From Cohaesibacter haloalkalitolerans (GTDB lineage Bacteria > Pseudomonadota > Alphaproteobacteria > Rhizobiales > Cohaesibacteraceae), in assembly GCF_003574655.1 (NCBI RefSeq), contig NZ_QNUM01000005.1:310001-374000 (forward strand): DNA of 64,000 nt, written 5' to 3'. The translations under genes and the position numbers were made by a program. Below, one piece after another: positions 1 to 64,000 of the stretch (the stretch's first letter is position 1; every line of letters begins with the position of its first letter). The notes below the pieces were generated by a model. The model was not told the DNA's origin, searched no databases, and worked only from the letters and a program-made list of their open reading frames with translations.

Positions 1-1489
1 CATCGACGACAGCGCCAGCGATAAACCGGGCGCCGCCAGTGTTCTGCAAGGCAACCGCGCTGGCAAGAGACGAGCCAACCAGCATATAGATGCGGCTATC
101 GAGTGCACGCACCGCCTGACGCAGGTTGAGACATTTGAAAATGATCATGAAGAAGGCGCCGGCAAGAGCTGCCGTTGCGATGGGAAGCAGACCGGAGGCC
201 GTGGCGAAGGCTGTCGCAAGAAAGATCATGATCGCCCGCGGCGCATAGCGGCGCTGGGGCATGTCGGTGCTCGACAGCTCGATCAGCAGCAGGTCCTTGT
301 TGAGGCGCAGCCCCTCGACATCGTCCCGCGCCCCGCCGACGAGCAAAACATCGCCCGGTTCGAGCCGGATGTCGCTCATCGCCATGCGTGGCATCCGCGA
401 ACGCCGCTGAACGCCAAGAACAATACAATTGGTCTTGGAACGGAAGGACGCCTGGGCGATTGTCTGGCCCGAAAGGCGCGAAGCCGGTGGTACGATCACT
501 TCGGCAAGCGTTATGTCTGTTTTCGGCGAAATCTGGCTCAGATGGCGGTCTTCGGCAACCTTGGCCATCTTGTGCCCCCCCTTGAGCGCCGCCGTCAGGG
601 CGTGGCGCGTGGCCGCAACTACAACCGTATCGCCCGGTTGCAGGGTCACATTGTCAAAAGGGGGCAGATAGGGCGTTTCTCCGCGCTGCACGAGACGCAC
701 GGTCATGTCCTTGAGGTCGGGGAACATGCCTGCGACTGCCGACTTGCCAACCAGCGCATCGCCTTCGCTGAGCGGAATCTGGGCAATGAATTGCTTGCCG
801 GTGCTCTGGCTCAACTGATCGGCCATGCTTTTGCGATCTTGCAGAATACGCGGCATGATGAGAATGGCATAGATCGCGCCGATGCCCGACACCATCACGC
901 CGATTTCCGTGAAGTCGAAGAATTTGAGATCCAGCACCCCCGCCTTGCGCGCCGCCTCCGCGACCAGAAGGTTGGTCGAGGAACCGATGAGGGTTGTCAT
1001 GCCGCCGAGGATGGAAATGAAGGACAGCGGCATCAACACCTTGGACGACGAGAAGCGCAGGTTGCTGGCAACCACGGCCATGATCGGGATGAACATCACC
1101 ACCACAGGTGTGTTGTTGATGAAGGCACTGATGAAGGCTGCGGACAGATACACCCCGACAAAGGCGATGTAGCGATGTCGTTTGGCCAGCTTGGTGATGA
1201 ATTGCGCAGGCTTGTCGAGGGCATCGGTTTGAAACAGGCCCTGGCCGATGATGAGCAGCGCCAGCACCGCCAGAAGGGCCGGGTTCGAGAATCCGGCGAC
1301 AAGATCATCAAGCGTAACCAGATTGGTCGCTTCACTCGCAGCTGGCAGCCCGACAAAGATGAGCATCAGGACCAGCAACGATCCCAAAGCTGTAATTTCA
1401 ATGGCAAAATACTCAAGACTATAGGCAATGATAGAAGCAACAATGACGGCAAACGTGAGCCACATTTGAACTTCGGCAGTTAGGTACAT
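1..1489 (-). CDS. SLC13-family permease with tandem TrkA-C domains (3' end outside window)
   Basis: The minus-strand frame is open from an ATG at 1489 to the window edge (about 496 codons), so the C-terminus is missing. It begins with hydrophobic helices (MYLTAEVQMWLTFAVIVASI and on) and carries the conserved SLC13/ArsB-like stretch INNTPVVVMFIPIM followed by GGMTTLIGSSTNLLVAE, the usual Na+/anion binding hairpin region. A soluble middle part contains two TrkA-C (RCK_C) type modules, with LQPGDTVVVAA and LEPGDVLLVGG as the repeated signature, then further membrane helices. Family members import di/tricarboxylates, sulfate or similar anions; the substrate cannot be read here. An AAGGA ribosome site lies about 12 bases upstream of the start. 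Confidence 0.85.
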   Translation of the reverse strand, partial: MYLTAEVQMWLTFAVIVASIIAYSLEYFAIEITALGSLLVLMLIFVGLPAASEATNLVTLDDLVAGFSNPALLAVLALLIIGQGLFQTDALDKPAQFITKLAKRHRYIAFVGVYLSAAFISAFINNTPVVVMFIPIMAVVASNLRFSSSKVLMPLSFISILGGMTTLIGSSTNLLVAEAARKAGVLDLKFFDFTEIGVMVSGIGAIYAILIMPRILQDRKSMADQLSQSTGKQFIAQIPLSEGDALVGKSAVAGMFPDLKDMTVRLVQRGETPYLPPFDNVTLQPGDTVVVAATRHALTAALKGGHKMAKVAEDRHLSQISPKTDITLAEVIVPPASRLSGQTIAQASFRSKTNCIVLGVQRRSRMPRMAMSDIRLEPGDVLLVGGARDDVEGLRLNKDLLLIELSSTDMPQRRYAPRAIMIFLATAFATASGLLPIATAALAGAFFMIIFKCLNLRQAVRALDSRIYMLVGSSLASAVALQNTGGARFIAGAVVD

Positions 1490-1700
1490 AAGAAAGACAG
1501 TCCTTACCCGACCGACACACGGCGTCAGACGGTGCCCCCATAAAAACAGATGACCAAATTTGATTATGCAATTGGAAGCACTCAAGTGCTTCAGAGCCTT
1601 AGAAAATCAGATTATCAGGCTATTTGCAAAGGCAAACTCGAAAAACGCATAGGGAAAGTGGCAGATTAAAATCGATGGAATTGTTTATCTGAGGTCATTA

Positions 1701-1728
1701 TAAAAAATTGCCCGCGTCAAGCGGGCAA
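1701..1728 (-). terminator. Intrinsic terminator after the RDD gene
   Basis: A perfect 8-bp stem (TTGCCCGC at 1708-1715 with GCGGGCAA at 1721-1728, 5-nt loop) is followed on the minus strand by a run of six T. It lies 26 bases beyond the stop of the RDD gene and ends that transcript. Confidence 0.85.
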
Positions 1729-1753
1729 TAAGGTCATCGTTCAACAGATCGGC

Positions 1754-2272
1754 TCAGAACCTGTCGTAGCCTTCGAGCTGTCTCAGCGCGTCGCTGTCCA
1801 TGATCATGGTGCCGAGAATCATGTCATGCAGCAGCTGCTTGCGTCGTGTGAAAAGGCCCACGACGACGATCAGAGGCGTAAGAATGGTGTTGCCGAACCA
1901 GAACAGCAGGCTGTGCATGATGGCCAGCATCGCATATGGCTTTGCGCCATACCACAGGCGCATTTCCAGCCCCATCATCTTCATGCCAGGCGTTGCCGCG
2001 CTGTAGCCACCAAGGCTCAACGCAATATATGGCAACGCCACCAGCGGCAGCAGGATGGCATAGAGCAGCCAGCCGAGCCCGAAGGTGATGACCCCGATCA
2101 CCGCAATGGCCATGGACGCAACAACCATCAGAATGAGGATCGCAAAGGCATCAATGAGAAAAGCCAGCACCCGCCGCGAGAGGACGCCATCGAACAGGGC
2201 AGGGTGCAGCCCCGGGTCAAAGGCATTTCTGCGCTCATCGCTGTTGTCATAGGCAGTGTGGGCGTTGTTCAT
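1754..2272 (-). CDS. RDD family membrane protein
   Basis: 172 residues. The family signature is present: an Arg-rich start to the first helix (LSRRVLAFLIDAFAILILM, Asp near residue 41), and a second conserved helix region around GYSAATPGMKMMGLEMR. Three to four membrane segments are visible; the C-terminal HDMILGTMIM is also typical of RDD proteins. Function in the family is poorly defined (some members affect ion or sodium tolerance). It is a single-gene unit with its own terminator just downstream and an AAAGGA ribosome site upstream. Confidence 0.85.
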   Translation of the reverse strand: MNNAHTAYDNSDERRNAFDPGLHPALFDGVLSRRVLAFLIDAFAILILMVVASMAIAVIGVITFGLGWLLYAILLPLVALPYIALSLGGYSAATPGMKMMGLEMRLWYGAKPYAMLAIMHSLLFWFGNTILTPLIVVVGLFTRRKQLLHDMILGTMIMDSDALRQLEGYDRF

Positions 2273-2616
2273 CGCTCAGATATTCCTTTCGGTTTCATGC
2301 GGGCAGTCGGTCAGAATGAACATGAAGATGTCGCAGTCTTCACAAAATAGGTGAGGTTGTTTCAGCCGCTTTTCAAGTTTTTGTTACAATATTGTTTGAA
2401 AAAGAGTGCTGGTTGTGCCCTTGAAAGGCGCTGTGAAAATCACGGGTCAGGGGATGGGGCGGACCGATCGGGAAAAATCGAGCAGAGAATGCGGCAATTC
2501 AATCAGGTGAGGGCATCGATGGGGCGCGCGTCCGCCGCGAAACGAAACAAGCGCCGGTTGGGCGCTTGTTGTGTGTCATCCTGTCAGGAGCATCGCCTTT
2601 TGCGAACAGGGCCCAA
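2273..2616. other. Intergenic region between RDD and chemoreceptor genes
   Basis: No convincing gene. It contains the promoter side of the RDD gene and, near the right end, a 10-bp hairpin (separate entry) that follows the chemoreceptor gene. Confidence 0.6.
2546..2570 (-). terminator. Hairpin after the chemoreceptor gene, probable terminator
   Basis: Perfect 10-bp inverted repeat AACAAGCGCC (2546-2555) / GGCGCTTGTT (2561-2570) with a 5-nt loop, 46 bases past the stop of the chemoreceptor gene. The T-run on the minus strand is weak (TTCGTTTCG), so termination efficiency is uncertain. Confidence 0.55.
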
Positions 2617-4359
2617 TCAGGCAGCTACCCTGCGTCGTTCCTTCTGTTCCAGCGTCTGCGCCAGCTTGTTGATGCAGTTGATCACAGACTCACTGGCGTC
2701 CTCCAGCGACCGAAGTTGGGCGAAGGCCTCATCCTTGCGTCCCTCCGCACAATCCTTGACCATCTGCTTGGCCAGGTCATGGACCCGCTGGTGCGGTGCC
2801 TTGAGAGCGGTGAACGCCGGATGGTTGCGGATGTCCGGATCGTTGATGCCATCATACCAGACACCGAGGCGGCAGTTGTGGTGACCAGCCAGAGTGGCTG
2901 AACTGGCATTTTCGCGCCCGGTCAGGATGTTGACCACGCGCTTGGTGAAGAGGACATGATCGATCTTCGCCATCTCGCAAAGGGACAGGGCCTGACCATC
3001 CTGGAACCAGTTGGTTGCGTTTTGCGAGAAGTGATCGTTGCTATTCTGCAGCGTGTCCGACATGCCGTTGAGCATCGTCTCGTTTTCTGAATTGAGGTCA
3101 GCCACACCGGCAACGGATTCAGAGATCTCCTGCGTAGCGACGGTCTGCTGCTGGATAATCTGGGAGACCTCCTGCATGTTCCGGTTGACCTCACCAACCT
3201 GCGTTCCGATTGCTTCCATCAGATGGTTCGCGCCATCTATGGCTGTTTCCCCGTCGCCGATGGCGTGGCGGGTACTGGATACGGCCTTTTGAATGGTCCG
3301 CATGCCTTCGCTCAAGGCATTGATGCGGTTGGTGATGTCTTCGGTTGCCTTGGTGGTCTGACCGGCGAGGGCCTTGACCTCACTGGCAACAACGGCAAAT
3401 CCCTTGCCAGCTTCTCCGGCTCGGGCCGCCTCGATGGTGGCATTAAGTGCCAGTAGATTGGTCTGGTTGGCGATTTTGTCGATGACCGTCAGGAACGATC
3501 CGATCTGTTCGGATGCCTGAACGAGTTCGTTGAGACTGTTCTCTGTCTGGGACGAAGCCGATGCGATATTGGTGATGGCGGAAGAGACCGCCTGCATGGT
3601 GGTGAGGCCTTTGGAGACCGTCTCATAGGTCTTCCTGGCACCATCCGCTGTCAGCTCTGAGGTCTCCGAGATCTGACCAATTGACCCGGCAAGCTCGGAA
3701 ACAGCTGCGGAAATGGCCTGTACGTTGGTTGTCGCGATATGGGTGTTGCGGGACAATAACGCCATGTCTGTGCAGATTTCGTTGATTTCAACGACGGAAT
3801 TGGCGAGACCGCGCAAATTGCCCAATTGGCAATTGTCTTCACCGTTGGCACTCATGCCGCGGGCAAGGTTGAAGGATTGCAGCGAGCCCATCATGTCGGC
3901 AAAGGTGAGCGCTATAGCCGATTGCATGTCATCGACAAAGGCAGAACCCGCGCCTTTGTGAACCTTTGCGAGCGTCGGCACCATTTCCAGCAGCAGGCGG
4001 GCATAGATCGCCATGATGTGCGAGGGTTCAAGAGCCGTTTCTCCAAGAGCTGCCCCATTTTCTGCGCTGTTGCTGGCGATTGCGCTTGCATCCGCAGTTT
4101 GAAACAGGCGGGTTACATAGCGCGATTGGCCAAGCGATGCCGTCGCAGTGCTGGCTTGGGAGGAGCGGAACGCCTCTGCTATGGCCGGATGGGGTTTGGT
4201 CGAAGTGCTAAGCTTGTCAAAAAGCGCAGGCAGGTCCTTTTGCGCTTTGACGGAAACGGGTTTCAGGGCCTTCTGCTGCAAGCCTGCAGTCATGAAGGCA
4301 AGGATCGGCTCGATTTCTTTCAACACCGGAGCGGGTGTTGGGGAGGGGGTCGGTCTCAT
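2617..4359 (-). CDS. Soluble methyl-accepting chemotaxis protein with CZB zinc-binding domain
   Basis: 580 residues, no membrane helix seen, so a cytoplasmic receptor. About residues 150-450 form the coiled-coil signalling domain; the hairpin tip is unmistakable ([20 protein letters not shown], then [18 protein letters not shown]). The last 110-120 residues form a CZB domain: KIDHVLF, then [12 protein letters not shown], then HQRVH, giving the His/Cys/His-x3-His zinc set that in related proteins senses zinc or oxidants such as hypochlorite. The N-terminal about 150 residues are predicted helical and not recognised; they might be a diverged sensor domain. It is monocistronic and followed by a hairpin. 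An adaptor role with CheA/CheW is inferred from family. Confidence 0.9.
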
Positions 4360-4513
4360 TGTTTACTCGTCTGGTCGGGGGTCGTCAGACAAGTATGACA
4401 AGGAGGCATGACTGAAATGGTTAATGAATATTCTTGGTTGTGAAAAACATGCTGAATTCACAACATAATTACAAGTTATGTGTGGCTGAAACGGAAAAAT
4501 GAAGCCGGAGATT

Positions 4514-5761
4514 TTAGTCAATTTTGTCCGGTTTGTTCAGATTCTCGACACTGTGTCCTGCCGATTCGATTGCCATGATGATTTCGTTTGCATGCGCGGC
4601 GTCTCGTGTTTCAATCGTGATGTCGATGGAAGCACCCTTCACCGGAACATTGAGGAAGGTTCGATGGTGGTCCACCTCCAGGATGTTGCCGCCACGGTCG
4701 CCGATGATCTTGGCCAGTTCAGCAAGAATGCCCGGGCGATCCGGGATGGTGATGCGCAGCCCGACGATCTGCTGCTTGCGGCCAAGTTGCCGGACGATGA
4801 TGGACGAAAGCAGACGCGGGTCGATGTTGCCGCCGCCGAGGACGAGACCGACCTTCTTGCCCTTGAACCTTTCCGGTGTGGCGATGACTGCGGCAAGACC
4901 AGCCGCTCCGGCCCCTTCGGCCATTGTCTTCAGGTAGGTGGCATAAGCGTTGATGGCCCGCTCGATGTCCCGTTCGGTAACCAGCAGCACATCACTCAGC
5001 AGTTCGGCGGCGATGGCTGCGGTCAGCTTGCCTGCCTTCTTGACGGCGATGCCTTCGGCCAGCGACTGCCCGCCGCAATAAAGATCGGTCTTCTTCAGCT
5101 CATTATACATGGTCGGGTAAAGCTCGCTCTCCACACCGATCACCTCGATCGCCGGATTGATGGCCTTGGCCGCAATGGCAATGCCCGAGATCATTCCGCC
5201 GCCGCCAATCGGCACGAGCAACACTTCAAGGTCCGGCACATCGGCTAGCATTTCAAGGGCAATGGTGCCCTGACCAGCAATGACCTGATAGTCATCGTAG
5301 GGGTGAACGAATGTGAGACCGCGCTGGGTGGCAAGCCGCATCGCGGCTTCCCCGGCCTCGGCGACCGTCTCTCCCTCCAGAATGACCTCGGCACCAAATC
5401 CCTTGGTGGCTGCCACCTTCACGAATGGCGTGAATTCGGGCATTACGATGAGGGAAGGTATGCCGAGGCGCGTTGCATGCAATGCGACTGCCTGGGCGTG
5501 ATTGCCTGCCGACATGGCAATCACTCCACGTTGGCGTTCCTCTTCTGTCAGGGACAAGAGTTTGTTGAGCGCGCCGCGTTCCTTGAAGGCGTTCGTAACC
5601 TGCATGTTGTCGTATTTGACGTAGATGTCTGCGCCCAGTTCGTCCGACAGCTGCTTGGCTGGCAGCGTCGGGGTGCGCAGAACAGCCCCCTTGATGGCTT
5701 CGGCCGCGCGCATGATGTCTGAAAGGGTCGGGCGATTGGGAAGGGAGGAATGATCAGACAT
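4514..5761 (-). CDS. Threonine ammonia-lyase (single ACT domain)
   Basis: 415 residues from the ATG at 5761. A PLP fold-type II enzyme converting threonine to 2-oxobutanoate and ammonia. The PLP lysine is Lys60 in NAFKERGAL; SAGNHAQAVA and the phosphate-binding loop VPIGGGGMISG are present. Residues about 330-415 are a single ACT domain (ITIPDRPGILAELAKIIG), which fits the catabolic-type enzyme rather than long biosynthetic IlvA with two ACT-like repeats. The frame is open upstream to 5881, but the extra 40 residues do not look like the family, so the internal ATG is preferred. It is oriented toward the chemoreceptor but separated by 154 bases, so probably its own unit. Confidence 0.9.
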   Translation of the reverse strand: MSDHSSLPNRPTLSDIMRAAEAIKGAVLRTPTLPAKQLSDELGADIYVKYDNMQVTNAFKERGALNKLLSLTEEERQRGVIAMSAGNHAQAVALHATRLGIPSLIVMPEFTPFVKVAATKGFGAEVILEGETVAEAGEAAMRLATQRGLTFVHPYDDYQVIAGQGTIALEMLADVPDLEVLLVPIGGGGMISGIAIAAKAINPAIEVIGVESELYPTMYNELKKTDLYCGGQSLAEGIAVKKAGKLTAAIAAELLSDVLLVTERDIERAINAYATYLKTMAEGAGAAGLAAVIATPERFKGKKVGLVLGGGNIDPRLLSSIIVRQLGRKQQIVGLRITIPDRPGILAELAKIIGDRGGNILEVDHHRTFLNVPVKGASIDITIETRDAAHANEIIMAIESAGHSVENLNKPDKID

Positions 5762-6071
5762 GAATCGGCTCGCTGGGTTTGGCTGCAAGATGCTTTGGGG
5801 CGGCATTTGGTGGGCGGCAAATATGCGCAGACAATGCCTTAACAGACGCACGCTTTCAAATGAATTTGCGGCAACCATCACATGCAGGTTTGCCGGTGAG
5901 AGGAGTATAGCACCGAAATTTTGTGGGATTTCTCATGCTTTTAGTCAAGGAGGGACGTTTTTTGGTTGATGGCCGGACAATGGACTGTCTTGTCCCATTG
6001 CTCTGGGTTAGGGTTCGCCGCAAGAAAGACGCGACAAAACAGGCGCGTTGAAAAGACAAGTGGAGCACTGC
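5762..6071. other. Divergent promoter region, threonine lyase / GNAT
   Basis: About 310 bases between the divergent starts. The left part could encode an N-terminal extension of the threonine lyase if a start at 5881 is used. No clear operator or RNA structure was seen. Confidence 0.5.
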
Positions 6072-6614
6072 GTGACCGAGATCGTATATGAATTGCTTGC
6101 TGGCGATGAGCTGGCGGAAACCCTTGAAGACCTTGCAAGCGTCTTGCATGCCTGCGTGGAAAACGGCGCCAGCGTCAGTTTCATCCAGCCGTTCGAGCTC
6201 GCGGACGCCCAGGCATTCTGGGCAAACAGTGTGTTCCCGAAAGTGGAGGCAGGCAGCACCGCGCTGTTTGTTGCGAAGTCGGATCATCGCATCGTCGGCA
6301 CTGTTCAGTTGCAGACCGAATTGCCCCCCAATCAGGCCCACCGTTGTGAAGTCGCAAAACTTCTGGTGCACCCGGACTATCGCAAGAAGGGCATTGCCAC
6401 AACGCTGATGGAGTTGCTGGAACAGGAAGCCCGTCGCCTTGGCAAGAGCCTCATCACGCTCGATACGCGATCCGGCGACCAGGCCGAACCACTTTATATC
6501 TTGCTCGATTACAAGATCGCTGGCCGCATTCCCAATTTTGCCCGGGCAACCGACAGCGACCGGCTCGATTCCACGACATATATGTACAAGATCCTCGATC
6601 CGAACCTCATGTAG
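6072..6614 (+). CDS. GNAT family N-acetyltransferase
   Basis: 180 residues from a GTG start at 6072, chosen because TGGAG lies 6 bases upstream; the frame is open slightly further (TTG at 6048). The acetyl-CoA binding motif A is clear: VAKLLVHPDYRKKGIATTLM, followed by the helix MELLEQEARRLG and a motif B region SLITLDTRSGDQAEPLY. GNAT enzymes transfer acetyl groups from acetyl-CoA to an amine; the acceptor cannot be told. Convergent with hemB, no operon partner. Confidence 0.85.
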   Translation: MTEIVYELLAGDELAETLEDLASVLHACVENGASVSFIQPFELADAQAFWANSVFPKVEAGSTALFVAKSDHRIVGTVQLQTELPPNQAHRCEVAKLLVHPDYRKKGIATTLMELLEQEARRLGKSLITLDTRSGDQAEPLYILLDYKIAGRIPNFARATDSDRLDSTTYMYKILDPNLM

Positions 6615-6665
6615 GCCCGGATCGTTGAAGGTGTTGCCCGGAGCTGGCCGGATTACTTCTCCCTG

Positions 6666-7742
<1,077 letters not shown>

Positions 7743-8058
7743 TCAGGCGCCTGAACTGTCGCGGCGCTGCTGACCGAAATGCGTCGTAGGGAAGTTGCCC
7801 CATGCTAACCACATTCCGTCGCCAACAAAACTGACCAATTCGTAATGATCACCACTCTGTTGAAACTGATGGCCAACTCCTCGCCAACGGGTTCAGGTCG
7901 TGTCCGCCGTCTTGAACCCTGTTCAAAGACTGTTTAAGGAAAGACCATGTGCCAAAACGCTTTTTGCGAACTTGGCTACGGACGCCCGGCATCGGTTCGG
8001 CTGTCCTTTTCCGCCCGCAACGAAGCGCAACAAGATGTGCTGCAAAGAGAGCAAGACC

Positions 8059-9090
8059 ATGAATGACATCCTTTTTGAGAAACGTGGCTGTGTGGGGCTG
8101 GTAACACTGAACAGGCCCAAGGCGCTCAATGCGCTGACGCTTGACATGATCAAGGGGCTGGCGGAGCAACTCGAAGACTGGAAACAGGATGATGACGTCA
8201 AGGCAGTCATTCTGACCTCGGCAAGCGAGCGTGCCTTTTCCGCCGGTGCAGACATTCGCTTTGTCTACACCTGCAAGGGCAACCCGCCTTACGAGTTCTT
8301 CAGCACCGAATACAAGATGAATTGCTCGATGGCTTCCTATCCGAAGCCCTATATTTCTCTGGTCGACGGCATCGTCATGGGCGGCGGGGTCGGGCTCTCT
8401 TGCCATGGCCGCTATATTGCCGCTGGCAGCAAGACCACATTTGCCATGCCGGAAACCGGCATTGGCTTCTTCCCCGATGTGGGCGGAGCCTATCTGCTGC
8501 CGCGCTTGCCCGGCAAGGTCGGCATCTATTGCGGCATGACCGGCGCGCGTCTTGGTCAGTCCGACTGCCTGAAATTCGGTCTTGCTACCCACGCAATCGG
8601 GGCAGAATCCTTCCCGGAGATCATCAAGCAGATCGCCAGCGGCGCAGCGCCCGAAGAAGTTCTGGCCCGTCATGCCGGTGTCGCGACCGGGGAGGGACTT
8701 GATGATGAAACCCTGGTCGTCATTGCGGAGGCCTTTTCTGGCGCTTCGGTCAAGGAGATCATTGCGCGGCTAGAAGCAAACCCGGCTCCATTCGCCAGAC
8801 AGACGCTGGATCTGCTGCGGTCGCGCTCGCCGCTATCCGTCCACATAGCCTTTGAACAGATGCGTCGTGGCGCATCCATGTCCTTCAACGCGTGCATGCA
8901 GATGGAATATCGCATTCTTGAGCGAATTCTTGATGGCAGCGACTTCTATGAGGGCGTGCGAGCCACGATCGTCGACAAGGATGGTGCGCCAGCATGGCAA
9001 CCGTCCACCTTCGAGGCCGTGACCGAAGAAATGGTTTTGTCACATTTTCTGCCGCTGGAGCAGCAACGCGAATTGTTCAATCGGCCGTAG
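8059..9090 (+). CDS. Enoyl-CoA hydratase/isomerase family protein, probable 3-hydroxyisobutyryl-CoA hydrolase
   Basis: 343 residues from ATG 8059; the frame is open 53 codons upstream but that part lacks family features. Crotonase fold: LVTLNRPKALNALTLDM, then AFSAGADIRF (oxyanion loop 1), then DGIVMGGGVGLS. The stretch MPETGIGFFPDVGGAYLLPR is characteristic of 3-hydroxyisobutyryl-CoA hydrolases, which release 3-hydroxyisobutyrate from its CoA ester in valine breakdown. The C-terminal 100 residues also match that subfamily in length. A long-chain enoyl-CoA hydratase role is the alternative. The DUF6163 gene follows 97 bases later, so co-transcription is possible but not shown. Confidence 0.85.
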   Translation: MNDILFEKRGCVGLVTLNRPKALNALTLDMIKGLAEQLEDWKQDDDVKAVILTSASERAFSAGADIRFVYTCKGNPPYEFFSTEYKMNCSMASYPKPYISLVDGIVMGGGVGLSCHGRYIAAGSKTTFAMPETGIGFFPDVGGAYLLPRLPGKVGIYCGMTGARLGQSDCLKFGLATHAIGAESFPEIIKQIASGAAPEEVLARHAGVATGEGLDDETLVVIAEAFSGASVKEIIARLEANPAPFARQTLDLLRSRSPLSVHIAFEQMRRGASMSFNACMQMEYRILERILDGSDFYEGVRATIVDKDGAPAWQPSTFEAVTEEMVLSHFLPLEQQRELFNRP

Positions 9091-9187
9091 AAAGATAGAC
9101 TGCCCAAAGGCGACTCGCAAAGGGCCGCTGCCTTCGAACCTGCTCTCTTTCATGCGCCTGAAGCGCCAACGCTGAATAGAAAACGCA

Positions 9188-9610
9188 ATGACCCTCAGAC
9201 TGACCGACGCCTCTCCCAAATACTGGGGTGATAATCTACCGTTCTGGTTGATCGTTCTGGCTCGTCTGGGGAGTCTTATTCTCATGCTGACAGGATTGTT
9301 CTATTGGGCGGACATTCTGGGCGTGTTCGGTGAGAGTGGTCTGGAACGGGGCATGTGGATTGCTCCCGCCGCCCGCGTGCTGCTCGCTTGTTCCTTTCTG
9401 ATCGCATCTGTTGGCGTCTGGCAGCTTTCCTTCTGGGGGGTGGTGATGTGGGTCCTGAGCGCCATCACACAGACCCTGTCCATCGCTCTTATCGATGACT
9501 TCTCCGCCTATGCCTCGGTGATAACCATCGTGCATCTGCTTGCCCTTATCATCCTTGCGGCCTGTTGTGGCTGGCTCGTTTACCGCTCGACGAGACCGCA
9601 GGATGTTTGA
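9188..9610 (+). CDS. DUF6163 family membrane protein
   Basis: 140 residues with four membrane segments (starting near LPFWLIVLARLGSLILML, then APAARVLLACSFLIASVGVW, VVMWVLSAITQTLSIAL and ITIVHLLALIILAACCGWLV). It resembles a small alphaproteobacterial family that I recall lying immediately upstream of ldtR, as it does here. No function is known to me. Proximity to ldtR and an L,D-transpeptidase suggests a cell-envelope role, which is inference only. Confidence 0.7.
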   Translation: MTLRLTDASPKYWGDNLPFWLIVLARLGSLILMLTGLFYWADILGVFGESGLERGMWIAPAARVLLACSFLIASVGVWQLSFWGVVMWVLSAITQTLSIALIDDFSAYASVITIVHLLALIILAACCGWLVYRSTRPQDV

Positions 9611-10064
9611 CGGCGAATTCAAGGATTAACGCAATAGCCGACTTTTCAGGCTATTTCGGACGTCGACGGGCTGCTTTTAACGAGAGCTGTCTGGACAATG
9701 GGGAAAATTGGGCCCTGTTTTGCCATCATGCACCGTTTATCCCATAAAACTTGTCTCAGTCTGTAAAGACTTTGTTTGCAATTTCCGGGTGCGTGTCTGT
9801 TGAGCGGCGGTCTTTATCTGATATTTTGTGCGCTTTTCAAGTTGTGTCCTTGTATTTCTACGCAATAGAAGCCGAGTTTACAGATCCCCCTAACCAGTTA
9901 TTTACCAGCAATTCAAAACTAGACGCAATTTAGGTACAATTGGCGCGATTAGCCCTTTGTTAAGGCTGTTGCTTAAGTAGATTTTATTTCGCCGCATATA
10001 TTTTGGGTTCAAAGACGGGCGAACCGTCACTCCAAGTCAAAAATCAAAAACGAGGCTCAAACAT
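9611..10064. other. Intergenic region upstream of ldtR
   Basis: 454 bases without a convincing gene; short open frames here have no family features. The right half is AT-rich, as expected for the ldtR promoter, but no well-spaced -35/-10 pair could be fixed by eye. Confidence 0.5.
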
Positions 10065-10577
10065 ATGATTACGTCACAACGCGCAGTGGAAACAGTCAGT
10101 GAAGCTGAGGGCGAGGTAGAGTTGAAACCACTCTATATGGACGCACTCAGACTCGTGGAGCGTCTGCACCGCAGGCTTCTTGATGTCATCAAGGACGAAT
10201 TTGAGCGCCGCGGAAGAACCGACGTCAACAGTGTACAGGCCTTGCTTCTGTTCAATATTGGCGATTCGGAAGTGACAGCGGGTGAATTGCGCTCTCGCGG
10301 GTATTATCAAGGCTCAAACGTGTCCTACAACCTGAAGAAGCTGGTTGATATGGGCTACGTCAATCATGAACGGTCTCGGGTGGATCGTCGCTCGGTACGG
10401 ATTTCCCTGTCCGACAAGGGCGTTGAAGTGCGCCAGATCGTCAGTGAGCTTTACGAACGCCATATCGCTACGATCGAACAGGTCGGCGGTATTGCCAACG
10501 AAGATTTCATGGTCCTCAACAAGTCCCTCCAGCGTCTCGAACGCTTCTGGACTGATCAGATCCTGTACCGTCTTTAG
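10065..10577 (+). CDS. ldtR: MarR-family transcriptional regulator LdtR
   Basis: 170 residues, ATG with GAGG upstream. A winged-helix MarR domain spans about residues 35-150: LFNIGDSEVTAGELRSRGYY is the first helix pair, GSNVSYNLKKLVDMGYV the recognition helix, and RSRVDRRSVRISLSDKG the wing with its conserved DxRSxRISL pattern. LdtR of Liberibacter and rhizobia controls L,D-transpeptidase genes and osmotic tolerance; here an L,D-transpeptidase gene follows on the same strand, supporting the name. A strong terminator lies 160 bases downstream, so the transpeptidase has its own promoter. Confidence 0.88.
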   Translation: MITSQRAVETVSEAEGEVELKPLYMDALRLVERLHRRLLDVIKDEFERRGRTDVNSVQALLLFNIGDSEVTAGELRSRGYYQGSNVSYNLKKLVDMGYVNHERSRVDRRSVRISLSDKGVEVRQIVSELYERHIATIEQVGGIANEDFMVLNKSLQRLERFWTDQILYRL

Positions 10578-10737
10578 AATGTTATCCAAAATTCTGCCCG
10601 CAAAGAGGTAGTTGAAAGGTGCATGTACAGTGAGCCTGGTCTGCACTGATGATCCTTGTGAAACGCTGAACAAGACAGCTGATCGCGACAAATTCAGTCT
10701 GTCTTGATGATGTTCAAGTCTGACCAACACCAGTTTC

Positions 10738-10769
10738 CCTCGCAAGGGTCATCCTTGCGAGGTTTTTTT
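10738..10769 (+). terminator. Strong intrinsic terminator after ldtR
   Basis: Perfect 10-bp stem CCTCGCAAGG (10738-10747) / CCTTGCGAGG (10753-10762), loop GTCAT, followed by seven T. Confidence 0.93.
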
Positions 10770-10947
10770 GTTGCTCTTCTGCAATAGTCGAACAGCATTT
10801 CATAAACGTGATCGGTTCACGCTGCATTCATCCAGAATTTGCCACATTCTCCTGCAAATTGATTTTTCTGCGAAAAAGAGTTTTTCAGTTATGCGGTAAT
10901 AATTGTCTGGCTAAGCTCTTTTGGCCCTTCAAACATTTGCCATGGAT

Positions 10948-10997
10948 CATTAAACTGACCGTTGCTGGAAACAAAATTCCTGTTTGATCGTTTAATG
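10948..10997. promoter_or_regulatory. Nested inverted repeats upstream of the L,D-transpeptidase gene, possible LdtR operator
   Basis: Outer arms CATTAAAC (10948-10955) and GTTTAATG (10990-10997) enclose inner arms AAACA (10969-10973) and TGTTT (10981-10985). The position, about 100 bases before the transpeptidase start, and the AT-rich dyads fit a MarR-type operator. That LdtR binds here is inference. Confidence 0.4.
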
Positions 10998-11096
10998 AGT
11001 ATCCAAACTGTTTGGGCTTTTGATAAAATCGAGTTTGGCAGCTCGCCGGGTTCATCGCGAAGATTCGGCGCACATGCATTTATGGCGAAAGAGATC

Positions 11097-12419
11097 ATGA
11101 AGAATTCAAAACCGGGGTATAGTGAGATCGTGACAAGTCAGAAGATGAACCGCCGTACATTCCTGACGACAGGATCCCAGCTTGTTGCAGCTTTTGCGAC
11201 GGCGGTTTCAACGCCGGCCTTTGCGCAGGGTGCCAATCCGATCGACGAAATTCTCAACCAGAGCCCGGTGGAGTGGGGGGATCGCTTTGACACTCCCGGC
11301 CAGACCGTCGCTGCAGTTCGGACCGCCGAGCCGACCCTTTCGCCTTCAACGGCCACCAATATCGAAAACGCCATGCAGATGTATTACAGCATCGTGCAGC
11401 GTGGTGGCTGGCCGATTGTTCCTGATGAAAAGGCGATGCGCCTTGGTCACAAGTCCCCGGGGGTTGCCGTTTTGCGCCAACGCCTGACCATGTCTGGTGA
11501 TTTGATTCAGAATGTCGGTGTCGCCGATGTTTTCGATTCCTATGTCGATGCGGCCGTTCGGCGCTTCCAGTCCCGCCATGGCATCCATCCCGATGGGGTC
11601 ATCGGCAAGGAAACCTTTGCCGCAATGAATGTGCCGGTGGAAGTCCGTCTCAGACAGCTGGAAACCAACCTTGTGCGTGTGCGCTCGCTGTCCGGTTTCC
11701 TTGGTAAGCGATATGTCATGGTCAATATTCCTGCCGCCGAGATCGAGACCGTTGAAGATGGCATGGTTCATTCCCGTCACACGGCCGTGGTCGGCAAGAT
11801 CGATCGCCAGACCCCAATTCTGGAAAGCAGCATTCACGAGATCAACTTCAACCCCTATTGGCACGTTCCGGCCAGCATCATTCGCAAGGACCTGATCCCG
11901 AAGATGCAGAAGGATCCGAACTATCTTCGTGATAACAAGATCCATATCCGCGATCTGAAGAACAACATCGAGCTCGATGCCTCGCAAGTGGACTGGACGA
12001 CCAACGACGCCCTGAACTACCAGTTCCGTCAGGAACCCGGTGCAAAGAACTCCATGGGGTCGATCAAGATCAACTTCCACAACAAATATGCGGTCTATCT
12101 GCATGATACGCCGTCAAAGACCCTGTTCGGCAACAGCTATCGTTTCCATTCTTCAGGCTGCGTGCGCGTGCAGAACGTCCGTGAATTCGTGGTCTGGGTG
12201 CTCGAAGATACGCCCGGCTGGGATCGCTTTGCCATTGACGAAGTGATCAAGTCTGGCGAGCGGGAAGACGTGCAGGTCAAGGGCAAGGTGCCCATCTACA
12301 TGACCTACATTACCGCATGGGCAACCAACGAAGGCATGGTCCATTTCCGTGAGGATATCTATGACCGCGACGGGATTTCTGCCCTGAGCCCGGTCACCAC
12401 CGCACAGACACAGGGTTGA
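11097..12419 (+). CDS. L,D-transpeptidase, YcbB/LdtD type, with Tat-like signal
   Basis: 440 residues from ATG 11097 (weak AAAGAG upstream; ATGs at 11082 and 11145 are alternatives). The N-terminus has a twin-arginine signal (MNRRTFLTTG, then a hydrophobic stretch ending STPAFAQ). About residues 110-180 form a peptidoglycan-binding module (SPGVAVLRQRL ... AAVRRFQSRHGIHPDGVIG). The YkuD catalytic domain follows; its active-site motif FHSSGCVRV contains Cys355, and YAVYLHDTPSKTLFG is the YcbB-type lead-in. The enzyme makes 3-3 cross-links in peptidoglycan in the periplasm. It shares a transcript with the small gene 6 bases downstream and is the natural target of the neighbouring LdtR. Confidence 0.93.
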   Translation: MKNSKPGYSEIVTSQKMNRRTFLTTGSQLVAAFATAVSTPAFAQGANPIDEILNQSPVEWGDRFDTPGQTVAAVRTAEPTLSPSTATNIENAMQMYYSIVQRGGWPIVPDEKAMRLGHKSPGVAVLRQRLTMSGDLIQNVGVADVFDSYVDAAVRRFQSRHGIHPDGVIGKETFAAMNVPVEVRLRQLETNLVRVRSLSGFLGKRYVMVNIPAAEIETVEDGMVHSRHTAVVGKIDRQTPILESSIHEINFNPYWHVPASIIRKDLIPKMQKDPNYLRDNKIHIRDLKNNIELDASQVDWTTNDALNYQFRQEPGAKNSMGSIKINFHNKYAVYLHDTPSKTLFGNSYRFHSSGCVRVQNVREFVVWVLEDTPGWDRFAIDEVIKSGEREDVQVKGKVPIYMTYITAWATNEGMVHFREDIYDRDGISALSPVTTAQTQG

Positions 12420-12425
12420 GCAAGC

Positions 12426-12620
12426 ATGACGCAGCCGCAGCCAGGCGAGATCTACATTGAATTTGTCTCGGTCGGACAGCAGGTCAAGGCGATAGCCGTT
12501 GACGCTGCGACCGGGGTGGAAGTCAGTGTTTTCGGACCTTCCAGCGTTTCCCAGCGTGATTTGCAGGCGCTTGCCGTACGCAAGCTCAAGCGGCGTCTGG
12601 AGCAATTGGGCCATAGCTGA
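12426..12620 (+). CDS. Small conserved alphaproteobacterial protein (DUF6898-like)
   Basis: 64 residues starting 6 bases after the L,D-transpeptidase stop, so co-transcribed. The pattern GEIYIEFVSVGQQVKAIAVDAATGVEVSVFGP, read in pieces, is a beta-rich core followed by a basic C-terminal helix (ALAVRKLKRRLEQLG). I associate this shape with DUF6898, but only weakly. No signal peptide or membrane segment, so cytoplasmic. Function unknown. Confidence 0.65.
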   Translation: MTQPQPGEIYIEFVSVGQQVKAIAVDAATGVEVSVFGPSSVSQRDLQALAVRKLKRRLEQLGHS

Positions 12621-12900
12621 CGGCTGCTCCTGCTGGCCGCGCGGTGGCCTTCCATCCTTCTTTCTATGCATCAGTACCGGAGGTGGAGAAATCCGTCTTG
12701 GGTTTGCGCTTCTAGTGTGCTAAATCGACTGCACGATAAATTGTTTGGCGCAATTTGGTGAACATGGTGTTGCCGAAATGCGCACAATGTTGATGCGATC
12801 AGCCAAATATTAACGGCAGACTCGAGGGGCCATTTGTGATAGCAAATTGCCTCTAGTTCTGATCCATGATCGCCCAACAAACGCGAAGGGGTAATGTTCC

Positions 12901-14214
12901 ATGTCAGCAAACGAAGGTGCCAATTCGGGAGCGATTTTCCCAGAATTCTTCACCCGCGATCTCGTCAACTCCGATCCGGCCGTAGCCGCTGCCATTGCCA
13001 GCGAACTCGGTCGTCAAAAGCACGAGATCGAATTGATCGCTTCTGAGAATATCGTGTCCAAGGCAGTCCTGCAGGCGCAGGGCTCTGTTATGACAAACAA
13101 ATATGCAGAAGGTTACTCGGGTCGTCGTTACTATGGTGGCTGCCAGCATGTTGACGTGGCCGAAAACCTCGCGATCGAACGTGTGACCAAGCTGTTCGGC
13201 TGCGAATTCGCCAACGTTCAGCCGAACTCCGGGTCTCAGGCCAACCAGGCTGCCTTTATGGCGCTGATCCAGCCGGGCGACACCATTCTGGGCATGAGCC
13301 TTGATGCCGGTGGTCACCTGACCCATGGCGCCAAGCCGAACCAGTCCGGCAAGTGGTTCAACTCCATCCAGTATGGGGTTCGCAAGCAGGATGGCCGTAT
13401 CGACTTTGACCAGATCGAAGAACTGGCCAAGGAACATCAGCCCAAACTGATCATCGCCGGTGGATCTGCCTACAGCCGCGAATTCGACTTCAAGAAATTC
13501 CGCGAAATCGCTGATTCTGTTGGTGCATATCTCATGGTGGACATGGCGCATTTTGCTGGTCTCGTCGCTGCAGGCCTGCATGAGAGCCCGTTCCCGCATG
13601 CCCACATCGTCACCTCCACGACGCACAAGACCCTGCGTGGTCCGCGCGGTGGTCTCATCCTGACCAACGACCCGGAAATCGCCAAAAAGGTCAACTCGGC
13701 TGTGTTCCCTGGTCTGCAGGGTGGCCCGCTGATGCACGTCATTGCCGCCAAGGCTGTTGCCTTCGGTGAAGCGTTGACCGACGACTTCAAGGTCTATGCA
13801 AAGGCCGTCAAGGACAACGCACAGGCTCTGGCCGACACCCTCTATGCAGGTGGCGTTGAGCTGGCTGCTGGCGGCACCGACAACCATCTGCTGCTCGTCG
13901 ATCTGCGCCCGAAAGGCCTGACCGGCAAGGTGGCCGAGGCTGCTCTTGGCCGTGCCTACATCACCTGCAACAAGAACGGCGTGCCGTTCGATCCGGAAAA
14001 GCCGACGATCACCTCCGGTATCCGCCTCGGGACCCCGGCCGGTACGTCCCGCGGCTTCGGCACCGAAGAATTCAAGCAAATCGGTAAAATGATCATCGAA
14101 GTGCTTGACGGTCTCGTTGCAAATGGCGAAGAAGGCAATGGTGCCGTAGAATCGGCAGTGAAAGAAAAGGTCATCGCGCTGACCAACCGCTTCCCGATCT
14201 ACCCGGACCTTTGA
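12901..14214 (+). CDS. glyA: Serine hydroxymethyltransferase
   Basis: 437 residues, ATG with AAGGGG about 9 bases upstream. It interconverts serine and glycine with tetrahydrofolate and supplies one-carbon units. PLP fold-type I; the PLP lysine is Lys243 in [34 protein letters not shown] and [14 protein letters not shown] are near-invariant family stretches. Full length. A 280-base leader precedes it; no known riboswitch was recognised there. nrdR starts 91 bases downstream on the same strand. Confidence 0.98.
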
Positions 14215-14305
14215 TCGGGCAGGCAAGGGCAGGGCAGTCGTTGACCTTGAAGGTGCAATGACTGCTGCGGCCATATGGTCAGGCTCTTATTTGTGAGGTC
14301 GAGTT

Positions 14306-14785
14306 ATGAAATGTCCCTATTGCGGTTATGACGATACCCAGGTCAAGGATTCTCGCCCCACGGAAGACAATACGGCGATCCGCCGCCGCCGCGTTTGCAG
14401 CGGTTGTGGCGGGCGCTTCACCACCTTCGAGCGCATCCAGCTGCGTGAGCTTTCGGTGATCAAGAGAACTGGCCGCAAGGTCCCGTTCGATCGTGACAAG
14501 CTGATGCGGTCTGTTCAGGTTTCCCTGCGCAAACGTCCCGTTGAAGACGACAAGGTAGAACGCATGGTGTCTGGCATCGTGCGGCAGCTTGAAAGCGCCG
14601 GTGACGCCGAGGTGCCTGCCGAACACATCGGTAATCTGGTGATGGAAGGGCTCAAGGGGCTCGACGAAATCGCCTATATCCGCTTTGCGTCGGTTTACAA
14701 GAACTTCAAGGAAACCAAAGACTTTTCCGACATGCTCCACCAGCTGTCAAACGAGCGTCCGCTTGACGAGGATCTGGAAGACTAG
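14306..14785 (+). CDS. nrdR: Transcriptional repressor NrdR
   Basis: 159 residues. The N-terminus is a four-cysteine zinc ribbon ([10 protein letters not shown], then [13 protein letters not shown]), followed by an ATP-cone domain ([20 protein letters not shown]). NrdR binds NrdR boxes and represses ribonucleotide reductase genes according to the dATP/ATP state. It heads the rib cluster in the conserved alphaproteobacterial order nrdR-ribD-ribE. GAGG precedes the ATG. Confidence 0.97.
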
Positions 14786-14898
14786 GGCATTTCAGCTCTG
14801 AAAGTGACTGGCGCGATGGGCTTGAGGGATGTACTCTCGCCGCATTGAATTCCGGGACGGGGCGTTTTGTGCCTCGTATCACCAACAGACGGCACTGC

Positions 14899-16050
14899 AT
14901 GGAATACTTCTCGCTCTCTTTCTCCGATGACCAAATGATGGACCTGGCGCTGCGCCTAGGGCGTCGTTGTGCCGGGGCAACTGCGGAGAACCCAGCGGTT
15001 GGTTGCGTCATCACTGCCTCAAGGGAAGGCAGCTGGGAGATCGTCGGTCGTGGCTGGACGCAAAAGGGCGGCCGCCCCCATGCCGAGCGGGTCGCTCTCG
15101 CAGAAGCCGGACCTCTCGCAAGAGGCGCAACTGCCTATGTCACCCTTGAACCATGTTCCCACCATGGCAAGTCCCCGCCCTGCGCTGAGGCTCTGATCGA
15201 GGCTGGTGTTGCGCGAGTTGTCTGCGCCCATGCTGACCCGGATAGCCGGGTTGCCGGGCGCGGGTTCGAGATGCTGCGCAAGGCTGGCATTGTCGTCGAG
15301 ACCGGGCTTCTGGAGGCCCGTGTCCATCGTCATCTGAGCGGATTTCTGTCCCGCACGGTGCGCGGAAGACCTTGGCTTCAGGCAAAGATGGCCTTCTCTC
15401 CCGATGGCATGATCGGCAAAATGGGCGTGGGAAATTATCCCGTGACGGGCCCTGAGGCCAAGGCCAGAACCTATGGCCTCAGAATGAAGGCTGATGCCAT
15501 TCTTGTTGGAGCCGACACGGTTCTCATTGATGATCCGACCCTGACTGTTCGACTGCCCGGACTGGAGGACACCTCACCGATTCGTGTTGTGCTGGATGGT
15601 CGCGCTCGTGTGCCGTTTGATGCGCAACTGGTGACAAGTGCTTCGGCCGTGCCAACATGGGTCATGACCGCGATGAGTGCACCGGAGGATTGGTGCAATG
15701 CGATGGAGGCGAGGGGATGCACGGTGCTGCGCGTCAAGGCGACGGCTGCTGGCCATGTTGACTTGCTCGCCGCACTTGAGGCACTGGCAGCGCGCGGTAT
15801 AAACACCATATTTGCCGAATGCGGTGCCGCTCTGTCCCGGGCTCTGCTCGAAGGTGGGCTGATTGACGAGTTTTTCCTCTATCGCGGCACCACCCCCATC
15901 GGAGTTGATGGCCTTGTTGCGCTGACCGGAGAGCCGGAAGCAGCGCTCGCCAGCGCAGGATTCATATTTGAAACGTCCCATCGGTTGGGGCAGGATAAAC
16001 TCAAGACCTTTGTCCGGTCTGCGAGTTTGAAAAGTCTATACGGAGGCTAA
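14899..16050 (+). CDS. ribD: Bifunctional diaminohydroxyphosphoribosylaminopyrimidine deaminase / reductase
   Basis: 383 residues from ATG 14899 (the frame is open upstream to a TTG at 14845). The N-terminal deaminase has its zinc ligands His61 in GRPHAERVAL, and Cys86 and Cys95 in EPCSHHGKSPPC. The C-terminal reductase starts near residue 160 (GRPWLQAKMAFSPDGMIG) and contains ADAILVGADTVLIDDP. It performs steps two and three of riboflavin synthesis from GTP. Five bases separate it from ribE, so the two are co-transcribed. Confidence 0.95.
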   Translation: MEYFSLSFSDDQMMDLALRLGRRCAGATAENPAVGCVITASREGSWEIVGRGWTQKGGRPHAERVALAEAGPLARGATAYVTLEPCSHHGKSPPCAEALIEAGVARVVCAHADPDSRVAGRGFEMLRKAGIVVETGLLEARVHRHLSGFLSRTVRGRPWLQAKMAFSPDGMIGKMGVGNYPVTGPEAKARTYGLRMKADAILVGADTVLIDDPTLTVRLPGLEDTSPIRVVLDGRARVPFDAQLVTSASAVPTWVMTAMSAPEDWCNAMEARGCTVLRVKATAAGHVDLLAALEALAARGINTIFAECGAALSRALLEGGLIDEFFLYRGTTPIGVDGLVALTGEPEAALASAGFIFETSHRLGQDKLKTFVRSASLKSLYGG

Positions 16051-16055
16051 AAGCC

Positions 16056-16667
16056 ATGTTTACCGGAATCATCACTGACGTTGGCGAAGTGCTCGAACAG
16101 AAGGCCATCCCCGCCGGTCAGCGCATCAGGATCGCGACGCATTTTGACCCCGAAACAATCGCTCTGGGCGCATCCATCGCCTGCAACGGCGTTTGCCACA
16201 CCGTGGTGGCGACCGGCACTCTGGATGCTGAGCGCAACTATTTCGAGGTAGAATCCGGCAAGGAAACCCTTGATCTGACCAATGCTTCCGGTTGGAAGGC
16301 TGGAACAGCCATTAATCTGGAACGCTCCCTCAAGATGGGCGACGAGTTGGGTGGCCATCTGGTGCTTGGTCATGTTGACGGTGTCGCCGAAGTCGTCGAA
16401 CGGGCAGACCATCCTGATAGCGTGTTCTTCAAGCTGCGGGCACCGGGACAGCTGGCTCGCTTTATCCCCCAGAAGGGCTCGGTTTCCCTTGATGGTACGT
16501 CGCTGACGGTCAATGATGTTGACGGCGATGATTTCACCATCTTCCTCATTCCCCATACGCTGACGCATACCGCATGGAAGGAAAAGCAGGTTGGCGACAA
16601 GATCAATCTCGAGGTCGACATGATGGCGCGCTATGTCGCACGCCTCAATGAATATACGCCATCGTAG
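16056..16667 (+). CDS. ribE: Riboflavin synthase, alpha subunit
   Basis: 203 residues beginning MFTGIITDVGEV, the conserved start of the family. Two lumazine-binding repeats are seen: SIACNGVCHTVV in the first and GSVSLDGTSLTVNDV in the second. It dismutates two 6,7-dimethyl-8-ribityllumazine molecules to riboflavin. It starts 5 bases after ribD. A GC-rich hairpin follows before the next gene. Confidence 0.97.
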   Translation: MFTGIITDVGEVLEQKAIPAGQRIRIATHFDPETIALGASIACNGVCHTVVATGTLDAERNYFEVESGKETLDLTNASGWKAGTAINLERSLKMGDELGGHLVLGHVDGVAEVVERADHPDSVFFKLRAPGQLARFIPQKGSVSLDGTSLTVNDVDGDDFTIFLIPHTLTHTAWKEKQVGDKINLEVDMMARYVARLNEYTPS

Positions 16668-16698
16668 AATTCTGATACTAGATTGCTGAGTACAAATG

Positions 16699-16719
16699 CG
16701 GGGCGATTTCAACGCCCCG
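16699..16719 (+). terminator. GC-rich hairpin after ribE, possible weak terminator
   Basis: Perfect 7-bp stem CGGGGCG (16699-16705) / CGCCCCG (16713-16719), loop ATTTCAA. There is no T-run after it, so it may act as an attenuator or RNA stabiliser between ribE and the oxidoreductase gene. Confidence 0.4.
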
Positions 16720-16765
16720 TCTCGCCAAATAAAGGCCGAATATTGGCCGAATAAAGGAAAGAAAC

Positions 16766-18112
16766 ATGGCCGAGAAAATCAGCATCGCAACGCCAGTCCG
16801 TTTCTCCGATCCCTTGCCCGAAGCCGTCGATGTCGCCATCATTGGCGGCGGGGTGATCGGTATTTTCGCTGCGCTCTATCTGGCACGCGCGGGCAAGAAG
16901 GTGTGTGTTCTGGAAAAAGGACGCATCGCCTGTGAACAGACCTCCCGCAACTGGGGCTGGATCCGGCAACATGAACGTGACGAGGCCGAGCTGCCCGTCG
17001 CCATGGAGGCGCTGCGCCTCTGGAAAGAGGCTGACGCCGAGGTTGACGGTGCCACCGGGTTTGTTACCACGCCGATCAACTATCTGGCCTCCACCGAGAA
17101 GGATCTGGCTGATCTGGAAGACTGGATGGCAATCGCCGAGAAATACGGCGTCAATTCTGTTCGTCTGACCCGGCAGCAGGTCGCAGATCTGTTTGGCGGC
17201 CTGTCAAACGGCCAGTGGGCCGGCGGCACATCGACCCTTGATGATGCCCGCGCCGAGCCATGGGAAGCGGTGCCAGCCATTGCCAGACTCGCGCATGAGG
17301 CAGGCGTCGACATTATCGAGAACTGCGCTGCACGATCGCTGGAAATCGCGGCGGGAAGGGTGGTTGGCCTGCATACCGAGAAGGGGCTGATCAACTGCGA
17401 GCAGGTGGTGGTTGCCGCAGGGGCATGGTCCTTGCTGTTTGCTCGCAACCACGGGGTCTCCTTTCCGCAACTCTCTGTCTGTCTCACTGCGTCGCAAACG
17501 GCCCCGATGCCGAATTTTACCGATCAGAACAGCGCCGATGAGGACTTCGCCCTGCGTCGCCGCAATGATGGCGGCTACACCATTGCAGTGTGCGATGGCA
17601 ATGACTTCTTTATCGGGCCTGATGCCTTCCGCAGTTTCTTCAAATACATTCCGCTGCTCAAGGAAAGCTGGGATCATACCTTCCTCAATCCGTTTGCACC
17701 GAAGGATTTCCCCGACGCATGGACGACCAAACGCTCCTGGGCGCCGAATGAGGAAACACCATTTGAGCGCTGCCGTGTGCTCGAACCGGCTGCCAACATG
17801 AAGTATGTCAATAAGGCTGTCGCGGACTTTGCCACGCGGTTTCCTTCTCTCGGCAAGCCGACCATCGTCCAGTCATGGGCCGGGATGGTGGATGCCTTGC
17901 CGGATGTCGTGCCGCTCATCGACCGGATCGACTCGCTTCCGGGTCTGATCGTGGCCACCGGCTTCAGTGGCCACGGGTTCGGGATTGGTCCGGGGGCGGC
18001 GATGATCGTCAGGGATCTGGTCCTTGGCGACACGCCAAAGCACGATATCGCCCGCTTCCGTTATTCGCGTTTCACGGACGGATCGCCTATGATTCTGGGG
18101 CCTGCGCTGTAG
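16766..18112 (+). CDS. FAD-dependent oxidoreductase, DAO/glycine oxidase-like
   Basis: 448 residues with AAAGGA upstream. The Rossmann FAD motif is VDVAIIGGGVIGIFAALYLA, followed by EKGRIACEQTSRNWGWIRQ and the C-terminal FAD segment ATGFSGHGFGIGPGAAMIV. This places it among D-amino acid oxidase-like deaminating oxidoreductases (family of gamma-glutamylputrescine oxidase, glycine oxidase and sarcosine oxidase). The SRNWGWIR region is shared with the PuuB-like group. The substrate is unknown. It sits between ribE and ribH, 98 bases after ribE, an unusual place for such an enzyme; a flavin link may be coincidence. Confidence 0.88.
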   Translation: MAEKISIATPVRFSDPLPEAVDVAIIGGGVIGIFAALYLARAGKKVCVLEKGRIACEQTSRNWGWIRQHERDEAELPVAMEALRLWKEADAEVDGATGFVTTPINYLASTEKDLADLEDWMAIAEKYGVNSVRLTRQQVADLFGGLSNGQWAGGTSTLDDARAEPWEAVPAIARLAHEAGVDIIENCAARSLEIAAGRVVGLHTEKGLINCEQVVVAAGAWSLLFARNHGVSFPQLSVCLTASQTAPMPNFTDQNSADEDFALRRRNDGGYTIAVCDGNDFFIGPDAFRSFFKYIPLLKESWDHTFLNPFAPKDFPDAWTTKRSWAPNEETPFERCRVLEPAANMKYVNKAVADFATRFPSLGKPTIVQSWAGMVDALPDVVPLIDRIDSLPGLIVATGFSGHGFGIGPGAAMIVRDLVLGDTPKHDIARFRYSRFTDGSPMILGPAL

Positions 18113-18330
18113 GCTGGGGCCTATTCTCTGGCGGCAAATTGCGGGAATAGCTGCCATGAGCGGAAATATGTCGGTCAAAGTGCGATAAGCCCTTGACGCT
18201 TCCCGTGTCCGATCCGATGTTGATCGGTGAATTTGCAACAAATAGCTGGACAAGTGACAGCGGACATGGTTTGACAGGCAACCCTACGGCCCAAGTCGCG
18301 CCGTGTCCCCCAAGCCTTCGGATGGAAAAC

Positions 18331-18789
18331 ATGACCAAGGAAAATCCAAACATTCTGATCATCGAAGCCCGCTTCTATGAAGATCTGGCAGATGAACTGG
18401 TCCGTGGCGCTGTTGAAGCGCTCGAAGAAGCCGGAGCGACGTATGAGCGAGTGGCGGTGCCAGGCGTGCTGGAAATTCCTGCAGCCCTGTCCATGGCCAT
18501 GGCCGCCGTTGAGGATGGATACGCCGACTATGATGGCTATGTTGCTCTTGGTGTCGTGATCCGCGGTGAAACGACCCATTATGACATCGTTTCCAACGAG
18601 AGCGCCCGCGCCATCATGGATCTGGCCGTCGAAGGCTGCATCGCGGTTGGCAACGGCATTCAGACCGTTGAAAACGGCAAACAGGCTTGGGCGCGTGCAC
18701 GCGTTGAGGAAAAGGACAAGGGCGGTGCTGCTGCCCGTGCAGCGCTTGCCATGATTGAAATACGAGAGAAGTTCGGAATCGAAGAATGA
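18331..18789 (+). CDS. ribH: 6,7-dimethyl-8-ribityllumazine synthase
   Basis: 152 residues from ATG 18331 (ATG 18322 is also possible; the frame is open to 18193). [18 protein letters not shown] is the N-terminal strand-helix; [11 protein letters not shown] and [14 protein letters not shown] hold the substrate-binding and catalytic His positions. It condenses the RibA-derived dihydroxybutanone phosphate with the RibD product. Its stop overlaps the nusB start (ATGA), the standard alphaproteobacterial ribH-nusB pair. Confidence 0.96.
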
Positions 18790-19271
18790 GTGAACAGGAA
18801 AAGACTGTCCGCCCTGCCAATAAACGTGGCTCAGCCCGATTGGGGGCCGTTCAGGCCCTCTATCAGATGGATGTCGGCGGAACACCGCTGACCGAGGTGT
18901 TGCAGGAGTTCGAGCTTTACCGGCTTGGCAAGGAGATCGATGACGAACTCTATCTTCCTGCAGACTTTGCCTATTTCAAGGACATCGTCAGCGGCGTGGT
19001 GCGCGAACAGAGGACCCTCGATCCGTTGATCAACAACACGCTGCAGAAGGGATGGCCTCTGGTCCGCATCGACCAGACCATGCGCGCCATTCTGCGCTGT
19101 GGCCTCTATGAAGTGATGTTCCGCAAGGATGTACCGGCTCCGGTGATCCTGTCCGAATATATCGATGTCGCAAAGGCCTTCTTTCAGGGCGATGAACCCC
19201 GGATGGTGAATGGTGTCCTTGATGCTCTGGCTCGAGGCACCCGGTCCGATGAAGTCAAGGTCAAAGAGTAA
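18786..19271 (+). CDS. nusB: Transcription antitermination factor NusB
   Basis: 161 residues overlapping ribH by 4 bases. The all-helical NusB fold is recognisable: [17 protein letters not shown] at the start, then [18 protein letters not shown] and [14 protein letters not shown] near the C-terminus. It binds boxA RNA with NusE/S10 in rRNA antitermination. thiL follows 20 bases later. Confidence 0.96.
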
Positions 19272-19291
19272 GACAAGATCTGGAGCGGCCG

Positions 19292-20290
19292 ATGGCCAAC
19301 AGTCCAAAGCGCCTCGGCGAAAGCGAACTGATCAGGCGCTATTTTGCGCCGCTCTGCCACCCGGACATGTCGTTCGGGTTGAGCGATGATGCCGCCTTTC
19401 TGCGGTGTGATGCCGACCAGCAGCTTGTCCTGACAAAGGACATGCTGGTTGCGGACGTGCATTTCTTTGCCGATGACGATCCTGCTCTCATTGCCCGCAA
19501 GGCACTAAGGGTCAATCTGTCCGATCTCGCATCCAAGGGCGCAGAGCCTTTGGGGTATCTGCTGGGCCTCGGCCTTCCCACCAGTTGGGATGAAGACTGG
19601 CTCAAACGCTTCTGCGAGGGCCTGCAGCTTGATCAGGAAAGCTTCGCCTTTCCGCTGATTGGCGGCGATACGGTCAAAAGCCCCGAGCGACTGACCCTTT
19701 CTATCACGGCTTTTGGTCAGGTACCTCGTAGCAATACCATCCTGCGGATGAATGCCGCTGTCGGCGAGGTGGTTTATGTCACCGGCACGATTGGCGACAG
19801 CGCCCTTGGCTTGCTTGTCCGCAGGGAGCCGGACCAGTATCCGTCCGTTGCCGCCTTGGACCGGGCGTTTCTAAAGGACAGGTTTCTGCTGCCACAACCA
19901 AGGCTGTCGTGTCGGCAATTGATCCGCAAGTTCGCCACCGCCTCGATGGATATCTCCGATGGCCTCATCGGCGACGCGCAGAAAATGTCCAGCGCTGCTG
20001 GAAAGGCTTTGTTGCTGGACAGTGGATCCATTCCGCTGTCCCAACCGGCAAAAGCCATGATCGGCTCATCGACCGACCTCCATGAAATTGCTCTGACCGG
20101 CGGCGATGACTATGAACTGCTGTTCTGCGCCCGGCCGGAAGATCACGAGGCGCTGATGGCAGAAGCACACAGTCTCGGTGTCTCGCTTTCGCGTATCGGA
20201 CGTGTGGCGGAAGGTGAGGGCGTGCGATTGCTCGACAGCGCAGGGCAGGATATCCCCCTTTCACACGGCAGTTCCTACGAGCATTTCTGA
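19292..20290 (+). CDS. thiL: Thiamine-monophosphate kinase
   Basis: 332 residues. The PurM-like kinase fold shows GLSDDAAFL near the start, the metal site stretch ALRVNLSDLASKGAEPLGYL, PLIGGDTVKSPERL and ASMDISDGLIGDAQKM, and the C-terminal TGGDDYELLF. It phosphorylates thiamine monophosphate to the diphosphate cofactor. Last gene of the nrdR-rib-nusB-thiL series; convergent with bamE. Confidence 0.96.
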   Translation: MANSPKRLGESELIRRYFAPLCHPDMSFGLSDDAAFLRCDADQQLVLTKDMLVADVHFFADDDPALIARKALRVNLSDLASKGAEPLGYLLGLGLPTSWDEDWLKRFCEGLQLDQESFAFPLIGGDTVKSPERLTLSITAFGQVPRSNTILRMNAAVGEVVYVTGTIGDSALGLLVRREPDQYPSVAALDRAFLKDRFLLPQPRLSCRQLIRKFATASMDISDGLIGDAQKMSSAAGKALLLDSGSIPLSQPAKAMIGSSTDLHEIALTGGDDYELLFCARPEDHEALMAEAHSLGVSLSRIGRVAEGEGVRLLDSAGQDIPLSHGSSYEHF

Positions 20291-20351
20291 CAGCGTCTTT
20301 TTTCCCGCCATCTTGGCGGAATGGAACCGCTTTCCCCGGACAATGCCAATG

Positions 20352-20381
20352 AAAAAGGCCAGACACTTGCATGTCCGGCCT
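20352..20381 (-). terminator. Intrinsic terminator after bamE
   Basis: A 10-bp stem with one mismatch (AGGCCAGACA at 20356-20365 against TGTCCGGCCT at 20372-20381), followed on the minus strand by five T. It lies about 26 bases past the bamE stop and between the convergent thiL and bamE genes. Confidence 0.75.
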
Positions 20382-20406
20382 CGAAACCTGTTGCCATGTT
20401 GGCGGA

Positions 20407-20901
20407 TTAGTTCACGCCAGCCCCGATCCCTTCAACAAGACGGCTGAGGAACTGCGTGTCCTTACCACCGGTTGGGGTAACCTGACGGGAGAAGTCAAAC
20501 AGCTTGCCATCCTTGAGGCCATAGCGCGCGGTGCGGGAAACGCGCTGCTCGTCGTCAAAATAGACCGCGACAACGGTCTGATCTACAGGATAGGAGCGCA
20601 TGAAGGCAACCGGCTGCTTGCGCGTCTGCGAGATATAGTAGAACACCTCGCCGCCAAAATCAGCGGTGGTTGACGGCGTGCCGAGCGTCAGCATCACCTG
20701 TTCGCGGCTGGCGCCCTCGGTAATCTGGTCAAGCGTATAGTCGGAAGGAACAAAGCCGTGAATCGACGTCGTTTCGGTGAAGCAGCCTGAAAGCAGAACC
20801 GTGCTGAGGCAAGCGGCCAGACCTGCGGCTCTCACCGGAGAGAACAGCCATTTGGCTTTTTGAATGCTTGAGCCGTAAAAACCTGAGCGAACGTTGCGCA
20901 T
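20407..20901 (-). CDS. bamE: Outer membrane protein assembly factor BamE (SmpA/OmlA)
   Basis: 164 residues with a lipoprotein signal ending in the lipobox LLSGC, so predicted to sit at the outer membrane. The BamE core follows: GASREQVMLTLGTPSTTADF, then EVFYYISQTRKQPVAF and the strand VVAVYFDDEQRVSRTARYGL. It is part of the Bam complex inserting beta-barrel proteins. Divergent from the bc1 chaperone gene, with which it shares a 321-base promoter region. Confidence 0.92.
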   Translation of the reverse strand: MRNVRSGFYGSSIQKAKWLFSPVRAAGLAACLSTVLLSGCFTETTSIHGFVPSDYTLDQITEGASREQVMLTLGTPSTTADFGGEVFYYISQTRKQPVAFMRSYPVDQTVVAVYFDDEQRVSRTARYGLKDGKLFDFSRQVTPTGGKDTQFLSRLVEGIGAGVN

Positions 20902-21222
20902 AGAGTAAGCTACTCCTCGTATTTAATGATCCACATGCTCCGATGGGCATGCATCCAATTCCAGTATCAGGCAAAATGCCAGACACGAATGGAAGAGAAC
21001 AGGCATAAGTCCAAGACCACCCGAAAGTATCGCTGCCTTTTCAACCATATTTCCTTTAGTCGGTATCTCGTTTGAACAAAAAATGCAATCATTGTGAAAT
21101 GCTTGGCAGTAATTTATAGCTCAGAGCGCTCAATTCCGGTCGGATATTGAGCAAGACGTCTCGGACTGGTATTGGGCAACCTTCTCGGGTATGGCCACGA
21201 AACTGCAAATGGAAAGTGCCTC
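20902..21222. other. Divergent promoter region, bamE / bc1 chaperone
   Basis: 321 bases between divergent genes, with AT-rich stretches near 21040-21120. A short upstream extension of the chaperone frame (to 21172) is open but lacks family features. No operator or RNA recognised. Confidence 0.5.
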
Positions 21223-21771
21223 ATGATTTTCAAGCTGTTCCAAAAACAATCCCGCAAGGAAGATATTGCGGATGACCTCTACAGACAAATCGTGGCGGCT
21301 GCGAGGCAGACCGAGTTCTATTTGAGCTATGGCGTGGAAGATTCTGTTACCGGACGATTTGAAATGATCATCCTCTTCGCCTACACCTTTTTTCACCGGC
21401 TCAGAACCGAGGACGAAGGCGCGCGCGAGCTGGGACAACTGGTTTTCAATCGCTTCTTTCAGGACATGGATGATTCCCTCAGGGAGCAGGGCGTTGGAGA
21501 CCTTTCCATCCCCAAGAAGATAAAGAAGATGGCCCAGTCCTTTTATGGCCATGTGGAAGCCTATGACGCGGCGCGGGAAAAAGGGCCGGATGCACTGGCA
21601 ATTGCGCTCGCCCGCAATATATATGCCATGGAAGATGGATCTCGCCCAGAAGCTGCCGGATTGGCGGTCTATGTAGAGGCCTGTGAAGAAAAATTGAAAT
21701 TGCAGTCTGTGGAAGATTTCAGTAAAGGTAGGCTGCATTTTCCCGAAATCGGGCCGTTTCAGACAGTCTGA
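21223..21771 (+). CDS. Ubiquinol-cytochrome c chaperone family protein (CBP3-like)
   Basis: 182 residues from ATG 21223, preceded by GGAAAG. The helical CBP3/UQCC domain is recognised by DDLYRQIVAAARQTEFYLSY near the start, ILFAYTFFHRLR, and the segment NRFFQDMDDSLREQGVGD with VPKKIKKM-like SIPKKIKKMAQSFYGH. These proteins help assemble the cytochrome bc1 complex. The DUF177 gene follows 180 bases later, an arrangement common in alphaproteobacteria. Confidence 0.9.
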   Translation: MIFKLFQKQSRKEDIADDLYRQIVAAARQTEFYLSYGVEDSVTGRFEMIILFAYTFFHRLRTEDEGARELGQLVFNRFFQDMDDSLREQGVGDLSIPKKIKKMAQSFYGHVEAYDAAREKGPDALAIALARNIYAMEDGSRPEAAGLAVYVEACEEKLKLQSVEDFSKGRLHFPEIGPFQTV

Positions 21772-21951
21772 GTGGCTGGCTGACTTGGCTCGGCAAGACG
21801 ATCGCAAGGGCCTTTGCAAGGCGAGATCAGTGAGAAGGCCTCTCCTTTGATGGATGAGCGGCGCCCTGATATGTTGCTGGCAGGTCCGTGATCGATCCAT
21901 AACTCAAGAGCGCCCTCAAGGTGCTTTGCCACCCGGAAGTAGACTACATTC

Positions 21952-22548
21952 ATGTCTAAAAAATCCACAGAACCAGAGTTCGCCCCGCGCGCACCTGTGC
22001 TGTCCCTGCCGATCAATGTCGCCAGGTTGAAAAGTCTTGGTGAAATGGTGAAGGCCTCGGCCGATGCCGAAGGGTGCGAAGAGCTGAAAAGCCGCCTCGG
22101 CATACTGTCTGTCCATGACTACTCCGTCGAAGCCAAGGTCACCCCGTGGAAAAAGCGTGGTGTCCAGATCGAAGGCGTTGTTCGGGGGGAAGTGGAACAG
22201 GCCTGCGTGGTTACCCTCGAGCCGGTTCTTGAACAGATTGATGAACCCTTCAGGGTGACGCTTGTGCCGAAAGGGTCGGAATTTGCCAAACGGGCTGTCG
22301 ACCACAGCACGATGAGCGAAATGGTCATCGACCCGGAAGGGGATGACCCGCCCGAGGAATTCGAGGGCGAGGAAATTGACGTCGGGCTTTATGCAGAGGA
22401 ATTCTTTGCGTTGAGTCTGGATGATTATCCACGTGCACCCAATGCCCGGTTCGCAGGCCACATCGAAGATGAGGCCGCGTTTGACGGGTCGGAAAATCCT
22501 TTTGCTGCCTTGGCTGTTCTCAAGGAAGATAAGCCAAAAGACCAGTAG
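21952..22548 (+). CDS. DUF177 (YceD) domain protein
   Basis: 198 residues. The DUF177 signature is the stretch VEQACVVTLEPVLEQIDEPF with the single conserved Cys, followed by an acidic linker (DPEGDDPPEEFEGEEIDVG) and LYAEEFFALSLDDYPRAPNA. YceD proteins are linked to ribosomal RNA accumulation and to lipid gene neighbours. It lies upstream of plsX as usual; here rpmF is not between them. Confidence 0.9.
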   Translation: MSKKSTEPEFAPRAPVLSLPINVARLKSLGEMVKASADAEGCEELKSRLGILSVHDYSVEAKVTPWKKRGVQIEGVVRGEVEQACVVTLEPVLEQIDEPFRVTLVPKGSEFAKRAVDHSTMSEMVIDPEGDDPPEEFEGEEIDVGLYAEEFFALSLDDYPRAPNARFAGHIEDEAAFDGSENPFAALAVLKEDKPKDQ

Positions 22549-22640
22549 TGCGGGAGTCTTGGGGACGTTTTCCAAATAATGCGGTTGTTTCTTGCCCGAA
22601 TTTGGATATTGTCCCTGCAAATATAGTTATCGACCTTTGG

Positions 22641-22669
22641 ATGATGCTTGGGCCATGATGGCCCATCAT
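22641..22669 (+). other. Imperfect hairpin upstream of plsX
   Basis: GGGCCAT / ATGGCCC arms (22650-22656 and 22658-22664) around a single G, extended by ATGAT and ATCAT with a bulge. There is no T-run. It may be the end of the DUF177 transcript or a leader structure of plsX. Confidence 0.35.
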
Positions 22670-22729
22670 TTCGGCTGTTGCTTCTCTTGAGGCTCGGTTG
22701 GTCGATCAGGCGGGATAGAGTGATCTGGA

Positions 22730-23782
22730 ATGTCCGAAGTAATTAATATTTCGCTGGATGTCATGGGTGGGGACAATGGCCCTGCTGTCGTCCTTGAAGG
22801 TGCAGACATCGCGCTGGTTCGTCATCCTGACGTGCGCTATCACCTCTTCGGCGATCAGGAGATCGTTGAAAGCCTGCTCGAAGATTATCCGCGCGTCAAG
22901 CAGGCCAGTACCCTGCATCATTGTGAAGTTGTCATTCAGATGGATGAACGGCCCAGCCAGGCGCTGCGCAGAGGCCGCGGCAAATCCAGCATGTGGCGGT
23001 CCATCGAGGCCGCCCGCGATGGTGTTTCCAGCGTATGCGTCTCCGCTGGCAATACCGGTGCGCTGATGGCGATGTCCAAATTCTGCCTGCGCACCATGGC
23101 CGACATTGAACGCCCGGCGATTGCCGCTATCTGGCCAACGCTGCGCGGCGAGAGCATCGTGCTCGACGTTGGCGCCACGATCGGTGCCGATGCTCAGCAG
23201 CTTGTGGATTTTGCCCTGTTGGGTGGCGCCATGGCCCGTGCCCTGTTCGGTATCGAACGGCCGACCATCGGTCTTCTCAACATTGGCGAGGAAGACGTAA
23301 AAGGCCTTGACGAAGTCAAGGAAGCTGGCCGTATGCTGCGCGAATTCGAATTCCCGCAGTTCCAGTACAAGGGCTTTGTGGAAGGCAATGATCTGGGCAC
23401 CGGAGCGGTTGACGTTGTGGTGACCGAAGGGTTTGCCGGGAACATCGCTCTGAAGACGGCGGAAGGCACGGCAAAACAGCTGGCCGAATATCTGCACTCG
23501 GCGATGAGTCGCACCTGGATGGCCAAGCTTGGCTATCTGTTTGCCCGGTCTGCTTTCCAGCATTTGCGCACCAAGATGGATCCGCGCAAGGTCAACGGTG
23601 GTGTATTCCTCGGGCTTAACGGCATCGTCATCAAAAGCCATGGTGGAACTGACGGGGAAGGGTTCGCCTCTGCCATCAGTCTTGGCTATGACATGGTCAA
23701 GAATGGTCTGACCGAGAAGATCGAACAGGATCTGTCTGTATATCATAAGAACCGTAATGTGTCTGACGAGGAGAACGCATAA
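22730..23782 (+). CDS. plsX: Phosphate acyltransferase PlsX
   Basis: 350 residues. [17 protein letters not shown] is the conserved start; [34 protein letters not shown] and the C-terminal [19 protein letters not shown] are family hallmarks. It makes acyl-phosphate from acyl-ACP for phospholipid synthesis. The stop is directly followed by the fabH start (no gap), so the two are translationally close. Confidence 0.97.
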
Positions 23783-24760
23783 GTGAGCGTGACAAGGTCT
23801 GTTATCGTAGGATCCGGATCCTATTTGCCGAAGAAAATTGTTACAAACGAAGATCTGGCCAAATTCGTCGACACGTCTGACGAATGGATCCGGCAGAGAA
23901 CAGGCATTGAGCAGCGCCACTTCGCCGCGGAGGGCGAGTTTACCTCTGAACTGGGTTACAAGGCTGCCCTTGAAGCGATCAAGAGCGCCGGAATCGACGC
24001 GCAGGAAATCGATCTGATTATCTGCGGCACAGCGACGCCGGACAATACCTTCCCGGCAACCTCCGTTGCCATTCAGAACATGCTCGGCATTCATCACGGC
24101 GCGGCCTTCGATCTGCAGGCCGTCTGCTCCGGTTTCGTCTTTGCCCTGTCGACTGCCGACATGTATCTGCGCTGTGGCAAGGCCAAGACCGCGCTGGTGA
24201 TCGGTGCAGAAACCTTCTCCCGCATCCTTGATTTTGAAGACCGCACCACCTGCGTGCTGTTCGGCGATGGTGCCGGGGCCGTAGTGCTGCGCGCCGAGGA
24301 AGGAACCGGCGAGGTTTCCGATCGTGGCATTCTGACAAGCCATCTGCGTTCGGACGGCCGGCACAAGGAGAAGCTGTATGTTGATGGTGGTCCGTCTACC
24401 ACCCAGACAACCGGTCATCTGCGCATGGAAGGCAAGGAAGTCTTCAAGCACGCGGTTGGGATGATCACCGATGTGATTATCGATGCTTTCAACGAGACAG
24501 GCCTTGACGCCAATGATCTGGACTGGTTCGTACCGCATCAGGCCAACAAGCGCATCATCGATGCCAGCGCAAAGAAGCTGAACATTGCGCCGGAGAAGGT
24601 CGTGACGACGGTCAACCTGCACGGCAACACCTCAGCCGCCTCCATTCCGCTGGCTCTCGATACGGCAGTCAAGGACGGTCGCATCAAGAAGGGCGATCTG
24701 GTTCTGTTCGAAGCCATGGGCGGCGGGTTTACCTGGGGATCGATTCTGCTGCGTTGGTAG
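23783..24760 (+). CDS. fabH: 3-oxoacyl-ACP synthase III
   Basis: 325 residues from a GTG immediately after the plsX stop. The triad is present: Cys115 in [12 protein letters not shown], His in [13 protein letters not shown], and Asn in [28 protein letters not shown] is the canonical end. It starts fatty acid synthesis from acetyl-CoA and malonyl-ACP. Confidence 0.97.
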
Positions 24761-25142
24761 CCTCGGGCGATAAAAATCGTTGTGCGGCAAAGAAGACCCG
24801 GGTGTTCGTAATGCTTGTGGAAGTTTGGCTGTTGCCTGATTGTGTTGCAGAGCCGGATTTTGCCAGCAGAAGTGACAACACAACAAAATATTAGCCATTT
24901 TCAGGATCACTAGTCTATTTGTGAGGCAGTTTTGGCAGTCCAAAACTGCCTCACTTGTATCAATTCTACTCGCTATTGAAAACTCTACCGGCTTTTGATT
25001 TTTTAATGCGCATATGTGTCTATTTCATCAACGAATTGCCTTGTTTTATACGCAGTCTTGCAGTTGACGTGAGTCAATAACGGAAATACTCTGCTCCAAC
25101 GAGATGAGTCACATAAATCCTTTTCAGAGTGAGGTTTGCGAC
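24761..25142. other. Intergenic region between fabH and ihfA
   Basis: 382 bases, notably AT-rich in its right half (the ihfA promoter side). It contains a perfect 15-bp inverted repeat at 24921-24954 (separate entry). No gene seen. Confidence 0.6.
24921..24954. repeat. Perfect 15-bp inverted repeat
   Basis: GTGAGGCAGTTTTGG (24921-24935) and CCAAAACTGCCTCAC (24940-24954) with a 4-nt loop CAGT. No T-run on either side, so not a standard terminator, although it lies 160 bases past fabH. It may be a factor-assisted terminator, an RNA stabiliser or an operator. Confidence 0.6.
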
Positions 25143-25457
25143 ATGGGGGGCAAAACGGTAACCCGGGCAGATTTGTGCGAAGCAGTCTATCAGAAGGTAG
25201 GTCTGTCGCGTACTGAATCCGCAGAGCTTGTCGAGATGGTGTTGGATGAAATGAGCAACTGCCTTGTTGAAGGGCAGCAGGTAAAGCTCTCCTCTTTCGG
25301 CACGTTTTTCGTCAGAGACAAGAACGAGCGTATTGGTCGAAATCCAAAGACCGGGCAGGAGGTTCCCATTTCTCCCCGGCGGGTGATGGTGTTCAAGCCA
25401 TCCAATGTTCTGAAAAAGAAAATCAATGACTCTTTGGCGCCGGAAGAAGCTGACTAG
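25143..25457 (+). CDS. ihfA: Integration host factor, alpha subunit
   Basis: 104 residues from ATG 25143, with GAGG 8 bases upstream; a start at 25104 would add 13 unsupported residues. HU/IHF fold: [40 protein letters not shown], and the DNA-binding arm [19 protein letters not shown] with the intercalating Pro. The position after plsX-fabH and before a MerR gene is the conserved IhfA locus. Confidence 0.95.
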
Positions 25458-25612
25458 GCGTTTCGGTCCAATCAGGAGCAGGATTTTATAGCGGATTATT
25501 GGGTCTCTACACGGAGATTTCGGAGGATGCTTGTGGTCTCATGACCTCGGGCGGAGGAGTCTTTTCGTACTATGGGCTGTGTGGGGGCGATAATGATTGA
25601 CAGGTGGGTATC

Positions 25613-26782
25613 TTGCGAAAGAGTCCTGATGCATTCAGAACAATAAGCGAAGTTGCGGAAGACCTCGATCTTCCGCAGCACGTACTGCGCTTTTGGGAAA
25701 CGCGTTTCTCACAGATCAAACCGATGAAAAGAGGTGGTGGTCGCCGGTACTATCGTCCCGACGACATCGATCTTTTGCGCGGAATTCGCCATTTACTCTA
25801 CGATCAGGGCTACACCATAAAGGGTGTCCAGAAGATCCTCAAGGAACAGGGCATCCGGCAGGTCATCGACGCTGCCGATCCTGAAGGCGAGGGCCGTGAC
25901 GCCGAAGGGCAGTCGCCCTCTGATGCCAGACAGATCTCGGATGCCTATCCGGCAGCCAGGCATGTCATTGAAGAAGGTGGTCCGGTGCATCGGGCCCTGA
26001 ACCCGGCTCCAGCACAGCCCGTCATTCGGGCTGAGGTGTCAAACACGCCTGTCCACACAGCTGAGAGACAGCCAGAGCCGCATTCCGTCAGCTCTGTACC
26101 TCAGGTGGAACCGGCCCACCAACCGGTTCATACTGTGCCGACGCCCGGTATGGTGCGCCAGCCGACTGCTCCGCAGACGACAGCTCCGCAGATGACGCAT
26201 CCGCATGAGCAGAGCCCTGTCGCGCAAGTGGACGACGGACTGCGCAGCGAAGGCACTCCTGAACAATCGAACATGATAGATTTTCGGACGCATCCAAAGC
26301 GTTCGGAGCAGGGGCCACAGCCTCATCAGCCCTATCCGCCACATGTCATTCCAACGACAAAGGCCTTCACCGCTCCCGCGCCGTCTGGACCAGCGCCCGC
26401 CGGAGCGCGGGTGCGCCATGCCCAGTATCCGCAGCAGGGGCCGGTTGAGGCAATTGGCGCCGTTCCGCGGACCGAAGAGGAACAGCGCAGGCGCGACTTC
26501 GGGGAGGCTGGTCCCTTGCCGGCAGATCTACGAACCGGAGATCCGGAGTTTTTGTACGGCGGCGATGCCAGTGTAACCATCGAGGCCGCGCGCAGTCGGG
26601 CGCTTGAAGAGGAACAGCGTTCGGGCTTCTTTTCCAGAATCATCGGAAGCCGCTCCGAGGCGGGAGAGGCTGCTGTCACTGAGCAGCAAAGGCTTTCCCG
26701 AGATGAAGTGCGCCGTCTGCAGTCAACGCTGTTTGAGCTATTGGAATGCAAACGCATTCTGGATCAGGCCCGCTCGGACTGA
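25613..26782 (+). CDS. MerR-family regulator with long disordered tail
   Basis: About 389 residues. A TTG at 25613 is preferred as start because AGGTGG lies just before it; a GTG at 25604 is the alternative. The N-terminal winged helix is [20 protein letters not shown], then [20 protein letters not shown] and [14 protein letters not shown]. From about residue 105 to 300 the chain is Pro/Gln/His-rich and likely disordered, with small repeats such as TAPQTTAPQ. The C-terminal 50 residues are helical ([20 protein letters not shown]). The gene always follows ihfA in this group; its targets are not known to me. Confidence 0.85.
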
Positions 26783-26823
26783 TCCTATACCTTCCTCTGA
26801 ATTTGTTCTGAATTTGCAGAGAC

Positions 26824-27117
26824 CTAGCGCAGGGCTTCCATTAGTTCCTGAGATGCACTGACGATGGACTTGGTTGCCAGCGCGCTGGCCTTGAAGGCCG
26901 CTTCTGTCTCTATGAGCTCTACCAGTCGTTTTGGGTCAAGGTTCGGCAACGATGCCGCCGGTGCCAGCGGATCTTCGGGACGGATGTTTCTTTGCACGCC
27001 ACTTGCGGGCTGCACAGCATTGTCCGGCACCGGATTGGCTATGCCAACCGCGATGTCCTCAAGGCGGTCTGACGCCGCCAACATGCCTGCCGTCGAGATG
27101 GATAAAGCTGAAATCAT
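26824..27117 (-). CDS. Small flagellar basal-body-rod-like protein
   Basis: 97 residues. The N-terminus (MISALSISTAGMLAASDRL) matches the helical start of flagellar rod/hook proteins such as FlgB, FlgC and FlgG. The C-terminus (LVELIETEAAFKASALATKS) matches their closing helix. The usual central domain is missing, leaving a Pro-rich linker of about 40 residues. No flagellar genes are adjacent. It may be a real minimal rod-type or secreted protein, or a decayed rod gene; the intact frame favours the former. Confidence 0.75.
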   Translation of the reverse strand: MISALSISTAGMLAASDRLEDIAVGIANPVPDNAVQPASGVQRNIRPEDPLAPAASLPNLDPKRLVELIETEAAFKASALATKSIVSASQELMEALR

Positions 27118-27503
27118 AAGGTGACTTTATCAGTCGCCATTTAAGAAGCTGCTACCGTTTTCGTTAAAATCTTAATGATTGCCCGCTGGAGCTTGCCAAA
27201 AAAATGGCCCCGCCATCCGACAGGGCCATCAAAGACGTCATGAACGGTCAGGTCCTACGACGTTCTGGTGTAAATCTGGGCGAGGGCTCAGCTGTGGCTG
27301 CGTGGCGTCACGCGAATCCCTCTTCATGCTGTTCTCATGGATATAAGGGCTCTGTTGCACGAATATGACAGGCTGCAGGAAGTGGCTTTTCGGAGTCGCC
27401 AGAGCGCAGTTGCCCTGCCAAACCGCAAAGAAAAGCAAGACTGCGCAGCGGGAAGGCAGACATCTGTCTTTTGGCAATTTAAGGAAAAGCGGGGGGAAGA
27501 TAA
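27118..27503. other. Intergenic region downstream of tRNA-Pro
   Basis: 386 bases between the small rod-like gene and tRNA-Pro, both on the minus strand. It holds one clear minus-strand terminator (27198-27229). Short frames here have no family features; a small untranslated RNA between the tRNA and the terminator is possible. Confidence 0.5.
27198..27229 (-). terminator. Minus-strand intrinsic terminator 275 bases past tRNA-Pro
   Basis: Stem ATGGCCC (27204-27210) / GGGCCAT (27223-27229), 12-nt loop, followed on the minus strand by seven T. The nearest upstream minus-strand gene is tRNA-Pro. Confidence 0.75.
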
Positions 27504-27580
<77 letters not shown>

Positions 27581-27660
27581 ACACGAGGGCTTTATAATGT
27601 CTATGTCATCGTGTTGCAATGTTTGTGAGCGTCAGATTGCAATTATCCTCAAGCTTTCAC

Positions 27661-27723
27661 GAAATAAAATGTGCCGCCAACAGGTTGCCCGTTGATTGCG
27701 TCGGGTAAACTGTTGGCGGCACA
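27661..27723 (-). terminator. Long terminator hairpin after the sugar transferase gene
   Basis: A 14-bp perfect stem TGTGCCGCCAACAG (27670-27683) / CTGTTGGCGGCACA (27710-27723) is extended inside by TTGCCCG/CGGGTAA. The minus strand continues with ATTTTATTTC. It separates the exopolysaccharide gene from tRNA-Pro. Confidence 0.8.
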
Positions 27724-27807
27724 TCATCATTGTTGCGGCAAGGCCAATGGGTGGCCGCTCATCGGAGGCTACCATGCGAGACCCCAGGTTCGCTGCTTGT
27801 GAGGCTC

Positions 27808-29346
27808 CTAGTAGGCGCCGTCCTGATTGAACAGCTTGAACGGTGTTGCGATCAGGATGTAGAGGTCCAGCGCCAGCGACCAGTTTTCGATATAGTAGAT
27901 ATCGTGCTGAACGCGCTGTTTCAGCTTTTCATCGTCATCGATTTCACCGCGCCAGCCATGGATCTGGGCCCAGCCGGTAATGCCCGGTTTGACCTTGTGG
28001 CGCGCCATGTAACCGTCGGCCACTTCTTCAAACAGCCGGTTGTTGGTCTGCTGTGCCACCACATGAGGCCTCGGGCCGACCAGTGACAGGGTGCCAAACA
28101 GTACGTTGAAGAGCTGCGGCAGTTCGTCAATCGAGGTTTTGCGGATGATCCGTCCGACCCGGGTGACGCGGCTGTCATTCCTGGTAACGGACTTCTTGGC
28201 GGCCTGGTCGCTCTGGTTGTGATAGAGAGACCGGAATTTGAAGACCATGACTTCTTCATTGTTGAAGCCGAGGCGCTTCTGGCGAAAGATGATCGGACCG
28301 TCGCTGTCGAGCTTGATGGCGATCGCCGTGGCGATCAGGATCGGCGAAAACAGGATGATCGACAGCGAAGCCACGAAAATGTCGAAGACCCGTTTCAAAA
28401 GGCCGCCCCAGTTGGCAATCGGCTTTGCGAACACCGGAACCGTCGGCAGATTGCCCACATAGGAATAGGTCCTGCGGCGAAACTGCATCTTGTTCATGTG
28501 GGCGCTGAGGTGGATGTCGAGCGGCAGGATCCAGAGCTTGTGCAACATCTGAAGAACGCGCTTTTCAGCCGAAACCGGGATCGTCACGATCAGCATGTCG
28601 ATCTTGCAGAGGCGTGAGAATTCAACGAGATCATCGACATTGCCAAGCTTGGGATAGCCGGCAACAATCGGCGGCGACCGGTCGTCATCCCGATCGTCAA
28701 AAATGCCGCAGATGCGGATGTCGTTGTTTTCTTGTGCTTCCAGAGTCGTGATGATCTCGGCCGCAGGTGTGCCACCACCGACGATGACCGCGCGTCGTTC
28801 GAGGCGACCATCTGCCTGCCAATGGTGGATCAGGAAGGATTCGATTGCCCGGACAATGGTGATCACCACAATGCCCAGCACGAACCAGAGGCCAAGCCAG
28901 CTTCTGTTATCGACAATCGGCGTCTCCGAGAGGTAGCAGACCAGAAGGAACAGCACGATCACCATGGTCCAAGCCCCGATGATCCTGCCGATCTGTGGGG
29001 ACAGGCTGCTCATGTCATGAACAGAGTAGCCATCCACCGACTGGGTGAAAAGCATGAACAAAAGGGCACCGGCAATCGACAGCAGGATGGGCATTTCCAT
29101 TCCGGCCAATACGGCGCCTCCCATCAGGGACCATGAAATGATGCCCAGAATGGACAGAAAGATGAAGTCGGAAAACTGGATGAGCCCACGTACAATCCCC
29201 GGTGCGTAGGTTGTCTCGGAGAACTCGGCTGCAACTTCCCGTGCCAGATCCGTAATCTGAGCTTGCCGTGTCTCATCTGCAGACGGCGCACTCGCATTCA
29301 TTACGGCACGTGAAGAGAAAGCTGTTCTCGGATCAAGAGCCTGCAT
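27808..29346 (-). CDS. Undecaprenyl-phosphate sugar phosphotransferase (WcaJ/ExoY type)
   Basis: 512 residues. The N-terminal third has four or five membrane helices (VRGLIQFSDFIFLSILGI and on), then a nucleotide-binding-like CoA/Rossmann part (RRAVIVGGGTPAAEIITTL). The C-terminal catalytic bacterial sugar transferase domain begins near residue 315 (LKRVFDIFVASLSIILF) and has GPIIFRQKRLGFNNEEVMVF, DELPQLFNVLFGTLSLVGPR and VKPGITGWAQIHGWRG. It transfers a sugar-1-phosphate (often glucose or galactose) to undecaprenyl phosphate, the first step of exopolysaccharide repeat assembly. It is transcribed with the Wza-like gene upstream, 193 bases apart. Confidence 0.94.
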   Translation of the reverse strand: MQALDPRTAFSSRAVMNASAPSADETRQAQITDLAREVAAEFSETTYAPGIVRGLIQFSDFIFLSILGIISWSLMGGAVLAGMEMPILLSIAGALLFMLFTQSVDGYSVHDMSSLSPQIGRIIGAWTMVIVLFLLVCYLSETPIVDNRSWLGLWFVLGIVVITIVRAIESFLIHHWQADGRLERRAVIVGGGTPAAEIITTLEAQENNDIRICGIFDDRDDDRSPPIVAGYPKLGNVDDLVEFSRLCKIDMLIVTIPVSAEKRVLQMLHKLWILPLDIHLSAHMNKMQFRRRTYSYVGNLPTVPVFAKPIANWGGLLKRVFDIFVASLSIILFSPILIATAIAIKLDSDGPIIFRQKRLGFNNEEVMVFKFRSLYHNQSDQAAKKSVTRNDSRVTRVGRIIRKTSIDELPQLFNVLFGTLSLVGPRPHVVAQQTNNRLFEEVADGYMARHKVKPGITGWAQIHGWRGEIDDDEKLKQRVQHDIYYIENWSLALDLYILIATPFKLFNQDGAY

Positions 29347-29539
29347 TATTGGTTACCCACATATGTAATTATTATCCCTGACCCAGACATAGCAGGCAAA
29401 GTCTGACCAAGTTTTAATGGATGGCTTCAGGAAGAATGAAGCAAAGACATTTTGGACATTATCGTTAAGGAAGTATCACTCGCAACTCTGAGGTGAGTGC
29501 GGATTGCAAGATCGTCCAATCTGTTCAGCGTTTTACGGG

Positions 29540-30094
29540 CTAAAACAGGCGTTCCCGAACGTAGATGGTATCACCCGGCCGCACCGGGCTCGTCAGGCTT
29601 ACATGACCGGTGAGGATCTTTCCATTCAACTGACGGGTAATGTCGACAGTCTGTTGCTGGGCGCGTGGGGTGAACCCGCCCGCGATTGCCACTGCCGTCT
29701 GCACCGTCATGCCGGTGACATAGGAATACTGACCAGCTGTGGTAACTTCACCCATGATGAAGAAGGGGCGATACTGGGCAATCTCAACAGAAACATCGGG
29801 ATTGCGGACATAGCCATTGCTCAGCATTTGGGCGATCATCTTGCTCAGCTCGCTCGTCTGCTTGCCTCGTGCTGCAACACTGCCGATCAGCGGCACCGAA
29901 ATATAGCCCGACTGATCGACGGTGTATTCCTTGTTCAGCTCTTCCTGATTGAACACGATCAGGCGGATCCGGTCGCCGGAGTCCAGCACATATGGACCGA
30001 CGAGCGATTTGTGAAAATCATCCTGCGCCGGACGGTAGCTGGAACAGCTGCTGATCCCGAGGGCGAGTGCTATAAGAATGAATATGCGAAACAT
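29540..30094 (-). CDS. Polysaccharide export lipoprotein (Wza/ExoF type, short form)
   Basis: 184 residues with signal and lipobox GISSC. A Poly_export domain follows (YVLDSGDRIRLIVFNQEEL, then YTVDQSGYISVPLIGSVAARG) and one SLBB-like part (FFIMGEVTTAGQYSYVTGMT, AVAIAGGFTPRA). It lacks the C-terminal outer-membrane helix of full Wza, like many rhizobial ExoF/short Wza proteins. Likely periplasmic or outer membrane, in exopolysaccharide export. Divergent from the Wzc-like gene. Confidence 0.9.
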   Translation of the reverse strand: MFRIFILIALALGISSCSSYRPAQDDFHKSLVGPYVLDSGDRIRLIVFNQEELNKEYTVDQSGYISVPLIGSVAARGKQTSELSKMIAQMLSNGYVRNPDVSVEIAQYRPFFIMGEVTTAGQYSYVTGMTVQTAVAIAGGFTPRAQQQTVDITRQLNGKILTGHVSLTSPVRPGDTIYVRERLF

Positions 30095-30239
30095 GGCCGA
30101 CTCGTCTGACTAAACCTACTCCAGATAACCGTCATCGTGGTTAATGCCTAGTAAACATGAGGCGCAACAGCTGCAATATAGAGCGTTTTGCATGGATTTT
30201 AGCTCGGCAACGTGAAAATGCGCCCGTGTTAAGGGACTG

Positions 30240-30271
30240 GTTACCATAATTTGGCCCAATGGGATGGTAAC
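30240..30271 (+). repeat. Inverted repeat just before the ribosome site of the Wzc-like gene
   Basis: GTTACCAT (30240-30247) and ATGGTAAC (30264-30271), 16-nt spacer that itself contains CCCAATGGG. The GAGGAG ribosome site starts immediately after the right arm. It could be a repressor operator or an RNA hairpin controlling translation. Confidence 0.5.
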
Positions 30272-30284
30272 GAGGAGTGAGCTG

Positions 30285-32060
30285 ATGCGTATTCACATTG
30301 GGCAGAATGGACAATCTATTGTCTCTATGGCGGAACCGGATGCCAAGAGCTGGCAGCTCCGAGGCAGAGGCTCTCGCCTTGCCGCTGCGCTGGTTCTGGC
30401 CGTTTGCGCAGGCTCGCTCGTTTATGGCCTCAGAGCCACTGCACCAGACCAATATCGGTCAGAAGCCAGACTGTTGCTTCTGGCGCCGCCGCAACAATAT
30501 GTTCCCACTGCCACTCAGGTCACTGTTCAGGGCAACAGCGCTCAAACGCCCGTCCGCCAGACAGCAAGGGCGGATGCCGTGTTGAGCCAGTTGCAAAGCG
30601 GCGATAGCCTGCGCGCCATCGTCAGCAAGCTCGGTCTTTCCAATGACAAGGCCTATGCCGCTGACAGCATATGGCAAACCATGGTCGCCATGGTCAGGCA
30701 CAGGACACTCAATGCGTCACCAACTGACCTGGCAATGGATCGCCTCTCTGACTGGACAGAAATAGAGCGGATTGATGACCGTCAGGTCATTTCGATCAGT
30801 ACTGTTGCACCAGAAGCCGAACAAGCAAGGCAGATCGCCAACGAGTTGGCCAAATCCTATCTGGCGTTGCTGGCGGAAAGCCGGAAGAGCGACTTCTCGC
30901 AGTCTGTCAAGGCGCTTGCAAGCGAGGTGGAGGCGCTGTCCTCGCAACTGGAAACGGCTGGGGAAGAGACTGGTGCCAACGTTCAGGGTCAACTGCTGCA
31001 AGATGCCGCTCCCAAAGCGGACTTTGGACATTCGGCCATGATCCGGGCTCAGGAAGCGGGCAAACGACAGATGCTCGAAAATCTCCGCATCAAGGAGGCG
31101 GAACTGAAGACCCTTGCGTCGCTCGATCTAATCCCGCCAGCAGCAAGGATGTTGGGGCGCGCCATCGCCTCTGCCGCGCCTGTGGACCGGGCTCCGGCGC
31201 AATGGGCATTGGCGACAGCGCTTCTGGTGCTCGGTCTGTGCCTCTTTGCTCCATTGGCTGGGGCCTTCTTGCGACGCAAAGCCGGTAAGGAGGGGGAGTT
31301 GCCTGCCTCAGAGACGATCAGAATGCCGAGCGAAATTCGCATGGCTTATCCGTTGCCGGTTGTACTGCCCGTCATGCCAAGCGCCAATGTGGGGCTACCC
31401 GCGATCCGGACAGAAGAGGTGCCCTATCCGGAGGAAAGCAATCCTGTTGCAGGGTTGTTCGATTGTGTCGAGGCTGCGCTTGATGATGTCTCCCACGCCC
31501 GCATTGTGTTGATGGCGCAGGGGGCGAACTGGGGCGCGCATGGCATGCCGCTCGCCGAGCATCTGATGCGCCAGCATTCGGTTGCCTATCTGTGCCTTGA
31601 TGAGCTGCAGGCTGACAGGCAAGCGCCACGGGGCAAGATGAACGTCAAGGACTGGGGTGTTACTGATTTTCTCGACGGCAGGGCGGGTTTTGGCGATCTG
31701 ATTGACGAGGACTGGACCGGTTTGGTCAATGTCGTCGGCGCAGGCGACCGTTCGCTTGAGACCGAAGATTTCCAGTCACCGAAATTCCTGTTGCTGCTGA
31801 TCGCGCTTGAGGCGGCTTATGATCTGGTTCTGATTGATCTTGGGGCGAATTTCGACAATGAAAAGGCCATCAGGAGCCTTGCGTCTGCCAATGATGCGTG
31901 GGCTTTCATCCATGTGCCCAAAATCGATCCCAATGACGTCACCCTGCTGCACGACGCGCTTCAGATGCTTGGCTTCTCCGATAGCCTGATCATAACCGAC
32001 ATGATGGCAGAAGAGATGGCGCAAGTCGCGAATCAGGACCTTCTGCAGGCGGCAGAATAG
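30285..32060 (+). CDS. Wzc/ExoP-like chain-length protein with degenerate ATPase domain
   Basis: 591 residues from ATG 30285 (GAGGAG 9 bases upstream; ATG 30264 is in frame too). The Wzz layout is clear: a membrane helix near residues 35-50 (LAAALVLAVCAGSLVYGL), a periplasmic part with YRSEARLLLLAPPQQYVP and coiled-coil segments, then a second helix (WALATALLVLGLCLFAPLAG). The cytoplasmic C-terminal 220 residues align in pattern with BY-kinases (AYDLVLIDLGANFDNEK as the B motif), but the P-loop position reads VLMAQGANWGAHGMPLAEH, with no GK[ST]. There is no Tyr-rich tail. It probably controls polymer length without kinase activity. Confidence 0.85.
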   Translation: MRIHIGQNGQSIVSMAEPDAKSWQLRGRGSRLAAALVLAVCAGSLVYGLRATAPDQYRSEARLLLLAPPQQYVPTATQVTVQGNSAQTPVRQTARADAVLSQLQSGDSLRAIVSKLGLSNDKAYAADSIWQTMVAMVRHRTLNASPTDLAMDRLSDWTEIERIDDRQVISISTVAPEAEQARQIANELAKSYLALLAESRKSDFSQSVKALASEVEALSSQLETAGEETGANVQGQLLQDAAPKADFGHSAMIRAQEAGKRQMLENLRIKEAELKTLASLDLIPPAARMLGRAIASAAPVDRAPAQWALATALLVLGLCLFAPLAGAFLRRKAGKEGELPASETIRMPSEIRMAYPLPVVLPVMPSANVGLPAIRTEEVPYPEESNPVAGLFDCVEAALDDVSHARIVLMAQGANWGAHGMPLAEHLMRQHSVAYLCLDELQADRQAPRGKMNVKDWGVTDFLDGRAGFGDLIDEDWTGLVNVVGAGDRSLETEDFQSPKFLLLLIALEAAYDLVLIDLGANFDNEKAIRSLASANDAWAFIHVPKIDPNDVTLLHDALQMLGFSDSLIITDMMAEEMAQVANQDLLQAAE

Positions 32061-32067
32061 GGAAGGT

Positions 32068-32274
32068 CTAGGCCTTGGGCTTTTCCATCCAGCGGATGAT
32101 GAGCCCGGCCGGAACAATCCAGATCAACCCGGTGATCAGGAAAAACAGGATCTGGGCCAGAGCACCGGCATTTGCCACCACGGCGGCGCCGATCGTCATG
32201 CCAACGGCCGCGTAGAAAACGACCCAGCCAACAAGCATGAGCATGCCGAAAAACTTGCGAGTGCGCTCTTTCAT
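32068..32274 (-). CDS. DUF2842 small membrane protein
   Basis: 68 residues from ATG 32274, with GGAG 6 bases upstream. It begins MKERTRKFFGMLMLVGWVVF, the usual start of the alphaproteobacterial DUF2842 family, and has two membrane helices (the second LAQILFFLITGLIWIVPAGL) ending in RWMEKPKA. Function unknown. It ends 7 bases from the convergent Wzc-like gene. Confidence 0.85.
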   Translation of the reverse strand: MKERTRKFFGMLMLVGWVVFYAAVGMTIGAAVVANAGALAQILFFLITGLIWIVPAGLIIRWMEKPKA

Positions 32275-32558
32275 TGTGTCTCCGGTGGTTGGAATTGCCC
32301 AAAATGGGGTGATACCCCAGATGGCCCGCGCTGAAAAGGTCAAATGCCATCGGATTGTTCCGACTTAGTGATGAACACTACCCTCTGTGATCCTTATCCG
32401 CCTCTATTCTTCTAGAGTATCACAGGCTTTGCCGCTGCAACGGCTTGACCCGACGCCAGCGAGCAGGGATGCTGCATCATGAAAAGCCATGCGATTGCAC
32501 CGGAGCGCCGGGACAGGTGCGCCGGGACAGTCGAGCCAGAAAAGAGCAGGGGACGAGA

Positions 32559-33656
32559 ATGGTGAGGAACGAAGCCGCTTTGGAACGGGCTATCTATTAC
32601 GTCGAGCCGGTCAGCGACAAGGCTGAGCGGTCGCGCCATCTGGTGCGATTCTGGCTCTATACGGTCGCCTTTCTGGTGTTTCTGATGGTGGTCGTCGGCG
32701 GCATTACGCGGCTCACGGATTCAGGCCTGTCGATCACCGAGTGGAAGCCGATCCACGGCGCCATTCCGCCGCTTTCCCTCTCCGAGTGGCAGGAGGAATT
32801 TCAGAAATACCAGCAAATTCCTGAGTATGAGCGGGTCAACAAGGGCATGAGCCTTGAGGAGTTCAAGGCCATTTTCTGGTGGGAATGGGGGCACCGGCAG
32901 CTGGGCCGCTTCATCGGCGTCGTCTTCTTCCTGCCGATGCTCTATTTCTGGCTTAGCAAGCGCATCGCAGACCAGCTGAAGCCACGGCTGATTCTGCTGC
33001 TCGGGCTTGGGGCGTTGCAGGGGGCTGTCGGTTGGTGGATGGTCGCCTCCGGGCTGGTGGATCGTGTCGATGTCAGCCAGTACCGGCTCGCAACCCATCT
33101 GATTCTGGCTTCGGTCATCTTCGTGGCGCTGCTCTGGGTGGCTCGGGGCTACCGACGGGCAGATCGGATCCCGGAATGTGTCAGTGCAGATCGCCATGTC
33201 TGGCTGATGGCGGTGCTGACAGTTGCGATCCTGTTCCAGATCTTTCTTGGAGCACTGGTCGCTGGTACCCACTCTGGGCTCATCTACAACAGCTGGCCGC
33301 TGATGGAGGGCAGCTTCATTCCCGATCAGATCTATGACACCAGCCCGATTTGGTTGTCACCCTTCGAGGATCACACAACCATCCAGTTCAACCACCGGAT
33401 GATGGCCTATCTGGTGGCCTTACTCTGCCTGTTGTTCTGGTATCGGATGCTGAGGGATCCCTATGCCGGTGCAGGCAAACGGGGCGCCAATATTCTTGGC
33501 GCTCTGGTGCTGCTGCAAATCGTGGTGGGCATTGCGACCCTGTTGTGGTCGGTGCCGATCGTGCTGGCTTCCATCCATCAGGCAGGGGCCATGTTGGTGC
33601 TTGGCACAGCCACGATCCTGCTTCGCGACCTCATGGACAATGCCAGACGATACTGA
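32559..33656 (+). CDS. ctaA: Heme A synthase (Cox15/CtaA)
   Basis: 365 residues from ATG 32559 (AGGGGA upstream); the open frame to 32445 adds unsupported residues. Eight membrane helices are expected; GGITRLTDSGLSITEWKPI, WWEWGHRQLGRFIGVVFF, LATHLILASVIF, GLIYNSWPLMEGSFIP, FNHRMMAYLVAL and ASIHQAGAMLVLG carry the conserved His haem ligands. It oxidises haem O to haem A for cytochrome c oxidase. Convergent with the DUF6404-like gene. Confidence 0.96.
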   Translation: MVRNEAALERAIYYVEPVSDKAERSRHLVRFWLYTVAFLVFLMVVVGGITRLTDSGLSITEWKPIHGAIPPLSLSEWQEEFQKYQQIPEYERVNKGMSLEEFKAIFWWEWGHRQLGRFIGVVFFLPMLYFWLSKRIADQLKPRLILLLGLGALQGAVGWWMVASGLVDRVDVSQYRLATHLILASVIFVALLWVARGYRRADRIPECVSADRHVWLMAVLTVAILFQIFLGALVAGTHSGLIYNSWPLMEGSFIPDQIYDTSPIWLSPFEDHTTIQFNHRMMAYLVALLCLLFWYRMLRDPYAGAGKRGANILGALVLLQIVVGIATLLWSVPIVLASIHQAGAMLVLGTATILLRDLMDNARRY

Positions 33657-33692
33657 AAAGATGGCCGAATTATCTAAAGCCCGGGAGGGAGT

Positions 33693-34109
33693 CTAATGCT
33701 CGCCATCTTGGTCTAAGTCTGGCGTATCTTGTCGTGATGATTCCGGCTTGATTTCAGCGGGAACAAGCTTGTCCCACCGGGTCAGTTCGTTGCGATTGAA
33801 AGACCAACGATAATAGAGCGACATGAAGATGCCGAAAATGGCTCCGGCAATCAATCCTGCCGCAAAGGCCATGCCTGTTTCTATGTTCTGGCTCTGCCAC
33901 AGGATCAGCCACATCAGGACACCCCAGAGGATGGCAAAGGGGATGCCGGTGGAGAAGATATTGAACCAGATCGGGCTGTAATGGGGCGGGCGCACCCGAA
34001 CGCCAAGCTTGCGCAGCAGCCTGTGCATGGGGGGCGCATAATTGCCTTCCACAATCGGCGTTGATTTCAATTCGCTGATGGCGAGGCCATATCTCTCTTC
34101 AAACGTCAT
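33693..34109 (-). CDS. DUF6404-like membrane protein
   Basis: 138 residues from ATG 34109, with AGGGA upstream. The N-terminal part MTFEERYGLAISELKST, NYAPPMHRLLRKLGVRVRPP, then two membrane helices (GIPFAILWGVLMWLILW and GMAFAAGLIAGAIFGIFMSL), fit the DUF6404 pattern as I recall it. A charged C-terminal tail follows. Function unknown; single-gene unit. Confidence 0.7.
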   Translation of the reverse strand: MTFEERYGLAISELKSTPIVEGNYAPPMHRLLRKLGVRVRPPHYSPIWFNIFSTGIPFAILWGVLMWLILWQSQNIETGMAFAAGLIAGAIFGIFMSLYYRWSFNRNELTRWDKLVPAEIKPESSRQDTPDLDQDGEH

Positions 34110-34242
34110 TCGGATTCCCTGAAATGCACGGTCTGCTAGCAAACCTAGGACGATTGGCTGGTAAGAGCAAGCCTTCCGCGCTCGCCGCCAACCGGCTCAA
34201 CCGGCTGCATGGGGCCGAGTGATTTCCTGAACGCCAAACAGC

Positions 34243-34270
34243 AAAAAGGCCGGACTGCGTCCGGCCTTTT
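34243..34270 (-). terminator. Intrinsic terminator after metY
   Basis: Perfect 11-bp stem AAAAGGCCGGA (34244-34254) / TCCGGCCTTTT (34260-34270), loop CTGCG. The minus strand ends in five T. It lies 30 bases past the metY stop; it could also work on the plus strand. Confidence 0.88.
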
Positions 34271-34300
34271 GTCTTGATATCTCGTTGAGGGCAGGGTCCC

Positions 34301-35581
34301 TCAGGCCATGGCCTGTTCCAGGTCGGCGATGATGTCCTTGACATCTTCGATGCCGATGGAAAGACGGATGGTGTCCGGCGCTGCTCCCGCGGCAGTTTTC
34401 TGCTCGTCGGTCAGCTGGCTATGGGTGGTCGAGGCCGGATGGATGGCCAGCGAGCGCGTATCACCAATGTTGGCAACATGGCTGATCAGCTTGAGGCTGG
34501 TGATGAACTTGACGCCAGCTTCGTGGCCGCCCTTGAGGCCGAAGGTGAAAACCGAGCCGGCACCCTTGGGCATGTATTTTTCCTGCGCAGCCTTGTGTGG
34601 GCTGGATTCGAGGCCAGCATAGGAAACCCAGCCAACCTTGTCGTTGTTTTCAAGCCAGGTGGCGACGACAAGCGCGTTGGCGCAATGACGTTCCATGCGC
34701 AGCGGCAGGGTTTCGACACCGGTCAGGATCTGGAAGGCGTTGAACGGCGAAATGGCTGGGCCAAGATCTCTGAGGCCAAGAGCGCGGCAGGTGATGGCAA
34801 AGGCCATCGGGCCGAAGGTCTCGTAGAAATTCACCCCGTTGTATTCGGCGCGAGGCGTGTTGACCATCGGGAACCGGTCGGATTGGCTCCAGTCGAAGTT
34901 GCCGCCGTCAACGATGATGCCACCCATGGAGTTGCCATGGCCGCCGATGAATTTGGTCATGGAATGCACGACGATGTTGGCGCCATGTTCGATCGGGCGG
35001 CAGAGGTAAGGGGTTGCCATGGTGTTGTCGACGATGAGCGGCACACCGGCATCCTTGGCGACCTTGGCAAAGCCTTCAATGTCGCAGATCACTCCGCCCG
35101 GGTTGGCAAGGCTCTCGATATAGATCCCCTTGGTCTTTTCATCGACCAGAGCACGGGCTGCTTCCGGATCAAGCGCGTCGGTCCATTTGACATGCCAGTC
35201 AAAGCTCTTGAAGGTGTGGTTGAGCTGGTTGATGGTGCCGCCATAAAGCTTGTTGGCTGCGATCATGTTGTCGCCGGGACCCATCAGCGAATGGAAGGTG
35301 ATGAGCTGGGCTGCATGACCGGAGGCAACCGATACACCGGCAGAACCGCCCTCAAGCGCTGCGATGCGCTCATCGAGAACAGCCGTGGTCGGGTTCGTCA
35401 GACGGGTGTAGATGTTGCCGAATTCCCTCAGGCCAAACAGATTGGCGGCATGTTCGGTATCGCGGAACAGATAGGACGTCGTCTGGTAGATAGGTGTCGA
35501 GCGGGCTCCGGTGGTCGGGTCAGCCTGTGCGCCTGCGTGAATAGCCAAAGTGGAAAAGCCGGGTGCGGAATCTTCGCTCAT
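34301..35581 (-). CDS. metY: O-acetylhomoserine aminocarboxypropyltransferase
   Basis: 426 residues, ATG with AGAGGA 8 bases upstream. A Cys/Met metabolism PLP enzyme: YTRLTNPTTAVLDERIAALE and SGHAAQLI near the start, and the PLP lysine Lys210 in VVHSMTKFIGGHG. The length and the sequence IHAGAQADPTTGARSTPIYQ fit O-acetylhomoserine sulfhydrylase, making homocysteine from O-acetylhomoserine and sulfide. A 348-base leader precedes it; no SAM riboswitch could be confirmed. Confidence 0.94.
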   Translation of the reverse strand: MSEDSAPGFSTLAIHAGAQADPTTGARSTPIYQTTSYLFRDTEHAANLFGLREFGNIYTRLTNPTTAVLDERIAALEGGSAGVSVASGHAAQLITFHSLMGPGDNMIAANKLYGGTINQLNHTFKSFDWHVKWTDALDPEAARALVDEKTKGIYIESLANPGGVICDIEGFAKVAKDAGVPLIVDNTMATPYLCRPIEHGANIVVHSMTKFIGGHGNSMGGIIVDGGNFDWSQSDRFPMVNTPRAEYNGVNFYETFGPMAFAITCRALGLRDLGPAISPFNAFQILTGVETLPLRMERHCANALVVATWLENNDKVGWVSYAGLESSPHKAAQEKYMPKGAGSVFTFGLKGGHEAGVKFITSLKLISHVANIGDTRSLAIHPASTTHSQLTDEQKTAAGAAPDTIRLSIGIEDVKDIIADLEQAMA

Positions 35582-35929
35582 AATAATCCTCTTGATGATA
35601 GCAAGCAGAGCGTTCAGGCAAGCCTCGCGTCATACTTGGCCTTGGTGTTACAGAGAGTGTGTAAGACCGGAATATGGCCTGACTTTAGACCAGCAATCCC
35701 AAAACCGCCATTTGAAAATTGAAAATATAGTTTCAAAATTTGGTGGCTTGTTGGCGAAATTTTCCAATATGCAGAGATTTTGCGCAAAGTGGCAAAATGA
35801 ATTTCGGTTTTAACGCAGATATAGCCGGGAAATGGCCATATCTGCACCGACAAAGGAAATCAGCCTTCCATAAAATGGTGCCCAGCCGGAGAGGAAGCAG
35901 AGCCAATCGTAGCAATGCAAATGGCCCGA
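35582..35929. other. Intergenic region upstream of metY
   Basis: 348 bases between metY and the CoA-binding protein gene, both on the minus strand. It is AT-rich around 35700-35800 (likely promoter). No gene and no confirmed riboswitch. Confidence 0.5.
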
Positions 35930-36355
35930 TCAGATGAACATGATGCTTCTGTATTCGATTTTCGGGCAGCGATCCATCACCACTTGCAAACCCGCAGCTT
36001 CAGCTCGGGCTGCCGCTTCCGGATTGCTGACATTGAGCTGCATCCAGACGACTTTGGCACCGACGGCTATCGCTTCGTCAGTCACCTCGCCAGCCGCTTC
36101 GGAATTGCGAAAGACATCGACCATGTCGATGGGGCCGGCGATGTCCCTGAGGCTGGCAACGACAGGCTGCCCGAGGATCTCGGACCCTGCCAGTCCCGGA
36201 TTGACCGGAATGACGTCATACCCCATCTCGAGCAGGAAGCGCATCACGCGATAGCTTGCGCGTTCCGGCTTGTTGCTCGCACCAACAAGGGCGATCCGCT
36301 TGACCGAAGTCAGAATGCCCTTGAGGTAATCCACGCTGTAGTCGCTATGGTCCAT
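35930..36355 (-). CDS. CoA-binding (YccU-like) protein
   Basis: 141 residues from ATG 36355 with GGGAGAG directly upstream. Rossmann-type CoA-binding domain: VKRIALVGASNKPERASYRV, FLLEMGYDVIPVNPGLAGSE, IDMVDVFRNSE, and VVWMQLNVSNPEAAARAEAA with the closing VVMDRCPKIEY. Close to the E. coli YccU family, whose role is unclear. It is 10 bases after the enoyl-CoA hydratase gene, so co-transcribed; a joint CoA-linked function is plausible. Confidence 0.92.
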   Translation of the reverse strand: MDHSDYSVDYLKGILTSVKRIALVGASNKPERASYRVMRFLLEMGYDVIPVNPGLAGSEILGQPVVASLRDIAGPIDMVDVFRNSEAAGEVTDEAIAVGAKVVWMQLNVSNPEAAARAEAAGLQVVMDRCPKIEYRSIMFI

Positions 36356-36365
36356 GTCTCTCTCC

Positions 36366-37181
36366 CTATTTGAGGCTAGGCCAATCGGCTTTGCGTTTCT
36401 CCAAAAATGCCTGAATGCCCTCGACGGCATCGTCTGCGAGCAGATTGTCTGTCATGACGCCCGCGGCCAGATCATAGGCATCAGCAACCGTCATCTCATC
36501 CTGACGATAGATGGCGCTTTTGCCAAAACTGAGCGCCTGGGCCGACTTGCCCGCGATCTCCATGGCGTATTTGTCGACCACGATGCGCAGATATTCTTTA
36601 GGCACCACGCGATTGACAATGCCATAGGCCTTGGCCGTGTGGGCGTCGATCATCTCGCCGGTAATCAGCAGTTCCATGGCCTGCTTGCGCGGAACCGAAC
36701 GGGTCAATTCCACGCCCGGACCGGTGCAGAACAGGCCGATATTGATACCGGGTGTCCCGAACTCGGCCTCATTGACCGTGATTGCCAGATCGCAGGCGGC
36801 CGCCAGCTGGCACCCTGCCGCAGCAGCCGTGCCCTGAATTTCAGCGACGACAATCTTTGAAATGCCCTGAATGGTCTGCATTAGCGTGGCGCAGGTCCTG
36901 AATGTCTCGTCAAAGAAGGCCTTGCCCTTGTCAGGGTCATTGCGGTGGGCGTTGAGTTCCTTGAGGTCGTGACCGGCAGAAAAGGCGGGGCCATTGGCCG
37001 CCAGAACAACCACGCGCGTCGCAGCATCGTCTTCGGCTGTCTTCAGTCCGTCGATGAGCGCATTCATCATGTCAAGCGAAAGGGCATTGCGGGCCTTGGC
37101 GCGGTTCATGATCAGGCGCCGGATTGTACCCACTTGTTCGGTCAGGACCAGGGCTTCCGGGCTCAGTGTCGCTATGCTCAT
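36366..37181 (-). CDS. Enoyl-CoA hydratase/isomerase (ECHDC3-like)
   Basis: 271 residues, ATG with GAGGAG upstream. Crotonase fold: RRLIMNRAKARNALSLDMMN, AFSAGHDLKELNAH (first oxyanion loop), EIQGTAAAAGCQLAAACDLA (second), and FGTPGINIGLFCTGPGVEL. The GHDLKEL pattern with a long ARNALS helix resembles the ECHDC3 group. The substrate is unknown. First gene of a two-gene unit with the CoA-binding protein. Confidence 0.9.
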   Translation of the reverse strand: MSIATLSPEALVLTEQVGTIRRLIMNRAKARNALSLDMMNALIDGLKTAEDDAATRVVVLAANGPAFSAGHDLKELNAHRNDPDKGKAFFDETFRTCATLMQTIQGISKIVVAEIQGTAAAAGCQLAAACDLAITVNEAEFGTPGINIGLFCTGPGVELTRSVPRKQAMELLITGEMIDAHTAKAYGIVNRVVPKEYLRIVVDKYAMEIAGKSAQALSFGKSAIYRQDEMTVADAYDLAAGVMTDNLLADDAVEGIQAFLEKRKADWPSLK

Positions 37182-37448
37182 AACAATCTCCTCAGACTCA
37201 GACAGTTCTTACAATGTACCGGACATTGACTGCCAACCGCAGATAGAGTCAATTGGGCACGAGTAGGAAGAAAGGGCAGCCGAAAACGACTGCAGGATGG
37301 ACGGTTATGATTACCGCAGTGAAGACTTCAATGAGGTTAACGTCTGTCAATATGATTTGAAATCCTGATAACTATTTGAGAATTTACAAGTCGCCGTTCT
37401 GTTTCCGATAATGAACCCGTAACAAAATGTTCAATGAGGAGAACCGTT

Positions 37449-37742
37449 ATGGAAAGCAGATATGCATGCGAAGCCCTCAAGAATCATGATGTTCTGAAGA
37501 TCAACTATCATGGCTATGACAGGGATGTTGAGGTGCATGCTGTTGGACGCAGCCTGCGCGGCAATGAGCTGATGTATGTGTACCAGACATCGGGAGGCGC
37601 CCGCACAGGCGAACTCGGCTGGAAACGCATGAAGGTCGCCGAAGCCAAGTTCCTCGGCACGGTCAATGGCGCATCCAAGGCTCCACGCTCGACCTATCGC
37701 CATGAAGACACCGGCCTTCATGACTTCTCTTGCGCGCTGTAG
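37449..37742 (+). CDS. Small basic protein, WYL-like fold suspected
   Basis: 97 residues from ATG 37449 (GAGGAG 8 bases upstream). Predicted beta-rich: VLKINYHGYDRDVEVHAVGR, NELMYVYQTSGG, GWKRMKVAEAKFLGTV. The order resembles a WYL domain (IxYxxxxR.V followed by a ligand-strand and a WxRxxV-like strand), but no DNA-binding domain is fused. I do not recognise a named family. It ends with SCAL and is followed by a hairpin terminator. Single-gene unit. Confidence 0.7.
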   Translation: MESRYACEALKNHDVLKINYHGYDRDVEVHAVGRSLRGNELMYVYQTSGGARTGELGWKRMKVAEAKFLGTVNGASKAPRSTYRHEDTGLHDFSCAL

Positions 37743-37792
37743 ATGGCTGAAAGTGCAAGACACCGGGCACATGATCTGAAACTTTGAAGCAA

Positions 37793-37824
37793 AAACCGCC
37801 CTGCCGCCAAAAGTGGGGCGGTTT
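37793..37824 (+). terminator. Hairpin terminator after the WYL-like gene
   Basis: 9-bp stem AAACCGCCC (37793-37801) / GGGCGGTTT (37816-37824), 14-nt loop, followed by GTTCGT. The T content is in the stem end and short tail. Confidence 0.6.
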
Positions 37825-37970
37825 GTTCGTCCTGAGCGCAGGGGGCATATGCCAGCTTTGAGCAAGGCGGAAGGATCGCAGGGGAGGGCTAAAATACGTA
37901 ATTTTATGTGGTATTTAATTACCGCAAAAATAACCCATTGAATTTGCGTATGTATTTTTGATGAAGGTTC

Positions 37971-37996
37971 TTGACAAAAACACAGACTTCTATAAA
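37971..37996 (+). promoter_or_regulatory. Probable rplM-rpsI promoter
   Basis: TTGACA at 37971-37976 and TATAAA at 37991-37996. The spacing is 14 bases (15 if CTTGAC is used), shorter than ideal, but the boxes are close to consensus and precede an AT-rich-flanked ribosomal protein operon. Confidence 0.45.
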
Positions 37997-38075
37997 AGGA
38001 GCGCCAGACATTGCGGCGGCCACGAACAGGTCGCCGTTTCACGCTGTCAACATGACACCGATTTACGGAAGCGCA

Positions 38076-38537
38076 ATGAAAACTTTTTCTGCAAACCCTT
38101 CTAACATCGAAAAGAAATGGATTCTGATCGATGCCGAAGGTCTGGTGCTTGGTCGTCTGGCTTCGCTTATCGCGATGCGCCTTCGTGGCAAGCATAAAGC
38201 TACCTTCACCCCGCATATGGATTGCGGCGACAATGTTATCGTCATCAATGCTGACAAGGTCAAACTGACCGGTCGCAAATACGAAAACAAGAAATACTAC
38301 TGGCACACCGGTCATCCGGGCGGCATCAAGGAACGGACCGCTCGTCAGATCATCGAGGGCAAGTTCCCTGAGCGTGTGATCCAGAAAGCTGTACAGCGCA
38401 TGCTGCCAGGCGGCCCGCTGTCCCGCGTTCAGATGTCCAACCTGCGCGTATATGGTGGCGCCGAGCATCCGCATGAAGCTCAGTCCCCAGAAGTGCTGGA
38501 CGTCAAATCCATGAACTCCAAGAATGCGAAGGCCTAA
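38076..38537 (+). CDS. rplM: 50S ribosomal protein L13
   Basis: 153 residues from ATG 38076 (GGAAG upstream). [55 protein letters not shown] and [20 protein letters not shown] are L13 hallmarks. Two bases separate it from rpsI, the usual operon. Confidence 0.98.
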
Positions 38538-38539
38538 CA

Positions 38540-39022
38540 ATGAGCGATACTGTTCAGTCTCTTGAAGATCTCGGCTCCGCAGTAGGCGTAGAAGCTGAAG
38601 ATTCCGCTCCGGTTCATGTCCAGAAGCTCGACGCTCATGGTCGTGCCTATGCTACCGGTAAACGTAAAGACGCTGTTGCTCGCGTATGGGTCAAGCCAGG
38701 TTCTGGCAAAATCATCGTGAACAAGAAAGAATACAACGTCTATTTCGGTCGTCCGGTTCTGCAGATGGTCATGAAGCAGCCAATCATTGCTGCTGATCGT
38801 GATGGTCAGTTCGATATCGTTTGCACCGTTGCTGGTGGTGGTCTGTCCGGTCAGGCTGGCGCTATCCGTCACGGCATTGCAAAGGCTCTGACCTACTACG
38901 AACCAGAGCTGCGTGGCGTCCTGAAAAAGGGCGGCTTCCTTACCCGCGACTCTCGCGTTGTTGAACGTAAGAAATACGGCCGTGCAAAGGCTCGTCGTTC
39001 CTTCCAGTTCTCCAAACGCTAA
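38540..39022 (+). CDS. rpsI: 30S ribosomal protein S9
   Basis: 160 residues. [39 protein letters not shown] and the C-terminal [14 protein letters not shown] are diagnostic of S9, whose last Arg reaches the P-site tRNA. An N-terminal extension of about 30 acidic residues is usual in alphaproteobacteria. A strong terminator follows. Confidence 0.98.
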
Positions 39023-39049
39023 TACAGATTTTTCTGTATCGTGTTTCGA

Positions 39050-39076
39050 AAGGCCCGCTTCGTGCGGGCCTTTTTT
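39050..39076 (+). terminator. Intrinsic terminator after rpsI
   Basis: Stem GGCCCGC (39052-39058) / GCGGGCC (39064-39070), loop TTCGT, followed by six T. Confidence 0.93.
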
Positions 39077-39090
39077 ATGGGCCATGTTCT

Positions 39091-39117
39091 GCGTGGTGCA
39101 GCGTGGTGCAGCGTGGG
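39091..39117 (+). repeat. Short tandem repeat, 10-bp unit
   Basis: The unit GCGTGGTGCA occurs twice and is followed by a partial third copy. Non-coding, just past the rpsI terminator. Confidence 0.6.
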
Positions 39118-39257
39118 GAGTGATGCGCCAGAACCTGTTGAGGCGAGGACGAGTTTGGACTGGCTGGGCGAAACGGGGCTGTCGGGTATGAAAATGCGCG
39201 GCACCTTTTTCGGAAGGCCCGCGCATCGGTTGATCTATGAGAGCCTAAAGCTGTCCG

Positions 39258-40553
39258 CTATTGCGTTGGGAAGCTTGGGCGCTTGATGATCTCGTTGATC
39301 AGGGTGATCGCAGCCGCAATGCCGCCAATGGTGAACACCACACTGAGCAGGGAAGCGAAAGAACTGCCAAGCAGCAGAACATCATAATTGTTGTGCTGGG
39401 TGGCAAAGGTCATCAGCCCAACCAGTCCATGCGAGGCGCTACTGCCCGGAATCATCGGAATGCAGCCCGCAATCGCCAGCATGCTGCCGCCAGTGGGCAC
39501 ATAGACCGGCAACAGATAGAGCAGGCGGACATAAACCGTCACAGCAGCCGCTGCAAGTGTCGAGGACATGGCGAGCCCCCATTGCGCGTCCATGCCGAGG
39601 GTACGAACCGCCAGGGCAATGCCGCCGCCGATCGCCGTCCAGCCAACCGTGCGCCAACTGAAATTGAACAGGATGCCGAATCCTGCTGCCGCGATACCGC
39701 CAAAGATGATGTGATGCAGCAGCCCGTAGCTCAACAACGCGTCATTCGCTCCGAAGCGCATCAGAATGGAGCGGGAGAGGGCGACACCAACGGTGAGGAA
39801 GACAAGAATCATCATGACGGTGAGGGCGCGGGCGCTGCCAAGCGTTGGCGACCCTTCCATGATATCGGTCTGGGCATTCATCGAGGGGACGCCGGGTACG
39901 AGCAGCAGAACCGAAGAAAACATGGCCATTTCCGGTGTCGAACTGCCGAACAGCTGGGCTAAGAGACCGCCAATGGCGGAGGAGGCGAAGGCCACGATGG
40001 CAACCATGGCAAACAGGTTCTGTTTGTTAAGCACCATAAAATGCCGGATGGTCTGGCCGATGAACCCGGCAAACCAGATCGGCAGGAAGGCCGTGGCGTC
40101 AGTGCCAAGAAGCTGTCCAAAGGATGCGCAGGCAAGCCCGGTGGCGAGCGCAACGATGATCCAATGGTGCTTTGGCGTGATCTTTCGGAGGGTCTTTACT
40201 TCCTCGACAATGGTTTCCGGTTCCATGCCGCCTTGCGAAGCCCTGACGGCGAGCGCTCTTGCGGCATTGTTGAGCTGCAGGTTGACGCCGTGATGGCCGA
40301 CCTGCAGGAGGCGGCTGATGGTGTTGTCGCCACCACCACGCACCGTCAGGCTGATGGAGGCATAGCCGATGCGCACGGCAATGGTCTCAGCCCCAAGGCC
40401 GGATACCACCATTTCGATGCCATTGCGGACGACTTCGGCCTTTGCGCCGGATTCCATGAGAATGCAGCCGACATTCAGCGCAGCCATGGCGATTTTTTCA
40501 AGATGCCTGTGTCTGAGGCGAATCGGGTCTGGAGGAGAAGCGAGATCGGTCAT
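39258..40553 (-). CDS. Threonine/serine exporter family protein (ThrE, fused form)
   Basis: 431 residues from ATG 40553; the frame is open to 40682 without family support. The N-terminal half is the DUF1212/ThrE domain (LNVGCILMESGAKAEVVRNG, IGYASISLTVRGGG) followed by helices; the second half carries the DUF3815-like membrane part (VGWTAIGGGIALAVRTLGMD, IPMIPGSSASHGLVGLM). About ten membrane helices in total. Members export threonine and serine; a specific substrate is not shown. Monocistronic. Confidence 0.88.
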   Translation of the reverse strand: MTDLASPPDPIRLRHRHLEKIAMAALNVGCILMESGAKAEVVRNGIEMVVSGLGAETIAVRIGYASISLTVRGGGDNTISRLLQVGHHGVNLQLNNAARALAVRASQGGMEPETIVEEVKTLRKITPKHHWIIVALATGLACASFGQLLGTDATAFLPIWFAGFIGQTIRHFMVLNKQNLFAMVAIVAFASSAIGGLLAQLFGSSTPEMAMFSSVLLLVPGVPSMNAQTDIMEGSPTLGSARALTVMMILVFLTVGVALSRSILMRFGANDALLSYGLLHHIIFGGIAAAGFGILFNFSWRTVGWTAIGGGIALAVRTLGMDAQWGLAMSSTLAAAAVTVYVRLLYLLPVYVPTGGSMLAIAGCIPMIPGSSASHGLVGLMTFATQHNNYDVLLLGSSFASLLSVVFTIGGIAAAITLINEIIKRPSFPTQ

Positions 40554-40897
40554 TCTGGGTCTCTGTTCAAAGCCTGTTTTTCTGCCAATCGATGACAGCC
40601 TCGTCGGGGCCGACGATTTCCTCTGCGGCGAGAAAATCGCATGTCGCTTTTGTCTTGGCCCTGGTTCAACGAAGCCATGCATTACAGCTGGTCCAGTCGC
40701 TGCGTTACATGACTTCGTCTTGATCCCGTAAAGAGTATCACATTGCGGCTCTTGGCGGGAATGCCTCTGACTAACCCACCAGAAGAGGAAAATGCACCGG
40801 GAATGTTGCTTCGGCAGACCAACTAAAAATGCATAGCTACAGATTCTATGTAGCTATGCATGTATAGGTAACAGAGATTTGGGGTCAGAAATGCTGA
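40554..40897. other. Intergenic region between thrE-like and glpK genes
   Basis: 344 bases. It contains the glpK terminator (40825-40861) and the promoter side of the exporter gene. No gene seen. Confidence 0.6.
40825..40861 (-). terminator. Intrinsic terminator after glpK
   Basis: Perfect 13-bp AT-rich stem ATGCATAGCTACA (40829-40841) / TGTAGCTATGCAT (40849-40861), 7-nt loop, followed on the minus strand by TTTTTAG. It ends the glpR-glpD-glpK transcript. Confidence 0.8.
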
Positions 40898-42391
<1,494 letters not shown>

Positions 42392-42541
42392 GAACAGTTC
42401 GCCTCCTCCGCGAATGCTGAAACGATAAGTGATGAAATCTACGACCGGCCCAGTTGCAGGTCTAGTTGCAGGTAATGAGCAAGACAGCCCGAGGAGGGCA
42501 AGGCGGCCGGTTTTTCGATCGCTTGCCCAAATCCTATCGGG

Positions 42542-44047
42542 TTACTGGGCCTTCATAAAGGCATCGAGGGCGGAAATCTGATCCTGAGTGAAACTCAGGC
42601 CACATTTGGTGCGGCGAAACAGGACGTCCTCGGCGGTCATTGCCCATTCCCTATCGATGAGGTAGCGCACCTCGGCCTCGTAGAGGTCGGCACCGAAATG
42701 CTGCCCCAGTCCTTCTTTGGAGGTTACGCCTGCCAGAAGATCGCGTGCCAGCGTGCCATAGAGGCGCATCAGGCGATAGGCATGCTTGTCTTCAAGATAG
42801 GGGTGATCGGTCTTGAGCTTGGCCAGCAAGCTGTCGAAGTCCTCGCCGGCAAAGTCGCCACCGGGCAACGGGGCAACCTTGGTCCATTTCGGCTTGCGGG
42901 CTCCAAGCTTGTGTTCGATCTTCTTGACGACAGCCTCGGCCAGCTTGCGCGAGGTCGTGATCTTGCCGCCGAAGATGTGAATGATGGACTCATCGTGATC
43001 TTCGGGTTTCTGACGCAGGACATAGTCACGGGTTGCTTCCTGAGCGGCAGAGGCGCCGTCGTCATAGAGCGGACGAACACCCGAGAAGCTCCAGACAACA
43101 TCTTCGCGCGTTACCGGCTTCTGGAAATAGTCGCTGGCGGCATTGCAGAGATACAGCAGCTCCTCTTCCGTGGCCTGAATCTTGTCGGCGTTGAGATCGC
43201 CCTCGAAGTCATGGTCGGTTGTGCCGATGAGCGTGAAGTCTTCCTCGTATGGAATGGCAAAGACAATACGGCCGTCATTGTTCTGGAAGATGTAGCAGCG
43301 CTTGTGGTCGAACATCTTCTTGACGATCATGTGACTGCCCTGCACGAGGCGGACGTTGCGGTCATGTGGCGTGTTGAGCGCTTCGCCGATGACATGGTCG
43401 ACCCATGGCCCGGAGGCGTTGACGACCATTTTCGCCTTGTGCTCGGTTCTGGTGCCGTTGATCTGGTTTTCCGTCGTGATGGTCCAGAGGCCCTTGTCAT
43501 AGATGAGGGAGACAACCTTCTCGCGCACCAGAATGTCTGCGCCGCGCTTCTGGGCGTCCATGGCGTTGAGTACGACGAAGCGGGAGTCATTGACCCAGCA
43601 ATCGGAATATTCGAAGGCCTTGGTGAACAGTGGCTTCAGCGGTGCGGCTACCGGGTCGGTCTTCATGTTGATGTCTGCAGTTGCCGGCAGCTTCTTGCGA
43701 CCACCGATGTAGTCATAAAGGAACAGGCCGATCCGGATCAGCCATGCAGGCCGAATGCCGCCCTTGAAATAGGGCAGAACGAAGCGCAGCGGCCAGACGA
43801 TGTGCGGGGCATTGGCCCAGACCACTTCACGTTCCTTGAGGGCCTCTCGAACGAGGCGGAACTCGTAATATTCAAGATAGCGCAGCCCGCCATGAATGAG
43901 CTTGGTCGAGGCGGACGATGTCGCACTGGCCAGATCATGCATTTCCGCCAGCGTCACGCTGTAGCCGCGCCCCACCGCGTCACGCGCGATGCTGCAGCCG
44001 TTGATGCCGCCGCCTACGACGAAGATGTCCTTGACTTCGTTTGTCAT
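42542..44047 (-). CDS. glpD: Glycerol-3-phosphate dehydrogenase, aerobic
   Basis: 501 residues from the ATG at 44047, which overlaps the glpR stop (ATGA). FAD motif DIFVVGGGINGCSIARDAVG, then ATSSASTKLIHGGLRYLEYY, which is diagnostic for GlpD, and IFGGKITTSRKLAEAVV toward the C-terminus with the DAO_C domain. A peripheral membrane enzyme feeding electrons from glycerol-3-phosphate to quinone. Confidence 0.97.
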   Translation of the reverse strand: MTNEVKDIFVVGGGINGCSIARDAVGRGYSVTLAEMHDLASATSSASTKLIHGGLRYLEYYEFRLVREALKEREVVWANAPHIVWPLRFVLPYFKGGIRPAWLIRIGLFLYDYIGGRKKLPATADINMKTDPVAAPLKPLFTKAFEYSDCWVNDSRFVVLNAMDAQKRGADILVREKVVSLIYDKGLWTITTENQINGTRTEHKAKMVVNASGPWVDHVIGEALNTPHDRNVRLVQGSHMIVKKMFDHKRCYIFQNNDGRIVFAIPYEEDFTLIGTTDHDFEGDLNADKIQATEEELLYLCNAASDYFQKPVTREDVVWSFSGVRPLYDDGASAAQEATRDYVLRQKPEDHDESIIHIFGGKITTSRKLAEAVVKKIEHKLGARKPKWTKVAPLPGGDFAGEDFDSLLAKLKTDHPYLEDKHAYRLMRLYGTLARDLLAGVTSKEGLGQHFGADLYEAEVRYLIDREWAMTAEDVLFRRTKCGLSFTQDQISALDAFMKAQ

Positions 44048-44832
44048 TGTTCGTTCTCGCTCTTGTCTGGGGCTGCCACGATGATTTCGGTTCCTGCATC
44101 GTGGCAAATCGCCTGAATGTCTTCACTTGGCAGGGTGTCGGTCACGAAATAGTCCACGTCGGAGAGATGGCCTATGCGCACCGGTGCCGTGCGTTCGAAT
44201 TTCATGGAATCGGAAACTAGGATGGTCTTGCGGGCGTGCTGGAGGATCGCCTGCGCCACCCGAACCTCGCGGAAGTCATAGTCAAGCAGGGTTCCGTCCT
44301 CATCGATGGCTGAGGTGCCGATGATGGCGAAGTCCACCTTGAACTGGCGGATGAAGTCGACCGTTGCTTCGCCGACCAGACCGCCATCTTCCTTGCGCAG
44401 CATGCCGCCGGCAACAACCACCTCGGCGTTCGAGCCGGTGTGCATGATGTTGGCGACGTTGATGTTGTTGGTGATGACCATGAGGCTGTCATGGCGCACC
44501 AGCGCATGGGCGACCTGTTCGGTCGTGGTTCCGATGTTGATGATGAGAGAGGCGCTGTCCGGGATGAGGGCCGCTGTCGCCTTGCCGATGGAAGCCTTCT
44601 CGGCGGCTGCATGTTGGCGGCGGGCGGCATAAGCATAGTTGGCAACACCGGACGGGAAGATGGCCCCACCATGCACCCGCTCAAGCATTTCTCCGTCACA
44701 GAGAAAATTGAGATCCTTGCGGATGGTCTGCGGGGTGACATTGAAACTGGCAGCCAGACTGTCGACGTCAACACGGCCGTCTCGCTTGGCGATATCCAGA
44801 ATGTCCTTGTGGCGCGGAATCAGATTTTCCAT
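44044..44832 (-). CDS. glpR: DeoR-family repressor GlpR
   Basis: 262 residues from ATG 44832 with GGAGAG upstream (ATG 44850 is also possible; the frame runs further without support). N-terminal DeoR helix-turn-helix: ILDIAKRDGRVDVDSLAASF, NVTPQTIRKDLNFLCDGEML with the RVHGGAIFP wing. The C-terminal sugar-phosphate sensor has INIGTTTEQVAHAL and VVVAGGMLRKEDGGLVG. It likely represses this glp operon and responds to glycerol-3-phosphate. Repeated TTCGAA elements sit just upstream (separate entry). Confidence 0.93.
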   Translation of the reverse strand: MENLIPRHKDILDIAKRDGRVDVDSLAASFNVTPQTIRKDLNFLCDGEMLERVHGGAIFPSGVANYAYAARRQHAAAEKASIGKATAALIPDSASLIINIGTTTEQVAHALVRHDSLMVITNNINVANIMHTGSNAEVVVAGGMLRKEDGGLVGEATVDFIRQFKVDFAIIGTSAIDEDGTLLDYDFREVRVAQAILQHARKTILVSDSMKFERTAPVRIGHLSDVDYFVTDTLPSEDIQAICHDAGTEIIVAAPDKSENEQ

Positions 44833-44868
44833 GTCTCTCTCCAATGTCATCAGAAGATGCGCGTTTAG

Positions 44869-44912
44869 GTTCGAAATATCAAGATAAAAGTTCGAAATAA
44901 ACCTAAAACGAA
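44869..44912 (-). promoter_or_regulatory. Probable GlpR operator: repeated TTCGAA/TTTCG elements
   Basis: GTTCGAAATA occurs at 44869-44878 and again exactly 21 bases on at 44890-44899, followed by AAACGAAAC near 44906. On the minus strand this gives three TTTCG elements. A further GTTCGAA lies near 44972. DeoR-family repressors, including GlpR, recognise TTCG/CGAA elements, so autoregulation is likely. Confidence 0.6.
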
Positions 44913-45094
44913 ACTTATAGAGCAAAATCTGGCTGTAGACTTGAAGTGTGAGTAGGAGAAATTTTGAAAAGGTTCGAATCGTAGTTTCAAATGAACCCGC
45001 CGAAAAGCACCACCACCGCGTTGCAGTAAGACGGGAACCCGTGGGACACAAAATGGCCATGAGGAGGAGGGGAGAGGAAACCCTTGCGGAACAG

Positions 45095-45132
45095 ATCACG
45101 TCAGCATCAGAATTGTCCGATGCTGACGTGAT
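45095..45132. repeat. Perfect 14-bp inverted repeat
   Basis: ATCACGTCAGCATC (45095-45108) and GATGCTGACGTGAT (45119-45132), 10-nt loop. No T-run follows on either strand. Lies in the long region between glpR and the RND pump. Confidence 0.6.
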
Positions 45133-45318
45133 TGTCTTCCATTGCGGGCTTGTGGCCCGTTCCGGACAGGAACCCGGCTTCGTGGGTCTACGTGGGGACC
45201 GGGTTTTCCCAGGGCAGCCGAAACAGCCCTGAAAAGGTATGACTACAGTGCCTAGAGCTTGTCGCGTTCATTTGCATTCACTTGACTTGCTCTATCTATT
45301 TGTTTGGGCGCGAATTAT

Positions 45319-45348
45319 TTTCGTTAAATCGAGGTCGATTTAACGAAA
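45319..45348 (-). terminator. AT-rich palindrome after the RND gene, possible terminator
   Basis: Perfect 13-bp stem TTTCGTTAAATCG (45319-45331) / CGATTTAACGAAA (45336-45348), loop AGGT, 6 bases beyond the RND pump stop. The minus-strand tail ATAATTCG has few T, so this could also be a protein site. Confidence 0.45.
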
Positions 45349-45354
45349 CGCGCG

Positions 45355-48300
45355 CTAAATTGTCTCGCCACGCCGGAAGCGAACGCCATAGAAGATGGCG
45401 AACAGCACCGGAACGACGATAAGCGTCAGGACAGTTGCAGCAGCAAGGCCGAACATGATGGTCACGGCCAGCGAGTTGAAGAAGATATCTGTGATTAGTG
45501 GCACAAGGCCCAACACTGTGGTCAGTGCCGCCATGGTCACCGGCCGCAGGCGCGAAACTGCCGCCCGCGTGATGGAATCGTGAATCGATAGTCCATCCTC
45601 TTCGTTGAGCCGCTTGATCTCTTCGATGAGCACAATGCCGTTCTTGAGCAACATCCCCGACAGGGACAGGAACCCGATGAGTGCGGTGAAGCTGAACGGC
45701 AGATTGAAAAGCAGCAGACCAACCGTCACACCAATGATGGCAAGCGGAACCGTCATCCAGACCACAAGCGTCTGCTTGATCGAATTGAACAACAAAACCG
45801 TGATGGCAAACATGACCAGCACACCGAGCGGTACATTGGCAAAGACTGCCCCCGTCGCCTTGGTCTGGTTTTCATATTCGCCGCCCCAGCTGAGTTCATA
45901 ACCTTGCGGTAGTTCCAGCGCTTCGACCTTGCCTCTGAGGCGTTCAAACAGCGCCAGACTGGTGACGTTCGAATTGGGGTCGGCATCAGCCCAGACCTGA
46001 ATGGTGCGCTTTCTGTCACGCCGCATGATCAACGGGTCTTCCCAGGCCAGATCAATGAACTTGACCACCTGATCAATGCTGACATAACGGGAAAGAACAG
46101 AGCTGTAGACCTGAACGTCACCAAGTTGGTCGACACTGCTGCGCTCGCTGAGCGGCGGACGGATCACGATTGGCAGGATATCGGAGCCATCGCGCGCAGA
46201 AGCAATGGTCAGGCCATGGACATTCAACAGGATGGCGCGATCAATGTCCGCTTTGGTGATGCCAAGACGCCGCGCTTCCGCTTCGGCGAACTGTGGCCGC
46301 AGAACCTTGGTCCGTTCCTGCCAGTCGTGACGGATGTTCACTGCATCGGGATCATTGCGATAGATATCGATGACCTTGTCAGCCAACTGGCGCAACACCA
46401 CCGGGTTCGGGCCGGTGATCCGGGCGTCGATCTTGGCGCCTGCCGCTGTGCCGAGTTCGAAGCGGCTCGTTTTGACGAAGGCATAGGGTGCCGCCTCGTG
46501 CAATGCCTTGTCGAGCCATTGACGGACCTCCTGAATGTCGTCGAAATTCTTCACCTCGACAATGAACTGGCCATAGTTCGGATAAGTTCGCTCCGCCTTG
46601 TAGGTGAGCATGAAACGCTGGGCACCCGCACCGATGGTCGAGGTGATCTGCTTGATCTTGTCGTTCTTCTTCATGATCTCTTCGAGCCGGTCCATGTCTT
46701 CCATGGTGGCACGGATATCCGACCCTTGCGGCAGCCAGTAGTCGACGGTCAGCATTGGCAGCTTGGATGTCGGGAAGAAGGACTGACCGACAAATCCAAA
46801 GCCATAGATAGCCGCTGCCATGGCTCCGGCCATGATGATCATCGTGCCCCAGCGCCAGCGGAGCGAGAACAGCAGAAGCGCCTTGTAGATTTGGTAGACA
46901 AAGCCCTTGTAGGGGTCGATGGCCTCTTCACTTTCTTCCTGTTGCACCTGAGACTCGGAGAACATGACGGATGCAAGGAATGGTGTGAGGGTGATGGCGA
47001 GAATCCACGAGATCGTCAGCGAAATCATCAGGACCCAGAAAAGGGAGCCGGCATATTCCCCGGTGCTGTCTGGCGAGAGGCCAATTGGTGCGAAGGCGAC
47101 GATGGAGATGGCTGTCGCACCGAACAACGGCCAGACTGTCTGTGTGACAATGCGGTGGGCGGCCTTGACCTTGGTCAGTCCCTGTTTGAGCCCCACCAGA
47201 ATGCCATCGGTGATCACGATGGCATTGTCGACCAGCATGCCGAGCGCCAGAATCATCGAGCCGAGGGAAACCCGGTGGAGCGGCATGCCGATCAGCTTCA
47301 TCACAATCAGCGTGCCACAAATGGTCAGCAGCAGGATGACACTCATAAGGATGCCGGACCGCAACCCCATTGTGACCAGCAATACGACAATGACGATGAT
47401 GATCGATGCACCAAGGTTGATCAGGAAGTCGTTGATCGACGTTGTAACCTGCTCTGGCTGATTGTAGATCGTGTTGAGCTCGACACCAACCGGACGGCCG
47501 CTTTCCAGTTGCTGGAGGCGCTGGCTGACCAGATCACCGACCTCGGTGACGTTGACACCATCGGCAAAGGAAATGCCCACCGTCAGCGCCGGTTTGCCAT
47601 TGAAGCGATAGACGTGGCTGGGCGGGTCTGCATAATCGACCTTCACGTCGGCAATATCGGAAAGATAGACCACATCATCGCCGGCCTGTCCCAACAGGAT
47701 GTCCCTGATCTGGTCGACGTTGCTATAGTCGCCGGTGGAGCTGATACGGATATACTCGCTGCCAACCCGGATGCTGCCAGCATCGGTTACGATATTCTGG
47801 TTCTGCAACAACGCTGTCAGCGAAGCTACGGAAATATTGTGCGCGGCCAGCTTGGCACGGCTAATTTCAAGAATGATCTGCTTTTGCAGGGTGCCTTCAA
47901 TGGTCACCTTGCCCACGCCATCAACGAGCACCAGTTCACGCCGCAGATAGTCGGCATAATCACTCAGTTCCTGGTGGCTGTAGCCGTCGCCGGTGATCGC
48001 CATGTAGATGCCATAGACATCACCAAAGTCGTCGTTGATGACCGGGGGATAGGAGCCGGACGGCAGGGACGATTCCATGTCGTGGATCTTGCGACGCATT
48101 TCATCCCAGATCTGCCTCAACTCCGTACTGCGGTATTTGTCCTTCATCTCCACCGTTACCTGGCTGAGACCGGAAGAGGAAATGGAGGTGATATGCTTGA
48201 CATAAGGCAGTTGTTGCAGCGCCGTTTCAACCGGCAGGGTGACTTCCTCTTCCACTTCCATGGGAGAGGCTCCCGGATAGGCCGTAACGATGACGGCCTC

Positions 48301-48429
48301 CTTGATCGTGAACTCGGGATCTTCCAGCCGGCCCAGATTCATGTAGGCATAGATGCCGCCAGCAAGGAGCAGGAAGGTCATCATCCAGCTGAAGACTTTG
48401 TTCTCAATGGCGTAGTCGGTAAGTTTCAT
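45355..48429 (-). CDS. RND efflux transporter, inner-membrane pump
   Basis: 1024 residues from ATG 48429 (AGGAAG upstream). Twelve helices with two large periplasmic loops: KLTDYAIENKVFSWMMTFLL at the start, AYPGASPMEVEEEVTLPVET, the helix-4 motif LGSMILALGMLVDNAIVITD (Asp-Asn where AcrB has Asp-Asp), and SGMLLKNGIVLIEEI. It is nearest to the AcrB/HAE-type and VexF-like pumps and uses proton antiport; the substrate is unknown. The adaptor gene lies 101 bases upstream on the same strand. No outer-membrane TolC gene is present here. Confidence 0.95.
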   Translation of the reverse strand: MKLTDYAIENKVFSWMMTFLLLAGGIYAYMNLGRLEDPEFTIKEAVIVTAYPGASPMEVEEEVTLPVETALQQLPYVKHITSISSSGLSQVTVEMKDKYRSTELRQIWDEMRRKIHDMESSLPSGSYPPVINDDFGDVYGIYMAITGDGYSHQELSDYADYLRRELVLVDGVGKVTIEGTLQKQIILEISRAKLAAHNISVASLTALLQNQNIVTDAGSIRVGSEYIRISSTGDYSNVDQIRDILLGQAGDDVVYLSDIADVKVDYADPPSHVYRFNGKPALTVGISFADGVNVTEVGDLVSQRLQQLESGRPVGVELNTIYNQPEQVTTSINDFLINLGASIIIVIVVLLVTMGLRSGILMSVILLLTICGTLIVMKLIGMPLHRVSLGSMILALGMLVDNAIVITDGILVGLKQGLTKVKAAHRIVTQTVWPLFGATAISIVAFAPIGLSPDSTGEYAGSLFWVLMISLTISWILAITLTPFLASVMFSESQVQQEESEEAIDPYKGFVYQIYKALLLFSLRWRWGTMIIMAGAMAAAIYGFGFVGQSFFPTSKLPMLTVDYWLPQGSDIRATMEDMDRLEEIMKKNDKIKQITSTIGAGAQRFMLTYKAERTYPNYGQFIVEVKNFDDIQEVRQWLDKALHEAAPYAFVKTSRFELGTAAGAKIDARITGPNPVVLRQLADKVIDIYRNDPDAVNIRHDWQERTKVLRPQFAEAEARRLGITKADIDRAILLNVHGLTIASARDGSDILPIVIRPPLSERSSVDQLGDVQVYSSVLSRYVSIDQVVKFIDLAWEDPLIMRRDRKRTIQVWADADPNSNVTSLALFERLRGKVEALELPQGYELSWGGEYENQTKATGAVFANVPLGVLVMFAITVLLFNSIKQTLVVWMTVPLAIIGVTVGLLLFNLPFSFTALIGFLSLSGMLLKNGIVLIEEIKRLNEEDGLSIHDSITRAAVSRLRPVTMAALTTVLGLVPLITDIFFNSLAVTIMFGLAAATVLTLIVVPVLFAIFYGVRFRRGETI

Positions 48430-48530
48430 TGCTGTCTTCCTGACGCATCCCCGCAACGGGCATCAAATACCGGGACGCACTTGCACGAAAAGAATGGACA
48501 ATCGGAACGGCCCCGAAAGGCTGGGCAGGA

Positions 48531-49628
48531 TCAGAGCCCGCCTTCCTTCTTGAAGGGACGAACCTTCAGGCCTTCGGTAACGTAGGAAACTCCGATTGCG
48601 ATCACCTTGTCGCCATCCTTCAAGCCATCCGAAACCCGGATGCTGCCATCCTGAATCCCGTAAACCTTCACCTCGGTCTTGTGAGCCTCGCTCTTCTCGT
48701 CAAGCTTCCAGACCCAGCGTTTGCCGTCCTGCTCAAACACGGCTTCGAGAGGAATCAGCACACCACCATCGTCGCTGTTGGACAAAAGCTCTGCCAGATT
48801 GAGGCTTGCCGTCACGCTCATGCCGGAAAAGACCGTCAGATCGGCCGGACGAGGCATGGTGACTGTCACCGCATAGGAGCGGGTCACACTGTCCGGAATG
48901 GTGTCGATTTCCTTGTATTGGGCTGGATAGCTCTTGCCGGGAAGGGCATCGAACTCGATGTTGAGCGTTGGCTTGATGGCCAGTTTCTTCGGGTTGAACC
49001 GTAGGAACAGTTTTTCAGGCACGTTGAACACCACGTCAATATTATTGGTGCCTTCGAATTGCACGATCTGCATCCCGGCCGAAACGGTCTGGTAGCGCTC
49101 GACATAGGTCTTGGCAACGAGGCCATCGAAGGGTGCCGTAAGGCTGGTGTAATCAACATTGTCACGGGCCGACTTCAAAGCAGCCTCGGCTAACTGGAAG
49201 GTCGAGCGAGCGGCGTCCAACGTCGACTTGGCCACGTGGTCCTGTTCAAACAACTTCTGAGCCCGCTCCAGGCTGATCTTGGCAAGGTCAAAATCAGCCT
49301 GCCTTGCATCAACAACATTGTGATAGGGCGTATCATCCAGCTGGGCAATCAGTGAGCCTTTGGGAAGGACCTGACCGGCATGAACAGGGAAGTCTTCGAT
49401 CTGTCCATCAACCCGGAAGGAAAGAATGGCTTTGCGTGACGCCTTGGTCACACCGGGAAAGGCCTTGGGAAGGCTGAGGGCAACCTGATGCGCGGTCGCA
49501 ATCTTGGCCGGGCGAGCGGACGCATCTTCAATTGCTGTTTCATTGGCATCGGCAGAAGAAAACACATCGCTGTTGCATCCGGACAGCATGAGAGCCATCA
49601 GGCCGAGTAGCACGAGATTTTTTGTCAT
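48531..49628 (-). CDS. RND efflux adaptor lipoprotein (membrane fusion protein)
   Basis: 365 residues with a signal and lipobox MLSGC. HlyD/AcrA layout: lipoyl half VDGQIEDFPVHAGQVLPKGS, a helical hairpin (DFDLAKISLERAQKLFEQDH to AEAALKSARDNVDY), second lipoyl half LTAPFDGLVAKTYVERYQTV, then beta-barrel and membrane-proximal domains. It joins the pump to an outer-membrane channel. First gene of the pump unit, divergent from the tetR-type gene. Confidence 0.94.
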   Translation of the reverse strand: MTKNLVLLGLMALMLSGCNSDVFSSADANETAIEDASARPAKIATAHQVALSLPKAFPGVTKASRKAILSFRVDGQIEDFPVHAGQVLPKGSLIAQLDDTPYHNVVDARQADFDLAKISLERAQKLFEQDHVAKSTLDAARSTFQLAEAALKSARDNVDYTSLTAPFDGLVAKTYVERYQTVSAGMQIVQFEGTNNIDVVFNVPEKLFLRFNPKKLAIKPTLNIEFDALPGKSYPAQYKEIDTIPDSVTRSYAVTVTMPRPADLTVFSGMSVTASLNLAELLSNSDDGGVLIPLEAVFEQDGKRWVWKLDEKSEAHKTEVKVYGIQDGSIRVSDGLKDGDKVIAIGVSYVTEGLKVRPFKKEGGL

Positions 49629-49695
49629 TGACCAAACCGGGAGTGAGTTAGCGCGTACTTATGGCGCATTGAAAAATTTTGCCGTTCGTGGATTA

Positions 49696-49719
49696 TATAT
49701 ACATTCGTGTATGAATAAA
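49696..49719. promoter_or_regulatory. AcrR-like operator between adaptor and tetR genes
   Basis: A 24-bp imperfect palindrome centred on ATACATTCGTGTAT (49699-49712). It closely resembles the E. coli AcrR operator core ACATTTGTGAATGT. It sits 68 bases before the adaptor start and before the divergent TetR-family gene, so the repressor probably controls both promoters from here. Confidence 0.65.
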
Positions 49720-49804
49720 TGCAAAGTGGAAATGTCGCCCTATAACTGCTATGCACCTCTTAGGGAGGATTGAGGTTAACAGACGCGTTTCATGGACAAA
49801 GACA

Positions 49805-50425
49805 GTGGCCCGCAAAACCAAAGCAGAAAAAGAAAAAACCTATCAGGCCTTGCTTGAGGCTGGTGCAGAACTGTTTCAAAAACAGGGCTATACGGCGACG
49901 ACATTGAACGAAATCGCCGAGCGGGCGGGGGTGACGCGTGGTGCCTTCTATGGCCATTTTCCCGACAAATCCGAGATGATTAAGGCGATCTGGCAGGAGC
50001 ATGTGATGCCCTTCTTCGAGCCGATCAGGGAAACCCTGCTAAACCTGCCGGAGCATGACCCGGCAACCCGATTCAGACATGAGATCAACAATCTGCTTGA
50101 GCTGTTCGAAGACAACAACGTTGTCGGACGAGCATTCTTCATCATAATGCATAACATGGAAATATCGGTGAAGGACCGCGACCTTGCGGAGTTTCTGGAC
50201 GACAAGTACCGGCTCTATAAACAGGTCCTCTTTTGCGCCTACACCAGGCTGCATGACGCAAGGCAGTTGCGCCCCGGCGTGGAACCCGAACAGGCTGCCA
50301 TGGGCTTTCTCTATATTCTCATCGGTATGATCAACATGGCCCTACTGCCGTTTGGTAATTTTGATTTTGCGCGGGACGGATATCCCGTGTTCGAGCACTA
50401 TTTGAACAGCGTTCTGAGCGCCTGA
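49805..50425 (+). CDS. TetR/AcrR-family transcriptional repressor
   Basis: 206 residues from GTG 49805, chosen because the protein then starts MARKTKAEKEKTYQALLEAG as AcrR/TtgR proteins do; an ATG at 49751 is in frame. The helix-turn-helix is TTLNEIAERAGVTRGAFYGH followed by FPDKSEMI. The C-terminal TetR_C ligand domain contains FFIIMHNMEISVKDRDL and AAMGFLYILIGMINM. Divergent from the RND adaptor and probably its repressor. Confidence 0.93.
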   Translation: MARKTKAEKEKTYQALLEAGAELFQKQGYTATTLNEIAERAGVTRGAFYGHFPDKSEMIKAIWQEHVMPFFEPIRETLLNLPEHDPATRFRHEINNLLELFEDNNVVGRAFFIIMHNMEISVKDRDLAEFLDDKYRLYKQVLFCAYTRLHDARQLRPGVEPEQAAMGFLYILIGMINMALLPFGNFDFARDGYPVFEHYLNSVLSA

Positions 50426-50746
50426 GACGTCGGATGATTATCGTGAGCCAAAAGCCTCGCTTGTGGGTGAACGGACGTCAGCCAATCATGGTGCATTTTC
50501 ATTCACGGCTTTCACGCAAGCCCCAACGGGCGAGGCTTGCGGTCATGAAGTTGATCAGCAATTGTTCCGCCGATGCCTGCTGGATGCCCTTCAAGTGATT
50601 GACGGCGCGTAGAAATTGGCAAAGCTCGCCGCAATTCTGGCAACCCGGGAGTAAATGCCAGGTCACTACGAGGCATATGTGGAAATGTCATTCTCATGAC
50701 AAAATAGCCATTGATTCAACCCCCCATGATCTTTAAACAGGTCCGC
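50426..50746. other. Intergenic region before tRNA-Ser
   Basis: 321 bases. It contains an 8-bp hairpin (CGCAAGCC at 50515-50522 with GGCTTGCG at 50534-50541) without a T-run, perhaps the end of the tetR-type transcript. No gene recognised. Confidence 0.5.
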
Positions 50747-50836
50747 GGAGAGGTGGCCGAGTGGTCGAAGGCGCGCCCCTGCTAAGGGCGTAGGCGGGTA
50801 ACTGTCTCGAGGGTTCGAATCCCTTCCTCTCCGCCA
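50747..50836 (+). tRNA. tRNA-Ser (anticodon GCT)
   Basis: 90 nt including encoded CCA. The acceptor arm GGAGAGG pairs with CCTCTCC. The anticodon loop is CTGCTAA, anticodon GCT. A long variable arm and GGTTCGAATCC T arm fit serine. Confidence 0.97.
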
Positions 50837-51168
50837 TCCCCCTTCTCAGATATTGTTTTTCCCGAAAGCTCTTGCAATTCAATGGGCGGCGGCTCATGTT
50901 CGTCGGCGGTTTTGCGTGGATATGCCGAAGGCTCAGGCACGGAAAGATCTCCCTCAGTATGTCAAAGTGAAGCGCAGCGGCTGTAATCAGGGTTTTGGGC
51001 CTGGTTGCTCCTCTCGATGCCATTGGCATGAACACGGCGTTGACAAGCAGAGGATTCTGGCAATTCCCGCTGTGTGTGCCTGCCGTGTGTGCGTGACTTC
51101 TAGCAAGGCTCGAGAACACTGGCGCGGTGTGCAAGGACTTTGTATGGGCTTTATGAAAAGGATATATC
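50837..51168. other. Intergenic region after tRNA-Ser
   Basis: 332 bases without a supported gene. Open frames crossing it on both strands (one would overlap the tRNA) have no family features. Confidence 0.5.
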
Positions 51169-51507
51169 ATGAATTTTCGTATTGATGGCCAGAAGGTCCG
51201 GTTCCGGATCGACAAGTCTGAACTGGAATGCCTGTGCAACGGGACGAGTGTCATCCAGGCAACATGCCTGTCCGAGGGTCAGATTCTTGGTGCCGTTATC
51301 GAGCCCGCCGAAATGGCACCGGTGCTATCCTTGAGTTGGGACAATCAAACTCTGCGGCTTGCTGCCAACATCGGTGACTTGCATGCATTGCGGGATGCGT
51401 TGCCTCAGCGCGAGGGCCTCAAGCAGAAGACCTCAATCAATGATGAGGTTTCTCTTGATCTCAGCCTGGAAGTTGATATTCGCACTCAGAACCGCAAGCG
51501 GGACTGA
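51169..51507 (+). CDS. Small conserved protein (DUF7009-like)
   Basis: 112 residues, ATG with AAAGGA upstream. The start MNFRIDGQKVRFRIDKSELE (short strand then a helix) and the following LGAVIEPAEMAPVLSLSWDN and LRLAANIGDLHALRDALPQR resemble a family of 110-130-residue cytoplasmic proteins I recall as DUF7009. Function unknown. It is isolated between tRNA-Ser and the PIG-L gene. Confidence 0.6.
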   Translation: MNFRIDGQKVRFRIDKSELECLCNGTSVIQATCLSEGQILGAVIEPAEMAPVLSLSWDNQTLRLAANIGDLHALRDALPQREGLKQKTSINDEVSLDLSLEVDIRTQNRKRD

Positions 51508-51793
51508 GGGGCTCCGCTTGTCGGGTTCAACGGTGATTTCACATCTCCTGAGGATCAACCGTCAAACGGGGACACATTTGAACTGGCGCCCCCTCCGAAG
51601 AGGGAGCTAATCCTCTATTGGGTGGAGAGTGTTATCTGGCGCACCGGATAGGATTTCAATCGGTGCTTTGCCTTCATGTTTCTTGCGGTCACCTCTCCAT
51701 GACTTGATCGAATTTGGCGTGATTCCGTCTTGCGGATTGCATATCGATTAATGCTGCGGGAGGCTGTAATCCCGCTCCACGACGTTTGCTCCT

Positions 51794-54196
51794 TCAGGCT
51801 TTTTGCAACAGGTTGGCCATCAGGCGGAATGCGCCGGGCACCAGTTTGTCCATCTGGTGGTGCAGGACGAGACTGGTGTGGGTGTGTCTTCCTTTGCCGA
51901 TTCTGGCCGAAACCAGAGCACCGGTAAGCGCGTCTTCATTGGCATCATGGAGAGAGAGCAGGGGCTCATATGCCTCTTCCCATCGGGAGGCGAAATAGAG
52001 CCCGCGCTCCTTATCCCAGCCATCCCAATCCTCAGGGCCAATTCGATTGGGGCCGACAAGGAGCGGATGCTCGCTGTTCAACACCGTGACTTTAGCCGTC
52101 GGGTCGGTAACACGCCACCGAAGGGACGGCGAGCCTATCTGAAGAAACCGGGGAGGGGTCTTTTCGGGATTCCAGCCATCCGATGGCCGATGATAGAGCG
52201 TGACAAGATGACCGCCTTCTTCCACGAACGTGCGAATCCTGTCGGTCGATGCCGCGAGATCCTTGCGCAACCCGAAGGCAAATAGGCCTATAAGGATCGT
52301 GGTGAAGCGGGATAGATCACCTGACAACGCCGAAGCGTCGAGATCTTCGTATGGAACGCCCATTCTGCCGAGCCAAAGGGCGACATTATCGGCTCCCCCG
52401 CCAACATAGCCGACATGGATGTCTTCTGGCAGTTGGAGATCAAGGCAGAGAATATCCAGAGCCACAGGCTTGATATGCCGCCCCTTGCCGATATGGGGGT
52501 AGCTGAAGTCAGTGACGGATGAGGCCGGTTCGCCATCGATGAGAGGAACAATGCTGATGCGCCCAGCCTTGGGCTGTGAAGGTGCGATGACCTTTTTGCC
52601 CGCGCCATTCTGTTGAATGTCCCAACCATCCGGCGCTGAGAAACTCAAGCTTGCGTCATCACAGGTGGATTGGACCTTGAACAGCAATTTGTCGGTCGGT
52701 TGACCTATGGGCAGTAGAAAGGCTGGAGGTTCGATTTCAAGGGAATGGGCCGGAATGACTGGCAAATCACATTCCAGATCGAATGCCTTTGTGGCTGGCT
52801 GGCCGCCAATAGTCGCAGTCATGGTGATAAAGGCGGCGCCATTGCCTTCCAGAGATGACCACTTGGGCGGGTATTGCAAGGACAGGGGCGCATCCCGCTG
52901 GGCGGACAGGGTGTAGCGGAGCAAACCGTCTTCGCGGCTCATCAACTGGGCTTTTACCCCCTGCGGCAAGGTGAGGGAAACCTCGGGCTCAGCGGACAAG
53001 CCTTGTGGCAGGACGATGGTAAGGTCTGTTGAGCCACCCTGTGTCAGGGCGTCGCCTTGTGCGTAGGCCCGCTCGAAAAGCGCATCGGTTTCAAACAGCG
53101 CAACATCGATTTCAACGAGCTTGCGTTGCAGTCGATGCTGGTGGAGGTCGAGGAAGGTTTGTGGCGCGCAGTCAAGCGCTGCAACCATTGCCTCTTTTGC
53201 GGAAACAAGAGAGCGGCAGATTGCAGTGCGATCCGGGAAGGCATCAACGGCATTGCTGATCGCCTCGTCTGCTGATTTTAACAATGATGAGAGTTTCCCC
53301 TCCGCCGACTGTCCCGCGCAAAGAGCAGTCAGCGATGTGGGGAGTTCGTCAGAAATGGTGGATTCCGGGTGTGACCCTGAAGGCCCATGCAGCAAATGGA
53401 GTTGCCAGCGGCTGGCGGGGCGGTCTGGCCAGACGCCCATGCCCTGAGAGGCATGATAATAGCGCGACCATTCCCCCAAGCGCCCAAAAGCTGCTCCGGT
53501 TGGCAAATCAACGCCGGTTGCGTCAATCGTCAAGGTCGCCGGAGGCGGCGGCACCGTATCGTCATAGGTTCCGCCGCCGCCAGACCAGGCTGGCAGATAG
53601 AATTTCGCAACGCGCCAGGGTTTGAGACCTTCCTCAAAATGCTCCGGATAGGCCGTTTCATCGGCGGCGAGCGCCAGCGCGGTTTCCGCAGCGCGCGTCA
53701 TCGCCCTGTGGTGGCCATGCTGGCCCGGGACGTCAAGAAAGGTCGGCAGCACGATGTCGGGACGTTCTTCGCGATAGGCCCTGACCATCCGCTCGACGAT
53801 GCGCTCTTCACCCCAATGGGCAAATGTGCCATCGCCGTCTTTTGAAAAGCCGAAGTCATGCACCGGGTCGTCCGGTCCGTGGCCGAGCCAATAGATATCT
53901 GCATCAAGAACTTGTGCCGCCTTTTGCATCTCCAATGTCCGCAACACGCCCAAAGCGCCGAGGCGCTCAGGCCCCAGAATACTCTGGCCCCCTTCGCCGC
54001 GCGTGGAACACCCGACAATGACCCGCATGCCCAGCTTGAGGCTCAGATGGGCCAGAAGGCCTGATTGCTCGTCATCGGGGTGAGCCCCCGTATTCATGAG
54101 AGTCACTAAGGACTTCAACCGCGTCAGAGCCCGATAAAGAGAGGTCAGTTTGGGTGACGTCATCTGGTGTTCAATTCTTTGGCGCGGCGTAAGCAT
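51794..54196 (-). CDS. Large PIG-L family deacetylase
   Basis: 800 residues from ATG 54196, with AAGGA 9 bases upstream; the frame is open to 54364 without support. Residues 30-260 are the PIG-L/LmbE zinc hydrolase domain: GAHPDDEQSG with His39-Asp41-Asp42, STRGEGGQ, and the third-ligand region DVPGQHGHHRA (His160, His162, His163). PIG-L enzymes remove acetyl from N-acetylglucosamine conjugates. The remaining 500 residues contain beta-rich segments and, near residues 580-700, a Rossmann-like ThuA/glutamine-amidotransferase-type part (VGYVGGGADNVALWLGRMG, FVEEGGHLVTLYHRPSDGW). No signal peptide. It follows the ROK gene by 19 bases. Confidence 0.88.
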   Translation of the reverse strand: MLTPRQRIEHQMTSPKLTSLYRALTRLKSLVTLMNTGAHPDDEQSGLLAHLSLKLGMRVIVGCSTRGEGGQSILGPERLGALGVLRTLEMQKAAQVLDADIYWLGHGPDDPVHDFGFSKDGDGTFAHWGEERIVERMVRAYREERPDIVLPTFLDVPGQHGHHRAMTRAAETALALAADETAYPEHFEEGLKPWRVAKFYLPAWSGGGGTYDDTVPPPPATLTIDATGVDLPTGAAFGRLGEWSRYYHASQGMGVWPDRPASRWQLHLLHGPSGSHPESTISDELPTSLTALCAGQSAEGKLSSLLKSADEAISNAVDAFPDRTAICRSLVSAKEAMVAALDCAPQTFLDLHQHRLQRKLVEIDVALFETDALFERAYAQGDALTQGGSTDLTIVLPQGLSAEPEVSLTLPQGVKAQLMSREDGLLRYTLSAQRDAPLSLQYPPKWSSLEGNGAAFITMTATIGGQPATKAFDLECDLPVIPAHSLEIEPPAFLLPIGQPTDKLLFKVQSTCDDASLSFSAPDGWDIQQNGAGKKVIAPSQPKAGRISIVPLIDGEPASSVTDFSYPHIGKGRHIKPVALDILCLDLQLPEDIHVGYVGGGADNVALWLGRMGVPYEDLDASALSGDLSRFTTILIGLFAFGLRKDLAASTDRIRTFVEEGGHLVTLYHRPSDGWNPEKTPPRFLQIGSPSLRWRVTDPTAKVTVLNSEHPLLVGPNRIGPEDWDGWDKERGLYFASRWEEAYEPLLSLHDANEDALTGALVSARIGKGRHTHTSLVLHHQMDKLVPGAFRLMANLLQKA

Positions 54197-54215
54197 GCAA
54201 ACAAGTCCTTGGTTG

Positions 54216-55433
54216 TCAGGCAACCTGTTGGTCAGGTGATGACGTTTCAAGCTTTGGGGTGAGGATTTCAAACAGTGGCAGGGCGGCCGCGCCAAGAGCT
54301 GCGGTAAATTGCCCGGTCTGTCCACGCATGACGCGTGGCAAGGTGCGCATGCGCCGACCAGCAACCGAGCGCGGCAATGCCTTCATGCGCTCAAGAAGAG
54401 CGTCAAAAATCTGGTCGGACAGGATCCCGCCGACGATCAGCGTTTCCGGGTCGAGAATGTTTTCAAGCAACCCGACGATCGTGGTCAGATGCAGCGAGGC
54501 TTCATCGAGCCATTCCAGAATGACCGGGTCATTCGCTTCAAGCAGCGCTTCAAGCGCGTCAATATCAGGACGCAGGCGACCGACCGCCTCGAATTTCTCG
54601 TATAACGCATGCAAGGAGGCGTAGCGTTCCAGACATCCTTTCTGTCCGCATGGGCACGCACGGCCATTGGGAACCGCCAGCACATGGCCAATTTCGCCAG
54701 CGTTGCCGAAGGCTCCGCGGTAGGGAAGGCCATCCTGAATCATCCCCAGCCCGATGCCGGTGCCAAAATAGATCATGCCGAAATGCGAGACCTTGTGCCC
54801 GGCTCCGAAAAGGCGCTCGGCCACGGCTGCTGCCGAGGCATCGTTTTCCAGAGTGACGCTGGCGCCGCAGGCCTTCTCCAGCGCGTCTTTGACATTCATG
54901 TTGCTCCAGCCGGGCAGGGTGGTTGGGCCAACAGAGCTCATGCCGTCAATGTCAAACGGACCGGGCATGACAACGCCCACTCCAAGCAGGGGCGAGGCAA
55001 AGGACTGTCTTGCGCGGTCCGTTTCGGCCTTGAAAATGGGGAGACATTTTTCCGGTGTCGTATCGGTGAGCGGAATGATCCGCTTGTAGCGAAGGTCGCC
55101 AGTCAGATCCAACACCGTCGTGGCCATCTGGTCGGTTGCGATCTCGACACCAATGGTCGCTGCCCCTTCAGGGTTGATGGCAAACTGGACAGGCGGCTGG
55201 CCTCGGCTGGTGCGGCGGCGTCCGGTGTTTTTGACCAGATTGGCCTCGACCAGTTCCTCCACGATATTGGCGACAGCCTGTGCGGTCAGATGGGTGCGCC
55301 GGGCAATCTCCATGCGCCCCAGACTGCCATGCTGGCGAATGATGTCCAGCACGACACGTCGATTGTGCTCCCGGCTTCTCTCAGGGTTGTTGCCAATCGC
55401 GAAATGGGTCGCAGCGCGTGGTTTCTTGGTCAT
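54216..55433 (-). CDS. ROK-family transcriptional repressor
   Basis: 405 residues from ATG 55433 (GGGA upstream). An N-terminal winged helix (SREHNRRVVLDIIRQHGSLG, EIARRTHLTAQAVANIVEEL) is followed by a ROK sugar-kinase-like fold with LGVGVVMPGPFDIDG, the zinc motif CPCGQKGCLERYASL, and IYFGTGIGLGMIQDG. NagC/Mlc/XylR-type regulators sense a sugar or its phosphate. Divergent from the ABC operon and first gene ahead of the PIG-L gene; likely the local regulator. Confidence 0.93.
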   Translation of the reverse strand: MTKKPRAATHFAIGNNPERSREHNRRVVLDIIRQHGSLGRMEIARRTHLTAQAVANIVEELVEANLVKNTGRRRTSRGQPPVQFAINPEGAATIGVEIATDQMATTVLDLTGDLRYKRIIPLTDTTPEKCLPIFKAETDRARQSFASPLLGVGVVMPGPFDIDGMSSVGPTTLPGWSNMNVKDALEKACGASVTLENDASAAAVAERLFGAGHKVSHFGMIYFGTGIGLGMIQDGLPYRGAFGNAGEIGHVLAVPNGRACPCGQKGCLERYASLHALYEKFEAVGRLRPDIDALEALLEANDPVILEWLDEASLHLTTIVGLLENILDPETLIVGGILSDQIFDALLERMKALPRSVAGRRMRTLPRVMRGQTGQFTAALGAAALPLFEILTPKLETSSPDQQVA

Positions 55434-55494
55434 GATTGTCCCGCTTTTCTCAGGTTTCCCAGTCTGGTGCCGATAGGCCCTACTCGTCAATACA

Positions 55495-55507
55495 TTAATT
55501 CAATTAA
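55495..55507. promoter_or_regulatory. AT-rich palindrome, possible ROK operator
   Basis: TTAATT-C-AATTAA, a perfect palindrome with a central C, 62 bases before the ROK start. A TTGACA follows at 55517-55522, pointing to the ABC operon. The location and AT-rich symmetry suit a ROK operator; binding is inferred. Confidence 0.45.
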
Positions 55508-55624
55508 ATTATCTTATTGACAAAATCCAATTGTTACGCAACGCTTAACGCAAAGGGTGGACCAGGCAATCAAAGAACCGCCCAAAAACAGAGGTGGGGC
55601 AAAATGGCTCCATACATTCAATAA

Positions 55625-55663
55625 TCAAACGTCACCATGCGGATGATGAAACCGGTGGTTTGA
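55625..55663 (+). other. Imperfect hairpin in the leader of the ABC operon
   Basis: TCAAAC (55625-55630) and CACC (55633-55636) pair with GGTG (55654-55657) and GTTTGA (55658-55663), with a 2-base bulge. It lies 60 bases before the binding-protein start. It may be a leader structure or a second operator. Confidence 0.35.
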
Positions 55664-55722
55664 TCTTTCGTGCGTTGGCAGATGACCAAGCATTTCGCCG
55701 TTAACAGGGATTGGAGTTTTCA

Positions 55723-56973
55723 ATGAAAAAAGCGCTACTGCTTGCCGGATTGCTGTCCGGTTTTAGCCTGCCTGCATTCACTGCTGCTCAGGCCGTGGAA
55801 ATTGAGTATTGGCAATATATCTATGAGACCCGCGTCAATGCCATGGATCAGCTGATCAAGAATTTTGAAGCAGCCAATCCTGACATCACCGTCAAGCAGG
55901 TCACCTTCCCATATGCCGATTATCAGACCCGTATTGTTGCCGCCAACATGGCAGGCAAAGGGCCGGATGTCATGCAGCTGTTCTACGGTTGGCTCGACAA
56001 GTTCGTTGCAGGTGGCCTGTTGCAGCCGCTTGGCAAGGAAGCCTTTCCGCACGACAAGATCGAAGCCGATTTCTTCCCGATCGTGACGGCCATGCAGCGC
56101 GATGGCGAATACTATGGGCTCCCGACGGCCGTGCGTTCACTGGCGCTGTTCTATAACAAGAAGCTGTTTGCCGATAGCGGGCTGGACCCGGCAAACCCGC
56201 CCAAGACCCTTGATGAACTTGTTGCTGCCAGCAAGGTAATCGCCAAGCATGACGATGCCGGAAACATGCTGACCGAAGGCATGACGATGGACATGAGCGG
56301 GCAGGACCATCACTGGTGGCGTGAAGTGCTTGTTCGCCAGTTCGGCGGAGAGCCCTATACGGATGACTATCGCACCGTGAAATATGATAGCGAAGCCGGT
56401 GCCAAGGCGCTGTCCTTCTATACGGATCTGCAGCTCAAGGAAAAAGTCGGCCAGATCGGCTTCATGGATGAAGGTCAGGCCGCGTTCCGCGCCGGCAAGG
56501 CCGGGATGACAATCGACGGCACCTTCCGTCTTGGTTCCTTCAAACAGATCAAGGATTTCGAATGGGGCGTTGCCGAGCTGCCAGCCAATGCTGACGGCTA
56601 TCAGTCGAACTATTCAAGCTATTTTGCCAACGGCATTGGCGCCAAGGTCAAAGGTGAAAAGCTCGAAGCGGCCGAAAAATTCCTCGCCTACGTCACCTCT
56701 CCGGAAGCCATGAAAATCTGGCTTGACGTTGTCGGTGAGCTTCCTGCCAAACGCGAAGTGGCGTTGACGGATGAAAACACGGCCAACCCGATCTATGGCC
56801 CGTTCCTCAAGGGGCTGGCCGATGCGCACACGACGCTGTTCGTGGATGAGGCTGCACAACGCCAGACCGCCATGGATATGGCCAACCGTGTGCTGATCAA
56901 TGGTCAGACGCCTGAAGAGAGCGTCGCTGAAGCTGCCAAGCAGGAACAGAAGATTATCGACGACGCGATGTAA
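55723..56973 (+). CDS. ABC transporter sugar-binding protein (family 1)
   Basis: 416 residues, ATG with GGAG upstream. Signal peptide MKKALLLAGLLSGFSLPAFT with cleavage after AQA. The mature protein is a family 1 extracellular solute-binding protein: VEIEYWQYIYETRVNAMDQL, NPDITVKQVTFPYADYQTRI, AGKGPDVMQLFYGWLDKFV, and SNYSSYFANGIGAKVKGEKL. It captures the substrate in the periplasm. First gene of the operon, divergent from the ROK gene. Confidence 0.94.
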   Translation: MKKALLLAGLLSGFSLPAFTAAQAVEIEYWQYIYETRVNAMDQLIKNFEAANPDITVKQVTFPYADYQTRIVAANMAGKGPDVMQLFYGWLDKFVAGGLLQPLGKEAFPHDKIEADFFPIVTAMQRDGEYYGLPTAVRSLALFYNKKLFADSGLDPANPPKTLDELVAASKVIAKHDDAGNMLTEGMTMDMSGQDHHWWREVLVRQFGGEPYTDDYRTVKYDSEAGAKALSFYTDLQLKEKVGQIGFMDEGQAAFRAGKAGMTIDGTFRLGSFKQIKDFEWGVAELPANADGYQSNYSSYFANGIGAKVKGEKLEAAEKFLAYVTSPEAMKIWLDVVGELPAKREVALTDENTANPIYGPFLKGLADAHTTLFVDEAAQRQTAMDMANRVLINGQTPEESVAEAAKQEQKIIDDAM

Positions 56974-56986
56974 GCGGGAAAAATCC

Positions 56987-57937
56987 ATGCCAAGCACGGT
57001 TCAGACATCCAAAGGGGCGGCGCAAGGCCGCCCCGAGGGCGGCGGTTTTACCGATCGCTTTTCGATGCGCACGAAGCGGCTATTCTGGGTCTGGACGTTT
57101 CTGGCGCTGCCTGTGCTGTTCTACTCGGTTATCCGTTTCTACCCGACGATTGATGCCTTCCGTCTTTCCCTGACGGACTGGAACCTGATGAACAAACCGA
57201 AATTCATCGGGTTTGAAAATTATGCCAAGCTCTTTTCTGACCCGAAATTCTGGCAGGTTTTCCGGAATACCTTTGCCTATCTGATCCTTGGTACGCCCAT
57301 TTCACTGCTCATTTCCTTTACGGTGGCCTTCGCGCTGGACCGGATCAGATTTGGTCATAGCTTTATCCGGGCGCTCTATTTCCTGCCGTTCCTGACGACG
57401 GCCGCAGCCATGGCGTGGGTCTGGAGATGGTTTTATCAGCCCGCTCCGATCGGGGTGATCAACGATCTTTTGTCCTCGTTCGGTCTGATGCAGCAGCCGT
57501 TTTTACGCTCGACCTCACAGGCCCTGCCGTCCATCATGGTGACCGCCATCTGGGCCGGTCTGGGCTTCCAGATCATCATTTTTATGGCTGGCCTGCGTGC
57601 CATTCCGTCAACATTCTACGAAGCGGCGCGGATCGATGGGTTAGGGGAGTGGGCAATCTTGAAAAAGATTACCTTGCCCTTGTTGAAGCCCACCACGATC
57701 TTTCTGGTCGTGATGTCATCCATCGGCTTCCTCAGGATTTTCGATCAGGTCTACAACATGACCACCAACGATCCCGGTGGCCCGCTGGGTTCGACAAAGC
57801 CGCTCGTCCTGATGATCTACCAGTCGGCATTTTCCTCCTATCAGATGGGCTACGCTGCCGCGCAAACCGTGGTTCTCTTTCTCATTCTGCTGGCGATTTC
57901 GCTTCTTCAGCTCTGGATTCTGAGGGACAAAAAATGA
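56987..57937 (+). CDS. ABC transporter permease, MalF/UgpA type
   Basis: 316 residues from ATG 56987, 13 bases after the binding-protein stop. Six helices are expected; the EAA loop is FYEAARIDGLGEWAILKKIT. N-terminal soluble part about 25 residues, then FWVWTFLALPVLFYSVIRFY. FIGFENYAKLF is a common MalF-like segment. The stop overlaps the next start (ATGA). Confidence 0.95.
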   Translation: MPSTVQTSKGAAQGRPEGGGFTDRFSMRTKRLFWVWTFLALPVLFYSVIRFYPTIDAFRLSLTDWNLMNKPKFIGFENYAKLFSDPKFWQVFRNTFAYLILGTPISLLISFTVAFALDRIRFGHSFIRALYFLPFLTTAAAMAWVWRWFYQPAPIGVINDLLSSFGLMQQPFLRSTSQALPSIMVTAIWAGLGFQIIIFMAGLRAIPSTFYEAARIDGLGEWAILKKITLPLLKPTTIFLVVMSSIGFLRIFDQVYNMTTNDPGGPLGSTKPLVLMIYQSAFSSYQMGYAAAQTVVLFLILLAISLLQLWILRDKK

Positions 57938-58791
57938 CCGATACCGACCGTCAGGAAGCGTTGTCTCGCTATCGCATCAAGATACAGCCCGGTCGCATCC
58001 TCATCTGGACGCTGCTGTTCATTGGCGGCATCGTGATGATAACGCCGCTCCTGTTCATGTTCTCCACCTCGTTGAAACCTGCGAGTGACGTCTATGATCT
58101 GCGATTGATCCCGGCCCATCCGACATTGTCCAACTATGTTGCGGTTCTGACGAGCACCGGCTTTGTGCGCTGGTTTTTCAACTCGATGCTGGTCGCGGTT
58201 TCCGTCACCTGTTCGAATGTTTTCTTTGATAGTCTCGTGGGCTATACGCTGGCCAAATTCCGGTTCCGTGGCCGCCGCTTCATCTTTCTGGCCATTCTGT
58301 CGACCTTGATGATCCCGACCGAGATGCTGGTCATTCCATGGTATCTGATGTCGGCAAATTTCGGATGGCTGGATACCTATTGGGGCATCATGTTCCCTGG
58401 CATGATGACGGGATTCGGCACATTCCTGATGCGCCAGTTCTTCGAGGGCGTGCCCGATGACTTCATGGAAGCGGCTCGGGTTGATGGCATGAACGAATTC
58501 GTCATCTGGTGGAAGATTGCCATGCCGCTCGTTGCGCCCGCACTGTCCGCCCTTGCCATCTTCACCTTCCTTGGCAACTGGACGGCCTTCTTCTGGCCGC
58601 TGATCGTTACCACATCCAGCGAGCTTTATACGCTGCCGGTGGGGCTTTCGAGTTTTGCCGTGGAAGCCGCCATCCAGTGGGAGATGATCATGACCGGTGC
58701 CGCACTGGCAACCATCCCCACATTGCTCGTATTTCTTCTCTTTCAGCGATATATCGTGCGGGGCGTCATGCTCGCCGGTGTGAAAGGCTAA
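57934..58791 (+). CDS. ABC transporter permease, MalG/UgpE type
   Basis: 285 residues, overlapping the first permease by 4 bases; the frame is open upstream but the coupled ATG at 57934 fits the family. ILIWTLLFIGGIVMITPLLF, then FSTSLKPASDVY, and the EAA loop FMEAARVDGMNEFVIWWKIA. Ends RGVMLAGVKG, typical of MalG-like permeases. Confidence 0.95.
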   Translation: MTDTDRQEALSRYRIKIQPGRILIWTLLFIGGIVMITPLLFMFSTSLKPASDVYDLRLIPAHPTLSNYVAVLTSTGFVRWFFNSMLVAVSVTCSNVFFDSLVGYTLAKFRFRGRRFIFLAILSTLMIPTEMLVIPWYLMSANFGWLDTYWGIMFPGMMTGFGTFLMRQFFEGVPDDFMEAARVDGMNEFVIWWKIAMPLVAPALSALAIFTFLGNWTAFFWPLIVTTSSELYTLPVGLSSFAVEAAIQWEMIMTGAALATIPTLLVFLLFQRYIVRGVMLAGVKG

Positions 58792-58797
58792 TACAAT

Positions 58798-60312
58798 ATG
58801 TCAGAAGAGACCAATTCTGCCAAAGACAAGAGCGTGTTTCCGGACCCTGTCTACAAGCAGACCGTTTTGAAGCCGTTGTTTGACGGCGCCAAGAACAACT
58901 TCGTCGAAGGCTTCAGAAGCATCGACAGAGCCCATCTGGTCATGCTCGCTGAGACCGGCATTCTCACGCAGGATCAGGCGGCAAGGATCGCCGATGCGCT
59001 GGTTGCCATTGACGTAGAGATTGATCCTTCGACGCTGGAGTATACCGGTGAGGTGGAAGACTATTTCTTCCTGATCGAAAAGGAACTGAAAGCCCGCTTG
59101 GGCGCAGACCTTGGCGGCAGGCTTCATACCGCCCGCTCTCGCAACGACATTGACCACACGCTGTTCAAGATCGGCTTGCGGCACCACATTGATGTCGCTC
59201 TGGACAAGGCCATTGCGCTCCATGCCCAGATGGTGGAGACAGCAAAGCGTGAGAAGGCCACGCTGATTGTGGCCTATACGCATGGGCAGCCTGCCCAGCC
59301 GACGACTTTCGGTCATTATCTGTCCGCCGCCATTGAAGTGCTAGGACGTGATATCGAAAGGCTGTTTACCGTCCGGAACACGGTCAATCTGTGTCCGATG
59401 GGAGCTGCCGCCATCACGACCACCGGGTTTCCGATTGACCGACATCGCGTGGCCAGCCTGTTGGGATTCTCGGCCCCTTTGCGCAATTCCTACAGCTGCA
59501 TCGCTGCTGTTGATTATACAACCGCATCCTATTCTGCGCTTGAGTTGCTCTTCCTGCATCTTGGCCGCCTGATCCAGGATTTTCAGGTCTGGAGCAGCTT
59601 CGAGGTTGCCCAGCTTTATGTGCCCAATGCATTGGTGCAGATTTCCTCCATCATGCCGCAAAAGCGCAATCCCGTGCCGATTGAGCATATGCGCCACCTG
59701 TCAAGCCAGACCGTGGGGCGGGCGCAGTCGGTACTGACCATGATGCATAACACGCCGTTCACCGACATGAACGACAGTGAAGGCGAAACGCAGGCGATGG
59801 GCTATCAGGCTTTTGCAACCGGCTATCGAGTGCTGGATCTGCTGACGAGCTTCATAGCTTCCGTGTCCATTAATAGCGAACGGGTAAAGTCAAACCTCGA
59901 TCGCTCCTGTATCACGATCACCGAGCTTGCCGACTCGCTCGTGCGCAGGGAGAAACTGTCGTTCCGGCAGGCGCACGAGATTGCGGCGGAAGTGGCAAAG
60001 ACGGTTGTTGCTCTTGAGGGCTCTCTTGGCAAAGACGGCTTCGCTCCGTTTGTCGCTGCTTTTAAAAAGCATGTCGGCAGAGACACCGGGCTCGATGAGG
60101 CTGCCTTTGAAGAAATCGTATCTGCCGAATATTTCGTTCACGTTCGCGATCGTTTCGGCGGCCCTGCCGAAGCCCCGCTTGGCGAGGCATTGTCCGAGTA
60201 TGAAACGCAGCGCGATGGCTTCAGGAGCGAATGGAAGAGGCAAACGCGGTTGCTTGATGAAGCGCAGCGCGATCTGGATCTCTGTTTCACCCGATTGAGG
60301 GGACATGCATAA
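58798..60312 (+). CDS. Argininosuccinate lyase-family enzyme (not the biosynthetic ArgH by context)
   Basis: 504 residues, 6 bases after the second permease. The fumarase/aspartase superfamily signatures are intact: GGRLHTARSRNDIDHT (His110 to Asp117), AYTHGQPAQPTTFGHYLS (His162), and the catalytic loop QISSIMPQKRNPVPIEHMRH with Ser283-Ser284. Where ArgH usually has RSRNDQV, this has RSRNDID, and the segment after THGQPAQP is not ArgH-like. These enzymes release fumarate from a C-N or C-O bond. Inside a sugar transporter operon it probably splits a succinyl-linked part of the imported compound. It overlaps the ATPase gene by 1 base. Confidence 0.88.
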   Translation: MSEETNSAKDKSVFPDPVYKQTVLKPLFDGAKNNFVEGFRSIDRAHLVMLAETGILTQDQAARIADALVAIDVEIDPSTLEYTGEVEDYFFLIEKELKARLGADLGGRLHTARSRNDIDHTLFKIGLRHHIDVALDKAIALHAQMVETAKREKATLIVAYTHGQPAQPTTFGHYLSAAIEVLGRDIERLFTVRNTVNLCPMGAAAITTTGFPIDRHRVASLLGFSAPLRNSYSCIAAVDYTTASYSALELLFLHLGRLIQDFQVWSSFEVAQLYVPNALVQISSIMPQKRNPVPIEHMRHLSSQTVGRAQSVLTMMHNTPFTDMNDSEGETQAMGYQAFATGYRVLDLLTSFIASVSINSERVKSNLDRSCITITELADSLVRREKLSFRQAHEIAAEVAKTVVALEGSLGKDGFAPFVAAFKKHVGRDTGLDEAAFEEIVSAEYFVHVRDRFGGPAEAPLGEALSEYETQRDGFRSEWKRQTRLLDEAQRDLDLCFTRLRGHA

Positions 60313-61352
60313 TGGCTTCCATTACACTTGAAAAACTGGTCAAGCGCTACGACAAGGTTGAAGCCGTGCATGGCATTGATCTTGAGATAGCTGACGGCGA
60401 ATTTGTTGTGCTCGTTGGCCCTTCCGGCTGTGGCAAGTCCACCACATTGCGGATGATTGCCGGTCTGGAAGAGATCTCGGGCGGCGAGCTCAGAATTGGT
60501 GATGAGATTGTCAACGAGCGGGCACCCAAGCAGCGCAATATCGCCATGGTGTTCCAGAATTATGCGATCTACCCGCACATGACCGTGCGCGAGAACATCG
60601 GCTTCGGGCTTTACACTTCCAGCCTTAGCAAGGACGAGAAGAACGCGCGGATTGAAGAAACCGGACGCATTCTCGGGCTGACCGATTATCTCGATCGACG
60701 GCCCGCGGCCTTGTCGGGCGGCCAGCGCCAACGTGTCGCCATCGGGCGCGCCATGGTGCGGAACCCATCCGCTTTCCTGTTCGATGAACCACTCTCCAAC
60801 CTCGATGCCCAGCTCCGTGCGCAAATGCGGATCGAAATCAAGAAGCTGCATCAGGATCTCAAGACGACAACGGTCTATGTCACCCACGATCAGATCGAAG
60901 CCATGACCATGGCCGACCGGATTGTCGTGATGAAGGACGGATATATCCTGCAAACGGGAACGCCGGTTGATCTTTATGAGAACCCGGCCGATGTCTTCAC
61001 GGCTCGATTCATCGGAACGCCTTCGATGAACATGATCCCCATGGCGGCCCTTGCTGGCAAAGCCGGACTTCCCGATCACGATCCCGATATTCTGGTCGGG
61101 GTCCGGCCGCACGACCTCATTGTGAATGCGCCAAAGGAAGGGGCAATCCTGACCATTTCGGGGCAAGTTGAAGCTTGCGAACCGTTGGGGCCGGAGACTA
61201 TGGTTCACATGCGAGTCGATGGGGAGCCGGTCATCGCGACCTTGCCGGGCAATGTCGCGCCACCCGTGGGCAGCATCGTTGAATGTTCGGTGGAAACCGG
61301 AAAGCTCTATCTTTTTGATGCGAAGACCGAAAAAGGCCTGGGCCGCAAATGA
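60312..61352 (+). CDS. ABC transporter ATPase, UgpC/MsmK type
   Basis: 346 residues. Walker A VLVGPSGCGKSTTLRMIAGL, Q-loop MVFQNYAIYPHMTVRENI, signature ALSGGQRQRVAIGRAMV, Walker B SAFLFDEPLSNLDAQLR, H-loop TVYVTHDQIEAMTMA. The C-terminal 100 residues form the MalK-type regulatory TOBE part (LVGVRPHDLIV). It powers the importer encoded by the three transport genes upstream; it is separated from them by the lyase gene. Confidence 0.96.
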   Translation: MASITLEKLVKRYDKVEAVHGIDLEIADGEFVVLVGPSGCGKSTTLRMIAGLEEISGGELRIGDEIVNERAPKQRNIAMVFQNYAIYPHMTVRENIGFGLYTSSLSKDEKNARIEETGRILGLTDYLDRRPAALSGGQRQRVAIGRAMVRNPSAFLFDEPLSNLDAQLRAQMRIEIKKLHQDLKTTTVYVTHDQIEAMTMADRIVVMKDGYILQTGTPVDLYENPADVFTARFIGTPSMNMIPMAALAGKAGLPDHDPDILVGVRPHDLIVNAPKEGAILTISGQVEACEPLGPETMVHMRVDGEPVIATLPGNVAPPVGSIVECSVETGKLYLFDAKTEKGLGRK

Positions 61353-62227
61353 TGACTAGAAAAGCGGATACTGGCGCAGTCCTGTGTGTCGGGCGGATCT
61401 ACTGTGACCTGATTTTCACGGGACTGGGGCGGATGCCGATACTCGGAAGAGAGGTCTTCGCCGAAGACCTCACCATGACGGCGGGCGGTGGGGCCTATAT
61501 TTCGGCAGCCCATTTTGCCGAAATCGGACGCGCAGTTTCCCTTGTCGCAAGATTGGGAACAGACGCTCTGTCGTGCGATGTCGCCGCGCAGATCGAGAGC
61601 AGGAATATCGACCAGTCCTTTCTTGAGCGGGATGCAGAGGCGGGGCCACAAATCACCGTTGCGTCAGTCATCGGGTCTGAACGCGCCTTCCTGACCAAGC
61701 GGGCGGGTCGGGCCGAACCTGCTCATCTGAACGAAGCGTTGCATTGGGACGGAGCGTGCCATCTTCATATTGCCGAATTTGCCACTCTGGCTGAAATGCC
61801 CGACCTTGTGTCGCGTGCCAAGGAGGCGGGCTTGTCCGTTTCCCTTGATCCAAGCTGGGATGACGCCCTGATCCATGCGCCCGATCTTCTGGAGCGGTGC
61901 AAAGGGGTTGATCTGTTTCTGCCAAATATGGAAGAGGCGCAAGCGATCACAGGTAAAGCGTTACCCAATGACATGCTTGATCTTCTATCCCTCCATTTCC
62001 CCAATGTCGCGCTGAAGGCTGGTGCGAACGGGGCCTATTGCCAGTCTATCGAAGGGTGTTGGAGGGAACTTGCGCAAGCTGTGCCGGTGATCGATACGAC
62101 AGGCGCCGGAGACGCCTTCAACGCCGGGTTTATTGATCAGTGGTTGCGCTCGCAGCCTCTGTCCGTCTGTCTCGCGGCAGGAGTGGCCGCAGGGAGCAGG
62201 GCCGTCCAGCAAGCCGGAGGCGCCTAA
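61349..62227 (+). CDS. PfkB-family sugar kinase
   Basis: 292 residues, overlapping the ATPase gene by 4 bases. The PfkB fold shows VGRIYCDLIFTGLGRMP at the start, TAGGGAYISAAHFAEIGRAV (sugar-binding GG motif), SLDPSWDDAL, LPNMEEAQAITGK and the ATP/catalytic motif DTTGAGDAFNAGFIDQW. Substrate could be a sugar, sugar-like or nucleoside; context points to the imported sugar moiety. Last gene of the operon, convergent with the flagellar pair. Confidence 0.92.
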   Translation: MMTRKADTGAVLCVGRIYCDLIFTGLGRMPILGREVFAEDLTMTAGGGAYISAAHFAEIGRAVSLVARLGTDALSCDVAAQIESRNIDQSFLERDAEAGPQITVASVIGSERAFLTKRAGRAEPAHLNEALHWDGACHLHIAEFATLAEMPDLVSRAKEAGLSVSLDPSWDDALIHAPDLLERCKGVDLFLPNMEEAQAITGKALPNDMLDLLSLHFPNVALKAGANGAYCQSIEGCWRELAQAVPVIDTTGAGDAFNAGFIDQWLRSQPLSVCLAAGVAAGSRAVQQAGGA

Positions 62228-62270
62228 GGCGTAGTAAGTATGCTTGCTGCCGGGCGCTGGCGCTGATCCC

Positions 62271-62606
62271 TCACGGCTTTGTCGAGCTGCGGCGCTTCTT
62301 CTCGGATTCCTGCATGACGAACCGAATGACGGCTGCAACTGCCGCGTAGAGCGATTCCGGGATCTCTTCGTCAAGTTCGACAGCGCTGAGTGCCTGAGCA
62401 AGCGCTGGGTTGCCTTCGACAATGACGCCATGTTCCCGGGCAAGCTCCACAATGCGCTCTGCCGTCTTGCCCTTGCCCTTGGCCGTGACACGGGGTGCCG
62501 GGTCTTTGTCCTTGTCATATTGCAAGGCGACGGCCAGCTTCTGCTCACCAGTGGCTGGTCTGCCTTCATCGGGGATTGGGGGGAATTGGTCGTCTCTGTT
62601 GCTCAT
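62271..62606 (-). CDS. Stand-alone FlhB C-terminal domain-like protein (FhlB type)
   Basis: 111 residues. KLAVALQYDKDKDPAPRVTA, KGKTAERIVELAREHGVIVE and GNPALAQALSAVELDEEIPE match the cytoplasmic C-terminal domain of FlhB, the export switch of the flagellar secretion system. The membrane domain and the autocleaving NPTH motif are absent. Its start overlaps the fliK-like stop (ATGA). Such proteins can replace the cleaved FlhB tail in other bacteria; that role is inferred here. Confidence 0.88.
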   Translation of the reverse strand: MSNRDDQFPPIPDEGRPATGEQKLAVALQYDKDKDPAPRVTAKGKGKTAERIVELAREHGVIVEGNPALAQALSAVELDEEIPESLYAAVAAVIRFVMQESEKKRRSSTKP

Positions 62607-64000
62607 AGCCTGCGATCCAGTCGCGCGTCTTGAAAGGGCACGATATCCATGTGCCGATCAGCGGTCCCGTTCTTTTGCCGTTTGAACACAAGGCCCGCCA
62701 GCGTGAGACCTTCTTCTTCCAGCATCGCTTGCAGCAGTGGTGTGCCGTGCTGAAAGATCTCCAGTGTCTCCTCCCGTTCGGCCCCGAGTGTCAGGCGCAC
62801 GCTTTGCCCGCGCAACTGCAGCGCAGCGCTGACAGCACCAACCGGCTCCGTATCAACGGCGAAGTGGACAATCCAGCCGACACGGTCTCGCTCACCGTTT
62901 TGTGTCGCTTCGTCATTTTCCTCGTCAAAGGGACTGGTAGGGTCCTGTTGTATCGTCATCTGCACAATGGCTGTGCCGTTGGCAACAGCGACAGGAATTT
63001 CCGCGTGCAAGGTCTGAACCGCATGCCCGCCTGTGGACGCATGATCTCCTGATGCAGAGCGTAGCGAAGCGATCTGACTGAGGGTTATCCGCGCCAGTGC
63101 AGCTTCAACCGAACTCTTGATGTGCGAAAGCGCCACCTGATTGGAAGCCGAGGCAAGAAATGTCGGAAGGCGCGCGTCCTGCCCTTCGAGGGGAGCGCCC
63201 TTCAAGGGCGGAAAGTCGCGGCTGACGCTGGGTGTTGTTGGAGCGCCGGACTGAGCCTTCTGGGGAGTGGGCATATTGCCATCGTCAGGGAGCAAAGACT
63301 GCAACAGACTGAGCGCTGCCTTGAGATTGGAAGCCGGGCCGGTTTCATGCGCGCTGCTTGTTTGCTGCCCCAAAAGCCCCAGCGAGGAAATAAGCTGGCG
63401 CAGCGTTGTGTCCGCCTTGCTGCCTTCGGGCGGCCGCTCGGGTGCCAGTTGAAAGCCGAGAACCCATCGCATGGTGGCAACAAGATCGGGAGAAACGCCA
63501 GGTCTTGCTCCGCCTTCCACCTGCTCCACGAAGGCTGTGAGGTTGGCAAACAGCTCGGTGAGTGATCGCTGCTGGGTCATTGCCTGCCGTTGCAGGGCAA
63601 CCAGTGGCGCTGGAATGGGGGGCTGGCTTAGTGGCGCGGTTGCTGCTGGCCGGGCACTGTAGGGCGGGGTGGCAACAGGAGGGTCGCTTTTGACCTGAGT
63701 ATAGCCATCCGGGCGCGCCATGGTCGCTGTCGATTGAAGCGGAGAAGGTTGAGGGGCTCCGGTCGTACTTGCAGCGCCGGTGGATGACGGCGCAAGGGGC
63801 TGCCCCTGTGCTTCGCCAGAGGTCGGCATCGGTCTGATGGTCAGTTGCGGTCCCTGGGACGTCTGTGTGACCTGAACGGTTACCGGGCTTCCGGCTTTGA
63901 GCTGACTGGCCACGGCCGGATCGGCCTTTACGTCCAGAACCTGTCCCGCAAGCTGGACGCGCAATTGGGCTTCGCCTGTGGGAAGTTTCGTGATCGCCTG
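62603..64000 (-). CDS. Flagellar hook-length control (FliK) family protein (5' end outside window)
   Basis: The minus-strand frame stays open to the window edge (about 465 codons), so the true start lies beyond 64000. The N-terminal and middle parts are Pro/Gln/Ser-rich and low in complexity, as in FliK. The C-terminal Flg_hook domain is recognised by VGWIVHFAVDTEPVGAVSAA, LQLRGQSVRLTLGAEREETL and FQHGTPLLQAMLEEEGLTLA. It likely measures hook length or signals the export switch, which suits the overlapping FlhB-like gene downstream. Confidence 0.82.
   Translation of the reverse strand, partial: QAITKLPTGEAQLRVQLAGQVLDVKADPAVASQLKAGSPVTVQVTQTSQGPQLTIRPMPTSGEAQGQPLAPSSTGAASTTGAPQPSPLQSTATMARPDGYTQVKSDPPVATPPYSARPAATAPLSQPPIPAPLVALQRQAMTQQRSLTELFANLTAFVEQVEGGARPGVSPDLVATMRWVLGFQLAPERPPEGSKADTTLRQLISSLGLLGQQTSSAHETGPASNLKAALSLLQSLLPDDGNMPTPQKAQSGAPTTPSVSRDFPPLKGAPLEGQDARLPTFLASASNQVALSHIKSSVEAALARITLSQIASLRSASGDHASTGGHAVQTLHAEIPVAVANGTAIVQMTIQQDPTSPFDEENDEATQNGERDRVGWIVHFAVDTEPVGAVSAALQLRGQSVRLTLGAEREETLEIFQHGTPLLQAMLEEEGLTLAGLVFKRQKNGTADRHMDIVPFQDARLDRRL

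Follow-up and report, generated by a model that had tools for sequence, protein, structure and literature searches.

The window, a stretch of 64,000 nucleotides from Cohaesibacter haloalkalitolerans, contains at 51794–62227 a compact cassette of eight genes, which is a conserved, mobile unit. We give it an even chance that these genes serve the catabolism of bacillithiol-type compounds, meaning N-acyl-glucosaminyl-malate. Bacillithiol, a common antioxidant, is cysteinyl-glucosaminyl-malate. A single glucosamine that is acylated at N2 and bears at O1 a group from which fumarate can be released would satisfy both the PIG-L amidohydrolase and the lyase of the cassette, which points to the bacillithiol scaffold. 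Herein, we infer which substrate is used, the reactions, and the binding of the repressor from gene content, order, and conservation, the operator motif, the lyase clade, the kinase swap, and the linkage to NagB.

According to open reading frames and profile searches, all genes of the cassette are present and tightly packed. PIG-L and the ROK regulator are encoded on the minus strand, and the solute-binding protein (SBP), two permeases, lyase, ATPase, and PfkB kinase on the plus strand:

51794..54196, minus strand: large PIG-L amidohydrolase of 800 aa (Pfam PF02585, predicted fold)
54216..55433, minus strand: ROK-family transcriptional regulator with an N-terminal winged helix (Pfam ROK, 164 bits; MarR/HTH matches subthreshold)
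55495..55515, plus strand: imperfect palindrome TTAATTCAATTAAATTATCTT resembling an operator, located between the two divergent units (intergenic comparison)
55723..56973, plus strand: extracellular solute-binding protein of a CUT1-type importer (Pfam SBP_bac_8, 140 bits)
56987..57937, plus strand: MalF/UgpA-like CUT1 permease (BPD_transp_1, 48 bits; UgpA, 111 bits, below the cut-off of 335)
57934..58791, plus strand: MalG/UgpE-like CUT1 permease (BPD_transp_1, 74 bits; UgpE, 142 bits, below the cut-off of 297)
58798..60312, plus strand: ArgH-superfamily lyase of a separate clade, putative glucosaminyl-malate lyase (Pfam Lyase_1, 133 bits)
60312..61352, plus strand: importer ATPase of the MalK/UgpC subfamily (PRK11650, 456 bits, above the cut-off of 432)
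61349..62227, plus strand: PfkB-family sugar kinase, putative glucosamine 6-kinase (Pfam PfkB, 124 bits)

The start codons read from the sequence are ATG 54196 for PIG-L, ATG 55433 for ROK, ATG 55723 for the SBP, and ATG 56987 for MalF; ORF prediction allows the ROK frame to be extended to TTG 55490. The first-pass annotation had described two divergent units with tight internal junctions, which is borne out by overlaps of 1 to 4 and gaps of 6 to 19 bases, and had counted seven genes where eight are found. The gaps are 19 bases between ROK and PIG-L, 13 between SBP and MalF, and 6 between MalG and the lyase, and the overlaps are 4 bases between MalF and MalG, 1 between lyase and ATPase, and 4 between ATPase and PfkB.

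Between ROK and SBP, the units diverge from an intergenic region of 289 bases (55434–55722) that contains the operator-like site. Its core recurs with at most three mismatches in 102 of 109 ROK/SBP intergenic regions, as opposed to 0.8 expected from base shuffles; herein the shuffles preserve base composition only, some of the 109 regions are duplicates or come from relatives, and the motif was derived from the window, L038, and L062, all three of which are among the 109. A plain TTAATT-N-AATTAA palindrome occurs in merely 3 of the 109 regions. In the host genome, the single match with zero mismatches is the site at 55495–55515 itself. The regulator is present in 73 of the 78 named loci (the best 78 of 369 matches), and we infer that this ROK repressor controls both divergent units via the one predicted operator.

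The same neighborhood, for which the first-pass annotation had proposed a search in other genomes, recurs. The lyase, the four importer genes, ROK, and PIG-L occur together in 71 of the 78 named loci, which are the best 78 of 369 confirmed PIG-L matches and hence biased toward near relatives; the gene-content score thresholds behind the locus counts were chosen in this analysis, and the plasmid loci L134–L150 and L183–L187 were left out of these counts. At the level of the order, a match is found in 26 of 397 genomes. The full set is together in 18 of 20 regions taken from these 26 genomes, which partly duplicate named loci (e.g., L038/L069 and L044/L112), and the other two are incomplete at the chosen region boundary (L045) or at a contig end (L055). 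Anchored on the lyase and with the own genome excluded, 11 of 15 class-/phylum-wide loci contain a recognized PIG-L within the stretch examined, and 12 of 15 a CUT1 binding protein with permeases. For Deinococcus, six of the eight records with a lyase match were examined; plasmids of this genus contain a functionally similar set, in which PIG-L and the lyase are found together with ROK, PfkB, the binding protein, and two permeases. Deinococcus belongs to a lineage described as producing bacillithiol (PMC6282198, PMC4360819). One further genus has, in three genomes, the PIG-L/lyase pair beside a peptide-type SBP_bac_5 importer instead, which fits a pseudo-peptide substrate.

Neighborhoods without the lyase or without PIG-L, named in the first-pass annotation as evidence against its reading, do exist as a minority. 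PIG-L relatives without the lyase make up 5 of the 78 named loci (best 78 of 369), one of which (L074) ends at a contig end. The lyase and importer occur without a recognized PIG-L in Shinella, Bosea, Paroceanicella, Roseomonas, Terrarubrum, D. aetherius, and Deinococcus sp. KNUC1210, and likewise in L171, L175, L178, and L179. For the first five genera, the absence refers to plasmids with incomplete gene tables, and the same search did not recover the large PIG-L that D. ficus encodes. The exception loci could be variants fed on already deacylated glucosaminyl-malate.

The PIG-L protein is predicted to consist of an N-terminal PIG-L domain, an Ig-like middle part, and a C-terminal ThuA/class I amidotransferase-like fold, from which no function could be read in the predicted structure. 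It scores above the cut-off of PF02585, contains the metal-site motifs HPDD and HxHH, and has an MshB-like predicted fold. It shares domain, motifs, and fold with the LmbE-like enzymes of thiol metabolism BshB, Bca, MshB, and Mca, and differs from them by its 800 aa, the additional Ig-like and ThuA-like domains, and its position in a catabolic importer operon. Its scores stay far below the equivalog cut-offs for Mca (TIGR03446, 42.2 bits, cut-off 277) and MshB (TIGR03445, 30.6 bits, cut-off 224). Mca and Bca are described as acting on thiol conjugates (PMC4101496). We propose that PIG-L strips an N-acyl group, cysteinyl or acetyl, off glucosamine-malate; it may cleave the cysteinyl amide instead of, or besides, removing acetyl.

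Of the features of the ArgH/fumarase superfamily, the lyase retains the motifs TH and SRND along with the SSIMPQKRNP loop, and plasmid records annotate its relatives as argH. Against TIGR00838, it scores 296.3 bits, above the cut-off of 279.5, compared with 611 bits for the true ArgH of the host at C11. The cassette lyase is not the arginine enzyme of the host, since the genome encodes this higher-scoring ArgH elsewhere. In the tree, the cassette lyase and the Deinococcus cassette lyases form one group (support 95/91) apart from EDDS lyase and three ArgH proteins, the latter being a separate group (100/93). A biosynthetic ArgH identity was rejected on both grounds, the higher-scoring ArgH and the position outside the ArgH group, and an EDDS lyase identity since EDDS lyase falls outside the clade; two Priestia records surfacing in the distribution listing are aspartases. 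The motifs EDIHMNVE, SDRDF, and GLPLAYSKDMQED of the host ArgH read EDYFFLIE, AAVDY, and NTPFTDMNDSEGE in the cassette lyase. It resembles ArgH and EDDS lyase (PDB 6g3d) in family, catalytic loop, and presumably elimination chemistry, and differs in its separate clade and in being encoded beside a sugar importer. We propose it as a putative glucosaminyl-malate lyase yielding fumarate and glucosamine.

An SBP_bac_1/8 binding protein, two BPD_transp_1 permeases, and a MalK/UgpC ATPase identify the transporter as a CUT1 sugar ABC importer. The binding protein (nearest solved chain 7bvt, 107 bits) resembles general oligosaccharide binders, and comparison with homologues did not reveal its ligand. 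Among the 71 full named loci (from the best 78 of 369 matches), the kinase slot is occupied by PfkB in 56 and by a ROK kinase in 9. Directly downstream of either kinase type and on the same strand, NagB is encoded in 9 of the 78 named loci (best 78 of 369); it is also found in the Paroceanicella unit (242 bits, cut-off 237) and in Loktanella after PIG-L. In Roseomonas, a NagB-II-type SIS protein follows the kinase (313 bits, below the cut-off of 430). Such SIS proteins occur elsewhere in 2 of the 78 named loci (best 78 of 369) and in 3 of the 15 class-/phylum-wide loci, in operon orientation only in L106 and L179. NagB linkage in Rhodobacterales, Skermanella, and Devosia points to glucosamine-6-phosphate as the endpoint, and the host contains NagB elsewhere in its genome (283 bits) and none in its own unit. 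The exchange of PfkB for ROK kinases and the NagB after the kinase therefore make glucosamine the probable sugar of the cassette; nucleoside and succinyl-adenosine substrates were rejected on account of the NagB endpoint. GlcNAc/chitobiose catabolic units contain a ROK regulator, a sugar importer, a kinase, and NagB. The cassette resembles them in its type of regulator, its class of importer, its kinase, and NagB as the endpoint, but its conserved enzymes are PIG-L and the putative fumarate lyase, and NagA is named in none of the annotated relatives' regions examined, as read from the annotation.

In the proposed mechanism, the CUT1 importer would take up the conjugate, and PIG-L would hydrolyze the N-acyl bond, giving glucosaminyl-malate and cysteine (or acetate from GlcNAc-malate). 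The ArgH-like lyase would eliminate fumarate from the malyl ether, the kinase would convert the free glucosamine to glucosamine-6-phosphate, and NagB, encoded in the unit in some species and elsewhere in the host genome, would form fructose-6-phosphate and ammonia, with the ROK repressor governing both units through one operator. The route of import, deacylation, fumarate release, and phosphorylation put forward in the first-pass annotation gains partial support at the sequence level from the NagB/NagB-II linkage, the kinase swap, the non-ArgH lyase, and the Deinococcus set; its GlcNAc-malate-like compound agrees with the NagB, kinase-swap, and lyase evidence and is narrowed to the bacillithiol scaffold. 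A search for the biosynthetic gene bshC gave no match in the host and was positive in 3 of 14 control genomes; the host would therefore scavenge bacillithiol.

The flanking genes mostly differ from one locus to the next, since 297 noncore neighbors (at least 150 aa, at most two genes from the unit) fall into 248 clusters. An EamA gene follows PIG-L in 50 of the 78 named loci, a SolA-like (N-methyl-amino-acid-oxidase-like) gene is present in 3, and 5, all Devosia, have a second PIG-L from which a gene for a Cds1-like L-cysteine desulfhydrase diverges (all counts among the best 78 of 369 matches); the two Cds1-like proteins scanned reach 523 and 540 bits, below the cut-off of 600. These products would process the cysteine or N-methyl-cysteine part. 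Cysteine genes were found in few lineages among the loci compared and not in the 64-kb host window, and ten proteins scanned near second-type PIG-L genes include no further cysteine enzyme. This rarity and the lyase-importer units without PIG-L count against the bacillithiol proposal.

The same chemistry could serve another N-acyl-glucosaminyl-malate, namely GlcNAc-malate, a bacillithiol S-conjugate, or N-methyl-bacillithiol, with free cysteine not being the prize, which we regard as unlikely. BshB is described as deacetylating GlcNAc-malate (PMC4360819), and genes for N-methyl-bacillithiol are reported from several phyla (PMC6282198). The absence of a cysteine gene from most loci is consistent with this substrate range, as are EamA, which could export a released cysteine conjugate, and the SolA-like gene, which fits N-methyl-cysteine. 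Against it, the Cds1-like genes of Devosia point to free cysteine, and we know of no extracellular free GlcNAc-malate.

Two further readings alter the chemistry itself. The sugar unit may serve another N-acetylated glucosamine conjugate with a lyase product other than fumarate, as the strongly altered ArgH motifs and the oligosaccharide-type binding protein would allow; the retained loop, TH, and SRND motifs argue otherwise, as does the release of fumarate by, to our knowledge, all known superfamily members on this branch, and we consider this reading improbable. An N-linked aspartyl or succinyl glucosamine (the Heyns product that fructose forms with aspartate or asparagine) or a related Amadori compound would require a C–N lyase, with PIG-L cutting a side amide. 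The nearest solved relatives of the lyase, ASL and EDDS lyase, are indeed C–N lyases, the kinase weakly matches fructoselysine 6-kinase (51 bits, cut-off 247), and SolA-type oxidases are kin of amadoriases. However, the nitrogen that PIG-L enzymes deacylate would already bear the N-linked succinyl group, leaving PIG-L conservation unexplained, and NagB implies free glucosamine-6-phosphate; we consider this substrate likewise improbable.

In the literature searched, no description of bacillithiol catabolism, degradation, uptake, or import was found by phrase, no catabolic route appears in the titles and abstract openings of the bacillithiol papers among the matches listed, and text search did not retrieve the gene set of the cassette. 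Staphylococcus aureus is reported to import glutathione and use it as a sulfur source (PMC10355420). There too, a low-molecular-weight thiol is scavenged by means of a putative ABC importer plus an enzyme that cleaves it; the enzyme, a γ-glutamyl transpeptidase, and the thiol are different (PMC10355420). It has been proposed that, among low-molecular-weight thiols, bacillithiol derivatives have the broadest distribution in biology (PMC6282198). Judging from gene content, soil and marine bacteria appear to import and feed on bacillithiol-type thiols from other bacteria via this cassette. In its broadest form, to which we assign slightly less than an even chance, bacillithiol and its N-methyl form would be shared nutrients, and a mobile cassette of Alphaproteobacteria and Deinococcus, with a new glucosaminyl-malate lyase annotated as ArgH, would reverse biosynthesis to yield cysteine, fumarate, and glucosamine-6-phosphate. 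If true, the genes annotated as argininosuccinate lyase include a family with a different function, and thiol scavenging is a trophic link across phyla.

The unit at 51794-62227 comprises eight genes, where the first-pass annotation had counted seven, in two divergent units with junctions from a 4-base overlap up to a 19-base gap:

Plus strand: binding protein (SBP), two CUT1 permeases, ArgH-like lyase, MalK/UgpC ATPase, and PfkB kinase
Minus strand: ROK regulator and 800-residue PIG-L protein

On one side, it is adjoined by a small protein (62271-62606, minus strand) whose match to FlhB is confined to the C-terminal part (Pfam Bac_export_2, 88 bits; flhB_rel, 91 bits, below the cut-off of 117). 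A DUF7009 protein (51169-51507, plus strand) is found directly past the PIG-L gene.

Of 397 genomes in the order, 26 (the host among them) have a PIG-L relative, in one case as a short and weak match; within the host's genus, the genomes listed comprise four further carriers and 13 non-carriers. Gene order is nearly identical across the regions of 20 of these 26 genomes and the 78 named loci (the best 78 of 369 confirmed matches, hereafter the best 78). A search of other genomes for the neighborhood, as proposed in the first-pass annotation, bore out its conservation: lyase, four importer genes, ROK, and PIG-L are together in 71 of the best 78, a count that, like the other locus counts, uses analyst-set score thresholds. 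The kinase slot of these 71 full loci holds PfkB in 56, a ROK kinase in nine, and no recognized kinase in six. The hosts are chiefly Hyphomicrobiales and Rhodobacterales, with Skermanella and a Cardiobacteriaceae MAG also among the matches listed; in the latter (region L126), PIG-L sits at the opposite end of the unit. Some cassettes are plasmid-borne. The flanking genes are mostly particular to each locus; hence, the cassette seems to travel as one unit.

An operator-like site resembling AWTAAYTCAAGTARATTATYTTAT is present at three or fewer mismatches from the core in 102 of 109 ROK/SBP intergenic regions (24 perfect) versus 0.8 expected from base shuffling. Some of the 109 regions are duplicates or come from relatives, and three of them supplied the core. 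The window copy (55495-55515) is the sole mismatch-free match in the host genome, and only one further site follows at two mismatches (G000:C4:63088-63108, region L193). The distribution of this putative operator fits a dedicated local repressor.

The cassette lyase scores 296 bits, as opposed to 611 for the true ArgH of the host. It retains the SRND, TH, and SSIMPQKRNP motifs; other ArgH stretches, close to the arginine moiety of the substrate, are replaced. In a tree of 44 rows, 27 proteobacterial and six Deinococcus cassette lyases form one group (95/91), with three ArgH (100/93) and EDDS lyase outside; owing to long branches, the joining of Deinococcus is less certain than its support value. 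Another argH-labeled lyase outside the cassette clade (L144:8923-10437, plasmid of a coral-associated Geminicoccaceae bacterium) lies amid ABC transporter genes beside CoA transferases.

Glucosamine-6-phosphate deaminase (NagB) is encoded immediately 3' of the kinase on the same strand in nine of the best 78 loci, the kinase being PfkB in four (all Devosia) and a ROK kinase in five. With two kinase families in this slot, each trailed by NagB in some loci, the kinase substrate is probably glucosamine. NagB likewise follows the kinase in Paroceanicella and is placed after PIG-L in Loktanella, and Roseomonas has a ROK kinase and then a NagB-II-type SIS protein (313 bits, cut-off 430). NagB-II-type homologues lie near the cassette in regions L099, L106, L178, L179, and L180, in operon orientation in L106 and L179 only. 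The host encodes NagB elsewhere in its genome.

Lyases of this family release fumarate, and PIG-L enzymes deacylate glucosamine at N2. For one molecule to be the substrate of both, the fumarate-yielding group would have to sit elsewhere than on N2, and we infer an O-linked malyl group as the simplest answer. Bacillithiol and its precursors carry a malyl group on oxygen, according to PMC4360819.

Variants of the cassette weigh against such a substrate. Lyase and importer are accompanied by a LacI-family regulator in Shinella and, in its place, a "substrate-binding domain" protein in Bosea, with no PIG-L or kinase seen nearby in either; in Terrarubrum, they adjoin NAD genes. No PIG-L was seen near the lyase locus of Paroceanicella and Roseomonas. 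In our reading, lyase and importer are the core of the system, and PIG-L may be dispensable where glucosaminyl-malate itself is imported. 

In Deinococcus, plasmid loci of D. wulumuqiensis, D. ficus, and D. actinosclerus encode ROK, lyase, large PIG-L, SBP, two permeases, small PIG-L, and PfkB; an ATPase is not among the genes listed at these three loci. Pfam places a PIG-L domain in the large proteins of D. ficus and D. wulumuqiensis; a large PIG-L was not seen at the D. deserti locus, and the gene listings of D. aetherius and Deinococcus sp. KNUC1210 hold lyase and importer only. Deinococcus-Thermus make bacillithiol, as stated in PMC6282198. The biosynthesis gene bshC had no match in the window's host genome.

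On the cysteine side, a Cds1-like L-cysteine desulfhydrase gene is divergent to a second PIG-L in five of the best 78 loci, all Devosia, and is also present in duplicate region L044; two such proteins scored 523 and 540 bits (cut-off 600). A gene annotated "cysteine dioxygenase family" lies 3' of PIG-L and EamA in Roseinatronobacter S2; its annotation could not be confirmed, and it is absent from every other locus compared. EamA follows PIG-L in 50 of the best 78 loci, not so in the window. Three of the best 78 loci encode a protein with a SolA-type oxidase score; such an enzyme would be apt for N-methyl-cysteine derived from N-methyl-bacillithiol, with sugar amines as the rival substrates. 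The one scanned, an N-methyltryptophan oxidase (SolA)-like flavoenzyme (L107:12967-14412; 419 bits, cut-off 257), has homologues in L042 and L090; the gene is placed between EamA and the second PIG-L, and in L090 between PIG-L and the second PIG-L. A peptide-type importer accompanies the PIG-L/lyase pair in three genomes from a single genus. In Devosia enhydra (L128:5185-16598), the genes after a second-type PIG-L encode an importer of the peptide type (SBP_bac_5) and a PLP ammonia lyase resembling DgaE (286 bits against a cut-off of 600). In a Devosia MAG, a NanE-NanK fusion (L108:17244-18773, minus strand), that is, N-acetylmannosamine-6-phosphate epimerase plus ROK kinase, adjoins a second PIG-L and ABC ATPase-like genes.

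Literature searches for the gene set and for phrases on bacillithiol catabolism, degradation, uptake, or import found no paper, most subscription papers being outside their reach. Judged from sequence, the cassette would likely convert an N-acyl-glucosamine conjugate to glucosamine-6-phosphate and fumarate, and there is about an even chance that its substrates would be bacillithiol-type compounds.
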